Shown piece by piece: positions 1-64,000 of a stretch of DNA of 64,000 bases. The notes under the pieces were generated by a model. It made no database searches. It was given only the letters and a program-made list of their open reading frames with translations, and was not told the DNA's origin. Each line of letters begins with the position of its first letter. Within the stretch, counting starts at the first letter, position 1. The position numbers and the translations under genes are program-made. The stretch comes from an uncultured Mycoplasmatota bacterium (GTDB taxonomy: Bacteria > Bacillota_I > Bacilli_A > RF39 > UBA660), in the NCBI GenBank assembly GCA_947570175.1, contig CANOTJ010000006.1, positions 1 through 64,000 of the forward strand, read 5' to 3'.

Positions 1-38
1 TGAAGTTTTATATAATGATATTAAATTTGTACAAAATT

Positions 39-920
39 TTATGATTTCTTTTTTCCTGTATAAAATTTTGAACCAAATTGTTCACCAAATATATCTTGAT
101 AATCATCTTTGTTCCTATAAGATGAATTTATTTGATGTAATTCCTTAAGTATCGAATTGCGTAAAGTATTTAAGTCTGTAAGTCTATCTTCTAACTGTTT
201 TATCTCTTTTTGATTGATATGAATTTTATTTATAAGCTCCTGATATTTTTTTTGATATGTTAAAACCGCTTCCAGAAAAGGATCCAAACTAAATGCATTA
301 ATATCTGTTAATATTATCTTGACATTTTCCTCCATAGGTATCGTTCTTTCAAAAAATTCTTCATCCTTATTTTTTTCAATTAAGATTTTTATTTCATGAA
401 GATAATTTAGTACTATTTCTTCTTGTAATTCTAATTTAGTCAATTTTTCTGTTTTCTTTTTGGATGAAAATTTCTTCATTAATTTACTATTATACTTAAT
501 TTTCTCTTGAATATAATAATTTTTTGTTTCATTAATCAAATTTATTAAAGAATGTAACGTCGAAAGTTTAAAATCCACCTGTGTTCTTTTTAAGTCTAGA
601 ATATCAAATTTCAAAACATTACATTGATTGCGCACATTTGATCTTTCTTGATTAATTTTCTGTAGTCTTTTTTCTAACTCCTCTTGTTGTTTTTTTAAAT
701 CATTGTTTGATTCCCTAATTGTAGATTTTTCTGTTCTATTTTTCCTTTGTTCTTCTATATGATTATATGCTTCCATTATTCTTTGGGTTTGTTTGATTGC
801 TTGTTGCTCATTTTCTATATTGTTATCTGGATGCCATTTTTTTAGTAAATTCCTATATGCCATTTTTACTTCTTTATCGGTTGCATTTGGGGAGACTCCT
901 AATATTTCATAATCCTTCAT
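39..920 (-). CDS. J-domain (DnaJ-like) protein with coiled-coil tail
   Basis: A 293-residue protein. Residues 1-60 form a canonical J domain with the HPD tripeptide at residues 30-32 (context KKWHPDNN), the motif that stimulates the Hsp70 ATPase. The rest (about 65-290) is highly charged and helical, with heptad-like stretches at about 70-125 and 235-270 that suggest coiled coils. There is no Gly/Phe linker, zinc-finger domain or DnaJ C-terminal domain, so it is not DnaJ itself but a J-protein that would direct DnaK to a specific client or site. No signal peptide is seen, so it is probably cytoplasmic. It stands alone, and the start has an upstream AAAGGAG. The J-domain assignment is firm; the client is unknown. 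Confidence 0.85.
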   Translation of the reverse strand: MKDYEILGVSPNATDKEVKMAYRNLLKKWHPDNNIENEQQAIKQTQRIMEAYNHIEEQRKNRTEKSTIRESNNDLKKQQEELEKRLQKINQERSNVRNQCNVLKFDILDLKRTQVDFKLSTLHSLINLINETKNYYIQEKIKYNSKLMKKFSSKKKTEKLTKLELQEEIVLNYLHEIKILIEKNKDEEFFERTIPMEENVKIILTDINAFSLDPFLEAVLTYQKKYQELINKIHINQKEIKQLEDRLTDLNTLRNSILKELHQINSSYRNKDDYQDIFGEQFGSKFYTGKKKS

Positions 921-1072
921 GTGATACTCCTTTCATTTAATATGATGAGGAAGATACAACAGAAATTCAAAATAATTACAATGTTAACAAATATAGAAAT
1001 AAATACGATACTTATCGTTTGTTTAAACAGAGAATAGAGAGAGTCACATATTTTCTCTTTTCTCAACAAAAT

Positions 1073-1620
1073 TCATTCTATACATGAATCGTAGTATTCT
1101 TTTAAGCCTAAATATCGATTATTCCATGGTTCTATGTGATCAGTAAAACTATAGGTATAAATTAAGAATTGATTTTTATATTCTTCCGTATCTTCCCTTG
1201 TATACTCTTCTTTTAAATGCATTACTTTATCATAAAGAAATAGTGCTGGTCGGTTTTCATAATAAGTTGTATCGATTCGAAAATAGTCATATTTTTTTAA
1301 ACTACGACAGTATTCAATTGTATCTAACAAAATTTTTTTTCCATAACCTTTTGATCTACATTCAGGGATTACAGCAAACCAACCCATCCAAATGGAATCA
1401 AGATAATGATCCCATATATCCACTCCAGTAATTCCAATTAATGTTTCCTTATCATAAACTAAAAAGAAACAATTGTCGACAGATGGATTTTTGGCTTTAT
1501 CTTCTAAATCATCATAAGCAGGATCTTCTGGCCATATACTTTTTTGGATTTCAAACGCTGTATTTAGGTTTTCCTATTTAATATTTTATAAGATAAATTA
1601 AATTGTGATTTCATATTCAT
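1073..1620 (-). pseudogene. GNAT acetyltransferase, frameshifted near its N terminus
   Basis: The open C-terminal part (about 116 codons from a GTG at 1423) carries a GNAT motif A-like segment, VIPECRSKGYGKKIL, which binds acetyl-CoA. Reading further upstream on the minus strand, the same frame continues as family-like sequence (SIWPEDPAYDDLEDKA, then FFLVYDKETLIGITGVD) back to an in-frame TAG near 1577. An ATG at 1620 opens another frame (MNMKSQFNLSYKILNR) that would join it if one base were restored near 1575. The gene therefore looks broken by a single-base loss. Its substrate is unknown. A sequencing or assembly error is possible, because the rest of the frame is well kept. Confidence 0.7.
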
Positions 1621-1661
1621 ACTTATTTTAGAAGATATTTTTTAATCCTCCCATTTCAATT

Positions 1662-2246
1662 CTATCTTACTTTTCCTCTCTCCATTTCAGCTTTTACTTC
1701 CTCATAAATAGTTGATACACGGTTCATTACTTCGTTTCTTAAATCTTCTGGTACTGAAGCATTAAAATGAATTGTAAATGGTTTTTCTTCATTGTCTTCT
1801 GAAAATGTTACACTCATTAAGTTTCCAAGTTCTTCAGAAGTTAAATTTGAAACAGCTCCGTTTGAAAAACGAATAGATTCCCCTTTTTTGATTGTAATAC
1901 TGTCTTCCTGTTGTCTAGAACTGGATTGATCACCAAATATATCATCCAAAGCATCAGAAAATCCTAGCATTTTATTGCAACTGTCTAAAACTTTTCCCAT
2001 TTCCATTGCTTTTTCTAAATCACTTGTTGCATATATATCCTGATACATTTTAGCATACCTTTTTACAACTTCAATCGCCTTTGTTCCACCACTAAAACCA
2101 ATTGTATTAAAATCCTCTTCTTGGTAGTCTATTCCTTCTGCATCTAATATCAATTTGCAAAAATTTCTTGCAGATTTTTCTTCCCAATCAGGAATCCATC
2201 TGAAACGTAATGTCGACATAACAAAATCAATAATCTCATTTTTCAT
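1662..2246 (-). CDS. Hypothetical protein, 194 residues
   Basis: I do not recognise this family. The N-terminal half is helical, with motifs RWIPDWEEKSARNFCKLILDAEG and GFSGGTKAIEVVKRY. A Ser/Gln-rich linker (about residues 105-115) leads to a strand-rich C-terminal half containing KKGESIRFSNGAVSNLTSEE. No signal peptide, membrane segment or metal-binding motif is visible, so it is probably cytoplasmic. I chose the ATG at 2246, which sits eight bases after AGGAG, over the GTG at 2255 that abuts the ribosome binding site. It is a single-gene unit. Confidence 0.6.
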   Translation of the reverse strand: MKNEIIDFVMSTLRFRWIPDWEEKSARNFCKLILDAEGIDYQEEDFNTIGFSGGTKAIEVVKRYAKMYQDIYATSDLEKAMEMGKVLDSCNKMLGFSDALDDIFGDQSSSRQQEDSITIKKGESIRFSNGAVSNLTSEELGNLMSVTFSEDNEEKPFTIHFNASVPEDLRNEVMNRVSTIYEEVKAEMERGKVR

Positions 2247-2377
2247 AAAAATCACTCCTGTGTTTAGAATAACACATTTTAAAACATTTTACTAGCAATC
2301 ATGACATAACCGTGTCAAGTTTTTGTATTGTTACAATTCATATAATATCAATTATAATGATCCAGTATTAAAAATTT

Positions 2378-2406
2378 TTATTGTTTTCTCGACATTATGA
2401 TATAAT
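2378..2406 (+). promoter_or_regulatory. Probable sigma-A promoter for the P-loop gene
   Basis: TTATTG (about 2378) and a perfect TATAAT (2401-2406) are separated by 17 bases, just upstream of the coding start at 2428. The ribosome binding site is a weak GGAAG. Confidence 0.5.
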
Positions 2407-2427
2407 GCCATTATAGGAAGTGAAAAT

Positions 2428-3006
2428 ATGAATAAAAACTATTTTGAAAATTTATATGATGAATCTACCCCTTTAGTATTTTCTAATGGAACTAATGTTT
2501 ATAATGATTTAAAAAAAGAATATATTACTCATCAAAAAGGATTCTTTATATATGGTCCATCAGGGGTTGGAAAAACATATTTTGTAAATCATCAAAAAGA
2601 AAAAAATTGGATAGATGGAGATTTATTGTGGTATGCAGCCAAAGCCCTTCCAGACGGAGATTGGTGGAATTTATCAGGTGAAGAGATGGATACCATTGAA
2701 AGAAGAGCAGATATTATTACAGAGCAAGCTAAAAAACTAGGTTTTTGGATTATTGGTTCTTCCTCTGTTAATATGATACCAGATGCCATTGTAATACCTG
2801 ATTTTGAAACACATTTAAAATATATTAAGCATCGTGAAAAGAACCATTATGATGGCGGTATAAAAAGTGATGACCTTGAAAGAATTAAAAAAACTAGAAA
2901 ACGTTTTTCTAGATTCACAAAATACGGAGTTCCTGTTTTTACAAGTGTCGACGAAGCCGCTTGCTATCTTCAAAACCAATTGGATAATCAACACCATTCA
3001 CATTAG
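2428..3006 (+). CDS. Small P-loop NTPase/kinase-like protein
   Basis: A 192-residue protein with a clean Walker A motif, GPSGVGKT, at residues 43-50, after a strand (GFFIYG) as in P-loop kinases. The segment KNWIDGDLLWYAAKALPDGDWWN has the look of a substrate-binding region of the shikimate/adenylate/zeta-type kinase folds. A second Asp-ended strand (AIVIPDF) follows. The basic stretch KKTRKRFSRFTKYG could be an Arg-rich lid. No partner gene is adjacent on the same strand. Its 3' end overlaps the convergent gene ending at 2939 by 68 bases. The nucleotide-binding prediction is solid; the substrate is unknown. Confidence 0.65.
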   Translation: MNKNYFENLYDESTPLVFSNGTNVYNDLKKEYITHQKGFFIYGPSGVGKTYFVNHQKEKNWIDGDLLWYAAKALPDGDWWNLSGEEMDTIERRADIITEQAKKLGFWIIGSSSVNMIPDAIVIPDFETHLKYIKHREKNHYDGGIKSDDLERIKKTRKRFSRFTKYGVPVFTSVDEAACYLQNQLDNQHHSH

Positions 3007-3763
3007 AAATCATGTTATTAGAATTATCTATTTTTAATGATATTCCTCCACAATAATCAACAAAAACAGCCGCGCTTTTATCCAAATTAAAGATTTTTTG
3101 TTTTGCAAAAGGACTAATTAAATCATAGTGTGTTCCACACCAGACAATTAATTTACTGTGAGGAAACTTTAAATGAAAACCTTCAGCGTATCTTTGAATT
3201 GCTTGGACATAAAAAGTTCCTCTTTTAACAATTTCATCTGGTCCTTCTGCTCCTAATTGTTCCCTTATATCTTTATATTTATCTTCTTCAAAATCAATCC
3301 AAAATTGTAGATTCATTCCTACATTTTTTTCTTTTAAAAACTCTAAATAACCATCTTTTTGTGTTAACATTTTGGGTTCTGATAACTTTGTAGTTTGTTT
3401 TACTTTTCCTTGATAATTCAAACATTCATCTAAATTGAGAATATGACTCTTACTAATCCCATTGTTTAAAAGAAAAGATTCGGTCTCTTTCATAGCAATA
3501 TGAATGGTATCTACTGCCCTTTTTTGTTGCCCTTTATTCATGGTATTACTAGCAATAAATAAGAAATATGTGTTAGCTAAATCCTGTTTCTCTAAATCAC
3601 CTAAATAACCTAACACAATCTTTTTTTGATCTATTATTGACTCTTCTACTAAATTTCCTTTATCTCTATCATAATTACAATGCCTTTGTAAAATAATTTG
3701 TGTCTCATCGATATCTGCCATTGGATGAATAGCCGTTGTATCAATTGTTACTGTGTTTTCCAT
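2939..3763 (-). CDS. Histidine-phosphatase-like protein
   Basis: A 274-residue protein. Three segments together resemble the histidine phosphatase (phosphoglycerate mutase-like) fold: an early RH motif (IILQRHCNYD, R27-H28), a mid Arg in GQQKRAVDTI, and a late His in VWCGTHYDLISPF. In that family the first His becomes phosphorylated and the Arg and second His hold the phosphate. The family call is an inference from motif order and spacing. The N-terminal motif is RHC rather than the usual RHG. No signal peptide. The C-terminal codons overlap the convergent P-loop gene by 68 bases, so both stops lie inside the other gene. Confidence 0.5.
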   Translation of the reverse strand: MENTVTIDTTAIHPMADIDETQIILQRHCNYDRDKGNLVEESIIDQKKIVLGYLGDLEKQDLANTYFLFIASNTMNKGQQKRAVDTIHIAMKETESFLLNNGISKSHILNLDECLNYQGKVKQTTKLSEPKMLTQKDGYLEFLKEKNVGMNLQFWIDFEEDKYKDIREQLGAEGPDEIVKRGTFYVQAIQRYAEGFHLKFPHSKLIVWCGTHYDLISPFAKQKIFNLDKSAAVFVDYCGGISLKIDNSNNMISNVNGVDYPIGFEDSKRLRRHL

Positions 3764-4030
3764 AAAATCCCTCCTTATCTTATAACTAATTTTTTTAATT
3801 CTTTTTGTGGTTCTTTTTTAAAAGATAATATTTGATTTATTAAAAATCTGGATTTGTTAATTTTTAATACCATTTATTTTTCTTTTCTATATTGAATGAC
3901 AACATATTACACCGCTTCCCCTTTGAATTGTTCTTTATATTAACATAAAAAAGGTATTTTTGCAAATTATTAATGTTCTTAGTTTTCTCATATTAATTTT
4001 ACACTATACTATTAGGCATTCATATGGATT

Positions 4031-5722
4031 TTATTCTTTTGTTGATTTTTTACGTGAATATTGAATTTCATTTATCTTTACTTTCCCCTCGGCCATAGTT
4101 ATAATCTCATCTGCTATATTCACTATCTCTTTTTTATGGGTGATTACAATAATCGTATGATTTTTTCTTAATTTCTTTAATATATTGATAATAACCTTTA
4201 TTTTATCTTGATCTAATGATGATGTTGCTTCATCTAATATTAAAATTTTTGCTTCTTTCAACAAAGTTCTCGCTAGAGAAAGTAGCCTTTTTTGTCCACC
4301 CGATATATTATGGGAATTTTCATCTATTATTGTATCATAGCCTTTTGGTAGTCTTTTAATAATCTGATCTATTCCAATCAATTTACATATTTCTTCTTGT
4401 TTTTTGATATCTCTATTAACTAAATTAAAATTTTGCCTAATACTTAGATTGAATAGATGTGTATCTTGATTTAATACGGATATCTGCTTTAAATATGCCT
4501 TTTTATTTAAATTATTAATATCTTGATTATCAAGTAAGATTTCTCCTGTTTTTGGATAATATAATCGTAATATTAAATTAATAAGTGTTGTTTTCCCTGC
4601 TCCATTATCACCAATTATCGCTGTTATTTTTTTTGGATGAATAACAAAATTCAAATCTTTAAAAAACTGTTTGTTATCATAAGAAAAATATACTTTCTTG
4701 AATTCTATTTCTCCTACTATATTTTTTAATTTTCCTAATCTTTCTTTTTTTCCATTATTATATTCTAATATTTCTTTAACTCTATTTACTGAGATATTTT
4801 GCTCTTTAATAGCCTGACTAGCTGACATAATATTTTCACTGGAAGAGAATAAAGAGTCGAAATAGGAAATAATAATTAACATAATACCAATCTTCATTTG
4901 ATTGCTCGCTATTAGGTATACACATATAAAATAAATGATTGTTTTTACCATTATTAAAAAGCATTTTAAAATTGTTTGTTTATATCTTTCATACTTTTTT
5001 TTCTTATTATATATTCTTTTCCATGACTTATATATTATATAATACTTTTTATTTATTGAACTAGAAAAACCTAAAGTCTGGATATCTTTTAATCCTAATA
5101 AAGTCTGATTAATCAAACCAATTAGTTTATCATTTTCTTTTCTTTGCATCTTTGAATACTTTATAATCATATTATTTAGATAATTACATCTTTTTATATA
5201 AATGATATCCACTACTAGTATAAATAGGGCTAAGAGAATACTAATCTTACAAAAATAAAATATAACAATAAAACATTTGAATGTGTTTAAAATGATTGCT
5301 AAAACATCATTTGCCATTTCCCCAATATTGACAATATCTTTTGTCAAACTATTCAACATTTTGCCTGTTGAAATATTCTTTTTATATTCTTCATCAAAAC
5401 GATATATTTCTTTCACTATTTTTTTATAAATAGTTATATAATTATTTTGATAAAACCTTTGATATGTATATCTATTAAAATAGGAAAGTAGAAGATTGGT
5501 TGTTTTCAGAAAAAAATAAATGATAATACTAACTACTGTTGCTATAAATAATGAGTTCGTTAATGTCTCTGTTATTTTAGCAATAAATATAGGAATCAAT
5601 AATTCTATTATAATATTTAAAAAATATCCAATATAATAAGGAATTAGTTTTTTTTGGTCTTCTTTTATTAAGTCATAATTGTTTTTTATAATTTCTTTAT
5701 ATTCTATTATCATATACATCAC
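4031..5722 (-). CDS. ABC transporter, fused membrane and ATPase domains
   Basis: A 563-residue half-transporter of the exporter type. Residues about 20-310 hold some six hydrophobic membrane segments; the C-terminal part is the nucleotide-binding domain. It has Walker A IGDNGAGKTT (about 368-378), signature ISGGQKRLLSLA (about 470) and Walker B ILILDEATSS (about 500). It would work as a homodimer or with an unlinked partner to export a drug, peptide or lipid. It follows an AraC-type regulator on the same strand, with an intrinsic terminator between them, suggesting regulated expression. The start is uncertain: GTG and ATG codons occur within 10 bases and there is no strong ribosome binding site. 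The substrate is unknown. Confidence 0.85.
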   Translation of the reverse strand: MMYMIIEYKEIIKNNYDLIKEDQKKLIPYYIGYFLNIIIELLIPIFIAKITETLTNSLFIATVVSIIIYFFLKTTNLLLSYFNRYTYQRFYQNNYITIYKKIVKEIYRFDEEYKKNISTGKMLNSLTKDIVNIGEMANDVLAIILNTFKCFIVIFYFCKISILLALFILVVDIIYIKRCNYLNNMIIKYSKMQRKENDKLIGLINQTLLGLKDIQTLGFSSSINKKYYIIYKSWKRIYNKKKKYERYKQTILKCFLIMVKTIIYFICVYLIASNQMKIGIMLIIISYFDSLFSSSENIMSASQAIKEQNISVNRVKEILEYNNGKKERLGKLKNIVGEIEFKKVYFSYDNKQFFKDLNFVIHPKKITAIIGDNGAGKTTLINLILRLYYPKTGEILLDNQDINNLNKKAYLKQISVLNQDTHLFNLSIRQNFNLVNRDIKKQEEICKLIGIDQIIKRLPKGYDTIIDENSHNISGGQKRLLSLARTLLKEAKILILDEATSSLDQDKIKVIINILKKLRKNHTIIVITHKKEIVNIADEIITMAEGKVKINEIQYSRKKSTKE

Positions 5723-5735
5723 AAATAAATTATCT

Positions 5736-5786
5736 CAAAAAAAAGATTAAAAAACTTGATATTTTAAATCTTAAAAATATCAAGTA
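5736..5786 (-). terminator. Intrinsic terminator/attenuator between araC-like and ABC genes
   Basis: On the minus strand the stem ACTTGATATTTT pairs with AAAATATCAAGT around a short loop and runs into a T-rich stretch. The stem overlaps the stop codon of the regulator. Downstream is the ABC gene, so partial read-through would set the regulator:transporter ratio. Confidence 0.65.
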
Positions 5787-6565
5787 ATTGGTATTAATAT
5801 CTCTACATAATCATTATTATATATTTCAATTCTAGGCATATTTACCAATTTATAATTTAATGAATGGATATATTCTCTTAGTCCCTTATTTATATTATCA
5901 ATGATATCCAAAGCCTCAAAACTAGTGGTTTTGATGGCAAAATAATTACATTTCTTAATATTTATTTTTTTAGAATGATTAAACTTTTTTTCTAACATAC
6001 AATAATAAGTTAATTCTTCACTATTCTTGTCTAAAAAGCCATAACGTTTATGATTCATAAATTCGGGATATTTTAATTTTACTTCTTTCCAAAAATCGGG
6101 TATCTCTTTAGTTCTATTATTATAATCAATTTTTTTGGAAACAGAATATAAGTTCAATTCTTTATTCTTATATATTTTATAATTTACATTATAATTTTTT
6201 ATACTTTCCTTAAATTGAATTTTATTAAATAATTTTAATTCTTTATGATTCTTTTTTAAATCTCTAGGAGTAAGTCCTTCAAATTTTTTGAAGGCTCTAT
6301 TGTAACTTGATGGCGAATTATATAAATATTTATAGGAAACGCTTGTTATACTTTCCCCATTCAATATATCAGTAACTGAACAACTTAACCTGCGTAAGCG
6401 GATATATTCAGTAATACTTATTCCAGTTACACAACCAAACACATTTTTTAATACATTTTCATTTAGTCCTATAAGAGAGGCTAGTTCCTTGGTAGTGATT
6501 TGATCTAAGATATGCTCTTCAATATAGTCTGTTATTTTATTCAATTCATTATAAATATTATACAT
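5780..6565 (-). CDS. AraC-family regulator with C-terminal effector-binding domain
   Basis: A 261-residue protein. Residues 1-105 are an AraC/XylS DNA-binding domain with two helix-turn-helix units: ITTKELASLIGLNENVLKNVF, then the SYNRAFKKFEGLTPRDLKK segment typical of the second helix pair. Residues about 125-260 resemble the GyrI-like ligand-binding domain seen in Rob-type regulators, with strands ending in YVEILIPI. The DNA-binding-first order matches Rob/SoxS-like activators that sense small hydrophobic compounds. Located just upstream of, and co-oriented with, the ABC exporter, it is likely its regulator. The family call is strong; the ligand is unknown. Confidence 0.8.
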   Translation of the reverse strand: MYNIYNELNKITDYIEEHILDQITTKELASLIGLNENVLKNVFGCVTGISITEYIRLRRLSCSVTDILNGESITSVSYKYLYNSPSSYNRAFKKFEGLTPRDLKKNHKELKLFNKIQFKESIKNYNVNYKIYKNKELNLYSVSKKIDYNNRTKEIPDFWKEVKLKYPEFMNHKRYGFLDKNSEELTYYCMLEKKFNHSKKINIKKCNYFAIKTTSFEALDIIDNINKGLREYIHSLNYKLVNMPRIEIYNNDYVEILIPIT

Positions 6566-6914
6566 TTCTTCCTACTTTCTTTATATCATTTCATACTACT
6601 CAATACAAGACCGCCAAAAGGCTTTTAGATTCCATTTTGTATTCGCCAAGGCATAGTTTAATATATCTCAAATATTATAGGAATTATTTATATCGCACAA
6701 TTTTAGTTTATTGGGATGAATCTCTCTATTCTCTAGGATATAAAGATTCCAGTTATCCATTTTATTTGAATTCACATTATCACGATTACTATCTCATATC
6801 TACCATTTCATCATTCTTACAGATAAAAATTTTCTTTAAATATTTTAAAAGCGAAATGAAATATTTTTATAAGATAATAGAAGAAGAATCGTTACTTATA
6901 ATACTTAAACATTA
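6566..6914. other. Gene-poor gap with a doubtful Tyr-rich open frame
   Basis: No convincing gene. A plus-strand frame opens at a TTG (about 6637) and runs 93 codons, but it lacks a ribosome binding site and is dominated by Tyr, Ser and Ile. One stretch (NSHYHDYYLISTI) resembles the cupin motif of AraC-type sensor domains, so it could be a decayed fragment of a second regulator. This is weak. Confidence 0.3.
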
Positions 6915-7700
6915 TTAGCTTAAGTCAATAATATTCGGTTTGTGTGAACGACTTTTTACTAAACTTTTGATTGATTGTTGAGCAGACGTAAACACAACAT
7001 CATTATCATGGGAATAATCATATAGTTGATTAATAATTTTCACTTTATTTCTTTCGTCGAAAGCATTCCACCATATGTCATCTAATAATAATGGGCTATC
7101 TTGGTTATAGCAATAATCCATTATTTGTTTTAAGTTAGCCAAACGTTCTGTAGCACTAGTTAAAATTTTAAAGCTATTTAAATCCTGGTACAAGCAAAAC
7201 AAAGGTGAATTGCTTTCTTCGGCAATAAATTTTAAAAGATTTGTTTTTCCTCTGTTATTTGGCCCAAAAACTAAATTAAAATTATTAATCTCTATTTGTT
7301 CACCATTGTACATATAAATTGTTTGTCTTTGAGGAACATATAAATCCAGTTTTCTTGTAATCTGCAAAAATTGTTCATGATTAATAAAATCTTTGAATGC
7401 GTAATTAAAATTATTTTTTATTGTTTCCTCATCTATATCATAATTTCTACTTTCATCAATTAAAAAATATAACATTAAATTTACAGGATATGTCTTATTA
7501 GAGTTTGAGAAAAATTCATCCGCTAATAAGTTACTCTGGAAATCAACGAAATCGTTAAAAACCTTAAATATTACATCTGAATTCCAATTTCTGATATCAA
7601 TTATAAAGTATTTACGAAAATCATTTTCATTTATTTTTGTTGTTATTTCCTGATAAGGGATAGTTAACTTCTTATATTGAAATTCTTTTAAAATTGTCAT
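6915..7700 (-). CDS. AAA/SMC-like ATP-binding protein
   Basis: A 261-residue protein with Walker A FGPNNRGKTNLL (about residues 143-154) and Walker B SPLLLDDIWWN (about 197-207). The ABC/SMC-type order, with a short gap between motifs and FTSAQQS after Walker B, resembles small OLD/RecF-like ATPases. The first 140 residues form a separate helical domain (IRNWNSDVIFKVFNDFVDFQSNL). The ATG at 7700 follows AGGAGG at a good distance; the longer frame to 7736 lacks one. It lies at the edge of the accessory island beside repeat element 1. Such solitary ATPases are often found in defence or toxin-immunity loci, but no partner nuclease is adjacent. Function is unknown beyond ATP binding. Confidence 0.6.
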   Translation of the reverse strand: MTILKEFQYKKLTIPYQEITTKINENDFRKYFIIDIRNWNSDVIFKVFNDFVDFQSNLLADEFFSNSNKTYPVNLMLYFLIDESRNYDIDEETIKNNFNYAFKDFINHEQFLQITRKLDLYVPQRQTIYMYNGEQIEINNFNLVFGPNNRGKTNLLKFIAEESNSPLFCLYQDLNSFKILTSATERLANLKQIMDYCYNQDSPLLLDDIWWNAFDERNKVKIINQLYDYSHDNDVVFTSAQQSIKSLVKSRSHKPNIIDLS

Positions 7701-7748
7701 TCTAAGTTTCCTCCTAACAATCATATATTCTATCATGGATTTATATAT

Positions 7749-7840
7749 AATAGAGCTCTTATAAATTTAAAATTTTGAGTTCTCTATTAATCTGGTGCGT
7801 GAGTAAACCACGTTTGGAAATTCGTATTAAAGTTAATTTC
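7749..7840 (-). repeat. Structured repeat element, copy 1
   Basis: Read on the plus strand: hairpin A (AATAGAG about 7749-7755 with CTCTATT about 7782-7788), then the shared core TTAATCTGGTGCG (7787-7799), then hairpin B (CGTG 7798-7801 with CACG 7809-7812). The same architecture with different stem sequences occurs at 24.9 and 28.15 kb. On the minus strand it reads as a stem ending GC-ACCA, then GATTAATA, then a terminator-like hairpin. It lies between the ATPase and the small-protein array. Confidence 0.5.
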
Positions 7841-7881
7841 TAAACTAATTATAACATTTGCAATCTTTATAATCAATAAAA

Positions 7882-8259
7882 TTACAACAAGGTAATAGTA
7901 GAATCGATAGAAATATTTTCTTCTGCATTAATATAAAAATCTATTTTAAAACATGTTTCATCAATTCTTGTTATATCACAATCGTACTCACTATTTATAA
8001 TTGATATCCAACCTCTATCATCTTCATATAAAATATCACTGATATATTCTTTTACATTTGTTTTGATGTTTACTTTCATTTGTTTAAACATCTCGTCTGA
8101 AAATGTAAATTCTAGTCCTACGAATTTATCATTATCTATATTAAAAGTGATAAAAGGTGATATACCTTGTCTTCTTTTCCCATTATGTGATACAGAAAAT
8201 TCTCCCCATGATACTTTAATATTATAATTGTTATATTCATTATTGTTTATTATTATCAC
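7882..8259 (-). CDS. Small strand-rich protein (array member 4)
   Basis: A 125-residue protein predicted almost entirely as beta strands (NIKVSWGEFSVSH, FITFNIDNDKFVGLEFTF, FKIDFYIN). I do not recognise it. Its opening and central segments loosely resemble those of the protein encoded at 8774-9190 (a short N-terminal strand, then a FxxNIDN-type strand pair). The start is GTG with a strong AAGGAGG ten bases upstream. It is the last gene of a four-gene minus-strand array, 21 bases after its helical neighbour. No signal or membrane segment. A role as an immunity-type protein is speculation. Confidence 0.55.
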   Translation of the reverse strand: MIIINNNEYNNYNIKVSWGEFSVSHNGKRRQGISPFITFNIDNDKFVGLEFTFSDEMFKQMKVNIKTNVKEYISDILYEDDRGWISIINSEYDCDITRIDETCFKIDFYINAEENISIDSTITLL

Positions 8260-8280
8260 AGTTAATCTTCCTCCTTTATT

Positions 8281-8715
8281 TTAAAAATTGTTATTGTTTA
8301 AAAAGTCAGCTATTTTTTTATCATAAGCATTTTTTATATTTTTTGAAAAGTCATAAGAAAATTGATTTAAATATTCTAAAACTAAATTCAAATGTTTATC
8401 AAATTCTTCATCTTTATCAATATTCTTTAAATATTTTGAAACCAATTTATTTCCGTTTACTCTCTTTACATAAAAATTTAATAGATTTGTATTTCCTATA
8501 TTTTCTTTTCCAGCATTTACTATTGAAATTAAATATTCTCTGGAAGCCGATGGTCCGTTAATACCTTGATCAAACATAATAAGTACACAACCAATGAATA
8601 TTTTATCTGTTCCATCAGAAGGCAAAGTTTTTTTAGTAAACTCAATTAATTTAGTTATCGATTTTGTTTTTTGGTATTCTTCTGAAAATAATTTTAAAAA
8701 TTTATTGATTATCAT
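8281..8715 (-). CDS. Small all-helical protein (array member 3)
   Basis: A 144-residue, mostly helical acidic/basic protein (FLKLFSEEYQKTKSITKLIEFTKKTL, then several amphipathic helices ending KNAYDKKIADFL). Family not recognised. The ATG follows AAAGGAG. It sits between two strand-rich proteins, giving a helical/strand/helical/strand order that suggests two related gene pairs. Probably cytoplasmic. Confidence 0.55.
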   Translation of the reverse strand: MIINKFLKLFSEEYQKTKSITKLIEFTKKTLPSDGTDKIFIGCVLIMFDQGINGPSASREYLISIVNAGKENIGNTNLLNFYVKRVNGNKLVSKYLKNIDKDEEFDKHLNLVLEYLNQFSYDFSKNIKNAYDKKIADFLNNNNF

Positions 8716-8773
8716 TCTAGCTCTCCTTTAATTTTTTTATTTAGGTACATTAATAAAAATAACCAAGTATTGA

Positions 8774-9190
8774 TTAAAAAGTATCTTTCATTTTTCTAAA
8801 ATCTAACACTAAAAAACCATCATATTTTATTTTAATTAATTCATCATTCAATTCAAAAAAAGTTTCAATTTTATTATCTTTTAATTCTTTTATTTTAAGT
8901 ATTATATTGCTTTCAATTTCTGTATCTAAAAATTTTTCTGTATCAAATACTTCAAAAAATACATTGTTTTCAAAAGGAACCTCATTATAATTTTTATTCA
9001 AAAAGCAATTTATATTATTATCTTTTTCAAATCCTGCATCTAAATTTATATAACCCTTTTCTTTATTGTCAATATTAATAAATGTTAACTTAATATTGAT
9101 ATTATAGCCTTTAATTCCATTTTTTGTATATGTTCCAACAAATATTTTTTGTTCAAGAACCTCAATATTTTTATTGTCTATATACAACAT
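8774..9190 (-). CDS. Small strand-rich protein (array member 2)
   Basis: A 138-residue protein, predicted mainly beta (KIFVGTYTKNG, NINIKLTFINIDNKEKGYINLDAG, LIKIKYDGFLVLDF). Family not recognised. It is similar in size and strand pattern to the product of 7882-8259. The ATG follows AAAGGAGG. Fifty-one bases separate it from the preceding helical gene, so it is probably co-transcribed. No catalytic motif is evident. Confidence 0.55.
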   Translation of the reverse strand: MLYIDNKNIEVLEQKIFVGTYTKNGIKGYNINIKLTFINIDNKEKGYINLDAGFEKDNNINCFLNKNYNEVPFENNVFFEVFDTEKFLDTEIESNIILKIKELKDNKIETFFELNDELIKIKYDGFLVLDFRKMKDTF

Positions 9191-9241
9191 AGATATTACC
9201 TCCTTTTATATTTTTAACTTAGATATCATATAATATCATTA

Positions 9242-9655
9242 TCAATCTTTTTTAATAAAACTTTCTAATTTTTTTCTTTCGTTCCTGTTAGTTAAAAAAT
9301 ATAATGATTTTGTATCTAGTAAAGCTTTAACATACTTCTTATCATTTAATGCTAGTATATTATCCACAATATATTTTTGATCTAATTCTTTCCAAAAATC
9401 ATTGCAAGCATCTAAAAAATCAGTTAATGTGGAGGCATCTTTATATTTTATAAAATAATCAATCAAAAATTTTTGATTATATTCATTATAGATACATGTT
9501 AAAAATATTATACAATATAAATTCTTATCATTTATTAATTTATTAACGAACTGCAAATGTTCTGTTTCTGTTAAATCTGTAATTAAAGTATAATATGGTC
9601 CGTTTTTATATTGTTCTAGTATCAATTGCTCTTTTTCAGTATATTCATTTAACAT
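9242..9655 (-). CDS. Small all-helical protein (array member 1)
   Basis: A 137-residue helical protein (LNEYTEKEQLILEQYK, then DLTETEHLQFVNKLINDKNLYCIIFL) with the look of a short helical-repeat protein. Family not recognised. The ribosome binding site is AGAAAGG, somewhat distant from the ATG. It is the first of four small genes on the minus strand, 34 bases after the ORF6N gene, so the whole set 10571-7882 may be one transcript. Confidence 0.55.
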   Translation of the reverse strand: MLNEYTEKEQLILEQYKNGPYYTLITDLTETEHLQFVNKLINDKNLYCIIFLTCIYNEYNQKFLIDYFIKYKDASTLTDFLDACNDFWKELDQKYIVDNILALNDKKYVKALLDTKSLYFLTNRNERKKLESFIKKD

Positions 9656-9689
9656 TTTTATTTTTACCTTTCTTTTTATGTTTTAATGT

Positions 9690-10571
9690 TTATTTAAAAA
9701 TTTTATTTACTAAATTGTTAATTAATTCGTTAGCTTCCATTTCATTAACAGCAAAACATTTTTTACCTAAATCTTTAAATGAGGCACCACATGAATATAA
9801 TTTTTTTCTATCTATAATTATAAATCTATCGTGAAATATATCAATATTTTTAAATTCTATATTAGAATACTGATTTTTGTATTTTTTCACCAAAATGTCA
9901 TCAATATTTTTGGAAATAATGACTATTTTCTTATCTACATTTTTTAAAATCTTCAATAACTCTTTTCCAGCATAATTATCAATAATAATTATTTCTTTTT
10001 TTGCAGTGTCAAATATATCTAATAAAAGCACATAAGCATCAAATATTTGCCCTTCAAAAAATATTGTATTAATTTTTCCTTTATTTTGCATTTTATTGAA
10101 AGTAGTCTCTAACTTTAATATTCTATTCTCATGATTTATTAACATTTCACTATTCATTAAACTACTTGAAACATATCTTCTTAATTTCACAAAAGCATCA
10201 ATAATTTGTACATTTACTTTAACTGCTATATCACTTTTAAGTAATCCAGACAACATCATTATTCCTTGTTCTGTTAAAACGTAAGGTAAATATCTTACAC
10301 CACCATGATTATTTTCACTTGAAATCGCAATTTGCGATCTCAAGTTATAAAATTCAGTTTCTGTTAATTGAAAACAAAAAGTATCGGGAAATCTTTTAAT
10401 ATTTCTTTTAATAACTTCATTAATTCTTCTTGTTTCTACTTGATAAAGTTTAGCAACATCTGATGATAACATTACTTGAACTCCTCTTATTTCATATATC
10501 ATATTTTCTACGTTATTATTAACATTAACAATATTATTATTTTCTTTTTCTTTAACTGTAATATTTGACAT
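9690..10571 (-). CDS. ORF6N-domain protein with phospholipase D-like C terminus
   Basis: A 293-residue protein. Residues about 25-115 match the ORF6N domain (YEIRGVQVMLSSDVAKLYQVETRRINEVIKRN, then RFPDTFCFQLTETEF and YVLTEQGIMMLSGLL), a DNA-binding module of phage antirepressors. A coiled linker (about 125-165) leads to a C-terminal domain with HDRFIIID and SCGASFKDLG, resembling one half of the phospholipase D HxK(x4)D fold, here with Arg in place of Lys. Similar ORF6N-plus-PLD proteins are common in mobile elements of Firmicutes. It starts with GGGAGG eight bases before the ATG and leads the small-protein array. It is likely a regulator carried by the island. Confidence 0.75.
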   Translation of the reverse strand: MSNITVKEKENNNIVNVNNNVENMIYEIRGVQVMLSSDVAKLYQVETRRINEVIKRNIKRFPDTFCFQLTETEFYNLRSQIAISSENNHGGVRYLPYVLTEQGIMMLSGLLKSDIAVKVNVQIIDAFVKLRRYVSSSLMNSEMLINHENRILKLETTFNKMQNKGKINTIFFEGQIFDAYVLLLDIFDTAKKEIIIIDNYAGKELLKILKNVDKKIVIISKNIDDILVKKYKNQYSNIEFKNIDIFHDRFIIIDRKKLYSCGASFKDLGKKCFAVNEMEANELINNLVNKIFK

Positions 10572-10994
10572 TTAAAACCTCCCTAATTAATAAATTTAAA
10601 TATATAAACGATAGTTAAATCTTTATACCTATTATAATACTTTTTACAATCATTTTAAAGTTTACAATGTACATTTATTTAAAATAGATTTGATTATTTC
10701 TTATATTTTCATGTACCAACTCAAGAGTCACTTTTTTAGCAGGATAACATCGTCTGACAACAACTCGCCAGTGGCGAGTTTACAAGGGTTTCCGTGTATG
10801 ACATTTTTATTTTTGTATGACAATTGTAAGACATAAAATTAAGAAAAAAGTTAAAATATTTGCTATATTTACCTATTTGTATTACAAATGTCTGACAAAA
10901 TCAACTATTTTTGGTAGCTAAAATATACCGATTTGTACCAAAGTTTAAGTTTTTTTACAAATCATATAACTTTAGCTGGTACAAAATTGTGTAC
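10572..10994. other. Non-coding 423-base gap containing a transfer-origin-like element
   Basis: No gene. It contains the hairpin element described separately (10738-10780) and repeated GTATGACA motifs about 10795-10830. It lies directly beyond the 3' end of the decayed recombinase fragment, where element ends often sit. Confidence 0.5.
10738..10780 (-). repeat. Transfer-origin-like hairpin element, copy 1
   Basis: AGCAGGATAA (10738-10747) is followed at fixed spacing by the near-perfect inverted repeat AACTCGCCAGTGGCGAGTT (10762-10780). On the minus strand this reads hairpin then TTATCCTGCT. That contains TATCCTGC, which fits the nic consensus YATCCTG|Y known for MOBP relaxases. A second copy, inverted, lies at 15308-15350, with a compensatory base pair in the stem. 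The nic assignment is inference. Confidence 0.5.
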
Positions 10995-12338
10995 CTAAAT
11001 ATTAACATTTATAATATTAATTGGACTAACAGGCACTTCTATTAATCCATAATTAGTTATTTTAAATTTATCAATGATAGGTATTAATTTAAATGGTTCA
11101 TTAAAATAATTACCTTTATTATATTTCAGCATAAATTCTTTATCATTAATTTGTTCTTTCTTTAATTCTTGATAATCAATAGGAAAGCTTAATTGTAATT
11201 TTTTAATATACTTCTTTATTTCTTCTCTAGTCATAGGTACTGATACTTCAATGTTTATAGATACATTATTTGCTTTTATTTCTTGGTTTCTATTAATACC
11301 TCCATTATTAAAAAGATTTGCATATTCTTCAATAAATGTTTCCCTGAAATTTATATGTTTTATTTTTATATTCTTATCATTTTTAATAACTTCTATATTA
11401 TCAATATAACTTGTTATTAATTCTTGTTTTTCTGATATAGATAATTCATTCCATTTGGCTTGAAAATTTAATTCGTAAAAAGGACTGATAAAGCATTTAA
11501 TACTTTCTATATCTCTTTTAAGTATTATATCTTCAAATGTAAAATTGTATTCTTCTAATTCTTGGGCCTCTTTAATTTTCTTTTCAACATCAATAATTCT
11601 ATTTTCTAAGTATGTTTTATCTTCTTTATATTCCTCTAAACTAATTATTTTATTTAAATACGCATCCTTAAGTCTTATTACTTTATCTTTTAAAGTATTT
11701 AGCTCTTTAGAAAGTAATTCATTTGTATTTGTAATTTTGTGTTTCAAAAGTGGAGCAAAGTGTTTTTTAACGATAGAATCATATTCTATTATTTGACTTA
11801 TTTCATAAACTAATAATTCTACTAATTTATTCTCTCTAACATAAGTTTTACATTTATTACACTGATAATAAATATATTTCCTCTTACTTCCATCTGGAGC
11901 TTTACAAGCCATTATTTTATGGCAATGGGGACAAATAATTTTTTGAAAGAAGACATAATCGTTTCTACTTGTATAATTTCTTATGTTTTTTCTAGTTTGT
12001 TCCTGACATTCTTCCCATAACTTTTTAGAAATAATTGGCTCTACAACATTTTCATAAGAAATAGGATTTTCTGTCCTAGTACCACTTACAAAATCACCTT
12101 TATAAAGTGGGTTAGATAATATTTTTAATATAGTTGTGTCATACCATTTTTTATTTAATACTTTTTCTTTATTAAATATATTAGCAATAGCCTGATATGA
12201 TTTACCTTTATAATACAAATCAAATATTCTTTTTACAATTTCACTTTAAGCAGGATTAATAATTAACTTTTTATCTTTTCTCATAAACCCTAGTGTTTTT
12301 CTTACAGGAATATGTCTACCATAGACATGATGGCCTCA
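10995..12338 (-). pseudogene. Large serine recombinase, C-terminal part, decayed
   Basis: The open frame 12218-10995 (about 407 residues) is the recombinase and zinc-ribbon part of a large serine integrase. It has YKGKSYQAIANIFNKE, an IICPHCHKIMACKAPDG and YYQCNKCKTYV zinc ribbon, and a long coiled coil (about residues 145-220). Upstream, the same frame continues through an in-frame TAA at about 12246 to GRHIPVRKTLGFMRKDKKL (about 12338), the usual joint after the catalytic domain. The catalytic domain is missing here. A separate N-terminal piece lies at 13021-13479, with an acetyltransferase gene between them. It is non-functional as an integrase. Confidence 0.75.
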
Positions 12339-12359
12339 ATTGATATTGTTGTATCGTCA

Positions 12360-12388
12360 TAGACTATTGCCACTTTTTAATGTATAAT
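12360..12388 (+). promoter_or_regulatory. Probable promoter of the acetyltransferase gene
   Basis: TAGACT (12360-12365), a 17-base spacer and TATAAT (12383-12388), 25 bases before the coding start at 12413. Confidence 0.6.
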
Positions 12389-12412
12389 TATATTAGTTTA
12401 AAGGAGTTAAAT

Positions 12413-12880
12413 ATGTTAAATAAAATAAAAATAATAGATAATATGAATCCCCCTAACTTTCAGTTTAATAAGAATAACGATTTTATAGAATTTTTATTGC
12501 CATTGACAAAGTATAAAGAGCAATATCTTATGGTGAAGCAAAAAGATAAAAAATACAACAGTATTCATTATTATATTATTAGTAGTGGATATCAGGTGAT
12601 TGGTAGATTTGATATAAGTGACAATTTAGAAAATGAAACTTGTGGCATAACATACCACATTATTGATGAGTTTCAAAACAGAGGAATTGGTCAAACTGTA
12701 TTAGGTGTTGTTGTAAATGATATTTTTAGTCATCAAGTAAACTTGATTAAAATTCTTCCTATTAATGAAAAATCTGCTCATATAGCTGAAAAAAATGGAT
12801 TTACTCCAAGATCAAAAAGAATTTACGAATTAAATTCATTAGATTATCAAGAAATTCAATCTAATTGTAAAAAAAAATAG
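12413..12880 (+). CDS. GNAT-family N-acetyltransferase
   Basis: A 155-residue protein with the acetyl-CoA-binding motif A segment EFQNRGIGQTVLGVVV preceded by the strand CGITYHII, and a motif B-like NEKSAHIAEKNGFTP near the end. It fits the RimJ/RimL-type GNAT fold. I chose the ATG at 12413 because AAAGGAG lies six bases upstream; the frame opens earlier without one. It has its own promoter and terminator, and lies on the opposite strand between two broken recombinase fragments. That suggests cargo that entered the recombinase locus. The acceptor substrate is unknown; drug, protein or polyamine are all possible. Confidence 0.75.
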   Translation: MLNKIKIIDNMNPPNFQFNKNNDFIEFLLPLTKYKEQYLMVKQKDKKYNSIHYYIISSGYQVIGRFDISDNLENETCGITYHIIDEFQNRGIGQTVLGVVVNDIFSHQVNLIKILPINEKSAHIAEKNGFTPRSKRIYELNSLDYQEIQSNCKKK

Positions 12881-12918
12881 TATTTGGGAAAATTTAGTCA
12901 AGTTAATAACACACTACT

Positions 12919-12964
12919 AAGTTGTCAGAGACAACTTATCTTTGTGCCAAAGGACAATCTTTGG
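12919..12964 (+). repeat. Two short hairpins after the acetyltransferase gene
   Basis: AAGTTGTC (12919-12926) pairs with GACAACTT (12930-12937). CCAAAG (12947-12952) pairs with CTTTGG (12959-12964). With the terminator just downstream they give the transcript three consecutive stems. Confidence 0.5.
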
Positions 12965-12975
12965 AATCTTTAAAT

Positions 12976-12998
12976 AGCAATGTAAAAATTGCTTTTTT
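12976..12998 (+). terminator. Intrinsic terminator of the acetyltransferase gene
   Basis: AGCAAT (12976-12981) and ATTGCT (12988-12993) form a stem followed by a run of T. Confidence 0.65.
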
Positions 12999-13020
12999 AG
13001 ATGTTTTAAAATAGGTGTTA

Positions 13021-13479
13021 TTATGTGTATGGAAACTGTCCTGCTTGAATCGCGCCCACCATACCGAACTTCGTTCGTTCTGAACATTTTTCTATTTCAT
13101 TTTGACTAACTGTTGTAAGTAATCTTGCAATCATTCTTCCATTAGCATTTGTTGTATTTATATCATCATTCGCACAATCTAAATAGGCATTATTTTCATC
13201 TAAAAATTTCATTATATTTTCCCAGTCATAAACACTTCTTGTTAATCTATCAAGTTTTAAAACAACAATAGTATTACATTTTTTGTTTCTAATATCTGCT
13301 TTTAATTTTTCAAATGCTGGTCTATGATTTCCAGTTTTGGCACTGATTCCAGCATCTTTGTAAACTTTATAAATCTCATAACCCTTGTATTCACACATTG
13401 CTTTTAATCTTTTTTCTTGTTCTAGTAAACTAAAACCCTCACGATCCTGATCTTCTGTGCTAACTCTTACGGAACACAT
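13021..13479 (-). pseudogene. Serine recombinase, N-terminal catalytic domain only
   Basis: A 152-residue fragment equal to the resolvase/invertase domain of a large serine integrase. It has the catalytic Ser7 in VRVSTEDQDREG, the KLDRLTRSVYDW segment with active-site arginines, and SQNEIEKCSERTKFGMVGAI on the long E helix. It stops at GQFPYT, where an intact protein would continue into the recombinase domain. It cannot simply be joined to the fragment ending near 12338, because both carry the joint sequence (GQFPYT against GRHIPVRKTLGF). They may therefore come from two different integrases or from a rearrangement. Expected to be inactive alone. Confidence 0.7.
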
Positions 13480-13503
13480 ATACCGTATTATTTTAAAACA
13501 CTA

Positions 13504-13617
13504 GATATAATAATTTTTGATTACAAAATAAATACCAATATCACTATTGGTACGCAATTAGAACAAGAAAAAGTTCATATTGATAAATTAAATGTAACTT
13601 TATCTTTAGGACTTTAA
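13504..13617 (+). pseudogene. Possible C-terminal gene remnant
   Basis: A short plus-strand open stretch without start codon or ribosome binding site encodes NTNITIGTQLEQEKVHIDKL before a TAA. Its composition looks protein-like, but no family is recognised. It abuts the start of the recombinase fragment, so it may be the broken end of a gene interrupted by an insertion. Confidence 0.3.
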
Positions 13618-13717
13618 AATAGCATATTTCAAATTTAAATGATAATTGTTGAATAATAAAAATAGTTTTCAAAATTTCTGAAAGCTATTTTTTTATGTTT
13701 TAAGACTAATATATTTC

Positions 13718-14752
13718 TTACTTTTTTAATAATCGTTTTTGCTGATCAATAGAAAGAAATTGACTTTCTTTTCCAATCCCAAAATAAGAATTTATTAAAC
13801 TATCTGCACCATCTTGATAAGGCATCCGTTGTCTTTCAATACCTAATAAAGCACTTAATTCTTCATCTGTATAACTATCATAACACACGCTAACTAAATT
13901 ATCCAATAAAGATATGTCTCCAATGGATAATACTTCTCTTAATTTTTTTATTCTTTCAAACATATCTGGATCTAAATCTTGCATTAGCATTCCTTTTTGA
14001 ATTACAAGTACTTCAGACTTATCATCTCCGGCTTTTAGAGGAAATTCATTTCTAAATGAAATTCGAGTGTCCCATTCTGTTTCTGATAAAAATAAATGAA
14101 GTTTATCTTCGTCTCCTTTACCAGCAGAGAAGACTCCCATATATTTCCTATATTCATGTTTATATCTTTTTGGATCATATTCACCATTTGATATTACATG
14201 TTTAATAAATCCATTCATATCTTCCCATGGCATTATATCAATAGTTTCATTATAACTTCCTGAAGAAATTTCAAGTCCAAACGTCCTACCATTTCTTAAA
14301 ATCTTTAAAGTTATATTACCTTTACCAATAACATCACAATTTATTAAAGGGTGGCAAAGACATGACACTCCAAATTCAGTATCCACAGAACAATCAAGTA
14401 AAAATTCTCCAGATAATTTTATATTATTTGAATTTTTTACTTGAAAAGCAATTTTGCTAAACCACTGGCCAAATAAAGCAAATGGAGCATTTTTACACTC
14501 AGGATCAACAAATCCTGACACTTTAGCAATATCAAAATCTGCCTCTAATATACTATTATTATAGTTTGCTGAGATTATAACTTTACCATTATCAAAATGT
14601 AATTCTCCAACCTCATTCATGGTTCTATCAAATATTTTTATTTTTGAAAACTCATCTATATCTTTTACATTTCCTAAAGTAAGACCAAAAGTATTTAAAA
14701 ATATTCTAGCAGTACATGTATTTTGCTCAAGAGTTAAATAATTTTCACCCAT
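13718..14752 (-). CDS. Hypothetical protein, 344 residues
   Basis: I do not recognise this family. About residues 10-230 are predicted mainly as beta strands with conserved-looking aromatic and Gly positions (FALFGQWFSKIAFQV, GVSCLCHPLINCDVIG). The C-terminal third is helical (MFERIKKLREVLSIGDISLLDNL, YTDEELSALLGIERQRM). Four Cys fall in the middle of the protein, two of them in the CLC pair. No signal peptide or membrane segment. The start is well supported by AAGGAGG seven bases upstream of the ATG. It lies alone inside the mobile island between broken and intact recombinases, so it is probably cargo. Function unknown. Confidence 0.65.
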   Translation of the reverse strand: MGENYLTLEQNTCTARIFLNTFGLTLGNVKDIDEFSKIKIFDRTMNEVGELHFDNGKVIISANYNNSILEADFDIAKVSGFVDPECKNAPFALFGQWFSKIAFQVKNSNNIKLSGEFLLDCSVDTEFGVSCLCHPLINCDVIGKGNITLKILRNGRTFGLEISSGSYNETIDIMPWEDMNGFIKHVISNGEYDPKRYKHEYRKYMGVFSAGKGDEDKLHLFLSETEWDTRISFRNEFPLKAGDDKSEVLVIQKGMLMQDLDPDMFERIKKLREVLSIGDISLLDNLVSVCYDSYTDEELSALLGIERQRMPYQDGADSLINSYFGIGKESQFLSIDQQKRLLKK

Positions 14753-14955
14753 TTTACAAAACCTCCTTCTTGGTAAGATATTATATCATATTTTTGTATA
14801 TTCTCATATATATTTTTATGGTTAAAAATTAAATACGTCAATCAAGTTGTTTAATGATATATAAGTATTTAATTTAAAAATACTAGTGTTTACAACAGTT
14901 CATAAAGTTCTAAGCCAACATTTCTGCCAACAAAATATCAGACATTTTATCCTTA

Positions 14956-15047
14956 TTGACTATAAATATTCAAGTGATACAATATAGTAGAATATGAAAA
15001 AATTGTATCTGAAGGGGCTACTTTTAAATGGAAGTAGGGCTTTTTTT
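14956..15047 (+). ncRNA. Candidate small RNA of about 58 bases
   Basis: Promoter TTGACT (14956-14961), a 16-base spacer and TACAAT (14978-14983). Then, starting near 14990, a short transcript ending in a stem (GCTACTT 15017-15023 with AAGTAGGGC 15032-15040, one bulged G) followed by seven T (15041-15047). A 67-codon frame runs through the terminator and is not credible. It could be an antisense regulator or a stand-alone small RNA of the element. Confidence 0.5.
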
Positions 15048-15090
15048 ATATTCAAATGTCTACATCTGTATCAGCATTTTCTTCTAAACT

Positions 15091-15112
15091 ATAGCCGTAC
15101 TTACGGCCATAA
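15091..15112 (+). repeat. GGCC repeat, copy 1
   Basis: ATAGCCGTACTTACGGCCAT plus AA, matching the copy at 15391-15412 at 16 of 22 positions. It contains the inverted repeat GCCGT/ACGGC. Confidence 0.45.
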
Positions 15113-15307
15113 AATCGTTAAATTTTCTAAAAATTATGACCGAAATCTTAGAAAAATCACATTGAAAAAGTGTGTACGATTGTTAAACACATTTTGAAAG
15201 GTCTTTATTTATAAGGTTTTCTAAAAAAGACATAGTAAACGGTTGTATAACAAATATTAAAAACGTAAACACTTGTAATTTTTCTAATGCCTTATGAAAT
15301 AAAGGAA

Positions 15308-15350
15308 AACTAGCCACTGGCTAGTTCTTTGTAAACAGGTTTATCCTGCT
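15308..15350 (+). repeat. Transfer-origin-like hairpin element, copy 2
   Basis: The inverted repeat AACTAGCCACTGGCTAGTT (15308-15326) is followed at fixed spacing by TTATCCTGCT (15341-15350). It is the reverse-complement counterpart of 10738-10780: same 43-base length and spacing, with one stem pair changed from C-G to A-T. It lies about 470 bases upstream of an intact integrase. Confidence 0.5.
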
Positions 15351-15390
15351 TTTCTTTTGTTTTGATTATTTTAGAAAAAGTATATTTTTA

Positions 15391-15412
15391 ATGGCCATAA
15401 CTTCGGCCATAA
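15391..15412 (+). repeat. GGCC repeat, copy 2
   Basis: ATGGCCATAACTTCGGCCAT plus AA, in the same orientation as the copy at 15091 and exactly 300 bases from it. Confidence 0.45.
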
Positions 15413-15587
15413 GTATGACTATTATTTTTCATATTTTTGTCTTTTTGATAGCTATGATTTAGTTATCTTTTTTTGTTTGTAGGGCTGTAAAAACAAGATA
15501 AGCGCGTTATAATTTCTTTAAGATTATTTTGGAAAGCTGGTGCGTAACTATGATATGAATTGTTTAAGAATTAAAGGGGGAATATAA

Positions 15588-15772
15588 ATGCTAGAAAGAA
15601 GTGATAAAAATTAGAACATTTAAAATCTTATGTAGTAGAAATTGCTATGTTAGAATTTATCAAAGATAATCATTTAATTGATAATAACGAATATGAAAAA
15701 ATCAAAAATAAAATTGAAAACGAATATGCAAAATATAATAAACTAAACAATTCAGAATATAGTTTTGCATGA
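15588..15772 (+). pseudogene. Small element gene upstream of the integrase, frameshifted
   Basis: An ATG at 15588 with AAAGGGGG upstream reads MLERSDKN and then meets TAG. Adding one A in the run near 15607 restores a frame of about 60 residues (LEHLKSYVVEIAMLEFIKDN, then EYEKIKNKIENEYAKYNKLN) that ends at TGA 15770-15772. A small helical protein gene directly before a large serine integrase is a common arrangement in Firmicutes elements. Its role there is not known to me. Real decay or a homopolymer read error are both possible. Confidence 0.55.
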
Positions 15773-15822
15773 TAAAAAATATTTGAAATATGCTATTATT
15801 CAACAATTATGGAAAGGAATAA

Positions 15823-17607
15823 ATGAATAATAAAAATGTTGAAGTAATAGCACCAACTTCTAAAACTATGTGCTTAAAAGGAAATGTAAAATATAAACTT
15901 ATTCGTACTTGTGCTTATTGTAGAGTTAGTACAGACAACGAAGATCAAAAGACAAGCTATGACTCACAACGAATCCATTATAAAAATATGATTGAAGAAA
16001 ATCCTGATTGGGAATTTGTAGGAATCTATGCTGATGAGGGTATTACAGGAACACAAACAAAAAAGAGAGAACAGTTTAATCAAATGATGAATGATGCTTT
16101 AAATGGTAAGATTGATTTAATACTAGCAAAGTCTATATCAAGATTTGCCCGTAATACAGTTGATACTTTAAACTGTGTAAGATTACTTCAAGAGCATAAT
16201 GTAGATGTCTATTTTGAAAAAGAAAACATTCATACACTAGGCTTATCTAACGAACTATTTTTGACTTTATACAGTGCTTTTGCTCAAGCAGAAAGTGAAT
16301 CTATATCGGAAAATGTCAAGGCTGGAGTTCGTATGAAAATGAAACGTGGTGAATTGGTAGGAAAATATGCTCCGTTTGGTTATTTATATGACAAAGATAA
16401 AGATATGATTTATCCTAATGAAAATAAGAAAGATATTGTTACTTATATTTTTGAAGAATATTCAAAAGGTGTAGGTTTTAGAACAATTGCTTTAAATCTC
16501 AATAGTCTAGGAATACCTAGTCCATCTAATTTAAAATGGTGTCATGCTTCCGTTAGAAGAATAATAATTAATGAAAAATATGTTGGAGATTTAAAAACAG
16601 GAAAATATTATACTGAAAATGTTTTAAATCATAAAAAGAAAGTGAATTATGGAGAAAAAGAACAATATTTTACTTTCAATCATCATGAACCAATTATCTC
16701 TCGTGAATTATGGGATAAATGTCAAGAAATACTAACGATAAGAAGTAAGATAATCAAACCTGATGGAAATAGAGATAAGTTTAGTCGTAAATATGCTTTC
16801 AGTAGTAAAATCTTTTGTGGAATATGTGGAGAGAGATTTATCAGACGTTCTTATAAAATTAGAAGTAATGGAAAAGAAGTTGCTTATTGGGTTTGTCGAA
16901 GTCACAGGAATAAAATTGAATGTTCCAACTTAATTCATTATAAACAAGGAGAACTAGAAGATATATTTGTAATTACTTATAACAAACTATTTCAAGATAG
17001 TGATAAGTATATCCATTCATTTATGAAAAAAGTAAATGAAGTAATCAATGAAAATCAAGATAATCTTAATCATAAGAAAATACAAGATGAAATTTCTAAA
17101 CTTGAAAGCAAACTTTCTAATTTAATTGATTTACAACTTGATGGCTCAATTTCAAAAGAGATACTAAATCAAAAAAATCTTGAAATTTCCAACAAAATTG
17201 AAGAGTACGAGCAACAACTAAAAGATATGAAAAATATAGAAATTACCAAAAAACAAAAACTAGAACAGATAGATAAAATCTCTAATACTTTAAAACAATA
17301 TAAAGGTCTTACAAAATTCAATGAAGAAGTCTTTAATACTTTAGTTGATAAAATCATTATTGGCGAAAAGTTAGAAAATGGCGAAGAAAATTTTTACAAA
17401 ATTAAATTTATCTTGAAAACTGGCGAGCTAATAAATGAAAATCTATCAAATGGAAAACTAGATATAGGAACAAATTTTGGTAAATATGGCTTTACTTTAA
17501 CTAAACAAGAGTTAAAAGATAAAGAAGATAAAGTGTCTGCCTATGTATTACAACGGCACACGAATATAAATTCCTGCGACTTTCTTTTCTTCATTCATAA
17601 ACATTAA
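15823..17607 (+). CDS. Large serine recombinase (integrase), apparently intact
   Basis: A 594-residue site-specific recombinase that would integrate or excise the element through a covalent serine-DNA intermediate. The resolvase domain covers about residues 28-175 with catalytic Ser36 in AYCRVSTDNEDQ and the KSISRFARNTVD segment. The recombinase domain follows (YAPFGYLYDKDKDMIYPNE, then GVGFRTIALNLNSLGIPS, about 190-290). A zinc ribbon (CGICGERFIRRS, then WVCRSHR) lies at about 335-370, and a coiled coil (about 400-495) controls directionality. The last 20 or so residues (after KDKEDKVSAYV) look unlike the family and may be read from flanking DNA. The ribosome binding site is GGAAAGG. It is the only intact recombinase in the window and probably moved part of the 10-18 kb island. 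Confidence 0.9.
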   Translation: MNNKNVEVIAPTSKTMCLKGNVKYKLIRTCAYCRVSTDNEDQKTSYDSQRIHYKNMIEENPDWEFVGIYADEGITGTQTKKREQFNQMMNDALNGKIDLILAKSISRFARNTVDTLNCVRLLQEHNVDVYFEKENIHTLGLSNELFLTLYSAFAQAESESISENVKAGVRMKMKRGELVGKYAPFGYLYDKDKDMIYPNENKKDIVTYIFEEYSKGVGFRTIALNLNSLGIPSPSNLKWCHASVRRIIINEKYVGDLKTGKYYTENVLNHKKKVNYGEKEQYFTFNHHEPIISRELWDKCQEILTIRSKIIKPDGNRDKFSRKYAFSSKIFCGICGERFIRRSYKIRSNGKEVAYWVCRSHRNKIECSNLIHYKQGELEDIFVITYNKLFQDSDKYIHSFMKKVNEVINENQDNLNHKKIQDEISKLESKLSNLIDLQLDGSISKEILNQKNLEISNKIEEYEQQLKDMKNIEITKKQKLEQIDKISNTLKQYKGLTKFNEEVFNTLVDKIIIGEKLENGEENFYKIKFILKTGELINENLSNGKLDIGTNFGKYGFTLTKQELKDKEDKVSAYVLQRHTNINSCDFLFFIHKH

Positions 17608-17629
17608 ATCCTTTCTTATTCTTCATCAA

Positions 17630-17673
17630 AAAAGAGGCGACAAAGACATTAAGTTTTATGTCTTGCACCTCTA
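17630..17673 (+). terminator. Bidirectional terminator between convergent genes
   Basis: AGAGGCGACAAAGACAT and ATGTCTTGCACCTCT pair with small internal mismatches. They are flanked by A-rich and T-rich runs, so both the integrase and the convergent gene (stop at 17671) can end here. Confidence 0.7.
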
Positions 17674-18246
17674 TTTTTTCTTAATTAAATATAGTTTTCT
17701 ATTTTCTTCACTAATTGTTTCGTATGATAGTTTGTAATCATCTAATTGATTCATTAACTGATGGAAAACATATACTAACCTTTGATCTCTATAATCTATT
17801 TGTGGATACATTTCTGTGATAAATCCAAAATATAAATTTTTGAAATTTAAACTATTCTTAATAGCATTATAGATTTCATTCGTTTTTTCCTCTACTGAAT
17901 CCTCAAAAAAAATAACTGTTCCAAATTCATCAATAGTTGGAACTCCATAACTATGTTTTGGATGCAATCTTTGTACAGAATGTAAAAAGCGATTATCATT
18001 ATAAATTGATTTAGGAACCATAATTTCACTATTTTCTAAATATCCATATGCTCCATCAATGCCATATTCATCTAATTCTGAATAAACTACTTTGTCAGAT
18101 AATAAATATGGATTATATTCTGTTAAATTTTTTGATAATGATAATGGTGCTGATTGTAATAGTTCTAATACTCTTTCAGAATTGTTTGGATTAAATCCCT
18201 CAGATACCATATATTTTAGCATTAATAAAGAATCTTTCTTTTCCAT
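17671..18246 (-). CDS. Hypothetical protein, 191 residues
   Basis: Family not recognised. It is mixed helix/strand with recognisable blocks DSLLMLKYMVSEGFNPNN, VYSELDEYGIDGAYGYLEN and FITEMYPQIDYRDQRLVYVF. No signal peptide or membrane segment. I placed the start at the ATG at 18246, preceded by AAGAGGG; the frame extends to 18321 without another site. It is convergent with the integrase and shares its terminator. It may be island cargo. Confidence 0.55.
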   Translation of the reverse strand: MEKKDSLLMLKYMVSEGFNPNNSERVLELLQSAPLSLSKNLTEYNPYLLSDKVVYSELDEYGIDGAYGYLENSEIMVPKSIYNDNRFLHSVQRLHPKHSYGVPTIDEFGTVIFFEDSVEEKTNEIYNAIKNSLNFKNLYFGFITEMYPQIDYRDQRLVYVFHQLMNQLDDYKLSYETISEENRKLYLIKKK

Positions 18247-18386
18247 AATTATCCCTCTTAAATTGAGGATTACTATACCATAAAAATCCATAAGTGTCAA
18301 TTTTTTTGCTTGTAAAGTCAAGACATAATTACCATTTTTGCCTATTTTAAGACGATTTTAAAGGAAGTTGGTACAAATACTTATAT

Positions 18387-18664
18387 TTAGTTTAATTGCT
18401 TAATAAAGATTTCTAAATCTGACAATTTAATTCTATTAGATAAATTCTCAATAAAGATTTCATTAGAATAATTAAATACTAGAAAAGTAATGCCTTTAAT
18501 AATACCCCTATGAGGTTCTATGTAGTTTAAATTTATTTTTTCAATTTTTCTAATATTACCATTGATAATAGTAGGAATATAGTATTACAAAAACTACATA
18601 TAAATTCTATTTTGTTCTTTAATTCATTATCAATTTCTAATTCTTTCTTTGTAATAGTTACCAT
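18387..18664 (-). pseudogene. Frameshifted small hypothetical gene
   Basis: An ATG at 18664 with a strong AAGGAGG reads MVTITKKELEIDNELKNKIE to FICSFCNT, then shifts frame near 18580. The next frame continues with protein-like sequence (YIPTIINGNIRKIEKINLNY, then RGIIKGITFLVFNYSNEIF) to a TAA at 18387. The joined product would be about 90 residues. Family unknown. It is the last gene-like item before tRNA-Thr. Confidence 0.5.
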
Positions 18665-18772
18665 TTCATCTGTCCTCCTTTACTTAAATATTTAAAAAGT
18701 ACCAACTTCTCATAGAAATTGATACTTATATATTTAAGTCCTAAACTATAAAAGTCTGGACAGATTGCTTAC

Positions 18773-18847
18773 TGGTGCCAGTTATAAGAATCGAACTTAT
18801 AGCTAATCATTACGAGTGATTTGTTTTACCATTAAACTAAACTGGCA
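18773..18847 (-). tRNA. tRNA-Thr (anticodon CGT)
   Basis: The acceptor stem TGCCAGT/ACTGGCA is followed by encoded CCA. The T-arm is AAGTTCGATTCTT and the anticodon loop CTCGTAA is closed by AATCA/TGATT, giving anticodon CGT, which reads ACG. A TATAAT lies about 10 bases upstream of the 5' end. It marks the right boundary of the mobile island. Confidence 0.9.
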
Positions 18848-18925
18848 TATATTTATTATACCACACTCATAATTATATGGATAGCAAGAAATCAAACATT
18901 TTAAATAAATGTTAGACCATATAAA

Positions 18926-18956
18926 AACTCCACTTTTATATCTACCAAATGGAGTT
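18926..18956 (-). terminator. Terminator of the pheST operon
   Basis: On the minus strand AACTCCA and TGGAGTT form a stem just after the pheT stop, followed by TTTTTAT. Confidence 0.7.
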
Positions 18957-18968
18957 ATCATACTAATC

Positions 18969-21341
18969 TTATTTATCTCTTAACTTTGCTTTACATTTTT
19001 TTTCTACTTCTTCAATAATTTTATTAAATAAATTCATTACTTCTTCTTCATTTAATGTTCTGTTTGAATCAGAGAAGGTTAAAGAATAAGCAATAGATTT
19101 TTCATCAGATCCTACATTTTCCCCTACATATACATCAAACACTTGAATATTAGTAAGTAGTCTTGTTCCAGCCTTTTTTATTACCTTTTGTATTTCTTCT
19201 GCCATAACATTCTTATTAACAATAAATGCTACATCTTTTTTTATTTCTGGATATCTAGAAGCCGCCTTATATTTAATAGGCTTTACTTTTTGCATCAGGC
19301 TAGTAAGAGAAATCTCTGCAATATAAATCTCATCTTTTTGATCAAATGGATGAACTCTTCCAATAATTCCTAAATTCTTATGATCTAATAAAATCCTTGC
19401 ACTCATACCAGGATGCATATTGGGAAGTGCATCTGTAACAAAGCAATAACGATTTTTAAATCCTAAATAATCTAGTATATTTTGAACAATTCCCTTTATA
19501 ACATAAAAATCTACTACTAAACCTTTATTTTGCCAAGCATTTGTAATATAATTTCCCTTCATCAAAATGGTAATTTTACTATCCTCTTGATAATTTATAT
19601 CATATGTTTTACTAATTTCATATAACATAATATCATTTACTTTTCTAGCCTTATTATATTCATAAACATTTAATAATGAAGGAATTAAACTTGTTCTAAC
19701 AACCGATTTATCTATACTCATTGGGTTGGGAAGAATAACCTGTTTTTTATCTTCATACTGAAAAGTTTTTGCCATAGAAGGGGATGTTAAAGTATAGGTT
19801 TTACACTCATTTAATCCTAGGGAACGAAGACGTTTAGAAACTAGTTTTCGATATTTTACATCTCCAATGTACTCCCCTTTTTTAATATTAACTTTTGGTA
19901 AAGTTGAAATTAAATTATGATATCCAAACAATCTTCCAACTTCTTCCGCAATATCATTTACATTTGGATCAATATCTAATCTTCTATTGGGAATAGTCGC
20001 TATAAAAATTTCACCATTTTTTTGAAAAGAAAAATCTAGACGATCTAATTCTTTTTCTATATCTTCTTCGCTTATTTCAATTCCTAATAGGGAATTCAAT
20101 TGTGTAGCTTTAAATTCTACTTGTTTTGGGGTTTTATCCACGTGATCATATTTTACTTGTCCGCTTAAAACTTTAGCAGAAGCATATTTTTCTAATAAAT
20201 GACAAGCTCTTTCTATTGTTTCATTTGTATATTCAAAATTTAACCCTTTCCCATAACGAATAGAAGCCTCACTTCTTAAATTTAAATGGGAAGCTGTATA
20301 ACGAATACTAGTAGCATCAAAAATAGCACTTTCAATAATAATTTTTTTAGTATTTTCATCAACCTCGGTATTTTCTCCTCCCATCACTCCTGCTATACAA
20401 ACTGGTTCTTCTCCCTTTGTAATAACAATATCTGATGATTTTAAAATACGCTTTTTACCGTCTAATGTTGTAATTTCTTCCCCTTCTTTTGCATCACGAA
20501 CAACAATTTTATTTCCCAATTTCTCTTGATCGAAGAAATGAAGTGGCTGTCCATATTCTAACATAACATAATTAGAAATATCTACTACATTATTAATAGG
20601 TCTCATTCCCGCCTTAATCAATCGATTTTTGATAAAATCTGGAGACTCTCCTATTTGAACATCTATAACCATTTTAGCTAAATAATAAGGACATTTATCG
20701 GTTTTAACTTGAAGATTTAACTTGGATTTTACGGAGTCTTGAATAGGATTAGTCTCTATACTTGGTAATGTTACTTTTTTATTTAAGATAGCTGCAATCT
20801 CATAAGCAAATCCAATATGATAATAACAATCATTATTACGATGTTTATGGATATCTAATTCATATAAAGTATCCTCAAGTCCTAGATAATGAATTGGATT
20901 TTCTCCTATCTTCGCATCATCTTTTAAAATCTCGATTCCACGATGATAATTCTCTTCTGTTTTTTCCTCTAGTCCTAATTCAAATAAAGCGCAAATCATT
21001 CCATTAGACTCTACCCCACGTATTTTGCCTTTTTTTATTTCAAAATTTCCTGGTAATACAGCACCTGGAAGAGCAACAATGACTTTAATATTATCTTTTA
21101 TATTTGGAGCTCCACATACAATTTGAACTACTTCTTTTCCAATATCTACTTGACAAACATGTAAATGATCACTATCTTCATGATCTCTACATTCGATAAC
21201 TTTTCCAATCACCAAATGATCAATATGATTGGTAATCACCTTTTCAATATTAATTCCTGCTTTGGTGATTTTGGTAGCTAGTTCTATTAGGTCTTCATCT
21301 TCTAAATCAATATAATCTTTTACCCAATCCAAACTCATCAT
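18969..21341 (-). CDS. pheT: Phenylalanyl-tRNA synthetase beta subunit
   Basis: About 790 residues, normal for bacterial PheT. It forms the alpha2-beta2 synthetase with PheS and charges tRNA-Phe. In order: an EMAP-type tRNA-binding domain (about 40-150, with LVIGKVIECRDHEDSDHLHVC), the B3/4 editing domain (about 210-390, with RPINNVVDISNYVMLEYGQP), B5, a catalytic-like core, and the C-terminal ferredoxin-fold anticodon-binding domain (YPEIKKDVAFIVNKNVMAEE). The start is ambiguous among several ATG codons. I favour 21341, one base after the pheS stop, with AAAGG upstream. It is co-transcribed with pheS under the Phe T-box. Confidence 0.95.
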   Translation of the reverse strand: MMSLDWVKDYIDLEDEDLIELATKITKAGINIEKVITNHIDHLVIGKVIECRDHEDSDHLHVCQVDIGKEVVQIVCGAPNIKDNIKVIVALPGAVLPGNFEIKKGKIRGVESNGMICALFELGLEEKTEENYHRGIEILKDDAKIGENPIHYLGLEDTLYELDIHKHRNNDCYYHIGFAYEIAAILNKKVTLPSIETNPIQDSVKSKLNLQVKTDKCPYYLAKMVIDVQIGESPDFIKNRLIKAGMRPINNVVDISNYVMLEYGQPLHFFDQEKLGNKIVVRDAKEGEEITTLDGKKRILKSSDIVITKGEEPVCIAGVMGGENTEVDENTKKIIIESAIFDATSIRYTASHLNLRSEASIRYGKGLNFEYTNETIERACHLLEKYASAKVLSGQVKYDHVDKTPKQVEFKATQLNSLLGIEISEEDIEKELDRLDFSFQKNGEIFIATIPNRRLDIDPNVNDIAEEVGRLFGYHNLISTLPKVNIKKGEYIGDVKYRKLVSKRLRSLGLNECKTYTLTSPSMAKTFQYEDKKQVILPNPMSIDKSVVRTSLIPSLLNVYEYNKARKVNDIMLYEISKTYDINYQEDSKITILMKGNYITNAWQNKGLVVDFYVIKGIVQNILDYLGFKNRYCFVTDALPNMHPGMSARILLDHKNLGIIGRVHPFDQKDEIYIAEISLTSLMQKVKPIKYKAASRYPEIKKDVAFIVNKNVMAEEIQKVIKKAGTRLLTNIQVFDVYVGENVGSDEKSIAYSLTFSDSNRTLNEEEVMNLFNKIIEEVEKKCKAKLRDK

Positions 21342-21342
21342 A

Positions 21343-22389
21343 TTAATCATCATCCTTTCTATCAAATATTTTATTCTCTCTTAAATCGGTTGTATAAAAT
21401 GTACGAACATCATTTATTCCATATTTTAACATAGCAAGTCTTTCAGCTCCAAAGCCAAAAGCAAAACCACTCCATTCTTTAGGATCGTATCCACAATTAC
21501 GAAGAACATTTGGATGAACCATACCAGCCCCTGATACGGTTATCCAACCCGTATTTTTACAAATGTGACAACCCTCTCCATGACAATTAAAACAGCTAAT
21601 ATCTGTTTCTACTGATGGTTCTGTAAATTGATAATAACTTGGACGGAATCTTGTTTCGCAGGATTCTCCAAATAGTTTCTTTACAATGATATCAAAAGTC
21701 CCTTTTAAATCAGATAGACTAATATTTTTATCTACTAACAATCCTTCAATTTGCATAAATTGATGAGAGTGTGTTGCATCATCATCATCTCTTCGATATG
21801 TTTTCCCTGGACAAATCATACGAATTGGCTTTTCACCTTTTCCCTCTAACATTGTTCGAATTTGAACAGGGGATGTTTGACTACGAAGCAATATTTCCTC
21901 ATCCTGTATATAAAAAGTATCTTGGGCATCTCGTGCAGGATGTCCTTTTGGAATATTCAACATTTCGAAATTAAATTTGTCCTGTTCAATTTCTGGACCA
22001 TCTACTACATCATATCCCATAGACATTAAAAGTTCTTCTATTTCTTCTACTAATTTTTCTAAAATATTTGGCGCTCCCATTGGTATTTCAGTGGCAGGCA
22101 AGGAAATATCTATTTTTTCATTTTCCAATTTTTGATTTAACTGTTCTGTTTCTAATTTTTCTTTTAGAGAATCAAATAATTGATTTGCTTTCGTTTTTAA
22201 ATGATTTAAAGATTTTCCAAATTCTTTTTTTGATTCTGAATCAAGCTCTTTCATACGAGCAGTAAGCTCATGAATTGGCCCCTTCTTACTTAAATACTGC
22301 ATTCGAATCTCATTTAGTTTTTTTAGATCTTTAATGTCTTGTATCTTTTCTTCTATTTCTTCTAATAAATGTTGCATTTTTTCTTTCAT
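21343..22389 (-). CDS. pheS: Phenylalanyl-tRNA synthetase alpha subunit
   Basis: A 348-residue class II synthetase subunit. It has an N-terminal coiled coil (1-90) that binds tRNA and a catalytic core. Class II motif 2 lies around MICPGKTYRRDDDDATHSHQF, FRPSYYQFTEPSVETDISC is present, and motif 3 is at GFAFGFGAERLAMLKYG. Start ATG at 22389 with AAAGGAAGAG upstream, rather than the longer frame to 22416, which lies in the leader terminator tail. It is the first gene of pheST, about 30 bases after the T-box terminator. Confidence 0.97.
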   Translation of the reverse strand: MKEKMQHLLEEIEEKIQDIKDLKKLNEIRMQYLSKKGPIHELTARMKELDSESKKEFGKSLNHLKTKANQLFDSLKEKLETEQLNQKLENEKIDISLPATEIPMGAPNILEKLVEEIEELLMSMGYDVVDGPEIEQDKFNFEMLNIPKGHPARDAQDTFYIQDEEILLRSQTSPVQIRTMLEGKGEKPIRMICPGKTYRRDDDDATHSHQFMQIEGLLVDKNISLSDLKGTFDIIVKKLFGESCETRFRPSYYQFTEPSVETDISCFNCHGEGCHICKNTGWITVSGAGMVHPNVLRNCGYDPKEWSGFAFGFGAERLAMLKYGINDVRTFYTTDLRENKIFDRKDDD

Positions 22390-22417
22390 AAATCTCTTCC
22401 TTTCAAAAAAAAACATC

Positions 22418-22625
22418 CTTAAGTTAAGGACGTGATTATACGTGGTACCACCTTATTTTGTAGTTATACTACCTCAGGGACTAAAACGCGTCACCGTTAT
22501 AAGTTTGGCTTATACAACTCCAAAGACGAATTCATAAAAGATTATTATTAGTTTTCACCAGCCACTAACTCTCTTTTAATAATTACTTTTACTACTACTT
22601 CTTTATCATAGTTTTTCAAAAACTA
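22418..22625 (-). promoter_or_regulatory. T-box riboswitch controlling pheST (Phe)
   Basis: The minus strand carries the T-box core AAGGTGGTACCACG, with the UGGN bulge that pairs to the uncharged tRNA 3' end. A terminator (GTCCTTAACTTAAGGAT, then nine T) follows, just before pheS. A TTC specifier triplet within ATGAATTCGTC (about 22528-22533) fits Phe. Low charged tRNA-Phe would stabilise the antiterminator and switch pheST on. A promoter TTGAAA / 17 bases / TAAACT is seen at 22654-22631. Confidence 0.95.
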
Positions 22626-22664
22626 AATATAGTTTATCACAACTATTATATGTTTTCAAGCAAA

Positions 22665-23864
22665 TTATTTTCTTTTTTGTTCTTTAAATGATAATTGATA
22701 TAGTTCATTTAATAAATCGTTATTACAAAAATACTCATCTGTCAATTCTAAATGAAGGAATTCGTCCATTTCATATGGATATAAAGTAATTTGAATATTA
22801 TTAAAATGATAAGCTAATCTTCTAAAATTTCTTATTAATTTATCACTTAGGTTCCTTTGAATATTATAATGATCTTCTGTACTAGCTATATATTCTGTTT
22901 CTATTTTTTTACTTTCTATATTTTTATTCTTTTTCATCTCTTTTACTTTTAAATATTTTAGTTCTTTAGCATTCCAACGAATTGGAAGAAATGGTGCTAC
23001 TTCAATTTCCTTTATTTCATGTTTCTGTAGTATTGATAAAAAAATAGTTGTTATAACACAAAAACTTGGTACAATGCCTGTTAAGTTTTCTGGGGATTCT
23101 ATATTGTCAATATTTTCCTCCTTCTCAAAATTTTGATTAACTTTATTTAAACACCGTTTAATTCTTTTAAAAAAGGGATTATTATTAATACCATTATTTT
23201 TGTTTTGAATAGCCATAATCGTACACTTACCATTATCAAGACCAAATCGTAATTTTGGAAAAATGAATCTTTCGTTTGAATTTTCTTCATTTATCATTTC
23301 CACATGAAAAGAATATGGTGTTTCTTCATAAATAGGTTCTTTTTGTACAATTATTTTAATGTTGCTTTTCAAAATGGAAGAAGTTCCAATAATTTTATCA
23401 TTTAAATAAGAATCAAAAGTAGTATCCTTTAGAAACTGGGTTCGTTTTTCTATAAAAGCAATTGGATTATTAAAGTCTTTTTCTGTAGCATTAGCCCAAA
23501 GTAAAGTTAAAATTGTCTTATCTTCATATTCTATAGAATCATAATAGTTCTTATCATAAAAATCTCTAGCATATATTAAATACTCCTCTAGTTTGGCAAG
23601 AATTTGATCAAGATCATGAATCATTAAAGTAGGAATGAATAAATTTCTATCTTCTTTCGCATATACAGAAATAGAATTTTTGTTAATTGTTATATTAATA
23701 TTCATATTTTGTCTAGACAAAACAGTTTTAATTTTATTTAGCATTAAAACTTTGTTATCATTAACTGTATTAATAATACTATTAAATACTATGTTATAAG
23801 GTCTATCGGTATATACTCTTTTGTTTGCTGCTTCTAATATAATTTGATAGAATAATTCTTCCAT
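22665..23864 (-). CDS. Hypothetical protein, 399 residues
   Basis: Not recognised. It begins with a helical segment (MEELFYQIILEAANKRVYT). The middle has alternating strands and charged helices (SFHVEMINEENSNERFIFPK, LRFGLDNGKCTIMAIQNKN). A conserved-looking block is IEVAPFLPIRWNAKELKYLK. The end is rich in Glu and Leu. No signal peptide or membrane span. It lies directly upstream of the pheST leader on the same strand but is separate from it. The PP2C gene's terminator precedes it by only about 45 bases, so it is probably transcribed on its own. Confidence 0.6.
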   Translation of the reverse strand: MEELFYQIILEAANKRVYTDRPYNIVFNSIINTVNDNKVLMLNKIKTVLSRQNMNINITINKNSISVYAKEDRNLFIPTLMIHDLDQILAKLEEYLIYARDFYDKNYYDSIEYEDKTILTLLWANATEKDFNNPIAFIEKRTQFLKDTTFDSYLNDKIIGTSSILKSNIKIIVQKEPIYEETPYSFHVEMINEENSNERFIFPKLRFGLDNGKCTIMAIQNKNNGINNNPFFKRIKRCLNKVNQNFEKEENIDNIESPENLTGIVPSFCVITTIFLSILQKHEIKEIEVAPFLPIRWNAKELKYLKVKEMKKNKNIESKKIETEYIASTEDHYNIQRNLSDKLIRNFRRLAYHFNNIQITLYPYEMDEFLHLELTDEYFCNNDLLNELYQLSFKEQKRK

Positions 23865-23908
23865 AAAACCACCTATATCAATTATATCAACTTTTTATAG
23901 AAAGACAA

Positions 23909-23933
23909 GAAAAAAGCCTTCAAAATAAAGACT
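23909..23933 (-). terminator. Terminator after the PP2C-like gene
   Basis: On the minus strand AGTCTT and AAGGCT (one G-T pair) form a short stem followed by TTTTTT, two bases after the stop codon. Confidence 0.55.
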
Positions 23934-23934
23934 T

Positions 23935-24768
23935 TTAAATTTTAAATAGTACAAGTGTTTTTTCCTTACCATATTTTTCATAATCACTTTGGGATTTCAT
24001 TTCTATATAATTTTCAAATTTATTTTTGTCAAAATTAATTATTTGTGAAATAAATTCATTATCACCTAAAAATTCAGTAAAGCCATCACTATATACTAAA
24101 ACTATATCACCATCTGATAACTCTATTTGACCTGATTTTATAAAATTTATAGCAGAATCTTCACCAGTAATGGCACCATATGAAACGCATGTACCATTTT
24201 GGATATTATTCAGATTATTTCTATAATCTCTTCTAACTATAACCCGTGCTTCTGGCAAATACCAAGGAATTCCTATTTTATTTATAAAAGGATCACTATA
24301 CAGTTGTTTATCATCTTCTGTTTGAAATTTAATATTTCCTGAATTATCATATATAATTACTCCACAATCGCAAATATAAGCATATGCTAATATATTGCCC
24401 TCAATACTAACACAAGCAGCAACAGCACTAAAATAATCATTCTCCAAATAATCACAATTAGGAATATATATATTATTTAGTTTCTTAACACTGTCATTGC
24501 ATTTAATTAATCTGTTTTTTAATGTTCCTGCAGTACTTGAAAACGTATCACAAATTTCCTTAGCAGCTAATTCTGCTCCACTTGGTCTTGGATATTTCTT
24601 TACAAATTCACTTTGGGAGCAAGTTGATAAATTACTAATTCCAATAGGATCTCTAGTTACTCCATCAGCAACTATTGCTTCATTTTCTGAGGCATAAAAT
24701 TGATCTTCTACTGGAAAATCATAATTTGATGTTTTGATATTATCAAACGTATTTTTATATACTAACAT
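23935..24768 (-). CDS. PP2C-like protein phosphatase
   Basis: About 277 residues with the ordered motifs of PPM/PP2C phosphatases: an early Asp/Glu block (VEDQF, then ENEAIVADGVTRD), a central strand pair (AYAYICDCGVIIYD), SYGAITGE, and LSDGDIVLVYSDGFTEFL near the end, where Asp residues bind the two metal ions. It would remove phosphate from Ser/Thr of a partner protein. The usual first-strand R is not evident, so activity is uncertain. The start is within the cluster GTG/ATG/ATG, with AGGTG upstream of the last. No kinase is adjacent, although two kinase-like genes lie at 36-38 kb. Repeat element 2 lies just upstream. Confidence 0.75.
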   Translation of the reverse strand: MLVYKNTFDNIKTSNYDFPVEDQFYASENEAIVADGVTRDPIGISNLSTCSQSEFVKKYPRPSGAELAAKEICDTFSSTAGTLKNRLIKCNDSVKKLNNIYIPNCDYLENDYFSAVAACVSIEGNILAYAYICDCGVIIYDNSGNIKFQTEDDKQLYSDPFINKIGIPWYLPEARVIVRRDYRNNLNNIQNGTCVSYGAITGEDSAINFIKSGQIELSDGDIVLVYSDGFTEFLGDNEFISQIINFDKNKFENYIEMKSQSDYEKYGKEKTLVLFKI

Positions 24769-24887
24769 ATTTATCATCACCTGTTATCTATATGCATAAT
24801 GATTTTGTCATTACGAAAGTGTATTTTACTAAATTGAAAAAATTAATTTAACATCTATGGTTATTCTAGCATAACTTTAAATAAACT

Positions 24888-24993
24888 AAAACTCAAAACC
24901 CTGTAAGAAAAGAGGTTTGAGTTTGATATCAATCTGGTGCGGGTGACGAGGTGGTTTACAGCTTACCCGCAAAAGACAATTGATTTATATCAA
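24888..24993 (-). repeat. Structured repeat element, copy 2
   Basis: Plus-strand order: hairpin A (AAACTCAAA 24888-24896 with TTTGAGTTT 24916-24924), core GATATCAATCTGGTGCG (24925-24941), hairpin B (GCGGGT 24939-24944 with ACCCGC 24965-24970), and an outer arm ATTGATTTATATCAA (24979-24993) that can pair with TTGATATCAAT (24923-24933). On the minus strand, a promoter-like TTGCTG / 17 bases / TAAAAT lies upstream, so it may be transcribed and end at hairpin A. Confidence 0.6.
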
Positions 24994-25058
24994 TTTTATC
25001 AAATAATAGAAAAATCAGCAATTTCATGCTAATTTAATAAAATCCTTTTATTATATAT

Positions 25059-25835
25059 CTAATTTTTTAATTTTGTTCTAACCTTAACATCTACATATAT
25101 TAAATCGTGGTCAGATGTTCCTTTGGAATCAATTATTCCTGCATCATTAATATCCCAGTCGCTTGGTATAAATATATGATCTAATTTTTTATTTATTCCC
25201 CCACTATTATGCCATGTATCACCTTCTATATGCACATGTGATATTCCAAAATCTTTAATGCTATTTGTAAAACTGTCAAACTCTTCATTTCCTAATTCCA
25301 TATTAAAATCTCCTGTAATAATTATTGGATACATATCAGAATATTTTTTTATAATTTTTTTTAATTCCTCGAGTTGCCTTATTTGAATAGATGGAACTTG
25401 ATAATCAAGATGTGTATTAATCATACACATAAAATTATTATTACCATTATCAAAAACAATTATTGTAGCTATCCTAGGCATAATAGACATTTTTATAATA
25501 GATTTTTTTAAATCATTAAAATTATCTGCAATCCATGGTAAATGAAATGTTTTTTCTTCAATAACTTTTTTATTTGTAATTATATTATTATTTTCATTAT
25601 ATGGCAATTTTTTTAACAAGCTTCCATATCTATAGTTACCATAAAAATTATAATTTTCTAATTGTAATTTGATAGCATTTACATAGTTAATTGTTAATTC
25701 TTGCGTTCCTAGTAAATCAAATTCATTTTCCTTAATAATTTCCGATACAATTGAAGCATTAGAAATACCATCTTTCCTAATACCACCATGACTATTAATA
25801 GAATTATCTTTTGTGTTAAAACTACCTATTTTCAT
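25059..25835 (-). CDS. Endonuclease/exonuclease/phosphatase-fold protein
   Basis: A 258-residue protein with the full motif set of the EEP superfamily (DNase I/AP-endonuclease-like): GSFNTK at the start, DLLGTQEL (metal-binding Glu), NTHLD, IITGDFNME (catalytic Asp and Asn), KLDHIFIP and GTSDHDLIYVDV (catalytic His). Members cut nucleic acids or hydrolyse phosphodiesters and phospholipids. No signal peptide, so it probably acts in the cytoplasm on nucleic acid or nucleotides. It is encoded in the accessory region between repeat elements 2 and 3. Substrate unknown. Confidence 0.85.
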   Translation of the reverse strand: MKIGSFNTKDNSINSHGGIRKDGISNASIVSEIIKENEFDLLGTQELTINYVNAIKLQLENYNFYGNYRYGSLLKKLPYNENNNIITNKKVIEEKTFHLPWIADNFNDLKKSIIKMSIMPRIATIIVFDNGNNNFMCMINTHLDYQVPSIQIRQLEELKKIIKKYSDMYPIIITGDFNMELGNEEFDSFTNSIKDFGISHVHIEGDTWHNSGGINKKLDHIFIPSDWDINDAGIIDSKGTSDHDLIYVDVKVRTKLKN

Positions 25836-25892
25836 CTAATATTCCCCCTTAAATTGCCACTTATTCTAACATATTTTATTTTATCTGTCAAA

Positions 25893-26463
25893 TTATCTAA
25901 ATGCTCTTTTTATATTATTTTCCACTGTTTTTCTATCAACATTTCTATATTCTTCATTTGTATATTTATTTAATCTATTCATATCAAAATTGAATAAAAC
26001 ATTTTTTGACTTATATAATTCTACAATTCTATTTTCTTGCATTCGAATCTCTATATTCTCAACACACTTTATAACATCTAAAATATTAGGGATTTTATTT
26101 ATAAAATCTTTTATTGTTGTATTCATATTTACTCTATAGTTATAAACAGGTTCATCTATATGAAATAATTTTTCACTACTTGCAATAATTACAGGCATAA
26201 TCACCAAATCTTCCAATTTTGTTTTTTCAGGAAATCTTAAATCTCCAATTAAATCTCTGCTTATTAATTTATTACCAATTCCAGGTGTTTCAGTCACAAT
26301 ATAATCTTTATTTTCTTTTGCTATAGTATACATTTTTTCCAAAATATCAGCTTTTAAGTAATCATCTGCATCTACAAATTTTATAAATTCTCCATTTGCA
26401 TTTTCTAAACCTATATTTCTAGCAGAACCAGCTCCACCATTTTCCTTATCAAAAATTATTAAT
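25893..26463 (-). pseudogene. Family 2 glycosyltransferase, 5'-truncated relic
   Basis: The frame from an in-frame TAA near 26463 encodes typical GT2 sequence: IIFDKENGGAGSARNIGLENA, GEFIKFVDADDYL with the DxD metal-binding motif, then ISRDLIGDLRFPEKTKLEDL. The first 60 or so residues of the nucleotide-sugar-binding fold are missing. An internal ATG at 26342 gives only the C-terminal 149 residues. The upstream sequence belongs to an unrelated small frame. It is therefore a broken glycosyltransferase, left from a capsule or wall-polysaccharide gene. Confidence 0.75.
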
Positions 26464-26697
26464 TTTTATATTTGTAGTTGATCCTCTCTTATTTAGAATA
26501 TATTTCATTAGTTTTGAGAATTCCATTTTTCTTTCTTTTGTAAAACTGCTTTTCTTTAATCTTTCTATAATTTTTAATTCTTCTGAATCTATTTTATGCC
26601 TTATTAATTCAATTTCTTCTTTATTAAATTTTACTACTAATTTAACTCCTTTTATTCTTAGTTTTATTACCTCATTTTTAAATGAAAAACTACACAT
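26449..26697 (-). CDS. Small hypothetical protein, doubtful start
   Basis: An 82-codon frame whose only ATG (26697) lies inside the terminator hairpin of the preceding gene. AAAGGAG occurs internally before VKFNKEEIELIRHKIDSEEL, but no standard start codon follows at the right distance. The central part is helical and charged. It runs into the truncated glycosyltransferase and overlaps it. It may be a remnant that lost its start. Confidence 0.35.
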   Translation of the reverse strand: MCSFSFKNEVIKLRIKGVKLVVKFNKEEIELIRHKIDSEELKIIERLKKSSFTKERKMEFSKLMKYILNKRGSTTNIKINNF

Positions 26698-26710
26698 TTT
26701 TTATGTAGTT
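26685..26710 (-). terminator. Terminator of the ATP-grasp gene
   Basis: On the minus strand AACTACAT pairs with ATGTGTAGTT, followed by a T run, about 40 bases after the stop. Confidence 0.65.
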
Positions 26711-26748
26711 CTTAAACTGATGACATTGAGAAGGGCGTACAACAACTT

Positions 26749-28008
26749 TTAAATATGCTTCCTGTTTTCTGAAATTAACGATTGTTTCTTTTGCATTGTT
26801 AAAGCCAAAGCATTTAATCTTATTCTCATATCAAGCAATTGATTAGTTGTATAAAAATCAGTTGCATTTGAATCATAGGGAATATTATATTTCTCGGCAT
26901 AGGAATATAACATAGGATATTCATGCTCTTCCAGATATTTCCACACCTTTTCTTCTGCATCATAAATAAAGTCTATACCACAAATTGCTCCAACTTCACG
27001 TTTACAATTAATGGCTATATTGATACAGCCTTTCATTACGTCTTCTGGGACAAGTGCATCATTCGGATCAATCCCATGTTCAAGTAAAATTTCTTGTTCA
27101 AGTTCAGAGTAACTATCTTTGCCAAGCAAAATACTATTTCCGCCTGCTATTGTATTTGAAACAATACATTCACTACCTAAGAAATATGGTGAGGTGGGAT
27201 CTGACAAAAATTTATCAAAAAGACCATAATGATTTTCTTCATTACTTGTAGAAAATTTGGCATATTTGAGACTTGCCGCTAAAATATCACCAGAAGATGA
27301 GGTAAGAACTCTTAAAGAAGTGTTATATTTTGTCGGTGTTTTGATAAATTTTTGCAGTCTCATATCTTTATAAAATTCTTTTTTATAATCTATAAAATTA
27401 ATACATATTCCCCTATTGGATTTACCATTTTCATCAAATTCTAAGTCTGGATAACAAGACCGCCATGCATGTTTTACTTTTTCTATTTTCCTTTTTCGAG
27501 CATAAAGATTTATTTCATCATAAAACTTTCTTAGTACTGCAAGTTGCTTAGGTGTTCTTATTATGAATTTTTCTTCGCCTCCTTGACTTGCCTCATTTTT
27601 AAGAACTAGTGGCAGAGAAGGTAAAACTTCTGGAAATGAATCAGGGGGGAATGATACACTAATTGGCTCTGTTATTCCTTCATTTATAAGATAATAGTAA
27701 ATTTTACTTTTCTTTTTATTACTATAATCTTCTTTGGTCTTATTAACTTGTGTATCTAAACATGGCGTAAAGAAAAAAGCATCGTTACTAACTGTGCTGC
27801 TATCTGTCACGATTTTGTAACCACTTTCATATAGATTTTTAAACATATCTTTATATGCTTCATAAACAGGGTTACTTTGATTAATTGGAATATCAGGCAT
27901 AATAATAGTATATAACTCTCTATTTATCCATTCTGGTTTAATATAAAGCTCTTCTGGATTAATATAAATTTCTTGCCCATTGCCTTGTGGCAATTGAACA
28001 TATTCCAT
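26749..28008 (-). CDS. ATP-grasp-like protein
   Basis: A 419-residue protein. The order LPLVLKNEASQGGEEKFIIRTP (strand, Lys, Gly loop), SLRVLTSSSGDILAASLKYA and AICGIDFIYDAEEKVWKYLEEHEYP resembles the ATP-grasp core of carboxylate-amine ligases, where the last block carries the metal-binding acidic residue and Asn/His. Such enzymes join an acyl-phosphate to an amine or thiol. Residues 1-140 form an extra N-terminal domain with a short Pro-rich stretch. The assignment is by motif pattern and moderately sure. It lies between repeat elements 2 and 3, with no obvious biosynthetic partners nearby. Substrate unknown. Confidence 0.6.
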   Translation of the reverse strand: MEYVQLPQGNGQEIYINPEELYIKPEWINRELYTIIMPDIPINQSNPVYEAYKDMFKNLYESGYKIVTDSSTVSNDAFFFTPCLDTQVNKTKEDYSNKKKSKIYYYLINEGITEPISVSFPPDSFPEVLPSLPLVLKNEASQGGEEKFIIRTPKQLAVLRKFYDEINLYARKRKIEKVKHAWRSCYPDLEFDENGKSNRGICINFIDYKKEFYKDMRLQKFIKTPTKYNTSLRVLTSSSGDILAASLKYAKFSTSNEENHYGLFDKFLSDPTSPYFLGSECIVSNTIAGGNSILLGKDSYSELEQEILLEHGIDPNDALVPEDVMKGCINIAINCKREVGAICGIDFIYDAEEKVWKYLEEHEYPMLYSYAEKYNIPYDSNATDFYTTNQLLDMRIRLNALALTMQKKQSLISENRKHI

Positions 28009-28126
28009 AAATATTTCACCTCGTTTAATTATATACTGACATAGTCAATATACAAGTATGTTTTCTAAATTGACATAATCCAATTCAGAGATTGATAATT
28101 ATCATAATACAAATTTAGTTATATTA

Positions 28127-28220
28127 AAACTCGAAACATAAAACTTAGAGTTTGGTATCAATCTGGTGCGAGTGCCGTAGATATCTACAACTCTTGCATA
28201 GTATGAAATGATATAAATAT
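28127..28220 (-). repeat. Structured repeat element, copy 3
   Basis: Hairpin A (AAACTC 28127-28132 with GAGTTT 28148-28153), core GGTATCAATCTGGTGCG (28154-28170), hairpin B (GCGAGT 28168-28173 with ACTC-TTGC 28190-28197) enclosing the perfect palindrome GTAGATATCTAC (28177-28188), then an outer arm TGATATAAATATCA. The stems differ from copies 1 and 2 but the layout is the same. Confidence 0.6.
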
Positions 28221-28263
28221 CACTCAATAAAATTATTATACATTTAATTTAGTATTTCATCAA

Positions 28264-28815
28264 TTATATTTTTCTGTTCATTTTAGTTAGCACTAATTGT
28301 TTTCCAAAAGTTTGGCTTTGTAAAACTTCATAATTTTCTTGAACATCATCAGAAAGGGAAGCAGTAGTCATACTAAATGAAGCATTTGGCATTATTAAAT
28401 ACATTCCATTTTCAGAATGTCTTCCAAAAATCCTTTGTACTGAATCATCGTGAGGATAAGTTAAACGAATCCAATCTGTGAATAATAATATTCCTTCTTC
28501 ATTTAATCCATATTTTTCATAAGTTTCAAAATCTCTAGAAATATCTTTATATTTTTCTTCTAACATTTCATAACTTTGTGGATTCCATATTACAAAGTCT
28601 TCTACATATCCATCTATAAGTTTAACTCTTTTTAAATAATCCGTATAATATTTTAAATCTTGTAATTCATAATTGGCTCTTTTACAACTAAGATTTCCTG
28701 ATTTAACTTGTCCAAAGCCATTTAAACCTGTATCAAATTGACCATATCTAAAATCTATATGATCTTCTATTTTAATATTACCATGTTCACTATATGCATT
28801 ATAAATCTTTAACAT
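28264..28815 (-). CDS. Hypothetical protein, 183 residues
   Basis: Not recognised. It has MLKIYNAYSEHGNIKIEDHIDFRYG at the N terminus, a helical middle (YEMLEEKYKDISRDFETYEKYG), and strands near the end (GMYLIMPNASFSMTTASL). I chose the ATG at 28815, following AAAAGGAG; an upstream extension to 28869 lacks a site. Probably cytoplasmic. It lies between repeat element 3 and a broken Mob-like gene in the accessory region. Confidence 0.5.
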   Translation of the reverse strand: MLKIYNAYSEHGNIKIEDHIDFRYGQFDTGLNGFGQVKSGNLSCKRANYELQDLKYYTDYLKRVKLIDGYVEDFVIWNPQSYEMLEEKYKDISRDFETYEKYGLNEEGILLFTDWIRLTYPHDDSVQRIFGRHSENGMYLIMPNASFSMTTASLSDDVQENYEVLQSQTFGKQLVLTKMNRKI

Positions 28816-28888
28816 AACATCAGCTCCTTTTGTGAGAATTATTTTAATATAAAAACTATAAAAATGCAAGCAGTTTAGAGTGTTTTAA

Positions 28889-29422
28889 TTAAATTTCTAT
28901 CTCAAAATTATCTTTTTCTTTACCATTATCGTTATTTTTACAATAATCGTAATTATCTTTGATACTAAACACCTCTTTATCATCTATAACTCCATGAGTA
29001 TATAAACTTCTCGAAAAGTCCATATATTTTTCTCTAGTTTCTTTTTTAGAAAATATCCTATTTTTGATAAGTTTAATAAGATTAACAAACTTATCTTTTA
29101 AATGTTCAAAACTATGCTTTAAAGAACGATTTTCCTCTTTTAATTCTTCAATTTCATCATCTTTTTTATCTATTTTCTTTTCAAGAGTAGATACTCTTAA
29201 ATTGAAAGCATTATTGTTTTCAGTAAGCGTTTTAATTTTATCTCTATTATTATTTAATTCATCATCATCAATATTATTAAGAGTAATAAATAATTCTTTC
29301 ATTTTTTTATATTCTTCATCTAATTTCTATTTAAAAGCTTCCCATTCATTTTCAAAAACTTCTTTTGTGACGACTTGTCCTAAACTATTATAATAAGTTC
29401 TATTTTTAATAATAAATTTCAT
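28889..29422 (-). pseudogene. Coiled-coil gene with in-frame TAG; Mob/Pre-like C-terminal part
   Basis: The first part runs from ATG 29422 (KNRTYYNSLGQVVTKEVFEN) to WEAFK and then an amber TAG at about 29327. The same frame continues at once as KLDEEYKKMKELFITLNNID through a long coiled coil (about 70 residues) to SLYTHGVIDDKEVFSIKD. The coiled coil and end resemble the C-terminal tail of plasmid mobilisation/recombination (Mob/Pre) proteins. No relaxase catalytic motif is present. One base change (CAG to TAG) would explain the break. The second part could also start on its own at ATG 29302. Confidence 0.55.
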
Positions 29423-29499
29423 ATAAAATCTCTCTTTCGTATATTTTTTTGACAATATACAAGTGTGTTTACTAAATTGCCAAAATTTAGTAAAATTTA

Positions 29500-29528
29500 T
29501 TGTAACAAGCTTAATCATCTAGTATAAT
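29500..29528 (+). promoter_or_regulatory. Promoter of the small membrane-peptide gene
   Basis: TTGTAA (29500-29505), exactly 17 bases, TATAAT (29523-29528). The predicted start of transcription, near 29535, is just before the 5' pairing arm at 29553-29564. Confidence 0.7.
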
Positions 29529-29599
29529 TTTTATAGGAATATTTAGTTAGTTTAGGTACTATTCTCCTTTACTTTATAAAAGTGGAAGGAGGTGACATT

Positions 29600-29692
29600 A
29601 TGAGAAAGAAAGACGAATATCTTTGCACCATCATAATACTCCTTATTATTGTGATTTTAATCATTCTAATAAAAATAGTACCAACTGTTTAA
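29600..29692 (+). CDS. 30-residue membrane peptide, type I toxin-like
   Basis: A tiny plus-strand gene among minus-strand ones. It has an excellent ribosome binding site (AAGGAGGTGACATT before the ATG). The peptide has a charged N terminus (MRKKDEY), one hydrophobic Ile/Leu-rich membrane span (about residues 9-26), and ends KIVPTV. The transcript has a strong promoter and terminator, and its 5' arm TAGGTACTATTC (29553-29564) is perfectly complementary to GAATAGTACCTA (29717-29728). A further stem, AGTACC/GGTACT, spans the stop codon. Long-range 5'-3' pairing and a short hydrophobic peptide are hallmarks of type I toxin mRNAs. The toxin role is inference, and I saw no clear antisense promoter. 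Confidence 0.6.
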   Translation: MRKKDEYLCTIIILLIIVILIILIKIVPTV

Positions 29693-29715
29693 GTCGGTAC
29701 TAATACTGTTTTAAC

Positions 29716-29756
29716 GGAATAGTACCTAGCGCTTCAAAACTAGATATTCCTTTTTT
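29716..29756 (+). terminator. Terminator of the small membrane-peptide transcript
   Basis: GGAATA (29716-29721) with TATTCC (29745-29750), reinforced by an inner CTAG/CTAG pair, then six T. Its 5' arm is also part of the sequence complementary to the mRNA 5' end. Confidence 0.75.
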
Positions 29757-29828
29757 ATTTTATGCAAGTTTCCTTGACATATTCATAATAACATAAAAAC
29801 GACTTTTTGACAAGTCGCTTTGCTTAAT

Positions 29829-29845
29829 ACTCGAAGAGTTCGAGT
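29829..29845 (-). terminator. Hairpin after tRNA-Glu
   Basis: ACTCGAA (29829-29835) with TTCGAGT (29839-29845), about 13 bases beyond the tRNA 3' end. Its layout (hairpin, then AGTATCACTCTGGTG at the tRNA end) matches repeat elements 2 and 3. Confidence 0.6.
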
Positions 29846-29857
29846 TTAGTATCACTC

Positions 29858-29935
29858 TGGTGACCAGTACGGGATTCGAACCCGTGAATGCTGCCGTGAA
29901 AGGGCAGTGTGTTAAGCCACTTCACCAACTGGCCA
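29858..29935 (-). tRNA. tRNA-Glu (anticodon TTC)
   Basis: Acceptor TGGCCAG/CTGGTCA with encoded CCA. The anticodon loop CTTTCAC is closed by CTGCC/GGCAG, giving TTC. The T-arm is CGGGTTCGAACCCG. It is the last gene of the Asn-Asn-Glu operon. Confidence 0.93.
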
Positions 29936-29939
29936 TAAA

Positions 29940-30015
29940 TGGCGCCTAATGTAGGACTCGAACCTACGACCTATCGGTTAACAGCCGAGTGCTCTACCAA
30001 CTGAGCTAATTAGGC
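29940..30015 (-). tRNA. tRNA-Asn (anticodon GTT), copy 2 of the operon
   Basis: Acceptor GCCTAAT/ATTAGGC, then discriminator G and CCA. The anticodon loop CTGTTAA gives GTT, and the T-arm is TAGGTTCGAGTCCTA. Confidence 0.95.
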
Positions 30016-30024
30016 ATAACTTAA

Positions 30025-30100
30025 TGGCGCCCAATGTAGGACTCGAACCTACGACCTATCGGTTAACAGCCGAGTGCTCTACCAACTGAGCTAATTGGGC
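30025..30100 (-). tRNA. tRNA-Asn (anticodon GTT), copy 1 of the operon
   Basis: Identical to its neighbour except for a compensated acceptor pair: GCCCAAT/ATTGGGC here, GCCTAAT/ATTAGGC in the neighbour. It is the first gene of the operon. Confidence 0.95.
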
Positions 30101-30125
30101 AATATAACATTGCTAAGACTTTTTC

Positions 30126-30154
30126 ATTATAACTTATATTTCTTGTTTTTGCAA
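30126..30154 (-). promoter_or_regulatory. Promoter of the tRNA Asn-Asn-Glu operon
   Basis: On the minus strand TTGCAA, 17 bases, TATAAT, ending about 25 bases before the first tRNA-Asn. Confidence 0.75.
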
Positions 30155-30218
30155 TAGTTTTATTTGTTTTTTTTACTAATTATTATATTTTATGTTATAG
30201 GATATTAAAAATACAAAA

Positions 30219-30242
30219 AAGTCTTATTTTGCTATAAGACTT
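30219..30242 (-). terminator. Terminator of the mutY-NUDIX-GH25 operon
   Basis: On the minus strand AAGTCTTAT pairs with ATAAGACTT, then TTTTTT. The stem begins at the GH25 stop codon. Confidence 0.75.
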
Positions 30243-31446
30243 ATTCATACATAATATCAATATCAACCATAGTATCAATTCCATCTACTTTTCCATTATC
30301 ACACAATTGCCAAATTTTATAGTTTCCTTTATAATTTGTATTTTCTGTATAATGAGCTAACCAAATTGGATAATTTTCCTCTAGCCAAACATTCTCTAAA
30401 TAGGATTTACTACTATATAAAAGTCCATCATATCCTGCTTTCTCAATTGTTTTTAAAAATGTATCAGCCATAGAGGTAAGTCCAAAGAAACTTAAATGAT
30501 ATTCATTAAAACTAGACCACTCTTCCCAATCAAAGGCAACTGGCAAATCTATTTTATATTTCTTTATTTGTTTAATTACCCATTTGGCGTCCTCTTTTGC
30601 CTTTTTATTAGAATTAGCATAAGAATAAAAATATACTCCTGCTTTTATATTGTTTTCATTGGCTGCCTTAATATTCTGGACAAACTTCTCGTCTAAGAAG
30701 TATTCTCCTTCTATTCCTAACGTTCCACCTACCCGAATCATGACAAATTCTACTCCTGCTTGTTTTAATTTTTTAAAATCAATATCTCCTTGCCATTTGG
30801 ATACATCAATTCCTATCTTTACATGATCTTTCTTATATTTTTTTAAAACGTCCTGAAAATTTGTATAAACAGGTTCTTTTTTTTCCTGATTATTCTGTGT
30901 TTCTTTTGGTTCATACACTGTTAAGGTAAAATTTTTAGATTCTTCATTTCCACTTTGATCAATAGCTTTAAAAGTCAGTTGATAGTTTCCTTCTGTATTT
31001 AAATCATACTCTCCTTCTATAAAACAATTGGGATGATTATCATAATTATCTCCACACATTATTTTTTGCGCGAAGTTCATATCGCTTCCTTTTTCTACTT
31101 GGTAACTATTTCCAAGCCATATTAATGGTTTTTTCGTATCTACTACTTCAATTTGATAAGTATATTTTAATTTAATTTTTTGATCATTTATAAACGAAAA
31201 GGTAACTTTTTTGGTTCCTAATTGTGTTGATTTGATCTCATAATCATTTAAAATTTCTCCATTAATTTTTTCAATATAATCAGATACTTTTTTCTTATCA
31301 TTAAATTCTAAGGTTAAATCCCCTTTTAGGGTAACCTCTACTTTGGCATTTTTAATTTGAATATAACGATAAAGAAATAATCCTCCTAATATGAATAAAA
31401 TTACTCCAACTACTATCAAAATAATATATAATATTTTTCTTTTCAT
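30241..31446 (-). CDS. Membrane-anchored GH25 lysozyme-like hydrolase
   Basis: A 401-residue protein. An N-terminal membrane span (residues 5-27) anchors it outside the cell. Residues about 35-180 form two Ig-like modules (LTLEFNDKKKVSDYIEKING, YQLTFKAIDQSGNEESKNFTL). After a charged linker, residues about 205-400 are a GH25 muramidase domain with the active-site start IGIDVSKWQGDIDFKKLKQ, FVMIRVGG, and the catalytic pair in PVAFDWEEW. It would cut the glycan strand of peptidoglycan, possibly in wall remodelling. It is the third gene of the mutY-NUDIX-GH25 operon, eight bases after the NUDIX gene, an odd pairing of wall and DNA-repair functions. Confidence 0.9.
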   Translation of the reverse strand: MKRKILYIILIVVGVILFILGGLFLYRYIQIKNAKVEVTLKGDLTLEFNDKKKVSDYIEKINGEILNDYEIKSTQLGTKKVTFSFINDQKIKLKYTYQIEVVDTKKPLIWLGNSYQVEKGSDMNFAQKIMCGDNYDNHPNCFIEGEYDLNTEGNYQLTFKAIDQSGNEESKNFTLTVYEPKETQNNQEKKEPVYTNFQDVLKKYKKDHVKIGIDVSKWQGDIDFKKLKQAGVEFVMIRVGGTLGIEGEYFLDEKFVQNIKAANENNIKAGVYFYSYANSNKKAKEDAKWVIKQIKKYKIDLPVAFDWEEWSSFNEYHLSFFGLTSMADTFLKTIEKAGYDGLLYSSKSYLENVWLEENYPIWLAHYTENTNYKGNYKIWQLCDNGKVDGIDTMVDIDIMYE

Positions 31447-31454
31447 TTTTCCTC

Positions 31455-31922
31455 CTATTTTTTACTTGTTGATAAAACATATTCTAAACGATTTAAAAAA
31501 TACTGTTGTCCTGTCATTATCTTTTCTTTAGCTTCCTCTAAATTCATCCATTTTGCCTGATCCATTTCTTTAAATTCTTCCATCTTTCCGCTACCTTTTG
31601 GATATTCTCTTATGAAGGTATTACTTGTTGCCTTTTTTGTATCAAAATCATTTTCAGTATAAAATATAATGATTAATTTTTTACTTTTTTGTTTTTTAGA
31701 GCATAGATATTTTAACTTTTCTTTTTTAAGAAAAAAGCCCGTTTCTTCTTGAAATTCTCGAATTGCACCATCTATTATTTTCTCTCTTTGAATTTCCCCT
31801 TTTGGAATGGACCAAGCACCAATATCCCGATTTTTAAAAAATGGTCCACCTAAATGGCATAATAGAACTTGTAGTCGATTGTGGTTATAACGATATACTA
31901 GTACCCCACTACTTCGTTTCAT
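31455..31922 (-). CDS. NUDIX hydrolase
   Basis: A 155-residue protein with a perfect Nudix box, G-x5-E-x7-REUxEExGU, in GEIQREKIIDGAIREFQEETGF (about residues 43-64), preceded by GAWSIPKG. It hydrolyses a nucleoside diphosphate linked to another moiety. The N-terminal SSGVLVYRYNHNRLQVLLCH is typical of the MutT/Ap4A-type branch. Its start overlaps the mutY stop by 14 bases, and mutY plus a NUDIX enzyme would fit removal of oxidised guanine from DNA and pool, although the substrate is not proven. Confidence 0.9.
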   Translation of the reverse strand: MKRSSGVLVYRYNHNRLQVLLCHLGGPFFKNRDIGAWSIPKGEIQREKIIDGAIREFQEETGFFLKKEKLKYLCSKKQKSKKLIIIFYTENDFDTKKATSNTFIREYPKGSGKMEEFKEMDQAKWMNLEEAKEKIMTGQQYFLNRLEYVLSTSKK

Positions 31923-32949
31923 AAAATCTCTCCTTTACAATCTTCCGAAATGGTTGAAAAGCGGTTGGTAAGGGATATTTTTTCTCTAATTCCTCTAAAC
32001 TTACAAAATGAAAATCTTGTTCTTCTGTTAACTCTATATAGTATGCAACCATATTCCACTTTCGATGTGTAAATATATGCGTGTATGAAATTTCTTTTTG
32101 AATATGATGATACTTTATTTTTTGATCTTGTAAATGTTTTTTTAATTCTGTTAAAGAGAGATGTCCTTCTATATTGGGAAATTGAAATAAATGAGAAAGT
32201 AAACCTTCTTTTCGTTTTTCTATCGCAATTTTATTTTGATAAGAAAACAATAATATCGTATATTTTTCTTCTTTCTTTTGTTTTTTTTCATTCCTTACAG
32301 GGATACTTTTATATGTATTGTTCTGATATGCTTTACAATATTTAGAAATAGGGCAACGATTACATTTTGGTTCCGCATTTGGAAGACAAATAACTTCTCC
32401 TAATTCCATTAGCGCTTGATTAAAATCTCCTGACCTATCTGGTATGATTGTATTTAAATTATTTCTTACTTGCTTTCTTGTTTTTAATTCATCTATATTA
32501 TCAAAACAATTATGGATTCTCATATATACCCTAAGTACATTACCATCCACAGTTGCTTCTTTTAAAGAGAAGGAAATGGAGCCAATCGCACTTGCAGTAT
32601 ATTCGCCAATACCAGGTAACAATAATAACTCTTTATAAGTATTAGGAAAGTTTCCTTGATATTTCTCTATTATGATATGTGCTGCTTTCTTTAAGTTTCT
32701 TGCCCTTGTATAGTATCCTAATCCTTCCCATAATTTTAAAAGACGCTCATCAGATATTTGTGATAATGAAAGTATATTAGGGACTTCCTTTATGAATTTT
32801 TGGTAATAGGAGATAACTGCCTCAATTCTCGTTTGTTGTAACATGATTTCAGAAATCCAAATATGATAAGGATCTGTATCTTTTCTCCATGGTAAATCCC
32901 TTTTATTTGTATCGTACCATTCTAATAGGGGAGTTACGATTTGTTTCAT
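31909..32949 (-). CDS. mutY: A/G-specific adenine glycosylase
   Basis: A 346-residue MutY that removes adenine opposite 8-oxoguanine. Residues about 1-215 hold the HhH-GPD domain: EIMLQQTRIEAVISYYQKF (catalytic Glu region), helix-hairpin-helix LLLLPGIGEYTASAIG, catalytic Asp in EATVDGNVLRVY. The four-Cys iron-sulfur motif is CLPNAEPKCNRCPISKYC. The C-terminal part (about 225-340) is a NUDIX-like domain that recognises 8-oxoG. I chose the ATG at 32949, after GAAGGTGATCAT, rather than 32985. It is the first gene of a three-gene operon. Confidence 0.95.
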   Translation of the reverse strand: MKQIVTPLLEWYDTNKRDLPWRKDTDPYHIWISEIMLQQTRIEAVISYYQKFIKEVPNILSLSQISDERLLKLWEGLGYYTRARNLKKAAHIIIEKYQGNFPNTYKELLLLPGIGEYTASAIGSISFSLKEATVDGNVLRVYMRIHNCFDNIDELKTRKQVRNNLNTIIPDRSGDFNQALMELGEVICLPNAEPKCNRCPISKYCKAYQNNTYKSIPVRNEKKQKKEEKYTILLFSYQNKIAIEKRKEGLLSHLFQFPNIEGHLSLTELKKHLQDQKIKYHHIQKEISYTHIFTHRKWNMVAYYIELTEEQDFHFVSLEELEKKYPLPTAFQPFRKIVKERFYETK

Positions 32950-33006
32950 ATGATCACCTTCTTCTATTATAACAAAAAAAAACAATTATTTGTTTCATAA
33001 TCGTTT

Positions 33007-35163
33007 TTAAACCTCTATTAGGCTAAGAGAAACTTTTTCTTTTTCCTTGTTAATATCTAGCACATAACAATCTACAATATCGCCTGTACTTACAACATCA
33101 CTAGGATTTTTTATAAACTCATTAGACATTTTGGAAATATGGACCAGTCCATCATTATGAAGACCAATATCAATGAATGCACCAAATTCCACTACATTGC
33201 GTACTGTTCCTTGTAATTTCATTCCTACTTTTAAATCCTTAATTTCTAAAACATCACTTTTTAATACTGGTTGTGGCATTTCATCTCTTGGATCACGATT
33301 TGGTTTTTGTAGAGATTTGATAATATCCTCTAATGTATAGATATCCATATTTAGTTCTTTTTGAACTTCTTCTAAATTTAGATTTTCTAATTTTTGTGTT
33401 AAGTTAGATGTCCCAATTTCATAAATATCGCTTCCGATATATTGTAAAAGCTGTAATGTTTTATCATAACTTTCTGGGTGAATATCCGTTTTATCTAATA
33501 TGTTTTCTCCATCTAATACTCTTAAAAATCCAATTGCTTGTTCGTATACTTTGTCACTTAAAATTTTATCCTTTTTAATACTTTCTCTTGATTTAATTTT
33601 TCCATTTGCTTCTCTATAAGCTATAATTTTATCAATATTTCTTTTGGTTAATCCTGAAATATATTTTAAAATAGATGGACTTGCAGTATTGATATTAACT
33701 CCGACTGCATTAACTGCTTTGGATACTACAAAATCTAAAGAGTCCGATAATCTTTTAGCATTTACATCGTGTTGGTATAATCCTACACCAATTCCATCTG
33801 GAGGAATTTTAACTAATTCTGACAATGGATCTTGAAGCCTTCTACCAATACTAACGGCACTTCTTTTTTCCACTTCCAAATCAGGAAATTCTTCGATTGC
33901 GATTTTAGAGGCACTATAAATAGATGCTCCTGCTTCTGAGACAATAACAAATTTACACCTTAATTGATATTCTTGAATCATTTCTGAACAAAATTTTTCA
34001 CTTTCACGAGAAGCGGTTCCATTTCCGATTGCAATAATATCTACATGATATTTTTGAATCAAATTTACAATTGTCTTCTTACATTGTTTTATTTTTTCTT
34101 CTGTTATATGATTTAAAAATGGTTTAATAACTGTAGAGTCTAAATATTTTCCGTTCTTATCAATTACGGCTATTTTACACCCATTGATATATCCTGGATC
34201 AAAAGCGAGAACAATTTGTTCTTTCATTGGTGGTGTGAGAAGTAATGCTTCTAAATTTTTCCCAAAATTATCAATTGCTACCTCTTCTGCTTTTTCGGAT
34301 AGCTCACTTCGAATTTCTCTTTCAATAGAAGGAGCAATTAATCTCTTATAACTATCTAAAATTGCATTCTTAATAATATCTATTACTATTGAATTCTTAT
34401 TTTTAATGATTTTTTCTTCTAAATAAGAAATAATTTTATCTTTATCAATTTCTATACTAACTGTCAATATTTTTTCTTTTTCACCACGATTAAGGGCTAA
34501 AACACGATGGGGTTTGATATATTTTACCGTCTCACTATAATCATAATACATCTCATATATTTTGTTTGGATCTTCTGCTGTTTTTTTCAGTTTAGATGTA
34601 ATCATTCCATTATGATAAGTAAAGTTTCTTACCGATTTACGATAATAAGCATTGTCACTAATCCATTCTGCAATGATATATCCTGCTCCAACAATTGCCT
34701 CTTCTAAAGTTGGAACTTGATCATTTATAAATCTCTTAGTCATTTCTTCTATACTACCATTTACTGGTTGTGCCATAATCATTTTGGCTAGTGGTTCTAA
34801 TCCATTCTTAATAGCCTCTGTTGCCTTTGTTTTTTTCTTTTCTTTAAATGGACGATATAAGTCTTCTACTTCAACTAACTTTTTTGCCTTCATGATTTTA
34901 TCTCTTAAATCATCTGTCATTAGATCTTTTTCTTCAATTAAACGAATAACGTCTTCTTTTCTTTTTAACAAATTCACTTGATACATATATACTTCATGAA
35001 TTGCTCTAATTTGTTCTTCATCAAGTGCTCCTGTTTGTTCCTTTCGATAACGCGCAATAAATGGAATTGTATTTCCTTCTTCTAATAAATTTAAAACAGT
35101 TTCTACCTGTTTTGATTGAACGTTTAAATTTTGACTGATTTCTAATATAATTTCTTGATTCAT
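33007..35163 (-). CDS. tex: Tex-family RNA-binding transcription accessory protein
   Basis: A 718-residue protein of full Tex length. In order: the N-terminal helical Tex region (NVQSKQVETVLNLLEEGNTIPFIARYRKEQTGALDEEQI), a YqgF/RNase H-like domain (VLAFDPGYINGCKIAVID, about 320-440), tandem helix-hairpin-helix (NINTASPSILKYISGLTKRNIDKI, about 495-560), and an S1 RNA-binding domain at the C terminus (KLQGTVRNVVEFGAFIDIG, about 645-718). It binds nucleic acid during transcription; its exact role is still debated. Single gene with a weak terminator near 32970-32998. Confidence 0.95.
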   Translation of the reverse strand: MNQEIILEISQNLNVQSKQVETVLNLLEEGNTIPFIARYRKEQTGALDEEQIRAIHEVYMYQVNLLKRKEDVIRLIEEKDLMTDDLRDKIMKAKKLVEVEDLYRPFKEKKKTKATEAIKNGLEPLAKMIMAQPVNGSIEEMTKRFINDQVPTLEEAIVGAGYIIAEWISDNAYYRKSVRNFTYHNGMITSKLKKTAEDPNKIYEMYYDYSETVKYIKPHRVLALNRGEKEKILTVSIEIDKDKIISYLEEKIIKNKNSIVIDIIKNAILDSYKRLIAPSIEREIRSELSEKAEEVAIDNFGKNLEALLLTPPMKEQIVLAFDPGYINGCKIAVIDKNGKYLDSTVIKPFLNHITEEKIKQCKKTIVNLIQKYHVDIIAIGNGTASRESEKFCSEMIQEYQLRCKFVIVSEAGASIYSASKIAIEEFPDLEVEKRSAVSIGRRLQDPLSELVKIPPDGIGVGLYQHDVNAKRLSDSLDFVVSKAVNAVGVNINTASPSILKYISGLTKRNIDKIIAYREANGKIKSRESIKKDKILSDKVYEQAIGFLRVLDGENILDKTDIHPESYDKTLQLLQYIGSDIYEIGTSNLTQKLENLNLEEVQKELNMDIYTLEDIIKSLQKPNRDPRDEMPQPVLKSDVLEIKDLKVGMKLQGTVRNVVEFGAFIDIGLHNDGLVHISKMSNEFIKNPSDVVSTGDIVDCYVLDINKEKEKVSLSLIEV

Positions 35164-35227
35164 AATTACCTCTATTCTACTTTTTTATTATAATATATTT
35201 TAGGTTTTATTTCAATTAAAATCATTT

Positions 35228-36067
35228 TTACCGTTCTCCAATATTTTCTATAATTTCATATGTTTTATAATTCATTAACTTATTTGATAACTCTTGAAAT
35301 ACGATTTTAGAAACATCTAAATTTCGATTCATAGTGATCAGTTTCTTATTTTTTTCTATTGTTTCCTTATGACCTAGTAATAGTTTTGAATGTCTAGAAT
35401 TGGGATTGTCTAATATAAAATCATGTAGGGTTTCATATTTTAATATTTTGGAAGCTGTAATGTTTCCTATACCAGAAATTCCCTTAATATTATCACTTTT
35501 ATCTCCAACTAATGATTTCAATAAAATGTATTGATTAGACTGAATATTATATTTTTTTATCACTTCTTTTTCGTCATACAATATACTGTTTTTTCCCCTT
35601 GGTACATAAAGAAAAATATTACTACTAATTAATTGTATAAAATCAGAATCTGTAGATACTATTATATATTGATTCTGAGTGCTGAATATGCTCGAAACAA
35701 TCGAAGCAATATAATCATCCGCTTCATCATTTTCAACTTCTATATAAGTGATATCTAAATAATCTAAAGCTTTTTGAATTAAAGAAAGTTGGGAAAAGGG
35801 ATTTTCTTCCTCCCCTATATTGGTGTAATCTAGTCGATTACTTTTATAATCTTTATCAATTTTTAAATTATTATTTCTACTTGTCTCACTATCAAAGATT
35901 ACTACTAATGAATCTGGATTAAATTTATTAACTATCTTTTTCAAACTTCCAATAAATCCGATTAAACCTCTAATTTCTTTACCTTTTGTATTTTTAATGG
36001 ATGATGGTATTCCATAAAACATTCTAAATAATAAATTATGGCCATCAATTAAAACGATTCTTTTCAT
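35228..36067 (-). CDS. 5'-3' exonuclease (PolI N-domain type)
   Basis: A 279-residue stand-alone flap/5'-3' exonuclease. The PIN-like fold begins IVLIDGHNLLFRMFYGIP. Metal-binding acidic residues appear in VVIFDSE, VENDEADDYIASIV and IIVSTDSDFIQLI. The helix-hairpin-helix block is LLKSLVGDKSDNIKGISGIGNITASKIL. It would remove RNA primers and flaps. It is preceded by a promoter and a structured, terminator-ended leader (36170-36084), which suggests transcription attenuation. No polymerase domain is fused, as in several small-genome Firmicutes. Confidence 0.92.
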   Translation of the reverse strand: MKRIVLIDGHNLLFRMFYGIPSSIKNTKGKEIRGLIGFIGSLKKIVNKFNPDSLVVIFDSETSRNNNLKIDKDYKSNRLDYTNIGEEENPFSQLSLIQKALDYLDITYIEVENDEADDYIASIVSSIFSTQNQYIIVSTDSDFIQLISSNIFLYVPRGKNSILYDEKEVIKKYNIQSNQYILLKSLVGDKSDNIKGISGIGNITASKILKYETLHDFILDNPNSRHSKLLLGHKETIEKNKKLITMNRNLDVSKIVFQELSNKLMNYKTYEIIENIGER

Positions 36068-36083
36068 ATCTTATATTCCTTTC

Positions 36084-36118
36084 AAAAAAAAGATAGGTAT
36101 GATTCGATCATACCTATC
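36084..36118 (-). terminator. Strong hairpin terminator between leader and exonuclease gene
   Basis: A perfect 11-base-pair stem, GATAGGTATGA (36092-36102) with TCATACCTATC (36108-36118), followed on the minus strand by eight T, about 15 bases before the gene's ribosome binding site. Confidence 0.8.
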
Positions 36119-36205
36119 TCTAGGGTCAGTTTAAGTAACTGAATATCATTGCATTTAAGCTAACTTTATCTATATATAAAATATCATAAAAAAGACGATT
36201 TGGCA
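36119..36205 (-). ncRNA. Candidate leader RNA or small RNA upstream of the exonuclease gene
   Basis: Promoter TTGCCA (36205-36200), 17 bases, TATTTT (36182-36177). The transcript from about 36170 contains the stem CAGTT-ACTTAA-AACTG and ends in the terminator. No known riboswitch motif is recognised. The rest of the gap up to 36414 shows nothing further. Confidence 0.5.
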
Positions 36206-36414
36206 AGACATTTATATTGAATCAAATTTCGGATTCTTATTATTTTACTTTACTAATACTTTTTATATTAGGTTTACTTATATAAAATTGATTTATCCCT
36301 ACTGATACTGTTAAAAATCATCATAATTCATTTTTTCACTCTTAAATAGACCAATTTGCTGAAAAATAATTTTGTTAAACTCAATCTATCTGGATTACTA
36401 TTATCATAAATAAA

Positions 36415-37116
36415 CTAATAACTTACTTTCTTCCTCTTAGATAAAACATAATCTATTGGATATTTATAGCCACTGAAATTATCTGCTAACCTTTTTACTA
36501 ACTGACTATCCTCTTTAAAACTAAATAATTCGTCTAAAATAATTTCTTTTTGAAATATATCTAAAAACTTACACTTAAAAATTTCTTCCTCATATATTTT
36601 TTTATAAAGTCCAACTAATTCATGGTAATTTACCAAACGGCATGATTTCGGATCCAAATCTTTTCTGTAATAGAATAAATCAGGATCAAGAAGAACAATT
36701 TTTTCATCTGTATAAATCATATTTTCTAGTTTTAAATCAGTCACAATAATGTGTTTATCTGCTAATTGGTCAAAAAGCTTTAAATGCTGTTCCATCATAT
36801 ATAAAGTAAATTCAATTTCTTTTCCTAATATTTCTAACAAATTGTCTTTATATTGTTTCATAAGATAGCCATCTGCTACTATTTTACTGCTAGAATCTTT
36901 ATACAGTAGCTGATAAATTCTAACAAGATAATCTGTTTTTATGGTTTTTAAATCTTTATATATATCTTCTTTTATTCTATTTTTAATTAGGCAGGAATCA
37001 TAATATACTTTGGCACATATTCGTCCATTAAACCCATGAACTTCTGAGCAATGTCCTCCACCAATAATTTCTGTTCCAATTTCCACTTGTTTGTTTTCTT
37101 CATTATATAGAGTCAT
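36415..37116 (-). CDS. Protein-kinase-like protein (tandem copy 2)
   Basis: A 233-residue compact eukaryotic-type kinase fold. It has a Gly-rich loop (EIIGGGHCSEVHGF), an ATP-binding Lys in ICAKVYYD, a catalytic loop HIIVTDLKLENMIYT (HxxxxDLKxxN type) and a metal-binding Asp in KIVLLDPDLFYY, where DPD replaces DFG. The activation segment and C-lobe are very short (about 85 residues after the catalytic loop). It is 13 bases downstream of its paralogue. It could phosphorylate a protein or small molecule; the substrate is unknown. No membrane span. Confidence 0.75.
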   Translation of the reverse strand: MTLYNEENKQVEIGTEIIGGGHCSEVHGFNGRICAKVYYDSCLIKNRIKEDIYKDLKTIKTDYLVRIYQLLYKDSSSKIVADGYLMKQYKDNLLEILGKEIEFTLYMMEQHLKLFDQLADKHIIVTDLKLENMIYTDEKIVLLDPDLFYYRKDLDPKSCRLVNYHELVGLYKKIYEEEIFKCKFLDIFQKEIILDELFSFKEDSQLVKRLADNFSGYKYPIDYVLSKRKKVSY

Positions 37117-37129
37117 ATTATTCTCCTTT

Positions 37130-37834
37130 TCATTTTAGAAAATAATCTATTGGATATTTGTATTTTCTTAATTTACGAGATAAGCGTTTAACCATCTTAC
37201 AATCCCAGTCAAAATCAAATAAATCATTCATTTTTTGATACAAATTTCGTTTACCTTCTAGTGTTGATTCCGCATTAACCATGTTTTCTATTTCAACAAA
37301 ATATATATTTCTTATTAATTGGTAAATCTCGATATAATTGTTTTTTTGACAGTCCTCTATACTAGTATCTGGAAGATATTTGAATAAATCAGGGTCAACA
37401 ATAACGACTTTATTCCCCGTATAAGCTGTATTTTTTCTCGCTAAATCTCCCATTACGATATGTTCTTTTGATAAAATCTTACTTAATTTCATGAATTCTC
37501 CTAAAATATAAAGACTATATTTTGTATGTTTCCATAATATTTTTAACTTCTTTGGGGAATAATATTTCATCAAATATCCTATCAGTTCATCTAGCTGTGG
37601 ATTGTTATATAATAATTGATTCATCTGTACTAAAAATGGGGAATCAATGGATTTTAATATATCATAAACATCTTTCTGTAATCGATTTCTAAGAAACACT
37701 TTACCATAATATATTTTGGCGCATTGATCTACCCCCGCATGGTAAACTATTCCATTCTTTCCTTTACCAATACCATTTTTATCATAATCATCATCAATAT
37801 TCCATTCCTGTCCTTTTTCATCGTATACAATCAT
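37130..37834 (-). CDS. Protein-kinase-like protein (tandem copy 1)
   Basis: About 234 residues, clearly paralogous to the next gene. The Gly loop is GKGKNGIVYHAG, with Lys in QCAKIYYGK. The catalytic loop is HIVMGDLARKNTAYT, in which the usual HRD-type Asp is kept but followed by LARKN, as in aminoglycoside-kinase-like enzymes. The metal site is VVIVDPDLFKYL. The shared ends (KYPIDY near the C terminus) confirm a recent duplication. The start is ATG at 37834 after GCGGTGG. That ribosome binding site lies in the stem of the preceding terminator, so translation may depend on the RNA fold. Confidence 0.75.
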   Translation of the reverse strand: MIVYDEKGQEWNIDDDYDKNGIGKGKNGIVYHAGVDQCAKIYYGKVFLRNRLQKDVYDILKSIDSPFLVQMNQLLYNNPQLDELIGYLMKYYSPKKLKILWKHTKYSLYILGEFMKLSKILSKEHIVMGDLARKNTAYTGNKVVIVDPDLFKYLPDTSIEDCQKNNYIEIYQLIRNIYFVEIENMVNAESTLEGKRNLYQKMNDLFDFDWDCKMVKRLSRKLRKYKYPIDYFLK

Positions 37835-37837
37835 AAA

Positions 37838-37860
37838 ATCCACCGCTTACTGGTGGATTA
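37838..37860 (-). terminator. Hairpin overlapping the kinase ribosome binding site
   Basis: AATCCACC and GGTGGATT form a perfect 8-base-pair stem between the deacetylase and kinase genes, with TTTTAT on the 3' side. It can act as a terminator and also hides the Shine-Dalgarno of the kinase gene. Confidence 0.6.
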
Positions 37861-37891
37861 TTATAATATAATTTTTTCTTTTTGTCTATCA

Positions 37892-39574
37892 TTAACTAAC
37901 CATTTGTATAAATTGTTGCATAGTTGTTGTTTTATGAATTGGATATCTTGGAATTTTATATTTATCGTCACTTCGAGATGCTTTTCGATAACCTCCAATA
38001 AAGGCCATTTTAAATCCCGCTTCTTTTACACCTTGAATAGCAACATCACTATAACTATAAAATGGGAAACAGAAAGAGTTATTGTTATCAACAATGGATA
38101 ATGATTTTTGTAGGTCTTCTATTAATTGTTCTTTTGTTGCGCACACAACTTGTCCTTTTCCACAGGTTCCATATTGATGCATATCATAAGTATGAGATTG
38201 AATATCTAAATAATTAGAACGATAATTATTAGCATCCCACCATCCTGAAATTAAAAATAGCGTTGCATGCATATTGTATTGTTCTAAAATTGGAATTAAT
38301 TTATTTCCATTGTGTTTCCCGGTTCCCATAGCTCCATCATCTACTGTAATTAAAACACTTTTATTAGGAAGCTCTATTTCTCCATACATCCATTTTCTAA
38401 ATTCTTCCATTGTTAATGTTTTATATCCATTATTTTTTAAATAATCTAGTTGTTGCTTAAATATAGTAATATCTAAACAAATATTTTCATTGCATTGTTC
38501 TCCAATGGATGCATCGTAGAAAAAGTGATAATTGAGGACAGGAATTGTTTGACCTTTAACGTTTGCTGTTTGGGTTACTTTTTCTGGAAGAATTTCTTTT
38601 ACTTCTTCTCCGTTTGCCATTTTTTTAAAATTATCTAAAGTGGTTGTTGTTTTAATATTATATCGAGATAATTGATCCTTTTTACTTTCCTTTGTTGTTT
38701 TATTATTGGTATCCTGAAATTTAAAAGGTACGTTTTGGTCTATTGTTTGGATTTTAAATTCTTGACTATTATTCAAGTTTTTTAGAGTATCATTATTAGA
38801 GGTTGTTGTTAATAAAATAGCTTTTTCTTTTAATCGAATTTTTCCCTCTAACCATTTTGTATATTCCTCTAAATTAATTGTATAAAAATTATTTTCTTTT
38901 AAATAATTGAGTTGTTGTTTTAATTGTTCCTCTTGTATACAAGTATCTGTATTACATTTATCTTTCACATCAATTGTTGGATAATGAATAATACTAATAT
39001 AATTAGATTCTTTTTCTTTTGTGTTCTCATGTTTTTTTAGTTCTATCTTTTCCTTTTTAATCTGTAATATTTGGTTTAAATAAATAACATAATAATATTT
39101 ATCATCCATATATTCCAAAGGTAAATCAATGGATTTATTGATGGTTAAAATTTCTTTGTCATTTTGATAAAAAGTTGTCTTTTTCTCAGTTTTAACGTTT
39201 TCATTAAAGACTAAATATTCATTTTTTTCTGGTTCTTTTTCTTTTGTCTTTTTCACATCATCATAATGAATATAAAAATCACTATTTTTCACTTTAAAAT
39301 AAATATCTTCTTTCTTATTAATTTCTTCTTTTTGAAGTTCTAGAAAAAAACCTTTTTTAACAGTTCCAACTTTTTTCTTACTTTTATCATATAAGATTGT
39401 ATCTTTTTTTATCTCTACATAATCACTATAATGATTCTTAATTGTTTGAATCATTTTCTTTTCTTGATTTTTTTGGTATATGAAATAGCAAAGTCCTAAA
39501 ATAATAATCAATACTACTCCACATAAAATCCCCACTATTAACTTGATTTGTTTTTTATCTAATTTCTTTTTCAT
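37892..39574 (-). CDS. Membrane-anchored polysaccharide deacetylase with a duplicated half-domain
   Basis: About 560 residues. The N-terminal membrane span is LIVGILCGVVLIIILGLCYF. Residues about 60-190 contain SH3-like strands. A first half-domain (about 200-280) mirrors the start of the second: YLKENNFYTINLEEYTKWLEGKIRLKEKAILL against YLKNNGYKTLTMEEFRKWMYGEIELPNKSVLI. The second (about 365-560) is a NodB-type deacetylase with the Asp pair in TVDDGAMGTG, the metal His pair in QSHTYDMHQY, and FCFPFYSYSD. It likely deacetylates peptidoglycan or another wall glycan. The first copy lacks the Asp pair (LLTTTS) and is probably structural. Confidence 0.85.
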   Translation of the reverse strand: MKKKLDKKQIKLIVGILCGVVLIIILGLCYFIYQKNQEKKMIQTIKNHYSDYVEIKKDTILYDKSKKKVGTVKKGFFLELQKEEINKKEDIYFKVKNSDFYIHYDDVKKTKEKEPEKNEYLVFNENVKTEKKTTFYQNDKEILTINKSIDLPLEYMDDKYYYVIYLNQILQIKKEKIELKKHENTKEKESNYISIIHYPTIDVKDKCNTDTCIQEEQLKQQLNYLKENNFYTINLEEYTKWLEGKIRLKEKAILLTTTSNNDTLKNLNNSQEFKIQTIDQNVPFKFQDTNNKTTKESKKDQLSRYNIKTTTTLDNFKKMANGEEVKEILPEKVTQTANVKGQTIPVLNYHFFYDASIGEQCNENICLDITIFKQQLDYLKNNGYKTLTMEEFRKWMYGEIELPNKSVLITVDDGAMGTGKHNGNKLIPILEQYNMHATLFLISGWWDANNYRSNYLDIQSHTYDMHQYGTCGKGQVVCATKEQLIEDLQKSLSIVDNNNSFCFPFYSYSDVAIQGVKEAGFKMAFIGGYRKASRSDDKYKIPRYPIHKTTTMQQFIQMVS

Positions 39575-39627
39575 CTTATTTTCTCCCTCGTTTTTAGTAT
39601 ATATCAATTTTTGAACGAAATAAATAC

Positions 39628-40833
39628 TTAATGGTATTTTTTATCTATTTTTGTTTCTATCAAACTTGCTTTTTTTATAATTTTGCTTCCAAATTTTTCT
39701 TTTAATTGGTCGATTGTTTTTTCTACTTTTTCTTCTTGAACTGGATTTATCGTATCAAAGAGAGAGGTTTGAAAATTGATATTCTCCACTAATTTATCTA
39801 AGCGAATTCCAATTAACCGAATGGGATAGCCTTCCCACATCTCTTTTAATATTTCTTTTGCCATATTATAAATTTGAATAGATGTGTTAGTAGAATTATT
39901 TAGTTTTTTCTGATGTGTTTTTCTTCGAAAAAAATTATCTTTTAAAATGACTGCGACTACGTTAGTGTACTTATTTTGTTTTCTAAGTCGTAATGCAACT
40001 AAATCAGAAATAGACATTAAATATTTACATAATTCCTGATAGTCTGTAACATCTTGGGTTAAAGTGATTTCATTACTAATACTAAGTGGATCTGCTTTTG
40101 TGGAAACAACAGGAGTATCATCGATTCCATGTGCAATCTGAACATAATGAAATGCTTGATTTTTAAAATATTTTGAAAGTTCTCTTACATTAAAATTAGC
40201 AAGATCTTCAATTGTTCGAATTCCCAATTGTTCTAGTTTTGGAGCTGTTTTCTTTCCTATTCCAAATAATTCTTTCACTGAGAGAGGAAACATTTTACTT
40301 TTAACTTCTTCTTCATATAAAGTATGTACCCTATCTGGTTTTTCAAAATCGGATGCCATTTTCGCGCATAATTTGTTATTTGCAATTCCAATATTTACTG
40401 TAAAACCTAAAGTTTCCTTGATTTCTTTTTTTAGATGATAGGCAAACTTTACTTCATCTCCATATAATTTCTTTACTTTTCCATAATCTAAGTAACATTC
40501 ATCAATAGAGGCTACTTCAATATCTGGGGAATATTTACTAAGGAGTTCAAATAATTTTTTAGACATTTGAGTATAAAAATTATAATTGGGAGGATAAGTT
40601 TTTAATACTCTACATTTTTTTCTAGCACTATATAAGGTTTCTGATGTATAAATTCCAAGTTTCTTAGCTGGAGTTGATTTTGCAAGAACAACTCCACTTC
40701 TTTTTTGTTCATCTCCTCCAATTACAGCATAACTATTTCGGATATCATATCCATACCCTTTGTTTAATAAGTCGATGGCACTCCAAGATAAGAAGGCATT
40801 ATTAACATCTATATGCATAATGATTCTTTTCAT
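39628..40833 (-). CDS. dinB: DNA polymerase IV (Y family)
   Basis: A 401-residue translesion polymerase. The catalytic Asp sits in MHIDVNNAFLSW (residues 7-18) and the second acidic pair in ASIDECYLDYG. It has KKLGIYTSETLYSARKKC in the fingers, thumb helix-hairpin-helix LFGIGKKTAPKLEQLGIRTIEDL, and a C-terminal little-finger domain. It lacks an obvious beta-clamp motif at the very end, although QTSLFD near residue 367 fits the clamp-binding consensus QxxLF. Bypasses damaged bases and is error-prone. Single gene. Confidence 0.95.
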   Translation of the reverse strand: MKRIIMHIDVNNAFLSWSAIDLLNKGYGYDIRNSYAVIGGDEQKRSGVVLAKSTPAKKLGIYTSETLYSARKKCRVLKTYPPNYNFYTQMSKKLFELLSKYSPDIEVASIDECYLDYGKVKKLYGDEVKFAYHLKKEIKETLGFTVNIGIANNKLCAKMASDFEKPDRVHTLYEEEVKSKMFPLSVKELFGIGKKTAPKLEQLGIRTIEDLANFNVRELSKYFKNQAFHYVQIAHGIDDTPVVSTKADPLSISNEITLTQDVTDYQELCKYLMSISDLVALRLRKQNKYTNVVAVILKDNFFRRKTHQKKLNNSTNTSIQIYNMAKEILKEMWEGYPIRLIGIRLDKLVENINFQTSLFDTINPVQEEKVEKTIDQLKEKFGSKIIKKASLIETKIDKKYH

Positions 40834-40898
40834 GCTATCACCTCTAGCATTATTTTACCACAAACATTTGTTCTTTTAAAGAGTTTGTCAAAAAGAAA

Positions 40899-40922
40899 AG
40901 CCAATCTATCGATTGAGCTTAT
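40899..40922 (-). terminator. Terminator of the Cys-rich repeat protein gene
   Basis: On the minus strand AGCTCAATC and GATTGGCT form an imperfect stem around a short loop, followed by TTTCTTTTT. Confidence 0.55.
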
Positions 40923-40946
40923 TAAATTATTTTACAATTCCTCAGA

Positions 40947-42731
40947 TTATTCAAGAATATTTTCCATTGCAGTACATTTATCCTTAACAGTAGTGTTTTC
41001 ACACCAGTACATTATATTAGTAGAGTTATCAAAATACATACCAGATTTAGTATCAGCAGTACTTCCTTCTCCAATGTAATGTTTCTCTTCAGTTTTAGGA
41101 TTATAATAGCCAACAATCCTTTTCATTGCACTACAGTTGTCAAAATCATCAACAGTGGTATCTTCACACCAATACATTGTACCAGAGGAATCCTCACGCA
41201 TACCAGACTTAGTACTAGCATTACTTCCTTCTGCCCAATAGTGTACTTGTCCTGTTTTAGGATCATAATAACTTTCTTCTGAAAAACCTTGAACTTCAGG
41301 GCCAAACTCTAAAACAGTATAATAACCATCATCTGAGCCCAATGATTCAAATTTCAACCACGCCTGCGTTTCAGAGCGCCAGTATTTTTCATTGGTATCT
41401 AAATTTATGTAGATACCTGGTTCGCTATTTTTATCTTTGCTTATTTTTATTGCTTTCCTTCTATCTATTTTAAGACAAGGTTGGTAATCATTTGCTGCAT
41501 AATCAAAGTTAGGATGTTCAATTGTATTTATTGTATATTTTTTCCCTGTATAATCAGTAAAATCTGCTGGACAGACACTAGTAGATTTTGATTTTATAAT
41601 ATGTTCACAAACAATTTTACCGTCATTTGCTTTTGATACAGTTTTATCCTCTTTTAAACAAGTATATTCACTTGATCCAGGAGGGTTTGTTGAACATATC
41701 TTTCCATGATCATAATATCCCTGAGGGCATTTATGAATAGCAGGAATTGGAGCTTCATTTTTAGTGCATTTGGTTCCACTTTTTTGATACCCACTTGGAC
41801 AGATATATTTTGTAGTTAATGGAACAGACTCTTGCTTTGCACAATTTGTTCCATTTAGATTATAACCATTTGGACAGGTATAATTTCTTGTAGCATTAAT
41901 TGTTTCTGTTTTGATACATTTTGAACCATTTCTTTGATATCCACTAGAACATGTATAATTAAATGTAGCACTTTTAGTATTCTTCTTAGTGCATTTTTTA
42001 CCGCTTAATTTATATCCACTTGGACATGTATATTTATTCTTTTTCTTTGTAGCATTTTTAGTAATTGTTTGAACACATGTCCCTTGAGTATATTTATATC
42101 CGCTAGAACATGTATATTTGATTCCTGCCACTTTAGAAGTGGTTTTAGTACATTTTGTTCCGCTTAATTGATATCCACTTGGACAACTATATTGTTCTTT
42201 AGCACCTTGCCATACTGTTTTTATACATTTATTTCCATTTCTTTGATATCCACTTGGGCAGGTATATTCTGCTTTCGTATTTTGAGTAACTGTTTTAATA
42301 CATTTGTTTCCGTTCAAATTATATTTATCACTACTATATACACTTTTGGGACATACATAAGTCCCTTTTGTCATTTTAATATCTTTTTTTATACGATAAT
42401 GTATTGTATTCGTTTTGGTTTCCTCATCAAAGTTTGAATCTATATATTCATACCCCTTATTTTTATCTAACTTACTGCTATCTTCTTCAGGTTCTAAGGA
42501 CTCTACTTTACTTCTATTCCATACTACAACACATTCTTTACTATCAACATCAAACTCATTTCCAAGTGGGCAATAATAATACTCTCCACTTGTATTTGCT
42601 AGACTATTTCCCATTAATTTTGAAAAATCTATATTATTTCTATTTACAACTGTAAAACCAATTCCTAAAACAAAAACACTTAATACAGAAATCAAAATAA
42701 TTTTCTTTTTCTTACTTCCCATTTCCATCAT
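40947..42731 (-). CDS. Surface protein with about ten Cys-rich repeats
   Basis: A 594-residue protein. A membrane span near the N terminus (IILISVLSVFVLGIGFTVV) probably anchors it outside the cell. Residues about 130-345 hold roughly ten tandem units of about 23 residues of the form YxCPSGYxxxGxKCxKT, two Cys each, like small disulfide-bonded modules. The C-terminal region carries two copies of a module (YYDPKTGQVHYWAEGSNAST and YYNPKTEEKHYIGEGSTADT, each with TKSGM and MYWCE), resembling beta-hairpin repeats of surface proteins. No sortase motif. Likely an adhesin or surface sensor; I cannot name a family. Single gene with its own terminator. Confidence 0.65.
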   Translation of the reverse strand: MMEMGSKKKKIILISVLSVFVLGIGFTVVNRNNIDFSKLMGNSLANTSGEYYYCPLGNEFDVDSKECVVVWNRSKVESLEPEEDSSKLDKNKGYEYIDSNFDEETKTNTIHYRIKKDIKMTKGTYVCPKSVYSSDKYNLNGNKCIKTVTQNTKAEYTCPSGYQRNGNKCIKTVWQGAKEQYSCPSGYQLSGTKCTKTTSKVAGIKYTCSSGYKYTQGTCVQTITKNATKKKNKYTCPSGYKLSGKKCTKKNTKSATFNYTCSSGYQRNGSKCIKTETINATRNYTCPNGYNLNGTNCAKQESVPLTTKYICPSGYQKSGTKCTKNEAPIPAIHKCPQGYYDHGKICSTNPPGSSEYTCLKEDKTVSKANDGKIVCEHIIKSKSTSVCPADFTDYTGKKYTINTIEHPNFDYAANDYQPCLKIDRRKAIKISKDKNSEPGIYINLDTNEKYWRSETQAWLKFESLGSDDGYYTVLEFGPEVQGFSEESYYDPKTGQVHYWAEGSNASTKSGMREDSSGTMYWCEDTTVDDFDNCSAMKRIVGYYNPKTEEKHYIGEGSTADTKSGMYFDNSTNIMYWCENTTVKDKCTAMENILE

Positions 42732-42848
42732 ACTCCTACCTTATATTATTAAGAATATCATATTTGTATAATAGGAACACCATTTTTAATGTTATAAAAT
42801 AAATTTGAATTTCCCTTTTTTCTTTATTTAAAACCCCTCCAATTTTTT

Positions 42849-45776
42849 TCAAGCAGTTTCTAAATATTTTATTTGATTTACGATGAATTGATATTTATCA
42901 AATCTTTTTTCTACTTTTCCCTGAATATTTACAATTTCGCCTATTTTTACGTCTCCCATGTAGTGATAAATTTTAGGGAAAATTACCCCATCCATTGTTG
43001 ATAATTCATCTGATATTTTAATAAAACACATTTGATCACCTTTTTTTGTTTGAATTTCTTTCATAGAATCAATCACACCAATTATTTCTATATTCTGATC
43101 AAAGTAATTAGAAATATTAGATATGTTTATATGGTTCTTATACTTTTCTTTCCACTCTGTAATAGGATTATCACTAATATAAAAACCTATCACATCTAGT
43201 TCTCTCTTTAAAATTTCTTTCTTGCTATATTCCTCTTTGATTTCTAATTCAGGAAGTAATACAAATTCCTCATCTAAATCTTTTATTAATTCTCCATAAT
43301 TGATAATTAAATCGATTCCCTCAACCATTGTTTTATGATTAAATGAGAAACTATCAAAACATCCTGCATCAATCATACTAATCAGTGTTCTTTTATTAAT
43401 ATTTTTTCGGTTGGTTCGTTTTATAAAATCATAAATATCCTTAAATGGAGCTTTCTTTCGTTCTTCTAAGATATTATCCACAATCGCCGAGCCTAAATTT
43501 TTTAATCCTATTAGAGGGTAACGAATATTTCCATTTTCTAAAGTGTAGTCTTTTTCACTTTTATTGATATCGGGTTTTAAAAGAGAAATTCCATATCTTT
43601 TGCACTCGTAGATATAATCCTTTGTTTTACTAACACTATTTAGCTCCGAAGTCAGTAAACTTTTCATAAAAAAGACACGATAATGAGCTTTTAAATATGC
43701 CATACGATAAGCGATCATTGCATATGCAACGGAATGAGCACGGTTAAATCCAAAGGAAGCAAATTTTAAAATCAGTTCATAAACTTTTTCTGCCAACTCT
43801 TTACTATAACCTTTTTGAATACTACCAGATATAAATCGTTTTCTCTCCTTTAATAATACATCTTCCTTCTTTTTACTCATTGCTCTTCTTAAAATATCTG
43901 CCTCTGCGAAAGAATACCCTGCCATAATACTTGCAACCTGCATAATTTGTTCTTGATAGATCATAATTCCATAAGTTGGCTTTAAAATACTTTCCAAAGA
44001 GGGATCAAAATAATCAATCGGTTCCAATCCTTTTTTTCTTTTAATGTAAGAATCTATATTATTCATAGGCCCTGGGCGAAATAAGGCAAGTGCTGCTACA
44101 ATATCCTCAAAACTATTTGGTCTAAATTTTCTTAAGAAATTCATCATTCCACTACTTTCAAATTGGAAAATTCCTAAGGTATCTACCGTAGTAAAAATAT
44201 GAATCGTTTCTTGATCATTTAATGGAATATTATCAAAATCTAAATTTACTCCTGCCTCTTGAATATCCTTGATAACTTCGTCAATTAAAGATAAATTTTT
44301 AAGAGCTAAAAAATCCATTTTCAAAAGTCCTTGTTCTTCTAAAAAATCCATGGAATAAGCAGTTAAAAATATACCATCTTTTTTATATAATGGAATGATT
44401 TCATCAAGATTCTGATTACACATTACAATTCCTGCTGCATGGTTGGAAGTATGTCTTTTTAATCCCTCTAGATGTGTTGCAATCTTATATAAATCAAATA
44501 ACTGCGAATCATTTTCTAATATCGTCTTTAATTTTTTCTCCTGATTATAATTTTCTTTTAGACTCAAATTAGAAGAAAGCATTTTACAAAGTTCATCTAC
44601 TTTTGTTAAAGGAATATCCATTACTCGGGCAACATCACGGATGGCCTGTTTTGCGCCTAATGTTCCAAATGTAATAATTCCTGCAACTTTTTTCTCTCCA
44701 TATTTTTTTGTACAATAATGGATTACTTCTTCTCTTCGATTATCTTGAAAATCAATATCAATATCAGGCATAGTAATTCTTTCAGGATTTAAAAATCGTT
44801 CAAATAGTAAATGATATTGAATGGGATCAATCGTAGTAATATTTAACAAATAGGAAACTAATGATCCTGCCGCACTCCCTCTTCCTGGTCCTACTAATAT
44901 TTGATGATCTTTGGCATATTTCACATAATCATATACTACTAAAAAATAATTACAAAATCCCATTTGATGAATGATTTTTAATTCATATTTTAGTCTTTCA
45001 ATATAAATTCGATTTACATGACTTCCAAAAATTCTTCGCATTCCTTCTTGACATAATTCTTTTAAATAAGAAAAGGAATCCATATGATTAGGACATTCAT
45101 AAATGGGAAGTAAATCTTGATGTAGTTTTATTTTTAAATTACATAAATCTATTAACTTTTGATTGTTATCATTATATTCAAACTGTTTTATTTCCTCTTT
45201 AGAAATGAAATGACTATTTTTTTTCAAAAAATTTATTTCTTCTAATTTTTTAGAATCACGAATAGCCCATAAATATTTTATATATTTTTGATCTTCTTTT
45301 TTTAAATATAAAGTTTCGCGCATATATATTGCGATATTCGAATCTAATTCTTGATACTCTTCTAAACTTTCATATCCAATCCATACTGTTTCGTAAATTT
45401 TATTCATATCAGAATATAGATTACGATATGAAAAGGGAAGAATTGCTAAAAGATGTGAACTATCATTTTCTAAATCATGTGGGGTAATATGCGCACTTGA
45501 AATCATAGTAGATAACTTTATCAAGTTTTTATACCCGATGTAATCTTTCGCATACAAAATAATTTTAAAATCAAGAGTTATTTCTAAACCAATAATTGGT
45601 TTGATATGATTTTCTAAGCATTGATTGTAAAATTCCATTGCCCCAAATAGGTTATTATCTGTGATACTAAGAGCTTGATAACCGTTTTTTTTCGCACTAT
45701 CTATTAAATCATGAATTCGAATAGTACTGGTTAATAATGAATGTTCTGTTTTCACATATAAAGGTACATAGTTCAT
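42849..45776 (-). CDS. dnaE: DNA polymerase III alpha subunit (DnaE)
   Basis: A 975-residue replicative polymerase, shorter than the usual 1,100 or so. It has an N-terminal PHP domain (YVKTEHSLLTSTIRIHDLI, then ALSITDNNLFGAMEF), palm motifs GPGRGSAAGSLVSYLL and the catalytic MPDIDIDFQDNRREEV (Asp triad region), fingers and helix-hairpin-helix (NKRTLISMIDAGCFDSFSF), and a C-terminal OB fold (IEIIGVIDSM, then VNIQGKVEKRFDKYQFIV). The classical PHP metal-binding His cluster is reduced, so proofreading is doubtful. In Firmicutes DnaE works with PolC. The short length fits reduced-genome Bacilli. Confidence 0.95.
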   Translation of the reverse strand: MNYVPLYVKTEHSLLTSTIRIHDLIDSAKKNGYQALSITDNNLFGAMEFYNQCLENHIKPIIGLEITLDFKIILYAKDYIGYKNLIKLSTMISSAHITPHDLENDSSHLLAILPFSYRNLYSDMNKIYETVWIGYESLEEYQELDSNIAIYMRETLYLKKEDQKYIKYLWAIRDSKKLEEINFLKKNSHFISKEEIKQFEYNDNNQKLIDLCNLKIKLHQDLLPIYECPNHMDSFSYLKELCQEGMRRIFGSHVNRIYIERLKYELKIIHQMGFCNYFLVVYDYVKYAKDHQILVGPGRGSAAGSLVSYLLNITTIDPIQYHLLFERFLNPERITMPDIDIDFQDNRREEVIHYCTKKYGEKKVAGIITFGTLGAKQAIRDVARVMDIPLTKVDELCKMLSSNLSLKENYNQEKKLKTILENDSQLFDLYKIATHLEGLKRHTSNHAAGIVMCNQNLDEIIPLYKKDGIFLTAYSMDFLEEQGLLKMDFLALKNLSLIDEVIKDIQEAGVNLDFDNIPLNDQETIHIFTTVDTLGIFQFESSGMMNFLRKFRPNSFEDIVAALALFRPGPMNNIDSYIKRKKGLEPIDYFDPSLESILKPTYGIMIYQEQIMQVASIMAGYSFAEADILRRAMSKKKEDVLLKERKRFISGSIQKGYSKELAEKVYELILKFASFGFNRAHSVAYAMIAYRMAYLKAHYRVFFMKSLLTSELNSVSKTKDYIYECKRYGISLLKPDINKSEKDYTLENGNIRYPLIGLKNLGSAIVDNILEERKKAPFKDIYDFIKRTNRKNINKRTLISMIDAGCFDSFSFNHKTMVEGIDLIINYGELIKDLDEEFVLLPELEIKEEYSKKEILKRELDVIGFYISDNPITEWKEKYKNHINISNISNYFDQNIEIIGVIDSMKEIQTKKGDQMCFIKISDELSTMDGVIFPKIYHYMGDVKIGEIVNIQGKVEKRFDKYQFIVNQIKYLETA

Positions 45777-45843
45777 AATACCACCTCATTAATTTCATTT
45801 TACTATAATTTCTTTTCTTTTTAAAGAATTTCGACATATTTAT

Positions 45844-45872
45844 TTGACTTATCTCATAGTTTATGGTAAAGT
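45844..45872 (+). promoter_or_regulatory. Promoter of rpmB
   Basis: TTGACT (45844-45849), 17 bases, TAAAGT (45867-45872). Confidence 0.65.
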
Positions 45873-45920
45873 TATAAGGCATAAGACGAAAAAAATGATT
45901 ATTTGAAGGAGGCGTTTGAT

Positions 45921-46121
45921 ATGGCTAAAAAAGTATCTACTAAGAAATCCTTATTTGGAAATAGAAGATCTCATTCACTTAGGGCGACAAGGCATGCTCA
46001 AAGACCAAATTTTCAAAAGGTAACATTAGAAGATGGATCAAAAGTAATTATGACCGCAAGAGAACTTAGATCCTATAGAAAATCTTCTAACAGAGAAGTT
46101 GAAACAGAAATGGCTGCATAA
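45921..46121 (+). CDS. rpmB: 50S ribosomal protein L28
   Basis: A 66-residue basic protein starting MAKKVSTKKSLFGNRRSHSL, with the L28 signature RSHSLRATRHAQRPNFQKVT and an end close to the usual TARELRSYRK. I chose the ATG at 45921, preceded by GAAGGAGG at the right distance, over the ATG at 45903. The N-terminal Cys pair seen in zinc-binding L28 forms is absent (C-minus form), and the acidic tail EVETEMAA is slightly unusual. It is followed by a small plus-strand gene. Confidence 0.9.
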   Translation: MAKKVSTKKSLFGNRRSHSLRATRHAQRPNFQKVTLEDGSKVIMTARELRSYRKSSNREVETEMAA

Positions 46122-46174
46122 GCCTTTTTTTGTATAATTTAAAAATTTCCATTCATACTAATATTGGTGATAAT

Positions 46175-46612
46175 ATGAATGAAAATCTAGAGGTAATCAA
46201 TCAAATCTATAAAGATTCTGATGCATCTATATCTTCCTTGAATGCTCTTTTAAATGATCTAAAAGAAAAAGATAATAAGATCAAAGAAACGGTCCATAAT
46301 ATTTTAAAAGGATATGAACGTTATTTAAAAGAAGTAGAAAAAATATTAAAAAAAGAAAATGTAGTGCCAGAAAAAATGAAAATGATTCCCAAAATGATGG
46401 CAAAAATGGGTGTTGATAAAGAAGTTAAAAAAGATAATAGTGATGCCAGTATTGCTGGAATGTTAATCCAAGGTATTCAAATGGGAGAATTAGATATTGA
46501 AAAAAAATTAAAACAATATGAAAAAGCTTTAGATCATAAAACAGTAAAATTGGCAAAAGAATTTAGAGAATTCCAAGAAAAAAACATTGAACAATTAAAG
46601 AAACATTTATAA
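46175..46612 (+). CDS. Helical hypothetical protein after rpmB
   Basis: A 145-residue, mainly alpha-helical protein. It starts NENLEVINQIYKDSDASISS, has KERYLKEVEKILKKENVVPEKMK-like amphipathic helices, a mid segment KMIPKMMAKMGVDKEV, and ends in a long charged helix (EFREFQEKNIEQLKKHL). Probable cytoplasmic coiled-coil protein, family not recognised. I chose the ATG at 46175, preceded by GGTGAT. It shares the transcript of rpmB and ends at a bidirectional terminator. Confidence 0.6.
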   Translation: MNENLEVINQIYKDSDASISSLNALLNDLKEKDNKIKETVHNILKGYERYLKEVEKILKKENVVPEKMKMIPKMMAKMGVDKEVKKDNSDASIAGMLIQGIQMGELDIEKKLKQYEKALDHKTVKLAKEFREFQEKNIEQLKKHL

Positions 46613-46613
46613 A

Positions 46614-46650
46614 AGAAAAGACTTTATCATTTAGCGTGATAAAGTCTTTT
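46614..46650 (+). terminator. Bidirectional terminator between convergent genes
   Basis: AAAAGACTTTATCA and TGATAAAGTCTTTT pair perfectly. It serves both the plus-strand helical gene and the minus-strand TPR-like gene, whose stop at 46627 lies inside it. Confidence 0.8.
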
Positions 46651-47481
46651 ATCTCTATGAAACTGCTCCACTTGTTTTCTATCTTCCAAGGTCATGTCTC
46701 TTTGTTCTTGGTCTAATTTTTTTAATAACTTTTCGGCCTGTTTATATTGTCTTATAAGCAGTAAATTCTTAATTTTTGATAATTGTTCTTGGACATATTC
46801 ATGAGAAAAGGAAGTGACATTTGTTTCTATCATAATATCCTCTTGTCCTATACAATTATCTTCTCCAGTTTTAAAGGTATAATTATTACATTTGAATTCA
46901 AAATCTTCCTGAAATAGTGCATTAAATTTTATTATCCTCTTTAAACATTCTAAAGATTTTTTTTCTTTTTTAAGTTTCTTATAGATATAAAATAAATATA
47001 AGGAAGCTTTTGCACATTTTTCTCCACCTTGTGTGATATAACGCTCTAAATATTTCTTTGCCTGATAGAAATGTTCTAATTTGTAAAGCATCTTTCCAAA
47101 ATAATAATTAAAAATATTTTGTTTCGTTTCTGATAATCCTGCTTGATAATAAGCACAGGATTTTTTTAAATTTGAATTCTGGTACTCTTCTTTTCCTCTT
47201 TTTTGTAGCATATGATAATTCTCTTGTTGTTCTAAAGAAAGCTTGCAATACTGTTTTCTTTCTAAAATAATTGCTTTTAAATACCTTAATGGTTCTTCAT
47301 CTGCCCCTTTTGGATAATGTGCTGCAATATAATAATATATTTGTTCTGCTTTTTGTACATCAATTAAAAGTATTTCACGAATGTATTTTGCAAAAATGAA
47401 TAACGGAATTCTTGTATTCTCATATCCATTCAATTTGGCATACTCTCTAACCTCTTTTACAATATCATTATTGTCTACCAT
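46627..47481 (-). CDS. TPR-like repeat protein
   Basis: A 284-residue helical protein with tetratricopeptide-like helix pairs: KAEQIYYYIAAHYPKGADEE, SCAYYQAGLSETKQNIFNYY, MLYKLEHFYQAKKYLERYI and ASLYLFYIYKKLKKEKKSLE. The region after about 195 is more strand-like (CNNYTFKTGEDNCIGQED) before a final helix pair. It probably mediates protein-protein contacts in the cytoplasm. It lies upstream of clpC on the same strand but is separated by clpC's terminator, so no link to ClpC is proven. Confidence 0.6.
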   Translation of the reverse strand: MVDNNDIVKEVREYAKLNGYENTRIPLFIFAKYIREILLIDVQKAEQIYYYIAAHYPKGADEEPLRYLKAIILERKQYCKLSLEQQENYHMLQKRGKEEYQNSNLKKSCAYYQAGLSETKQNIFNYYFGKMLYKLEHFYQAKKYLERYITQGGEKCAKASLYLFYIYKKLKKEKKSLECLKRIIKFNALFQEDFEFKCNNYTFKTGEDNCIGQEDIMIETNVTSFSHEYVQEQLSKIKNLLLIRQYKQAEKLLKKLDQEQRDMTLEDRKQVEQFHRDKRLYHAK

Positions 47482-47548
47482 ATTCTCTCTCCTTCATCTA
47501 TGAAATAATAAACTTTATTATATTCTCATTTTTATAAAAAAACAAGAA

Positions 47549-47573
47549 AAACAGCAACAATTTGGCTGTTTAT
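47549..47573 (-). terminator. Terminator of clpC
   Basis: On the minus strand AAACAGC and GCTGTTT form a stem around a loop of about ten bases, then TTTC and a T run. Confidence 0.7.
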
Positions 47574-49888
47574 ATTTTTGTTTCCTCTTTTAAAGACTGA
47601 ATATGGATATTATTTTTCCCTTCAATTATCTCATCTATTATAAAATTATCAATTTTATCTTTCATTATTTTATCTAACTTTCTAGCTCCGAATTCCTGAT
47701 AATTGGAAAGTTCTACAATCTCTTTTATAACTTTAGAATTTATTTTAATTTGAATATTTCTAGTTTCATATTTTTCTTTTAATTTTTTTATCTTTTTATG
47801 AATTAAACTGGTAATATTTTCTTTTGTTAAATAATGAAAAGGAATTACATTATCAATTCGGTTAATGAATGGGATACTAAAGTTTTCTTTTAATTTTGTC
47901 ATAATCATATCTTCTTCTTTTTTATTGAATCCAATATTAATATCATGAAAACCTACATTGGATGTCATTAAAACAATTACATGATCAAATCTGACAATAT
48001 TTCCATTACTATCTTTTACTTTGCTGTCATCTAAAATTTGAAATAACAAATGAATAATACTAGGATGTGCCTTCTCAATTTCATCTAAGATTAATACACA
48101 ATATGGTTTGTTTCTAATCTCTTCTAAAATATTACGATTATCATCATAGCCAACATAACCTGGGGGAGCTCCTACAATTTTACTAATAGAATGAGCCTCA
48201 CTAAATTCACTCATATCTAGTTTAATCATATTTCCGTTTGCCATGTTATCAGCAAATATTTTAGATAGTTCTGTTTTCCCTACACCAGATGGTCCTATAA
48301 ACATCATAGAATAGCATCTATTATGATCGTTAAATCCCATCTTTATTTTTTTTGCAATATGAATTAATTCCTTTAAAGCTTCTTCTTGACCAATAATTTT
48401 TTCTTTTAAGTTGTTTTCTAATTTTTGAATAACTTTTACATTATCATTTAATATCTCATATACAGGTATCTTTGTTTTTAAATGTACAACTTCTGCAATA
48501 TCTTCTTTGGTAACCATCTTTTTGCTTTTATCACGAACTTTAATCTCTAAACAATTAATTTCATGCATAATAGCATTTTCTTCTTCTTTACATTTTGAAG
48601 CTCTTTCAAAATCATTTTGTAAGATAAATTCTTTTTTCTGTTTCATTAATTTGTTTAATTCTTTTTTTAATTGATTATATCGTTTAATATTTTTACTTTC
48701 TTTTAAGCTTACCCGAGCACAAACTTCATCTAGAATATCAATTGCTTTATCAGGCTGATTTCGATCATAAACATATCTTTCCGATAGATCAATCATTAAA
48801 TCTATCATATCATCTGGAATTGTTACATAGTGATATTTTTCATAAATTGTTTTTAACTTGCTTAAAATATTTTTTACAGTTTCTTTATTTGGGGCTTCTA
48901 CCATCACTTTTTGAAAACGACGATCTAAAGCTCCATCTTTTTCAATAAATTGCTTATATTCCATAATAGTTGTTGCTCCAATACAGCGAAGTTTATTTCT
49001 AGCAAGAGCGGGTTTAAAAATATTAGCTGCATCAATTGCTCCCTCAGCACCTCCTGCTCCTACTAGGGTATGAATCTCATCAATAAATAAAATAATATCA
49101 TCATTTTCTTCGATTTCTTTTAATATTTTACGAATGCGATCTTCAAATTCTCCACGATATTTGGTTCCTGCAACAGCTGTTGCCATATCTAAACTAATAA
49201 TTCTTTTATTTCGAAGAGAAAGTGGAACATCTCCACTAACAATTCTCCTACTTAATTCTTCTACAATTGCTGTTTTTCCTACACCAGCTTCCCCTATTAA
49301 AATAGGGTTATTTTTTGTTCGTCTAGATAATACTTCTAATATTCTTTTAAGTTCTTCTTCCCTTCCTATTACAGGATCTAATTTATTTTCCTCTGCTTTT
49401 TTAGTTAAATCAACTCCTAATTCTTCTAACAATAGTTTCTTTTTATTTTTTTTCTTTTTAGGACTAGATAGTTGAATAACGAAATCATTATACATTTCAT
49501 CTAAGTCAATATCCAATCCTAACATAATACGAATAGCAACCCCCTCTCCTTCTTCTAAAAGGCTAGAAAATAAGTGTTCAATGGTTACTTCTCCATTATT
49601 ATTTTCTTTACTATCAAGGATAGCATTTTCAATTACTCTTTTTAAAAGGGGTGTATATAAGAACCATTCACTTTCTTTTTTTCCAATGCCAATAATGTGA
49701 ATGATTTCTTCTTTCATTTTTTCATAGTCCAAATCGTATTCTTTTAATTTTTGACTAATATGATTCTCGTTTTTTAAGATTGCTAAAACGAGATGTTCAC
49801 TTCCAACATACGGATGTTTTAAATCTTGCATTTCTTTTTTTGCCATTACTAATACTTTTCTTGCTTCTTCTGTAAAATTTCCAAACAT
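47570..49888 (-). CDS. clpC: ClpC-type AAA+ unfoldase
   Basis: A 772-residue Hsp100 protein. It has two N-terminal Clp repeats (1-140, [20 protein letters not shown]), a first AAA module with Walker A GEAGVGKT (about 199-206), a mid UVR motif ([20 protein letters not shown]) that binds adaptor McsB/MecA-type partners, a second AAA module with GPSGVGKTE (about 530), and Walker [12 protein letters not shown]. The ClpP-docking loop is not obvious to me. It degrades misfolded proteins with ClpP. CtsR, McsA and McsB genes are not beside it, unlike in Bacillus. Confidence 0.92.
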
Positions 49889-50130
49889 AGAAATCTCCTT
49901 TCCATACTATTCTATGTTTATAATGGTTACTTAGTCGAAAATTTAATCAACAAAATTTGAAATAATCCTAATTTTTTATTTAAGGTTCCATCGAATTCTG
50001 ATTTAGAAGTTATAATTTTTTGAGTGTTATCCTAACCTGGTTCTATTATAAAAGAAAATTATCTTTCATTCTTTTTAAAAATTGCAGGAAAAAGAAATTC
50101 ATGTTACACTTAAAATAGGAGTTGACTGGT

Positions 50131-50958
50131 ATGATTCGTTTTATTTTGTTAGAAGATACTTTAATCTATAAAGCTAAAATTAAGAAATCTATTGAACAAG
50201 TTATGTTTTATGAATCTTATCAAATAGAAGAGTTTACTAAAAATACGGTTTATTCTTCTGGGCTCATGATTTATATTATTGATTACGATCAGAAAAATAA
50301 TGCATCTCTAATAAACCAAATCGAATTTAAACATAATATGTATATCATTTATTTAACTCAATCAAATAACAATCCTTATTCTTTTTTGGGGCAGAAACTT
50401 CCTATTTTTGATGTCATCAATAAATATACCTCACTTGAAATACAACTACAAAAAGATATTTTATTTCTGACTAAACATTTTTCCAATCATTTAGAACATG
50501 AATTTTTAGATTTAGGAAATCAACATATTAAAGTTCCTAAAAAGGAAATCATGGAATTAATTATTCTGAAAGATAAAATCCTTATTCAAGGGAAAAATAT
50601 GAATCAAGAAAATTATACATATATCATTCATGGGTCTTTTTCTAATATCCAAAATGAATTCGCAGAACAATTTCAATGTCAAGATGAAAATCATTTTATG
50701 ACTTTCCGTAAAGGGCAATTGCATTTACAAGTCAATTTAATGTTAATGCGAAAAAAACGCTATGTAAAGTCCTATGAAGATCACCAAAAACAAAAAATAT
50801 TATTTCTTTATCATGAGGGAGTAAAAGTAAGGACCATTAGTAAATTATATGCGATTCCAAGTAGAACAATTTATAATTGGATTAAAAATGAACGTTTTAT
50901 TGAAGCCTCGATAAAAGCTAAAAAATATGATCAAATTGTTAAAATAACAAAGGAGTGA
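50131..50958 (+). CDS. Response regulator: REC, LytTR-like domain, extra HTH
   Basis: About 275 residues. Residues 1-115 look like a receiver domain with acidic LLED at the start and the phospho-accepting region IYIIDYDQK. The middle (about 125-215) is a strand-rich LytTR-like DNA-binding domain (IILKDKILIQGKN, then TYIIHGSFSNIQNEF). Unlike AgrA, a third C-terminal segment (HQKQKILFLYHEGVKVRTIS, then YAIPSRTIYNWIKNERFI) is a clear helix-turn-helix. The start is ATG at 50131 after AGGAG. It is the first gene of a plus-strand operon with the sensor kinase 16 bases later. Confidence 0.75.
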   Translation: MIRFILLEDTLIYKAKIKKSIEQVMFYESYQIEEFTKNTVYSSGLMIYIIDYDQKNNASLINQIEFKHNMYIIYLTQSNNNPYSFLGQKLPIFDVINKYTSLEIQLQKDILFLTKHFSNHLEHEFLDLGNQHIKVPKKEIMELIILKDKILIQGKNMNQENYTYIIHGSFSNIQNEFAEQFQCQDENHFMTFRKGQLHLQVNLMLMRKKRYVKSYEDHQKQKILFLYHEGVKVRTISKLYAIPSRTIYNWIKNERFIEASIKAKKYDQIVKITKE

Positions 50959-50974
50959 AAGGAAGTGAAAAAGC

Positions 50975-52204
50975 ATGCTAATATTTGTTATTCGTAGTCT
51001 TATTACTTCTATCTCTAGTATTTATATACTATCCAAAATTCTAAAACAAAAAGTAGAATTTAAAAAACTACTGACTAGTACCTTCCTATTAATACTAAGT
51101 CTTTCTTTTGTTTATTATGTTTTTCCTACTTATTTTTTTATACAGTATTGTATCATTTTTCTTAGTATCTTTCTTATCTTCTCTTCTTCCATTTCAGAAG
51201 CATTTCTTAGTATAATCATTTTATTTATACTATTTTCAATTTCAGATATAGTGGCATCTATTATTTGCCTTACTTTTCAGATAGATCTTCAAAATATTTC
51301 TCTTTTTTTACTAGCTATTTTAAATATTGAAATTTGTATCTTATCCATGCTTCTCATTCATATTCCAATTATTAAAAGATTTATTAACTATGCTTTTGAG
51401 CATGTTTATGTTATCATCTATATTCTTTTCACTATCTTACTTTTTACTTTTTTAAAATACGTCTCTCTGCCTAATTATTTGTTATTAATTTTTATGTTTA
51501 TAATTCTTTTAATAGGAATTTTCTTTATGATAAAGCAGATTGTAGAAAAGGAAAAATTTAATAGTGAATATGATATTTTAATAAAACATGTCAAGGAATT
51601 TGAAAAAATTATTGAAAGAAAAAGATTGGAAACACATGAATATAAAAATCATTTACTTGTCATTCAGGCTATGGCCAATCATAAAAATAAAGAAATTCAA
51701 AAATTAGTAGATGATATATTAGAACAACATCCTGTCGATATAGAAGATCAAACACTTTCAACTATTGAAAATATTCCAATTAAAGGATTAAAGGGTATGA
51801 TTTATTATAAAACGGTTAATGCCATTGAAAAAAAGGTTCAGGTGGAGGTGGATATTAGTAAAAATTTAGAGAAAAAGATTATTTCTAAAATACAGGAAAA
51901 GGATATACAAGATATTTGTAAATTAATAGGAATTTTTATGGATAATGCAATAGAAGCTGCTAGCGATACTCAAAATAAACAACTCAGTATTTCTATGTAT
52001 ACAAATGAGAATCAAGAATTTATTATTTCTATTGCAAATGAATTTAAACACTTAATTGCCATCAATCAAATTCAGACAACAAAAGGAAATGAGCATGGTT
52101 ATGGATTAAAATTTGCCAAAGAGATAGTTCTTTCAAATCCTCACATTCAAAATACAAGAGAATGCATTAGTAACGTTTTTATCCAAAATATTATTTTTAA
52201 ATAA
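50975..52204 (+). CDS. AgrC-like membrane histidine kinase
   Basis: A 409-residue sensor. Residues 1-190 hold about six membrane spans, as in peptide-sensing AgrC/ComD kinases. The dimerisation helix contains the phospho-acceptor His in RLETHEYKNHLLVIQAMA, the HPK10-like motif. The ATP-binding domain has N-box FMDNAIEAASD and GYGLKFAKEIV. It would phosphorylate the neighbouring regulator when a peptide signal binds its membrane domain. No AgrB-like processing protease is seen nearby. It is followed by a small peptide gene (52238) and a terminator. Confidence 0.85.
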   Translation: MLIFVIRSLITSISSIYILSKILKQKVEFKKLLTSTFLLILSLSFVYYVFPTYFFIQYCIIFLSIFLIFSSSISEAFLSIIILFILFSISDIVASIICLTFQIDLQNISLFLLAILNIEICILSMLLIHIPIIKRFINYAFEHVYVIIYILFTILLFTFLKYVSLPNYLLLIFMFIILLIGIFFMIKQIVEKEKFNSEYDILIKHVKEFEKIIERKRLETHEYKNHLLVIQAMANHKNKEIQKLVDDILEQHPVDIEDQTLSTIENIPIKGLKGMIYYKTVNAIEKKVQVEVDISKNLEKKIISKIQEKDIQDICKLIGIFMDNAIEAASDTQNKQLSISMYTNENQEFIISIANEFKHLIAINQIQTTKGNEHGYGLKFAKEIVLSNPHIQNTRECISNVFIQNIIFK

Positions 52205-52237
52205 AAGTTTTACATTATAGGAATGGAAGAGAAACTA

Positions 52238-52336
52238 ATGTCTAAAAGCTATATAGATCTTATGCCAAGAAAAGAATTAATCAATGATTTTTTAATCAAC
52301 TTAACTGAAACTACTTCTATACCATATAAAAAATAG
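52238..52336 (+). CDS. 32-residue peptide gene after the sensor kinase (candidate signal)
   Basis: ATG at 52238 with GGAAGAG six bases upstream. The peptide starts MSKSYIDLMPRKELINDF, has an amphipathic middle, and ends ETTSIPYKK. It follows the kinase stop by 33 bases and lies before the operon terminator, so it is in the same transcript. It has no Cys, so it is not a classical thiolactone AgrD. A Ser- or Thr-based or linear signal is conceivable. An upstream ATG at 52223 would add five residues. Coding is supported by position and ribosome binding site only. Confidence 0.5.
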   Translation: MSKSYIDLMPRKELINDFLINLTETTSIPYKK

Positions 52337-52351
52337 ACTTAAATAATTTAA

Positions 52352-52376
52352 TCGCAGTTCTGCGATTTTTATTTGC
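52352..52376 (+). terminator. Terminator of the Agr-like operon
   Basis: AATCGCAG and CTGCGATT form a stem with a tiny loop, followed by TTTATTTG. Confidence 0.7.
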
Positions 52377-52442
52377 TACTATAAATTCATTTTAGACATA
52401 GGCATCCTTTTAGAAATATAAATTTTCCTTTTTCATTCAAAA

Positions 52443-52470
52443 AGATATTACATTAAATTGTAATATCTCC
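52443..52470 (-). terminator. Terminator of the carboxypeptidase gene
   Basis: On the minus strand GATATTACAAT pairs with ATGTAATATC, then TTTTT; it starts inside the stop region. Confidence 0.7.
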
Positions 52471-53640
52471 TCCAATAATATCTTTTAAATATTTGAAGTA
52501 TAATTCTAATATATTGGCTTCTTTTATATCCTCTTTTACCGTTACTGTTACTTTCTGAATAGTTTTTCCATTTCTTTTTACTTCTAATTTTCCTAAACTT
52601 TGACCTTTTTTAACTGGTGCCTTTACTTTTTTTAAATTTAAATGATAGGTTATTTTACCAATTTTTTCTGTTTTTTTTGTTAGTACTGTAATATCTTCTT
52701 TTGGTACTATTTTAGTATACTTTGTTTTTCCTTTTTCAATTTCTGCTTTCGCAACTGTACTATTTTTTGTTAATAACTCCTCTACTTTGTATTGAGCAAA
52801 TGCATAATCCAACATCGTAGATGTTTCACTATTTCTAGTATTGGAATCTGGCTCTCCCATTAATACGGTAATTACTCGCATTCCATCCTTTTTAGCAGTA
52901 GATGTTAGACAATAACCTGCTTCTTTTGTATATCCTGTTTTTAACCCATCTACCCCAGGATAAAACCTAGTTAGTTTATTGGTATTTACGAGCCATAACT
53001 CTTTATCCGTTCCTTTTCTTAAATAGTCTTCATAAATAGAAGTGTATTTCAAAACTCTTTCGTGTTTTACTAATTCTTTAGCAATTAATGACATATCATA
53101 AGCGCTCGAATAATGATTCGCATCATCTAAACCATGGGGATTTTTAAAACTAGAATCTTGAAGTCCTAATTCTTTTGCTCTTTTATTCATAAGTTTAACA
53201 AACTCATCTTCTGTTCCGGATACTGCTTCTGCCAGAGCAACAACTGCATCATTTCCACTCATAACAGCGACTCCCTTAAATAAATCCTCTACACTCATCT
53301 TTTCGCCAATCTCTAATAAGATCTGACTTCCTCCCATATTAGAAGCATTTTCACTGACGGTAATTTGTTGATTCCAAGAAATCACTCCATCCTCAATTGC
53401 TTCTACAATTAGAAGCATACTCATCATTTTTGTCATAGATGCTGGTGGTAATTTTTCATGACTATTTTTTTCAAACAAAATTTTTCCACTACTAGCTTCC
53501 AACATAATTGCACTTTTAGCATTCTCAGCAAGTTTTACAGAACTGGAGTCTGTTTCCTTTACAACTGGTCTAGTTTCTGCAGCAAGAATACCAATTGGTA
53601 ACAAACATAATACAAACATTAAACTTAAAACTTTTTTCAT
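52453..53640 (-). CDS. D-alanyl-D-alanine carboxypeptidase (PBP5 family)
   Basis: A 395-residue secreted protein with signal peptide MKKVLSLMFVLCLLPIGILA. The three active-site motifs of the S11 family are clear: SxxK in PPASMTKMMS (catalytic Ser), SGN in AVMSGNDAVVAL, and KTG in LKTGYTKEAGYC. The C-terminal beta domain (about 280-370) and final amphipathic helix (LELYFKYLKDIIGG) anchor it to the membrane surface. It trims the terminal D-Ala from peptidoglycan stem peptides, limiting cross-linking. Single gene, close to two VanY-like peptidases on the other strand. Confidence 0.93.
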   Translation of the reverse strand: MKKVLSLMFVLCLLPIGILAAETRPVVKETDSSSVKLAENAKSAIMLEASSGKILFEKNSHEKLPPASMTKMMSMLLIVEAIEDGVISWNQQITVSENASNMGGSQILLEIGEKMSVEDLFKGVAVMSGNDAVVALAEAVSGTEDEFVKLMNKRAKELGLQDSSFKNPHGLDDANHYSSAYDMSLIAKELVKHERVLKYTSIYEDYLRKGTDKELWLVNTNKLTRFYPGVDGLKTGYTKEAGYCLTSTAKKDGMRVITVLMGEPDSNTRNSETSTMLDYAFAQYKVEELLTKNSTVAKAEIEKGKTKYTKIVPKEDITVLTKKTEKIGKITYHLNLKKVKAPVKKGQSLGKLEVKRNGKTIQKVTVTVKEDIKEANILELYFKYLKDIIGGDITI

Positions 53641-53671
53641 ATTCCACCTCTAATAAAGAGTATGAAATTTA

Positions 53672-53703
53672 TTTAAAAAAAGAATATTTTTATTTAAAAT
53701 ATC
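53672..53703 (-). terminator. Terminator of the UPF0316-like gene
   Basis: On the minus strand ATATTTT and AAAAATAT form a stem followed by TTCTTTTTTT. Confidence 0.5.
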
Positions 53704-54205
53704 CATTTTGTACATATTTTGTTTCATTCACAACAATAAATGCCTTTTCATCTATTTTCTTAATCATATTTTTTAAATGAGACATATTCTTTTTATTAAT
53801 TTCAATAAATAACATATATTTTTCTTGTCCATCATCTTTTCCCCTGATATCTATAACAGACATACCATAACCTTCTTCTCGAATTTTATTTAATATTCTC
53901 CTATCTTTAGAGCTAGTAACTACTTGAACACTAAGTGTCCCACTAATAAAGTGATCGGATAAAACTCCCCCTATATAAGTTCCTGTTGCGAACCCTAAGG
54001 AATAGGAAATTGCAATCCAAATACTATCTACATCCGTATTTAGTGCCTCCCTTGCAATTACAAACCAGACAAATACTTCTATAAATCCTACCATACTGGC
54101 AAGAGTGTTTCTTCCCTTTACTGTAATAATAGTTCGGAGTGTTCCCAATGAAACATCTAAAATTCTAACTAAAAAAATCTTTATACATAGTCCTAATATT
54201 ACCAT
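53690..54205 (-). CDS. UPF0316/DUF2179-type membrane protein
   Basis: A 171-residue protein. Residues 1-95 carry three membrane spans with RILDVSLGTLRTIITVKGRN, typical of the UPF0316 family. The C-terminal half is a DUF2179-type domain (VQVVTSSKDRRILNKIREEG, then GMSVIDIRGKD, MLFIEINKKN) seen in putative transporters and nucleotide-sensing membrane proteins. The function of the family is not established. It is a single gene, divergent from the VanY-like gene at 54296. Confidence 0.8.
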   Translation of the reverse strand: MVILGLCIKIFLVRILDVSLGTLRTIITVKGRNTLASMVGFIEVFVWFVIAREALNTDVDSIWIAISYSLGFATGTYIGGVLSDHFISGTLSVQVVTSSKDRRILNKIREEGYGMSVIDIRGKDDGQEKYMLFIEINKKNMSHLKNMIKKIDEKAFIVVNETKYVQNGYFK

Positions 54206-54295
54206 TTTATCACCTATTTTATATTATCTCCTTTTCCACCTATTTTATGTTGTATTTTGTCTTTTTTTTGTTTATAATAAAAATAGGTGATAGAC

Positions 54296-55246
54296 ATGAA
54301 TACAAAAAGAAAGCTTAATTATAAATTGATTTTTATGATATTGATTATCATCATAATTGTAATTGCTGGCATTATTGGTGTTCGAAAGTATATCAATTAT
54401 CGTAATAGTTATGAATACAAATTAAAGAACGTTGGATATACAGAAACAGAGATCCTCGATATTCTAAAATTAGAAAATTCTACTATTGATGAATTATTAA
54501 AGAAAAAATATAATCGGCTAAATATTAAATTTATTCGCCAAAAATATTTTCTTACCAAAAATTTAGAGAATTATATTCAATATTATAATGATCACAAAGA
54601 TGATAAAATAAGTCACATTGTTAGTATGGTAAATGTTTCTGCAGATAATGATTACTATGATGAAGACATTGTAAAAAAAGCAGATATTTCAAAAAATGAA
54701 TTAATGTTAGTCAATAAATTTCATTATTTAGATAATACTTATGCTCCAAATGATATTGTAAAGGTTAGTAACCAATTTGCTTATGGCGATAACGAGATTA
54801 AACAAGTTGTTTATGAAAAATTTAGATCTATGTATCACGATGCCAAAAAGAAAGGATTAAGTTTAATTATTACTTCTTCTTATCGTGATTATAATTTTCA
54901 AAAGAAATTATGGGATGGATATGCAGCTCAAAAAGGGGAAGAATGGGCAGATAGTGTTTCAGCTAGAGCTGGATATTCTGAACATCAAACAGGATATACT
55001 TTAGATATTGTTACCTATAATGCTACTATGAGTAATTTTGAAAATACAGATGAATTTAAATGGTTACAAGATAACGCTCATAAATATGGTTTCATTTTAA
55101 GATACCCAAAAGATAAAGAAGATATCACAGGATATTCCTATGAGTCTTGGCATTATCGCTATGTTGGAGAAGAAACTGCTAAGAAGATAAAAGACTTAGG
55201 TATTACCTTTGATGAATATTATGCTTATTATATAGAAAAGAACTAA
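54296..55246 (+). CDS. VanY-type D,D-carboxypeptidase (M15), copy 1
   Basis: About 316 residues. N-terminal membrane span (LIFMILIIIIIVIAGIIGV), then a helical domain (about 35-130), then the M15B peptidase with zinc ligands in SEHQTGYTLDI (HxxxxxxD) and ESWHYRYVG (final His). ITSSYRDYNFQKKLWDGY is the conserved substrate-side block. It would remove D-Ala from peptidoglycan precursors outside the membrane. ATG at 54296 with GGTGATAGAC upstream. A paralogue follows 92 bases later, after two terminators. Confidence 0.9.
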   Translation: MNTKRKLNYKLIFMILIIIIIVIAGIIGVRKYINYRNSYEYKLKNVGYTETEILDILKLENSTIDELLKKKYNRLNIKFIRQKYFLTKNLENYIQYYNDHKDDKISHIVSMVNVSADNDYYDEDIVKKADISKNELMLVNKFHYLDNTYAPNDIVKVSNQFAYGDNEIKQVVYEKFRSMYHDAKKKGLSLIITSSYRDYNFQKKLWDGYAAQKGEEWADSVSARAGYSEHQTGYTLDIVTYNATMSNFENTDEFKWLQDNAHKYGFILRYPKDKEDITGYSYESWHYRYVGEETAKKIKDLGITFDEYYAYYIEKN

Positions 55247-55248
55247 AA

Positions 55249-55268
55249 GCACAATGTGCTTTTCTTTA
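55249..55268 (+). terminator. First terminator between VanY-like genes
   Basis: AAAGCAC/GTGCTTT stem directly after the first gene, then TCTTTATT. Confidence 0.65.
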
Positions 55269-55278
55269 TTGTAATTTC

Positions 55279-55312
55279 AATAAAACTAAAATAGGTTTCC
55301 TATTTTAGTTTT
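55279..55312 (+). terminator. Second, stronger terminator between VanY-like genes
   Basis: AACTAAAATAGG and CCTATTTTAGTT form a perfect 12-base-pair stem, then TTTTAT. The downstream copy must therefore have its own promoter; TACTATAAT lies just after. Confidence 0.75.
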
Positions 55313-55338
55313 TTATCATATACTATAATGGTGATAAT

Positions 55339-56004
55339 ATGAGTGAAAAAACATTTAAAAACTGTATTTATGTCGTTTTAATACTCCTCATATTAGTATT
55401 CTTTACTAAAGATATTGACTTTTTTTATCAAAATGCTCATGATATTGAAGACCCAAATTCTTTAGAAGTTCTTGTAAATAAACTAAATCGTTTAGATCCA
55501 TTATATGTTCCGCCAGATTTAGAACCTATTTCATTAGAATACGCAACTCAGGATAAATATCTAAGAAAAAAAGCAAAAGAGCAATTTGAAAAATTAAGCC
55601 ATGATGCGAAAGAAAAAGGATTTCAAATTATTGCAGTATCAGCCTACAGGGATTATCATTATCAAGATCAACTCTTTGAATCATATGTAAAAGAAAAAGG
55701 CGAAAAGTACGCCTTAAAATGCTCCGCTAAACCAGGGCATTCTGAACATCAAACTGGGCTTTCTTTAGATGTCATGGGATCTAACAATGATTATGACGAA
55801 TTTGAAAAAAGTAGTGAATTCGATTGGATGATTCATAATGCTCACAAATATGGCTTTATTTTACGTTATCCTAAAGGGAAAGAATATATCACTGGATTTA
55901 AATATGAACCATGGCATTATCGTTATGTTGGACAGGATTTAGCGTCTCTTCTTTATACCCAAAATATTTCCTTAGAAGAATATTATTATCAATATAAAAA
56001 TTGA
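55339..56004 (+). CDS. VanY-type D,D-carboxypeptidase (M15), copy 2
   Basis: A 221-residue paralogue of the previous gene, without the extra helical domain. The membrane span is at residues 8-24 (IYVVLILLILVFFTK). M15 motifs are VSAYRDYHYQDQLFE, zinc ligands in SEHQTGLSLDVMG, and PWHYRYVG. ATG after GGTGATAAT. It shares family and probable periplasmic-side activity with copy 1. The metallophosphoesterase gene follows by about 40 bases, probably co-transcribed. Confidence 0.9.
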   Translation: MSEKTFKNCIYVVLILLILVFFTKDIDFFYQNAHDIEDPNSLEVLVNKLNRLDPLYVPPDLEPISLEYATQDKYLRKKAKEQFEKLSHDAKEKGFQIIAVSAYRDYHYQDQLFESYVKEKGEKYALKCSAKPGHSEHQTGLSLDVMGSNNDYDEFEKSSEFDWMIHNAHKYGFILRYPKGKEYITGFKYEPWHYRYVGQDLASLLYTQNISLEEYYYQYKN

Positions 56005-56046
56005 CAAAGTAAAAAATCAATGTTACAATCATCGCTAGGTGAGAAG

Positions 56047-56952
56047 ATGGAAAGAAAGATACAAATAAAAGAGTATGAAATTTTGGATATACATATAGAA
56101 AAAGAAAAAAAAGTGGCTTTTTTGAGTGATATTCATTATGTGACTGGTTTTGATCAAAATATCCTAAAACAAATCATTTATCATTTAAAACAGAACAAAC
56201 CAAATTTTATTTGTATTGGTGGGGATATTGTAGACAACGCAAAAGAATTCGATGATTTAAACAATCAAAAGATTTTACTACAATTATTTCAACAATTTGG
56301 TAACATTGCTACGACACTCATTATTTTTGGAAATCACGATTTTATTAACTACGAAAATAAAAAGAGATCCTTTCATTGGAATAAAGAGTGGATTCAAAAA
56401 ATCAATCAATTACAAAATGTCCATCTTCTTCATAATTCTAATTACGAAACGAAGTATATTAATTTTATTGGTTATACACAATCCTTGAATTATTATCATT
56501 CTGTTCTTAAAAGAGGAAAATATGATGATAATGAACAAATTCTTATTCAAGAATTGAATCAATTTCTTCCTAAATGGATTTGTTTTGATAAATGTAATAT
56601 TCTATTATGTCATTCTCCTATTAAAATATTACAGGATAATACGATTTCTAATGTTGATTTATTAAAAGAAATTCGTCTCATTTTAACGGGTCATATGCAT
56701 AATGGACTAGTTCCTAATTGTTTAGAAAAAATATTCCCAAATAATTATGGATTTTTATATCCCAATAAACAGCTACTACCAAAAGTAGCTCGTGGAATCA
56801 TTGAAAAAAAGATTAAGGACTCTACTATATCTTTAATTGTTTCGGGAGGCATTACCAAAATACAAAATTGTGCCCCTAAAATTATACAACCGATCAATCA
56901 ATTATATCCTGCTAGTATAGAATATATTAAAATTAAACGACCAACTTTTTAA
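56047..56952 (+). CDS. Calcineurin-like metallophosphoesterase
   Basis: About 301 residues with the complete motif set: FLSDIHY (D-x-H), CIGGDIVDNA (GD), IFGNHDF (GNHD), LLCHSPIK (H) and LTGHMHNG (GHxH). These bind two metal ions for phosphoester hydrolysis, as in the YkuE-like family. No signal peptide at the chosen start (ATG 56047, with AGGTGAG upstream), so it is cytoplasmic or membrane-associated through its C terminus. The substrate could be a lipid or protein phosphoester. Its last 20 bases overlap the convergent CmpB-like gene. Confidence 0.9.
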   Translation: MERKIQIKEYEILDIHIEKEKKVAFLSDIHYVTGFDQNILKQIIYHLKQNKPNFICIGGDIVDNAKEFDDLNNQKILLQLFQQFGNIATTLIIFGNHDFINYENKKRSFHWNKEWIQKINQLQNVHLLHNSNYETKYINFIGYTQSLNYYHSVLKRGKYDDNEQILIQELNQFLPKWICFDKCNILLCHSPIKILQDNTISNVDLLKEIRLILTGHMHNGLVPNCLEKIFPNNYGFLYPNKQLLPKVARGIIEKKIKDSTISLIVSGGITKIQNCAPKIIQPINQLYPASIEYIKIKRPTF

Positions 56953-57430
56953 ATAACAATGCCCCACTATCGATTATTAACAAGATTACCAGTATCCAAG
57001 TGATCCATTTGGGTATTTTTTTTATTATTTTATCTAGTAATGGTTTGATTAGATAAATTAAAATAACGGAAGCAATCCCCCAGATACTAGCCATCTCTAA
57101 GGATGTATACTTTCCAATATTAAATTTCATATCGCTATAATCCCAAAAAACCATATGAAATAAAGTTTCTATGATGATTCCTCCTACATACTCTAATGCC
57201 GATATCAACACAGCACCAATTAAGAAAATTGAGATAAATTTTTTCAATTTAGAATCTTCTATAAATCCTTTTATAGCTTGATAAACAATTATAATGACAA
57301 TTACTCCAAGTCCATATATAGGAGTCCAATATCCACTTAAAATTCCACTTTGCCCATCAGAATAAAAAAAGCCCTCAATAAAATGACCAAGTATAGAAAA
57401 AACAAAGAAATAATTTAAATAATAATACAT
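56933..57430 (-). CDS. CmpB-type membrane protein (putative ABC-transporter type IV)
   Basis: About 165 residues with four membrane spans. The block YVGGIIIETLFHMVFWDYSD followed by FNIGKYTSLEMASIWG is the signature of the CmpB family (PF06541), a small membrane protein family annotated as putative ABC transporter permease. That function is not demonstrated. No ATPase gene is adjacent. ATG at 57430. Confidence 0.7.
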   Translation of the reverse strand: MYYYLNYFFVFSILGHFIEGFFYSDGQSGILSGYWTPIYGLGVIVIIIVYQAIKGFIEDSKLKKFISIFLIGAVLISALEYVGGIIIETLFHMVFWDYSDMKFNIGKYTSLEMASIWGIASVILIYLIKPLLDKIIKKIPKWITWILVILLIIDSGALLFKKLVV

Positions 57431-57461
57431 CGTAATCACCTGATATTAGTATGAACTTTTT

Positions 57462-58712
57462 TTACTTTTTTATCAATACTTGTTCATTTCTCTTAAAGTC
57501 ATCTCTATTTTCTTGTCCTAGAAAATTAATAGTCCTTTCACTAAAAGCAAGTTGATTATCTACACAAAAGTTTATAAGATTTCGCATTTTGCTTGATTCT
57601 ATCCTACTAATCATTTTTACTCCATATAATTTGTAATATTTATCTTTTTCCATCATTAAATTATGGTTATAATCCAACACAATAGTTTTTTTATTTTCTA
57701 GTTCCAATTCAACCCAAGAATGAAAATTACTATCTTGATCATTTTTCGCTATTTTACCACTTGTAACAAAGTGATGATCATAACCTAATACATCTAAAAT
57801 TGCCATTATTTTTTGTACATTCTTATGACATTTTCCATATCTTTTTCCAGATAGCAATTCCTTATCTTGCTTTATTAAATTAGATATAAGACCAAATTCA
57901 AAATTTCCAAATTCCTCACTAATAAATTGATAGCAATTAAATTGATTTAGTTCTTTAATATATGTAGGAAAATCTAGGGGATTGATAGTAAAGCTATCTA
58001 ACTTTTGTTGAATATTAATATATGGGCGATTTTCTCTATCTATACTATCGTGAAAAACTTCATCTGATTGATCACCCCAAATACAAAGATTAGCATTATG
58101 GATTCCTACTTTATTATATTTATTATCAAATACAGGAATATTTCTTGCTAAATCTTTTAATATTTCCTTTGTAAAAAATAATCCTTCCCCAATACTTTCC
58201 TGATTTATATTTAACTTATACCAATAAAGTTCATATAATTCATACTTAGATATTACATTTATTTCTCTCATATCGAAAAGTCTATAGTAATCTGATTTGC
58301 TCATAATTAAATTATTTCCATAATCAATAATCATTTCTTTACCATCTTCTATATAAGAGATAACACTAGAAAGTTCAAATGTTTTATGTCTACCAATAAT
58401 AACTCTAGGATCGACTAAATTCATAGAACCAGCTAGTTTTAATGTTCTTAAGAGTGAATAATCTCCTCTTTTTTTAACATCTAATAAAATTTCTTTATCT
58501 ACTAGTTGAATATTGTCTTGTTCTGATAAAAATTTAAAAAAATACTTTCTATTATGATAATACAAGATATATTGATTACTCTCTTTTTTTATATAGCTAT
58601 TCTGTTCTACTGTATGAACAGGATTCACGGATTGTATGATGTGTTCTAGATCATCATCAGACTCTTTTGTTAGATTTTTTAAAAATATATTACAATTATT
58701 CTTTTTTTCCAT
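57462..58712 (-). CDS. Transglutaminase-like protein with internal duplication
   Basis: A 416-residue protein, family not certain. The C-terminal half (about 285-380) has a Cys-His-Asp series typical of papain/transglutaminase-like folds: Cys in GKRYGKCHKNVQKIM, His in SNFHSWVELELENKK, and Asp in TIVLDYNHNLMMEKDKYY. The N-terminal half has the same layout (HKTFELSSVISYIEDGKEM, then IIDYGNNLIMSKSDYY) but no Cys or His at the matching spots. One copy therefore appears active and one decayed. No signal peptide. It precedes the CmpB-like gene by about 30 bases. Confidence 0.6.
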   Translation of the reverse strand: MEKKNNCNIFLKNLTKESDDDLEHIIQSVNPVHTVEQNSYIKKESNQYILYYHNRKYFFKFLSEQDNIQLVDKEILLDVKKRGDYSLLRTLKLAGSMNLVDPRVIIGRHKTFELSSVISYIEDGKEMIIDYGNNLIMSKSDYYRLFDMREINVISKYELYELYWYKLNINQESIGEGLFFTKEILKDLARNIPVFDNKYNKVGIHNANLCIWGDQSDEVFHDSIDRENRPYINIQQKLDSFTINPLDFPTYIKELNQFNCYQFISEEFGNFEFGLISNLIKQDKELLSGKRYGKCHKNVQKIMAILDVLGYDHHFVTSGKIAKNDQDSNFHSWVELELENKKTIVLDYNHNLMMEKDKYYKLYGVKMISRIESSKMRNLINFCVDNQLAFSERTINFLGQENRDDFKRNEQVLIKK

Positions 58713-58812
58713 AAGATCACCTAAAAATTGCTATATATTTTACTCTATTTATTATTTTGTGTCAAAATATTCTCTCATTTGATAGTGTAAAATAGTTTTG
58801 GGGTAAAGTACA

Positions 58813-58834
58813 AAAAAAGACCATTACTAGTCTT
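58813..58834 (-). terminator. Terminator of the ywiB-argS-rpoE operon
   Basis: On the minus strand AGACTAGTAATGGTCT folds as a short stem followed by TTTTTTT. Confidence 0.6.
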
Positions 58835-59252
58835 CTAATTCTTCGTCTTCCTCAATGATAGATAAATCGATGGTATCATCTTCTTCTAAGTCATCATCAT
58901 CTATAATTTCATCGATATTGTCTTCTTCCTCTTCTTCAGGTTCCTCTTCTATCGTTTCTTCCTCTTCCTCTTCAGAATCTTCATCATCTATTAACATCTC
59001 TATTGAATGATGATCTCGAATATCCCATTCATGATTATCTAAAAGAACAAATCTTTTATCGATATTAAGAGAGGTATAATAATCCCCTATTTTAGAGGTA
59101 TATTCTTCTTCACTAAATCCTAACAAATCACTAATTTGTCGAAATAAACTTGGAGTATTCATAGATTTTTTATTTTCTTTAATTAATAAATAAGTCATAT
59201 CTGTATAAGATAACAATTCTAATTCTTCTGCTTGCATATCTTTTAAACGCAT
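58827..59252 (-). CDS. rpoE: RNA polymerase delta subunit
   Basis: About 141 residues. The N-terminal HARE-HTH domain (LKDMQAEELELLSYTDMTYL to VLLDNHEWDIRDHH, residues 1-85) is followed by the typical disordered, extremely acidic tail (long Glu/Asp runs), as in Bacillus RpoE. It helps release RNA and recycle the polymerase. The start is the ATG at 59252, seven bases after AGGAGG; the ATG at 59258 is too near the site. It is 11 bases after argS, the last gene of the operon ywiB-argS-rpoE, as in Bacillus. Confidence 0.93.
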   Translation of the reverse strand: MRLKDMQAEELELLSYTDMTYLLIKENKKSMNTPSLFRQISDLLGFSEEEYTSKIGDYYTSLNIDKRFVLLDNHEWDIRDHHSIEMLIDDEDSEEEEEETIEEEPEEEEEDNIDEIIDDDDLEEDDTIDLSIIEEDEELED

Positions 59253-59263
59253 ATTCATTCCTC

Positions 59264-60946
59264 CTACATCTTATTTGGCATTTTAATTCCAAGTAAACGC
59301 ATTCCTTCTGTTAAAACAATTCCGCTACATTTACTAAGAACTAAGTAAAAATTTGTTTTATTCTCCTCTTCATTTAGCATTTTCACACTAGCATATAATT
59401 TATTATAATCACTGCTTAAATTTAATAAATATTTTGCTAACTCAGAAGGATCATATTCTGCTCTTGATTTCTGAATGATTTCTGGAAATTCATACAGGTC
59501 GATTATAACATTCCAAATATATTCATTCAACTCAATTCTATCATAGTCTATGTTACTAGATGTATAATGTTCTAATAAAGAATTGATTCTAGTATTTGTA
59601 TATTGAACATATGGCCCTGTATTTCCTGTAAAGGATAAGGTTTCTTCTAAATTAAATTCAATATCATTTGTTCGATAATTTTTTAAATCATTAAAAATAA
59701 CAGCTCCTACGCCAATCATTTTACTAACTTCATCTTTATTTTCTAAAGTAGGATTTTTTTCTTCAATATACTTTCGTGCTAGATTCATTGCACTATCTAA
59801 TAATTCCTGAAGATTTAGGGAAGTTCCCCCTCTTGTTGACATTTTTTTTCCATTCTGCAACAAAAGACCAAAATTAATATATTTCAACTTATCGCTTTGA
59901 TAGCCTAGTTTATTTAAAACTCGTTTAATTTGCTCAAAATGAAGAGCTTGTTCATTTCCAACAACATATAGGATTTCATCAAATTTATATTTCTCTAATC
60001 GATCTATATAAGCCGCTAAATCTCTTGTAATATAGATGGATGTACCATCACTTTTCTGAATCAAAGCAGGAATTATATCCTCTCCGATATTTACTACTTT
60101 GGCGCCTTGACTTTCTTCTAATAAATCTTTCTTCTCTAATAGATTGATTACATCGTAAGCCTTATCTTTATAATAGGATTCTCCATTATAATCGTTAAAT
60201 TCGGTTGTACCAAGTATATGATAAGTTTTCTTAAAATCTTTCAATGATTCTTCTTTAAACCAACTCCATAAGCCTATAGCTTCTTCGTCCTTTTCTTCTA
60301 ATCTTCGAAACCATTTTCTTCCTTCTTCTTCTAAAGCAGGATCTTTTTTTGCCTCTTCATGGAATTTCACATATAGGTTCTTTAATTCTTGCGTAGGATT
60401 TTCTTTTACCTTTTGCTCATCTCCCCAGGTAATATAAGCATACATTACTTTGCCGAATTGTGTACCATAGTCTCCTAAAAAATTTAAACTGTAAACTTGA
60501 TAGCCATTTTTTAAATAAATATTTTTTAAAGCTTCTCCAATTACAGTACTCCTTAAATGCCCTATTCCAAATGGTTTAGCAATATTTGGCGAAGAATACT
60601 CTACCACAATATTTTTCCCTTTTCCAATATCGTTAGATCCATAATGATCTAACTCTGTCATTATTCTATTCAATGTAGAGGAAACTATAACTTTTTTTTC
60701 TAAAAAGATATTTAAATATCCTCCAACTACTTCTATTTTTTGATATTTTGATGTAGGAATATTCTCTTTTATAGTATTAGCAATATCTATGGGATTTTTT
60801 TTAAGTATCTTTGAAAATTGAAAACAGGGAATTGCATAATCACCCATTTTTTTATCTTTAGGCTTTTCTATAATAATATCTTCTAGTTGGACTTGATCCT
60901 TTAAAATATTATAAATATCTTTTTTTATTTCCTCTTTTATATTCAT
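59264..60946 (-). CDS. argS: Arginyl-tRNA synthetase
   Basis: A 560-residue class I synthetase. The N-terminal additional domain (1-100) contacts the tRNA D-loop. The HIGH-like motif is FGIGHLRST (about residue 125), and the KMSKS-type loop is KKMSTRGG, as is common in ArgRS. The C-terminal DALR domain binds the anticodon (NSLLEHYTSSNIDYDRIELN, ending TEGMRLLGIKMPNKM). It charges tRNA-Arg. The start overlaps the ywiB stop by four bases (ATGA), so translation is coupled. Confidence 0.97.
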   Translation of the reverse strand: MNIKEEIKKDIYNILKDQVQLEDIIIEKPKDKKMGDYAIPCFQFSKILKKNPIDIANTIKENIPTSKYQKIEVVGGYLNIFLEKKVIVSSTLNRIMTELDHYGSNDIGKGKNIVVEYSSPNIAKPFGIGHLRSTVIGEALKNIYLKNGYQVYSLNFLGDYGTQFGKVMYAYITWGDEQKVKENPTQELKNLYVKFHEEAKKDPALEEEGRKWFRRLEEKDEEAIGLWSWFKEESLKDFKKTYHILGTTEFNDYNGESYYKDKAYDVINLLEKKDLLEESQGAKVVNIGEDIIPALIQKSDGTSIYITRDLAAYIDRLEKYKFDEILYVVGNEQALHFEQIKRVLNKLGYQSDKLKYINFGLLLQNGKKMSTRGGTSLNLQELLDSAMNLARKYIEEKNPTLENKDEVSKMIGVGAVIFNDLKNYRTNDIEFNLEETLSFTGNTGPYVQYTNTRINSLLEHYTSSNIDYDRIELNEYIWNVIIDLYEFPEIIQKSRAEYDPSELAKYLLNLSSDYNKLYASVKMLNEEENKTNFYLVLSKCSGIVLTEGMRLLGIKMPNKM

Positions 60947-61314
60947 TGTATCGCCTCATATTCTAATGTATACATGTTTCTTCCTAGATTTTCTCCGTTT
61001 ACATATAGTATATATTGTATAAATATTTTCTTATCATTGATTTCTAATTTTTCTGTTTTTGTCTCTATTTCTAATGTTCCGATATCCTTTATATCATACT
61101 TTCCAGGAATTGTCAAAAATTCTTGAAATTTTAAAAAAATTTGATATTCATTCGTTGTTCGAACGATTCTTAAAGTATTATTTTCTATATAAATATTTAC
61201 CCGAACGCGATTTTCTAAAAAACTAATTTTATTTTCATTATAAATCCCTTTTATTTCATATTTGATATTCGTTTCATTATTTTTTAATATTGTTTTTATT
61301 TTTATCTTCGACAT
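60943..61314 (-). CDS. ywiB: YwiB-like (DUF1934) beta-barrel protein
   Basis: A 123-residue protein, nearly all beta strands, with the DUF1934 features IKTILKNNETNIKYEIKGIY, RVRVNIYIENNTLRI and KIFIQYILYVNGENLG. Its position directly before argS and rpoE matches Bacillus ywiB. A calycin-like ligand-binding barrel is suspected for this family, but the ligand is unknown. First gene of the operon. Confidence 0.85.
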   Translation of the reverse strand: MSKIKIKTILKNNETNIKYEIKGIYNENKISFLENRVRVNIYIENNTLRIVRTTNEYQIFLKFQEFLTIPGKYDIKDIGTLEIETKTEKLEINDKKIFIQYILYVNGENLGRNMYTLEYEAIQ

Positions 61315-61397
61315 ATTTTATCCTCTTTATGCAAGTAATTATAACATAATATATAGCTTTTGCAAATAGTTTTTATATAGAGAAAAAATATTCCCTA

Positions 61398-61428
61398 TTT
61401 AAAAAAAAAGCTATTGTTTTCAATAACT
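61398..61428 (-). terminator. Terminator of the zinc-ribbon membrane protein gene
   Basis: On the minus strand AGTTATTG and CAATAGCT form a stem followed by nine T. Confidence 0.75.
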
Positions 61429-61429
61429 T

Positions 61430-62719
61430 TTATGCTAGGGATAACATAGATGAAAGAGTATTAATGGTTTCACTTAACATTAAACATACAATAATACTGA
61501 TAAGAATCGCACAAACCAGTTGGTAGTAAATTTTACTATCCAATTTTTCAAATCCAACTATTTCATTAGTCCCTAGAATTAAAATCAAATTAGAATATAC
61601 AAATCCTATAATCAAAATTATAATTGCTATTAAAGGAGAGAATTCACCGATAATTGGAAATAACACAAAGGTTGTAACTACAGTTGGTAAAATAGATAAG
61701 GATATTAATCCTAAAATCGGATATATTTTAATCTTTCTTCTGGCAAATAGGGCAACAACATAATAAATAATTGTTAAAACAAGAATTACAATTAAAATAT
61801 AAGCCCAATTTTTTAATAAAATATCTATATAGTTTAATTCTTTTAAGTTTTCAAAATTCCATTCTATAGTTGTTCCACCATTATTCCAATCAATTGTTGT
61901 TTCTTTAATTGTATTGATGGCTTGTACAATAAAATTAAGTAGAACTGCTATGATACTAATTAATCCCATGGTGATAGCGGAATCCTTCATGGTAAAATTA
62001 TTTATCTGCTCCTGAATTGTTGAAATCGGTCTTCCTAAAAATTTACCTATAATTGAAAAGTAATGAACAGATTTTGAGGATTTATCTTTTAGAGGTATTT
62101 CTGATGATTTTATTTCTGCATTGTTTTGTTGACTACTATCTTCTTGTGAAATATAATTTTCGATATTTTCTATTGTCTGATTCAAATTATCATGATTAGC
62201 TATTCGATTTTCTTCTACTAAGCTTGATTTATCTGTTATTTCTTGATTTTCAAATCCTTCATTCATTGAATTTATTTTTTGAGATGGAGTATTCATTTCT
62301 GGTATTCCCGAATTCAATGTAGATGGTGTTTCTATTTCAGACATTGGATTACTCTCTATACTTGGAGTAGATATTTCTTCCTTTTCTTCCAATCCTATAT
62401 TATTAGAATCCATCTTTGAAGTTGGAATACCCATTTCTGGTATTTCCGTTAATTCATTTGTTTTGGGGATTGAATTGTTCTCTACACTAGGAGTGATTAT
62501 TGCTTTCATTTCTGTATTATTTTGTTCTATCTCTGTCATAGGGTGATTAAAGATATCTATTCCTACTCCTTTTTCTTCTTCTACCTGTACACTAGTTTTT
62601 TGGGATATTTCTACATTTTGATTGATAGCTACCTCTGATTTTTCCTCTAATGGATTACCGCAAACAATACAAAATCGATTTCCCTCAGCATTCTGTAATC
62701 CGCATTTTTTACATATCAT
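61430..62719 (-). CDS. Zinc-ribbon membrane protein with disordered repeats
   Basis: A 429-residue protein. An N-terminal zinc ribbon (MICKKCGLQNAEGNRFCIVCGN, two CxxC pairs) is on the cytoplasmic side. Residues about 35-205 are a disordered Ser/Glu/Asn/Ile region with imperfect repeats (PEMGIPTSKMDSNN, PEMNTPSQKINSMN). After about residue 215 come five membrane spans of the Yip1/YIF1 type (AITMGLISIIAVLLNFIVQ, ILIVILVLTIIYYVVALFA). Such zinc-ribbon/Yip1-like proteins are common in Firmicutes, with no established role. Single gene. Confidence 0.7.
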   Translation of the reverse strand: MICKKCGLQNAEGNRFCIVCGNPLEEKSEVAINQNVEISQKTSVQVEEEKGVGIDIFNHPMTEIEQNNTEMKAIITPSVENNSIPKTNELTEIPEMGIPTSKMDSNNIGLEEKEEISTPSIESNPMSEIETPSTLNSGIPEMNTPSQKINSMNEGFENQEITDKSSLVEENRIANHDNLNQTIENIENYISQEDSSQQNNAEIKSSEIPLKDKSSKSVHYFSIIGKFLGRPISTIQEQINNFTMKDSAITMGLISIIAVLLNFIVQAINTIKETTIDWNNGGTTIEWNFENLKELNYIDILLKNWAYILIVILVLTIIYYVVALFARRKIKIYPILGLISLSILPTVVTTFVLFPIIGEFSPLIAIIILIIGFVYSNLILILGTNEIVGFEKLDSKIYYQLVCAILISIIVCLMLSETINTLSSMLSLA

Positions 62720-62815
62720 ATATTCTCCTCCTTATTCTAGAATAAGTATACTAAATATTTTACTTATCAATCAAGTTTTTTTTCTTTACATTTATGATTT
62801 GACATATCTTGACAA

Positions 62816-62840
62816 AAAAAGAATTAAAACTTAATTCTTT
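62816..62840 (-). terminator. Terminator of glyQS
   Basis: A perfect AAGAATTAA/TTAATTCTT palindrome (loop of a few bases) with seven T on the minus strand; it overlaps the stop codon. Confidence 0.75.
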
Positions 62841-64000
62841 CCTGAATATAACTGGAAATCTCATCTAGTTTTAATGTGATTTGTTCCATTGTATCACGAT
62901 CACGTATGGTTACTATATCTTCATTTAAAGTATTATCATCTACTGTTAAAACAAATGGAGTCCCTATAATATCCTGACGGCGATATCTTTTTCCAATATT
63001 TCCTGTTTCATCATAATTGGTGGAAAATTCCTTACTTAACATCTTCTGAATTTTTTTTGCTTTATCACTATGATATTTCTTTATAAGTGGTAAAACGGCT
63101 ACCTTATATGGAGCTATAAATGGATGAAGATGCATGACTTCTCTTTCTGTTCCATCTTCTAATGTTTGACTTTCATACGCCTCGCAAAGTAAAGCTAAAA
63201 CTGCCCGATCACATCCAATTGTAGACTCTACTACATAAGGAATATATTTTTCATTTGTATCAGAATCCAAGTATTCTTGACTTTTTCCAGAAAACTTTTG
63301 ATGTTGAGTTAAATCATAGTCTGTACGATCATGCGTACCATTAATTTCACCATATCCAAATGGAAATTTATATTCAATATCACATGCTGCCGCTGCATAA
63401 AAAACTAATTTATCATGGTCGTGAAATCTAAGATGGTTAGAATTTAGTCCTAAATCTATAAAGAACTTTTTGGCATATTCTTTATAATATTCGTAAATTT
63501 CTAAATCTGTTCCTGGTTTACAGAATAATTGATGTTCCATCTGCTCAAATTCAATAGTCCTAAAAGTAAAATTTCCGGGAGTAATTTCATTTCTAAAAGC
63601 TTTCCCTATTTGTCCAATTCCAAACGGTAATTTTGTTCTCATTGTTCTTTGAACATTTGTAAAATTCACGTATTCTCCTTGAGCATTTTCTGGTCTTAAA
63701 TAAACCACACTCTTCGCATCTTTTACTACACCACGATTTGTTTCAAACATTAAATTAAATTCCCTAATATCCGTAAAATTAGAAGCTCCACATTTTGGAC
63801 AACAAATTTTATTTTTTCGAATATAAGTAATCATTTCCTCATTGGTCATTGTATCTGGAATTACATCTGAAGTAAATCCTTCAATTAAATGATCTGCTCG
63901 ATGTCTTGTTTTACATTCCTTACAATCGACTAAAGGATCAGAAAAGCCCCCAACATGTCCAGAAGCCTCCCAAACTTTAGGATGCATCAGTATGGCAGCA
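62824..64000 (-). CDS. glyQS: Glycyl-tRNA synthetase (single-chain), 5' end outside window
   Basis: Partial: the frame runs off the right edge with AAILMHPKVWEASGHVGGFS, so about 70 N-terminal residues are missing. It is the dimeric single-chain class II enzyme, with zinc-type Cys clusters (DPLVDCKECKTRHRADH, KICCPKCGASNF), motif 2 (GIGQIGKAFRNEITPGNF, then RTIEFEQMEHQLFC), motif 3 (VVESTIGCDRAVLALLCEAYE) and a C-terminal anticodon-binding domain (VAVLPLIKKYHSDKAKKI). It charges tRNA-Gly. Ends at an intrinsic terminator. Confidence 0.95.
   Translation of the reverse strand, partial: AAILMHPKVWEASGHVGGFSDPLVDCKECKTRHRADHLIEGFTSDVIPDTMTNEEMITYIRKNKICCPKCGASNFTDIREFNLMFETNRGVVKDAKSVVYLRPENAQGEYVNFTNVQRTMRTKLPFGIGQIGKAFRNEITPGNFTFRTIEFEQMEHQLFCKPGTDLEIYEYYKEYAKKFFIDLGLNSNHLRFHDHDKLVFYAAAACDIEYKFPFGYGEINGTHDRTDYDLTQHQKFSGKSQEYLDSDTNEKYIPYVVESTIGCDRAVLALLCEAYESQTLEDGTEREVMHLHPFIAPYKVAVLPLIKKYHSDKAKKIQKMLSKEFSTNYDETGNIGKRYRRQDIIGTPFVLTVDDNTLNEDIVTIRDRDTMEQITLKLDEISSYIQERIKF

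Follow-up and report, generated by a model that had tools for sequence, protein, structure and literature searches.

Integron gene cassettes consist of one gene or a small number of genes flanked by recurring sites and form tandem arrays, the anchor used by integrons being attI. ICEs and tycheposons, which are tRNA-targeting integrative elements, insert at the 3' ends of tRNA genes. Among candidate defense genes, the PDC systems are described in a 2026 report (PMC12988326) as unvalidated, mostly single-gene candidates derived from "guilt by embedding"; the term is absent from PMC9252829.

The locus described here lies in a 64,000-nucleotide stretch (positions 1 to 64,000 of contig CANOTJ010000006.1, GenBank assembly GCA_947570175.1) of an uncultured Mycoplasmatota bacterium, and this whole stretch is called the window. 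Its leading gene encodes an ORF6N-domain protein that matches the PADLOC profile PDC-S05 with an E value of 5.3e-92 over nearly its whole length (residues 8 to 291). PDC-S05 is a single-gene candidate, whereas the ORF6N gene here heads what looks like an operon. With a probability of about 0.55, we read the locus as an ORF6N-led accessory operon, probably of protein pairs, that is carried by tRNA-anchored gene cassettes.

Gene content and organization of the array

Four minus-strand genes of 125 to 144 residues follow the ORF6N gene. They are given the working labels H1, S1, H2, and S2 (H, helical; S, strand-rich), and S3, H3, and BIG are working labels for related protein groups at other loci.

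10631..10659, minus strand: possible promoter of the array, TTTAAA-17-TATAAT, from a consensus scan only
9690..10571, minus strand: leading gene of the array, a 293-aa ORF6N-domain protein (Pfam ORF6N, 5.1e-32)
9242..9655, minus strand: H1, predicted helix-rich protein, 137 aa, ATG start
8774..9190, minus strand: S1, predicted strand-rich protein, 138 aa, ATG start
8281..8715, minus strand: H2, predicted helical protein, 144 aa, ATG start
7882..8259, minus strand: S2, predicted small beta-barrel, 125 aa, GTG start
7785..7863, minus strand: CCA-ended boundary site 3' of S2, ...CACGCACCA / GATTAATA...
6915..7736, minus strand: P-loop ATPase, judged to lie outside the array unit

The ORF6N gene and H1 are separated by 34 bases, and the gaps within the array are 51 (H1-S1), 58 (S1-H2), and 21 (H2-S2) bases. 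These ORF coordinates agree with the original prediction, which had placed four minus-strand genes of this size behind an ORF6N regulator with gaps of 21 to 58 bases. A purine-rich ribosome-binding sequence can be read ahead of every start of the four genes, which together look like a single operon. This reading is drawn from spacing and strand, because no terminator-like site was found between 6600 and 11000 and promoter-like sites around the array are as frequent as in shuffles, not more. H1, S1, H2, and S2 are regarded as real genes because they have relatives in other genomes. Curated family cut-offs in Pfam and NCBIfam are reached by none of the four, and PADLOC and PHROGs give no significant match for them, in keeping with the original prediction, which recognized no family for any of them.

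Beyond the left end of the array lies a broken serine recombinase gene on the minus strand, with a resolvase domain at 13021-13479 and a recombinase domain at 10995-12218; a 166-aa gene on the opposite strand (12380-12880) separates the two parts.

Relations among the four proteins and predicted folds

The two strand-rich proteins had been suspected of a distant likeness, and profile comparison bears this out: hhalign gives 27.7% with the first members and 69.7% (E value of 4e-5) with 11 and 24 members, in an alignment that spans almost end to end. We take S1 and S2 as distant relatives. No comparison of profiles relates H1 to H2 (hhalign, 0.1% to 0.4%), so the gene order does not reflect a clean two-gene duplication; of the duplication originally suggested, the strand-rich half is supported and the helical half is not. 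H1 groups instead with the BIG proteins, helical proteins of 240 to 297 aa (hhalign, 99.2%; E value of 1e-19), and appears helix-rich, its helicity being read from sequence. The BIG group also takes in a C-terminal domain that follows the H2 domain in two loci (L130 and L131; E values of about 2e-23 and 8e-23), which means that an H1-type domain is naturally fused to H2. Strand-rich and helical parts are also combined in the 294-aa proteins of two further loci (L177 and L179), the N-terminal part being strand-rich and the C-terminal domain helical and of BIG type.

A model of S2 built from 22 aligned sequences covers 125 residues with a mean pLDDT of 96.1 and a pTM of 0.88, and it consists of strands throughout except for one short helix. 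Foldseek returned no match below an E value of 0.001, the best being YceI-like proteins (0.07 to 0.11). In VIA-align, the model is closest to 2x32_A (Z of 9.8, 2.1 Å over 102 residues), 2x34_A (Z of 9.8), and 3q34_A (Z of 9.6), followed by LpqH (Z of 8.6, 8.2, and 8.1), and the next matches drop to 6.9. No YceI sequence-profile match appears in Pfam at E values up to 1. By its fold, and not by family membership, S2 is confidently predicted to be a small YceI-like barrel: it has the barrel fold in common with the YceI-like and calycin-like barrels (2x32, 3q34, and LpqH) but no sequence match to them, and no signal peptide was seen by eye. Hydrophobic molecules are the ligands of YceI-like barrels.

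The model of an H2 relative that is fused to a strand-rich half (L107) is all-helical and confident over approximately residues 1 to 143, the H2 part, and poor in the remainder; the fold of the strand-rich half was set aside for low model confidence. A structure search with this model, which is barely a test of H2, listed no match at a Z of 5 or more. The alternation of helical and strand-rich proteins proposed originally thus agrees with the all-beta model of S2, the relationship of S1 to it, the helical model of the H2 family, and the helix-rich family of H1. From fold alone, one may guess that the S proteins are binding barrels and the H proteins their scaffolds.

Pairing of helical and strand-rich genes

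Genes were counted as adjacent when they lay on one strand within 250 bases, each distinct place being counted once, among nonredundant members numbering 13 for H1, 11 for S1, 49 for H2, and 24 for S2. H1 and S1 are adjacent in three places (the window, G110, and G115), with S1 directly after H1, and H2 and S2 in four (the window, L084, G035, and L086). H2 is followed by the 175-aa strand-rich S3 in two places (L106 and L121), S2 precedes a BIG-type helical protein in one, and in L107, H2 and S3 are fused into one 298-aa protein. The H2 and S3 frames overlap by 8 bases in L106, so a small frame change could explain the L107 fusion. In our reading, S3 may resemble S2 in sequence; no profile link was found between the strand-rich half of L107 and S1 or S2. 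In L066, a 393-aa repeat protein comes after S2.

Set against the member counts, these adjacency counts indicate that most members have no partner next door, and the pairing of helical and strand-rich genes appears to be favored yet optional. The original prediction of two interacting protein pairs gains from the recurring H1-S1 and H2-S2 adjacency and from the L107 fusion and is weakened by the many relatives that stand alone; most do occur singly in unrelated contexts, the finding that had been named in advance as speaking against it. An array of ordinary lineage-specific accessory genes, unpaired and neighbors by chance, would account for these single relatives in varied places and for the full four-gene order, which among the loci examined is found in the window only. 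We consider such an origin quite unlikely, since the helical-strand adjacency recurs with short gaps and an unchanged order, one protein is fused, and an ORF6N leader gene is held in common.

In six loci (L106, L107, L108, L110, L119, and L121), H2 sits 15 to 17 bases after a common membrane protein gene. Just before that gene in L106, L107, and L119 lies what we take to be a BceAB-type ABC transporter.

Distribution

The window genome is a 1.38-Mb assembly in 49 contigs that is 90% complete. In a sample of 117 genomes of the order, including its own, relatives of H1 are present in 9, S1 in 7, H2 in 11, and S2 in 11. A class-wide sample of 326 genomes contains S2 in four and H2 in five, every one from the window's own family. 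Larger family samples gave S2 in 23/319, H1 in 20/213, and S1 in 11/213. These counts include some weak or broken matches, and longer proteins make up about half of those to H1. An H2 profile scan of named assemblies yielded 49 loci, the hosts of which are nearly all uncultured Bacilli, Mycoplasma, Tenericutes, or similar; one locus is from Candidatus Coprovivens, a Bacilli incertae sedis genus. The H1, S1, H2, and S2 families are restricted to this lineage.

H2 and S2 have no match in the phage collection, S2 has none in plasmids, and the H1, S1, and S2 profiles have none in IMG/VR. H2 matches only one IMG/VR contig (L003, 4.5 kb), at the start of which a piece of H2 (97% DNA identity) runs directly into the 3' end of S2 as a deletion remnant. 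The contig also bears an ORF that is presumably a tyrosine-type integrase-like gene. A phage or plasmid origin was rejected on the basis of these absences, IMG/VR yielding L003 only. Copies of H2 and S2 that are close to those of the window and broken by frame changes occur at L051/L085 (G035), a decaying array.

The ORF6N gene, the ATPase, and defense

An ORF6N relative lies near H2 in 4 of the 49 H2 loci. The order is ORF6N-H2 in L083 and ORF6N-H1-H2-S2 in L084, where S2 is a short 70-aa frame; in L113 and L118, ORF6N is followed by Ham1-like (L113) or uracil-DNA-glycosylase-like genes and then by H2. Remnants of ORF6N stand ahead of H2-S2 in L085 and of H1-S1 in L046. ORF6N is therefore a recurring neighbor with a variable set of genes behind it.

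The P-loop ATPase, with a likely true start near 7700 after AGGAGG, occurs in its own genome only (1/117). It scores below the cut-offs of the curated models for the BREX protein BrxF (23.4 bits; cut-off, 50) and the anti-phage ATPase IteA (17.6; cut-off, 510). It was rejected as a member of the unit, since relatives are found in 0/116 other genomes of the order and it lies on the far side of the boundary site that separates it from S2. The ATPase is a bystander, and the anti-phage module first proposed to include it is not supported in this respect.

An anti-phage operon could still be led by the ORF6N protein, as a controller, sensor, or effector with the helical/barrel pairs as its partners. 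The strong PDC-S05 match and the recurrence of ORF6N beside these genes point in this direction, as do the uracil-DNA-glycosylase-like genes with ORF6N in L113 and L118 (with Ham1-like in L113 as well) and the PDC-S05 model itself, which matches 3/122 neighbor proteins against 0/121 distant genes. We regard this explanation as unlikely, since restriction and Abi matches are equally common among distant genes, most H and S relatives have no ORF6N neighbor, and the PDC candidates are described as unvalidated (PMC12988326). The enrichment of defense genes near H and S genes is slight at best. The array may have a role in defense or stress, the defense setting being reasonable but weakly supported.

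The original prediction had also offered an immunity-gene array, in which orphan immunity genes against the secreted toxins of neighbors would have been collected singly. These genes are indeed small, variable, single or clustered, and narrow in range, and there is a very weak match of H1 to Colicin_Pyocin immunity (E value of 0.43, below the cut-off). This explanation is nevertheless improbable and found no support: no toxin family is among the 25 commonest of 135 Pfam families in 122 neighbor proteins, and immunity families all fall below the cut-off in Pfam and NCBIfam. Immunity genes, moreover, are seldom fused and seldom keep a fixed helical-strand order, which counts further against it.

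Boundary sites

DNA comparison identified a stretch directly 3' of S2 (window 7725-7867) that in L047 lies after S1 and in L084 flanks, in part, ORF6N-H1-H2-S2 on both sides. The window site ends in CACGCACCA, followed by GATTAATA, and a junction search found the same arrangement directly behind tRNA genes. CCA-ended sites of this kind also precede many unrelated genes. The arrays of the window and L047 have such a site on the right side and that of L084 on both, the right-hand one reading CACTA; to the left of ORF6N, the window shows no CACCA site.

Three more minus-strand sites are present in the window, at 24927, 28156, and 29850; the site at 29850 is the tRNA-Glu 3' end. The 13-base motif with up to 2 mismatches occurs 5 times in the window against 1.76 expected, which is not striking alone; the longer site pattern occurs 6 times in the window's own genome and 0 times in the reversed control. 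No exact match to the site pattern was found in IMG/VR, and neither the sites nor the leaders correspond to an Rfam family, all rows being at chance level.

The minus strand of window 22600-30100 carries tRNA-Glu (29858) and then the same-strand sites 29850, 28156, and 24927, and the genes between and after these sites encode proteins of 137/201, 419/82/149/258, and 281 aa. This region looks like a tRNA-anchored cassette array. A T-box leader (Rfam) lies at 22423-22618 on the minus strand, and the ORF behind it is presumably PheS-like.

Cassette anatomy and sharp ends

Sites were sought in 115 nonredundant loci (1.14 Mb), mostly chosen for H or S genes, and 28 were found. The following ORF is on the same strand at 26/27 sites, often about 145 bases on, and the preceding gene is also on the same strand at 13/14 non-tRNA sites. 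Unrelated genes have in common a leader of about 145 bases behind the junction, with a hairpin and then a TATAAT-like box, and 15/22 leader cores lie behind the junction. A longer version of about 410 to 440 bases, up to 91% identical, gave no match in Rfam when one of its copies was scanned closely; it may belong to the mobile unit or be a structured RNA. Its copies and the H2 relatives directly behind RNA genes are as follows.

Longer leader copies: L089 10247, L104 7551, L086 261, window 29850, L085 4374, L096 78
H2 behind tRNA-Thr(GGT): L089, L094
H2 behind tRNA-Thr(CGT): L091
H2 behind tRNA-Leu: L095
H2 behind tmRNA: L093

The left ends of all five H2 units are the CACCA of the tRNA or tmRNA. 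At the right end, four of the five (L089, L091, L093, and L094) have a CACCA of their own, followed by four different sequences, and L095 has no clear CACCA. For most pairs of these five loci, the alignment starts at -5 to -10, where their host RNA genes differ from each other; two pairs start at -25 and -29 and two tRNA-Thr pairs at -83. The alignments run until close to the next CACCA. L104, which has another leader, aligns only within the unit. Over all sites, 22/29 filter-passing alignments begin at the junction, and the 7/29 that cross it all join like sites, either tRNAs for the same amino acid or non-tRNA with non-tRNA.

A tRNA or tmRNA gene lies within 700 bases upstream of H2 in 9/49 cases, against 6/474 for other genes of the same loci (Fisher, 9e-7), and upstream of S2 in 3/20 against 2/178 (Fisher, 0.008). 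The corresponding counts are 1/10 against 0/68 for S1 and 0/8 against 0/68 for H1; the relatives of both S1 and H1 are mainly behind ordinary genes without a CACCA site. Conversely, the junction is present on 12/37 distinct last-in-row tRNA/tmRNA genes, with looser variants on some others. Single-site folds are clearly better than shuffles in 5/12 cases (z of -2.3 to -3.4), and a consensus structure of 18 pairs was obtained for one site class and none for another. An RNA gene is not claimed for the sites, because 7/12 do not fold clearly better than shuffles and one class has no consensus structure.

Among ten cargo proteins scanned, matches were to NUDIX, glyoxalase, GNAT, HD, and transglutaminase-like families, with one sub-threshold SpoIIE match, and four had no match at all. 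Behind sites L206 9997 and L209 2440, on different contigs of the window's own genome, lie two NUDIX genes that resemble each other (84.9% DNA identity across about 800 bases), and their identity crosses the junction.

Proposed model and comparison with known systems

In the reading that we prefer, the operon would encode two helical and two small beta-barrel proteins, with H1 pairing with S1 and H2 with S2, probably physically. These gut Bacilli would have a gene-cassette system that carries the operon as cargo: short units would be inserted immediately behind the CACCA that ends a tRNA/tmRNA gene or, alternatively, behind the CCA-ended site at the right end of the previous unit, so that arrays would build up behind tRNA genes. 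Operon content would shift by gene gain and loss, giving ORF6N-H2, ORF6N-H1-H2-S2, H1-S1, and H2-S2. H2 is best seen as moving as a cassette in related genomes, and the window operon as ending at a cassette boundary. Mobility of the window array itself is an inference, as its left end has no site and is followed by the broken serine recombinase gene.

More tentatively, and with slightly more doubt than belief, we suggest that these loci belong to undescribed integron-like cassette arrays in reduced-genome gut Bacilli, with tRNA/tmRNA CCA anchors, CCA-ended mimics as right ends, and H1-S1-H2-S2 cargo that forms a new paired helical/barrel family. In the literature searched, which mostly excludes subscription journals, we found no account of single-gene cassettes anchored at tRNA genes in these bacteria. 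If the suggestion is right, small-genome gut bacteria would swap single genes via tRNA-end sites, the sites would offer a handle for listing the whole cargo pool of this lineage, our knowledge of which comes almost entirely from metagenomes, and the array would provide ready candidate accessory or defense proteins, pairwise.

Compared with ICEs and tycheposons, with which they share the tRNA 3' end, the H2 units are short (about 0.6 kb), contain a single gene, and show no integrase of their own. The cassette units differ from integron cassettes in anchoring at tRNA/tmRNA 3' ends instead of attI, in bearing their own leader with a hairpin and promoter-like sequence, and, with respect to attC-type folds, in having one site class without a consensus fold. 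The likeness to integron cassettes lies in recurring sites that enclose a gene or a few genes, in tandem arrays, and in similar cargo (NUDIX, glyoxalase, GNAT, and genes without assignment). The sharp ends at a recurring site that characterize integron cassettes are likewise found in the H2 units of related genomes, at both ends in four of five.

Follow-up and report, generated by a model that had tools for sequence, protein, structure and literature searches.

Type I toxin-antitoxin systems easily escape detection, their components being very small and quick to diverge. Before the report made by a 2025 paper itself, they had been counted in only three phyla (PMC12390103). In Bacillus subtilis, the genes of the pairs txpA/RatA, yonT/SR6, bsrG/SR4 and bsrE/SR5 are convergent, with the antisense RNA lying over the 3' end of the toxin mRNA for about 120 nt (PMC3531473, PMC6562991). 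The toxins are short and hydrophobic (30 aa for bsrE, 29 aa for bsrH), SR6 has a length of 100 nt, the Shine-Dalgarno (SD) sequence of the bsrG mRNA is sequestered, and these systems are prophage-borne (PMC3531473, PMC6562991). A long-distance interaction between the 5' and 3' ends of the mRNA, together with anti-SD hairpins near the start site, is described for hok/Sok and AapA/IsoA (PMC6733600), the membrane toxin of tisB/IstR-1 in Escherichia coli is under LexA control (PMC8145889), and the Lpt toxin of Lactobacillus rhamnosus has 29 aa (PMC6811638).

The locus described here lies in a stretch of 64,000 nucleotides, hereafter the window, in which an earlier note had proposed a candidate type I toxin. 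This proposal is still the best reading, since an antisense gene is present and both the reading frame and the complementarity are conserved; judged from the sequence, the locus is very probably a chromosomal type I toxin-antitoxin module. Like the TxpA/BsrG-type systems, it has convergent genes overlapping 3' to 3', here by about 90 nt, and a short hydrophobic peptide. Unlike them, it occurs in multiple copies, has an mRNA with a long closing stem between its 5' and 3' ends, and carries its antitoxin promoter in a tRNA terminator. It differs from them also in the outcome of the database searches: nothing above cut-off was obtained for the peptides in Pfam and NCBIfam or for the RNA in Rfam, and the phage, plasmid and viral collections held no match to the family, so that prophage or plasmid maintenance is not the obvious role. 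As in hok/Sok and AapA/IsoA, the ends of the window mRNA pair and an anti-SD hairpin is predicted near the start; the antisense RNA of those systems covers the start region, whereas the one proposed here lies over the 3' UTR, with SD exposure mostly set by the local hairpin. The Fst-like toxins, with which Lpt is grouped, share with the present peptide a size of about 30 residues, a single span and a Gram-positive background, but no Pfam or NCBIfam model of the Fst family matched above cut-off. By sequence, the family is therefore a member of no named type I family, and by analogy it would work like the 3'-overlap systems of B. subtilis with an mRNA end pairing of the hok/AapA kind.

Organization of the locus

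The features of the locus are collected in Table 1. The promoter with perfect spacing, the AAGGAGG ribosome binding site, the 30-codon gene with one membrane span and the strong terminator reported in the earlier note were all recovered, the terminator being a local hairpin followed by a T-run. The note was also right in placing them alone on the plus strand, but it overlooked a minus-strand promoter nearby downstream.

Table 1. Coordinates and basis of the features of the toxin-antitoxin locus in the window, with the related copies cited in the text.
Feature	Position or copy	Strand	Basis or remark
Toxin promoter TTGTAA-17-TATAAT	29500-29528	+	promoter scan
Toxin mRNA 5' arm	29536-29564	+	pairs with the 3' arms
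Anti-SD/SD hairpin, CTCCTTTACTTT paired to AAAGTGGAAGGAG	29564-29592	+	predicted folds; P(SD unpaired) about 0.1
Shine-Dalgarno AAGGAGG	29586-29592	+	
Predicted toxin ORF, 30 codons, one predicted membrane span	29600-29692	+	sequence, pN/pS, hydropathy
Toxin terminator hairpin GGAATA..TATTCC and T-run	29716-29757	+	8 of 8 consensus pairs changed on both sides
Predicted antisense RNA antitoxin, about 110 nt	29668-29778	-	promoter and terminator; covariance model; start inferred
Antisense terminator hairpin AGTACC/GGTACT	29702-29676	-	terminator scan; kept in most aligned copies
Antisense 5' hairpin CAAG-GAAA-CUUG, GNRA-type loop	29764-29776	-	most conserved part of the family; 97% of cells paired
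Antitoxin promoter TTGTCA-17-TATTAT, extended TG	29813-29785	-	promoter scan; -35 spacing conserved
Terminator-like hairpin behind the tRNA operon	29796-29821	-	scan; same layout in most tRNA-linked copies
tRNA-Glu, tRNA-Asn, tRNA-Asn	29858-30100	-	codirectional with the antitoxin
Intact-toxin copies, own genome	C6 (window), C1:138936, C4, C10		
Antitoxin-only remnants, own genome	C12, C1:29917		
LexA-box copies, examples	L027, L045, L049, L063, L064, L068, L069, L133, L172, L209		

The translation of the ORF is MRKKDEYLCTIIILLIIVILIILIKIVPTV, with a Kyte-Doolittle value of 3.57 across 18 residues. The pN/pS ratios in the coding frame of the five peptide classes of the family were 0.58, 0.48, 0.27, 0.21 and 0.21, both other frames giving higher values, and on these ratios the peptides are under purifying selection. 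Selection is weakest in the class of the window (0.58 against 0.61 in frame 1, from few sequences). The small hydrophobic peptide under selection that is looked for in a type I system is found in the family.

The second element looked for, an antisense gene with its own promoter and terminator and complementary to the toxin mRNA, is found on the minus strand by sequence and conservation. The predicted antisense RNA overlaps the toxin mRNA for about 90 nt (29668-29757, between inferred ends), covering the last codons and the 3' UTR, and it matches the family covariance model R1 with an E-value of 2.6e-15, the window copy being part of the model. The U-tract of its terminator runs to about 29668 and is encoded in the last peptide codons, AATAAAAATAG; in the other classes, C-terminal lysine codons take this place. 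The AGTACC/GGTACT stem had been noticed before and is indeed there, but its interpretation as a competing stem at the end of the gene does not stand: since the scan scores a minus-strand terminator at this position, the antisense RNA more likely ends here. The 5' hairpin of the antisense RNA is nearly invariant and sits outside the overlap with the toxin mRNA; RNA stability is one possible role for it.

Among the 194 copies gathered, the antisense -35 element lies exactly 17 nt from the -10 element in 90%, any other spacing being found in at most 5%, and the -10 element (TAnnnT) has T, A and T at its key positions in 98-99%, although the pattern used in the search partly fixes the last two of its bases, which it does not do for the -35 element. 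This -35 element is kept in 135 of the 142 copies with an intact toxin as against 21 of the 32 without the toxin 5' half (p 2e-5; the copies share descent, so that this and other p-values assuming independence are too small). Such a decay after toxin loss is expected if the use of the antisense promoter is toxin silencing.

Folding and covariation of the toxin mRNA

The mRNA folds far more stably than expected from its composition, with -68.6 kcal/mol for the RNA 29533-29760; not one of 200 dinucleotide shuffles, at -37.6 ± 4.1 kcal/mol, came out as well (z -7.55). The perfect 12-base complement between its ends that had been pointed out earlier was found (29553-29564 with 29717-29728) but makes up just the inner section of a more extended duplex. 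Both 29717-29728 and 29738-29751 are partners of the 5' arm, each arm of the terminator hairpin being able to pair with it, and the minus-strand version of this hairpin is a hairpin of the antisense RNA. In 115 copies, the mean energy of the duplex between 5' and 3' arms was -24.5 kcal/mol with the copy's own partner, -12.5 with partners from other classes and -9.7 with shuffled ones. In the terminator/antisense hairpin, two-sided changes occur at all 8 pairs and 97.7% of cells are paired; the observed covariation score was reached by 0 of 500 shuffles and collapses upon a slide of one column. Loss of both the frame and the complementarity in close relatives, which the earlier note had given as what would speak against its proposal, was looked for; because scores of relatives retain both, with covariation, this objection falls.

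The same data bear on whether the locus could be a MITE-like mobile element with inverted repeats, its ORF and promoters being accidental. The many copies, their dispersed positions and the long terminal complementarity would fit such an element, which explains neither the selection on the coding frame, nor arm sequences that vary among peptide classes and yet pair inside each copy with a covariation tolerating G-U, nor a promoter spacing that is fixed outside the inverted repeat. We consider it extremely improbable and reject it on account of the frame selection and the covarying arms.

In predicted folds of the full mRNA, the SD is mostly buried in all classes, its probability of being unpaired ranging from 0.10 to 0.34, and the upstream anti-SD pairings are CTCCTTT/AAGGAG and CCCTTTC/GAAAGG. 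When the leader was removed in silico, the SD was still buried through downstream pairing, probably with CTCCTT codons within the ORF. Removal of the 3' 75 nt changed the probability from 0.18 to 0.34 in the MNKKDF class and from 0.10 to 0.07 in the class of the window, for which the 5'-3' pairing as what hides the SD is therefore unsupported. Since its removal barely or modestly changes the predicted SD exposure, we do not claim the 5'-3' stem as a translational lock; it may have a role in stability or in antisense pairing instead. The self-pairing of the mRNA described in the earlier note is thus borne out, but not its function as a block of translation until processing, the local anti-SD hairpin already hiding the SD in the predicted folds.

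Copies and distribution of the family

The peptide is intact in 142 of the copies; 19 have a broken frame with intact RNA arms and 32 lack the toxin 5' half. As the copies were found via the antisense box, toxins that have lost this box are under-counted. Homology between copies spans approximately the region from the toxin -10 to the antisense -10. In the own genome (1.38 Mb), the six model matches correspond to four intact toxins and two antitoxin-only remnants (Table 1); the peptides of C4 (MKKRTFIIKVLRLIAIILLLLTLLVIAIKI) and C10 (MKTRTFIIKVLKLIAIILFLLIIMIVVIKK) are quite unlike that of the window, and their arms differ but still pair.

A DNA search against 57 relatives from the same taxonomic family gave matches in 40, and when named genomes were scanned with the antisense box at least 115 loci were obtained, those listed being nearly all labelled as metagenome-assembled genomes of uncultured Bacilli, Tenericutes, Erysipelotrichaceae or Bacillales; Candidatus Ventrenecus and Candidatus Onthousia are among the genomes listed. 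With the antisense model R1, matches were obtained in 100 of the 145 genomes of this taxonomic family of the class Bacilli, one of which, of 1.5 Mb, has 23 copies or more; copy counts are lower bounds, since at most 23 candidates per genome were scored in the family scan and at most 8 in the class and phylum scans. In the class- and phylum-wide samples, the only R1 matches outside the taxonomic family were in two genomes belonging to other families within the class, one copy each: G313 (L292/L321) and G628 (L320). These possibly reflect horizontal transfer or misbinned contigs, and the toxin start region of L320 looks damaged. The toxin-antitoxin family hardly extends beyond a single taxonomic family of the class Bacilli.

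Antitoxin-only copies are common (for example L023, L063, L079, L085, L163, L179 and L214). Arrays of at least three copies, tandem or closely clustered, were seen at L165, L185, L094 and L125, several of them with copies about 340-480 nt apart. At L032 (G050:C10), two tandem copies with intact toxins have a diverged antisense 5' box, TATAGTATGAAGTTTCCTCC, and a possible extended -10; these boxes may represent a variant antitoxin class.

A non-toxic small membrane peptide, acting as a transporter or envelope regulator and tuned by the antisense RNA and the mRNA structure, would also be expected to show selection on its ORF, and peptides as small as this with one span can act as benign regulators. 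We nevertheless find it unlikely: that a genome can have 23 or more copies, that five peptide classes share one antisense module, that copies stand in tandem, that antitoxins are kept beside broken toxins and that the start site is doubly sequestered all fit toxins better.

Linkage to tRNA operons and LexA boxes

In the window, the end of tRNA-Glu lies 97 nt beyond the antisense box, and the antitoxin -35 element is within the terminator hairpin of the tRNA operon. This arrangement is typical of the tRNA-linked copies. A tRNA gene occurs within 250 nt past the antitoxin promoter, mostly at 92-100 nt, in 60 of the 179 copies with enough flank, as compared with 2 of 189 for the opposite flank of the module (p 3e-19); in all 60 it is on the antitoxin strand. 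The usual order is the tRNA-CCA, a trailer hairpin (ACTCGAA..TTCGAGT), the terminator hairpin containing the antitoxin -35 (CTTGTCAAAAAG and variants), and the -10; the -35 has a fixed spacing within this hairpin at the tRNA-linked loci (window 29796-29934; L023, L027, L057, L061 and others). The trailer hairpin is conserved after the tRNA-CCA of many different tRNAs.

From this linkage, always codirectional, and from a 5' hairpin nearly invariant although outside the overlap with the toxin mRNA, one could take the minus-strand RNA to be, in the main, the trailer of a tRNA operon or a small RNA acting in trans, with the peptide gene as a side passenger. Two thirds of the copies have no tRNA there and the -35 element decays once the toxin is gone, and we regard this as very improbable.

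Of 37 genomes of the taxonomic family checked for LexA, 35 have it, and the upstream regions of recA and lexA carry ACGAACAAATGTTTGA-type boxes, the own genome being included in both cases. A LexA matrix built from these recA and lexA boxes scored at least 10 bits in 41 of 115 toxin promoters and in 0 of 2300 shuffles; as a strict pattern had served to pick the boxes, only the toxin side counts as a test. The box abuts the toxin -10 in about one third of copies and in every major peptide class, at an identical position relative to the -10 in 39 of the 41 positive promoters (examples in Table 1). It is absent from the toxin promoter of the window, where the matrix score was -14; nor do the positives among the 115 promoters include any further copy from the own genome. 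The family resembles tisB/IstR-1 in the copies with a LexA box, to which the window copy does not belong, and differs from it in the peptide and in the antisense geometry.

In the same window, a T-box leader (Rfam RF00230, 109 bits) was observed at 22423-22618 on the minus strand, upstream of a 357-aa ORF.

Proposed mechanism and significance

In the mechanism that we infer for the toxin-antitoxin module, the plus-strand mRNA would encode a 30-residue membrane-spanning putative toxin and would be poorly translated, its SD being buried in the local anti-SD hairpin and the message closed by the long 5'-3' stem. A short antisense RNA, expressed from the strong minus-strand promoter, would pair with the 3' UTR and the last codons of the toxin. 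Most likely this pairing would lead to RNase III decay of the mRNA, as with RatA on txpA, because the antisense RNA covers only the 3' part, as do RatA, SR4 and SR6 (PMC3531473, PMC6562991). When antisense synthesis goes down or toxin transcription goes up, the latter through LexA cleavage in the copies with a LexA box (the window copy not being one of them), the peptide would be made and inserted in the membrane, where it would exert its presumed toxicity. The module may have some role in stress. It is conceivable, though rather doubtful, that antitoxin transcription is tied throughout the lineage to that of tRNA operons, the antitoxin -35 lying within the tRNA terminator, and toxin transcription in about one third of the copies to the SOS response, so that the family would sense DNA damage as well as an arrest of tRNA synthesis.

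Taken together, these data describe what is apparently an undescribed, many-copy type I toxin-antitoxin family of uncultured gut Bacilli. A covariance model built from the family recovers at least 23 copies in one 1.5 Mb genome and hundreds across a taxonomic family of uncultured gut Bacilli. With a single antisense chassis shared by five peptide classes and antitoxins outlasting their toxins, these copies are natural experiments on toxin-antitoxin evolution, and the link between antitoxin supply and tRNA operons is directly testable.
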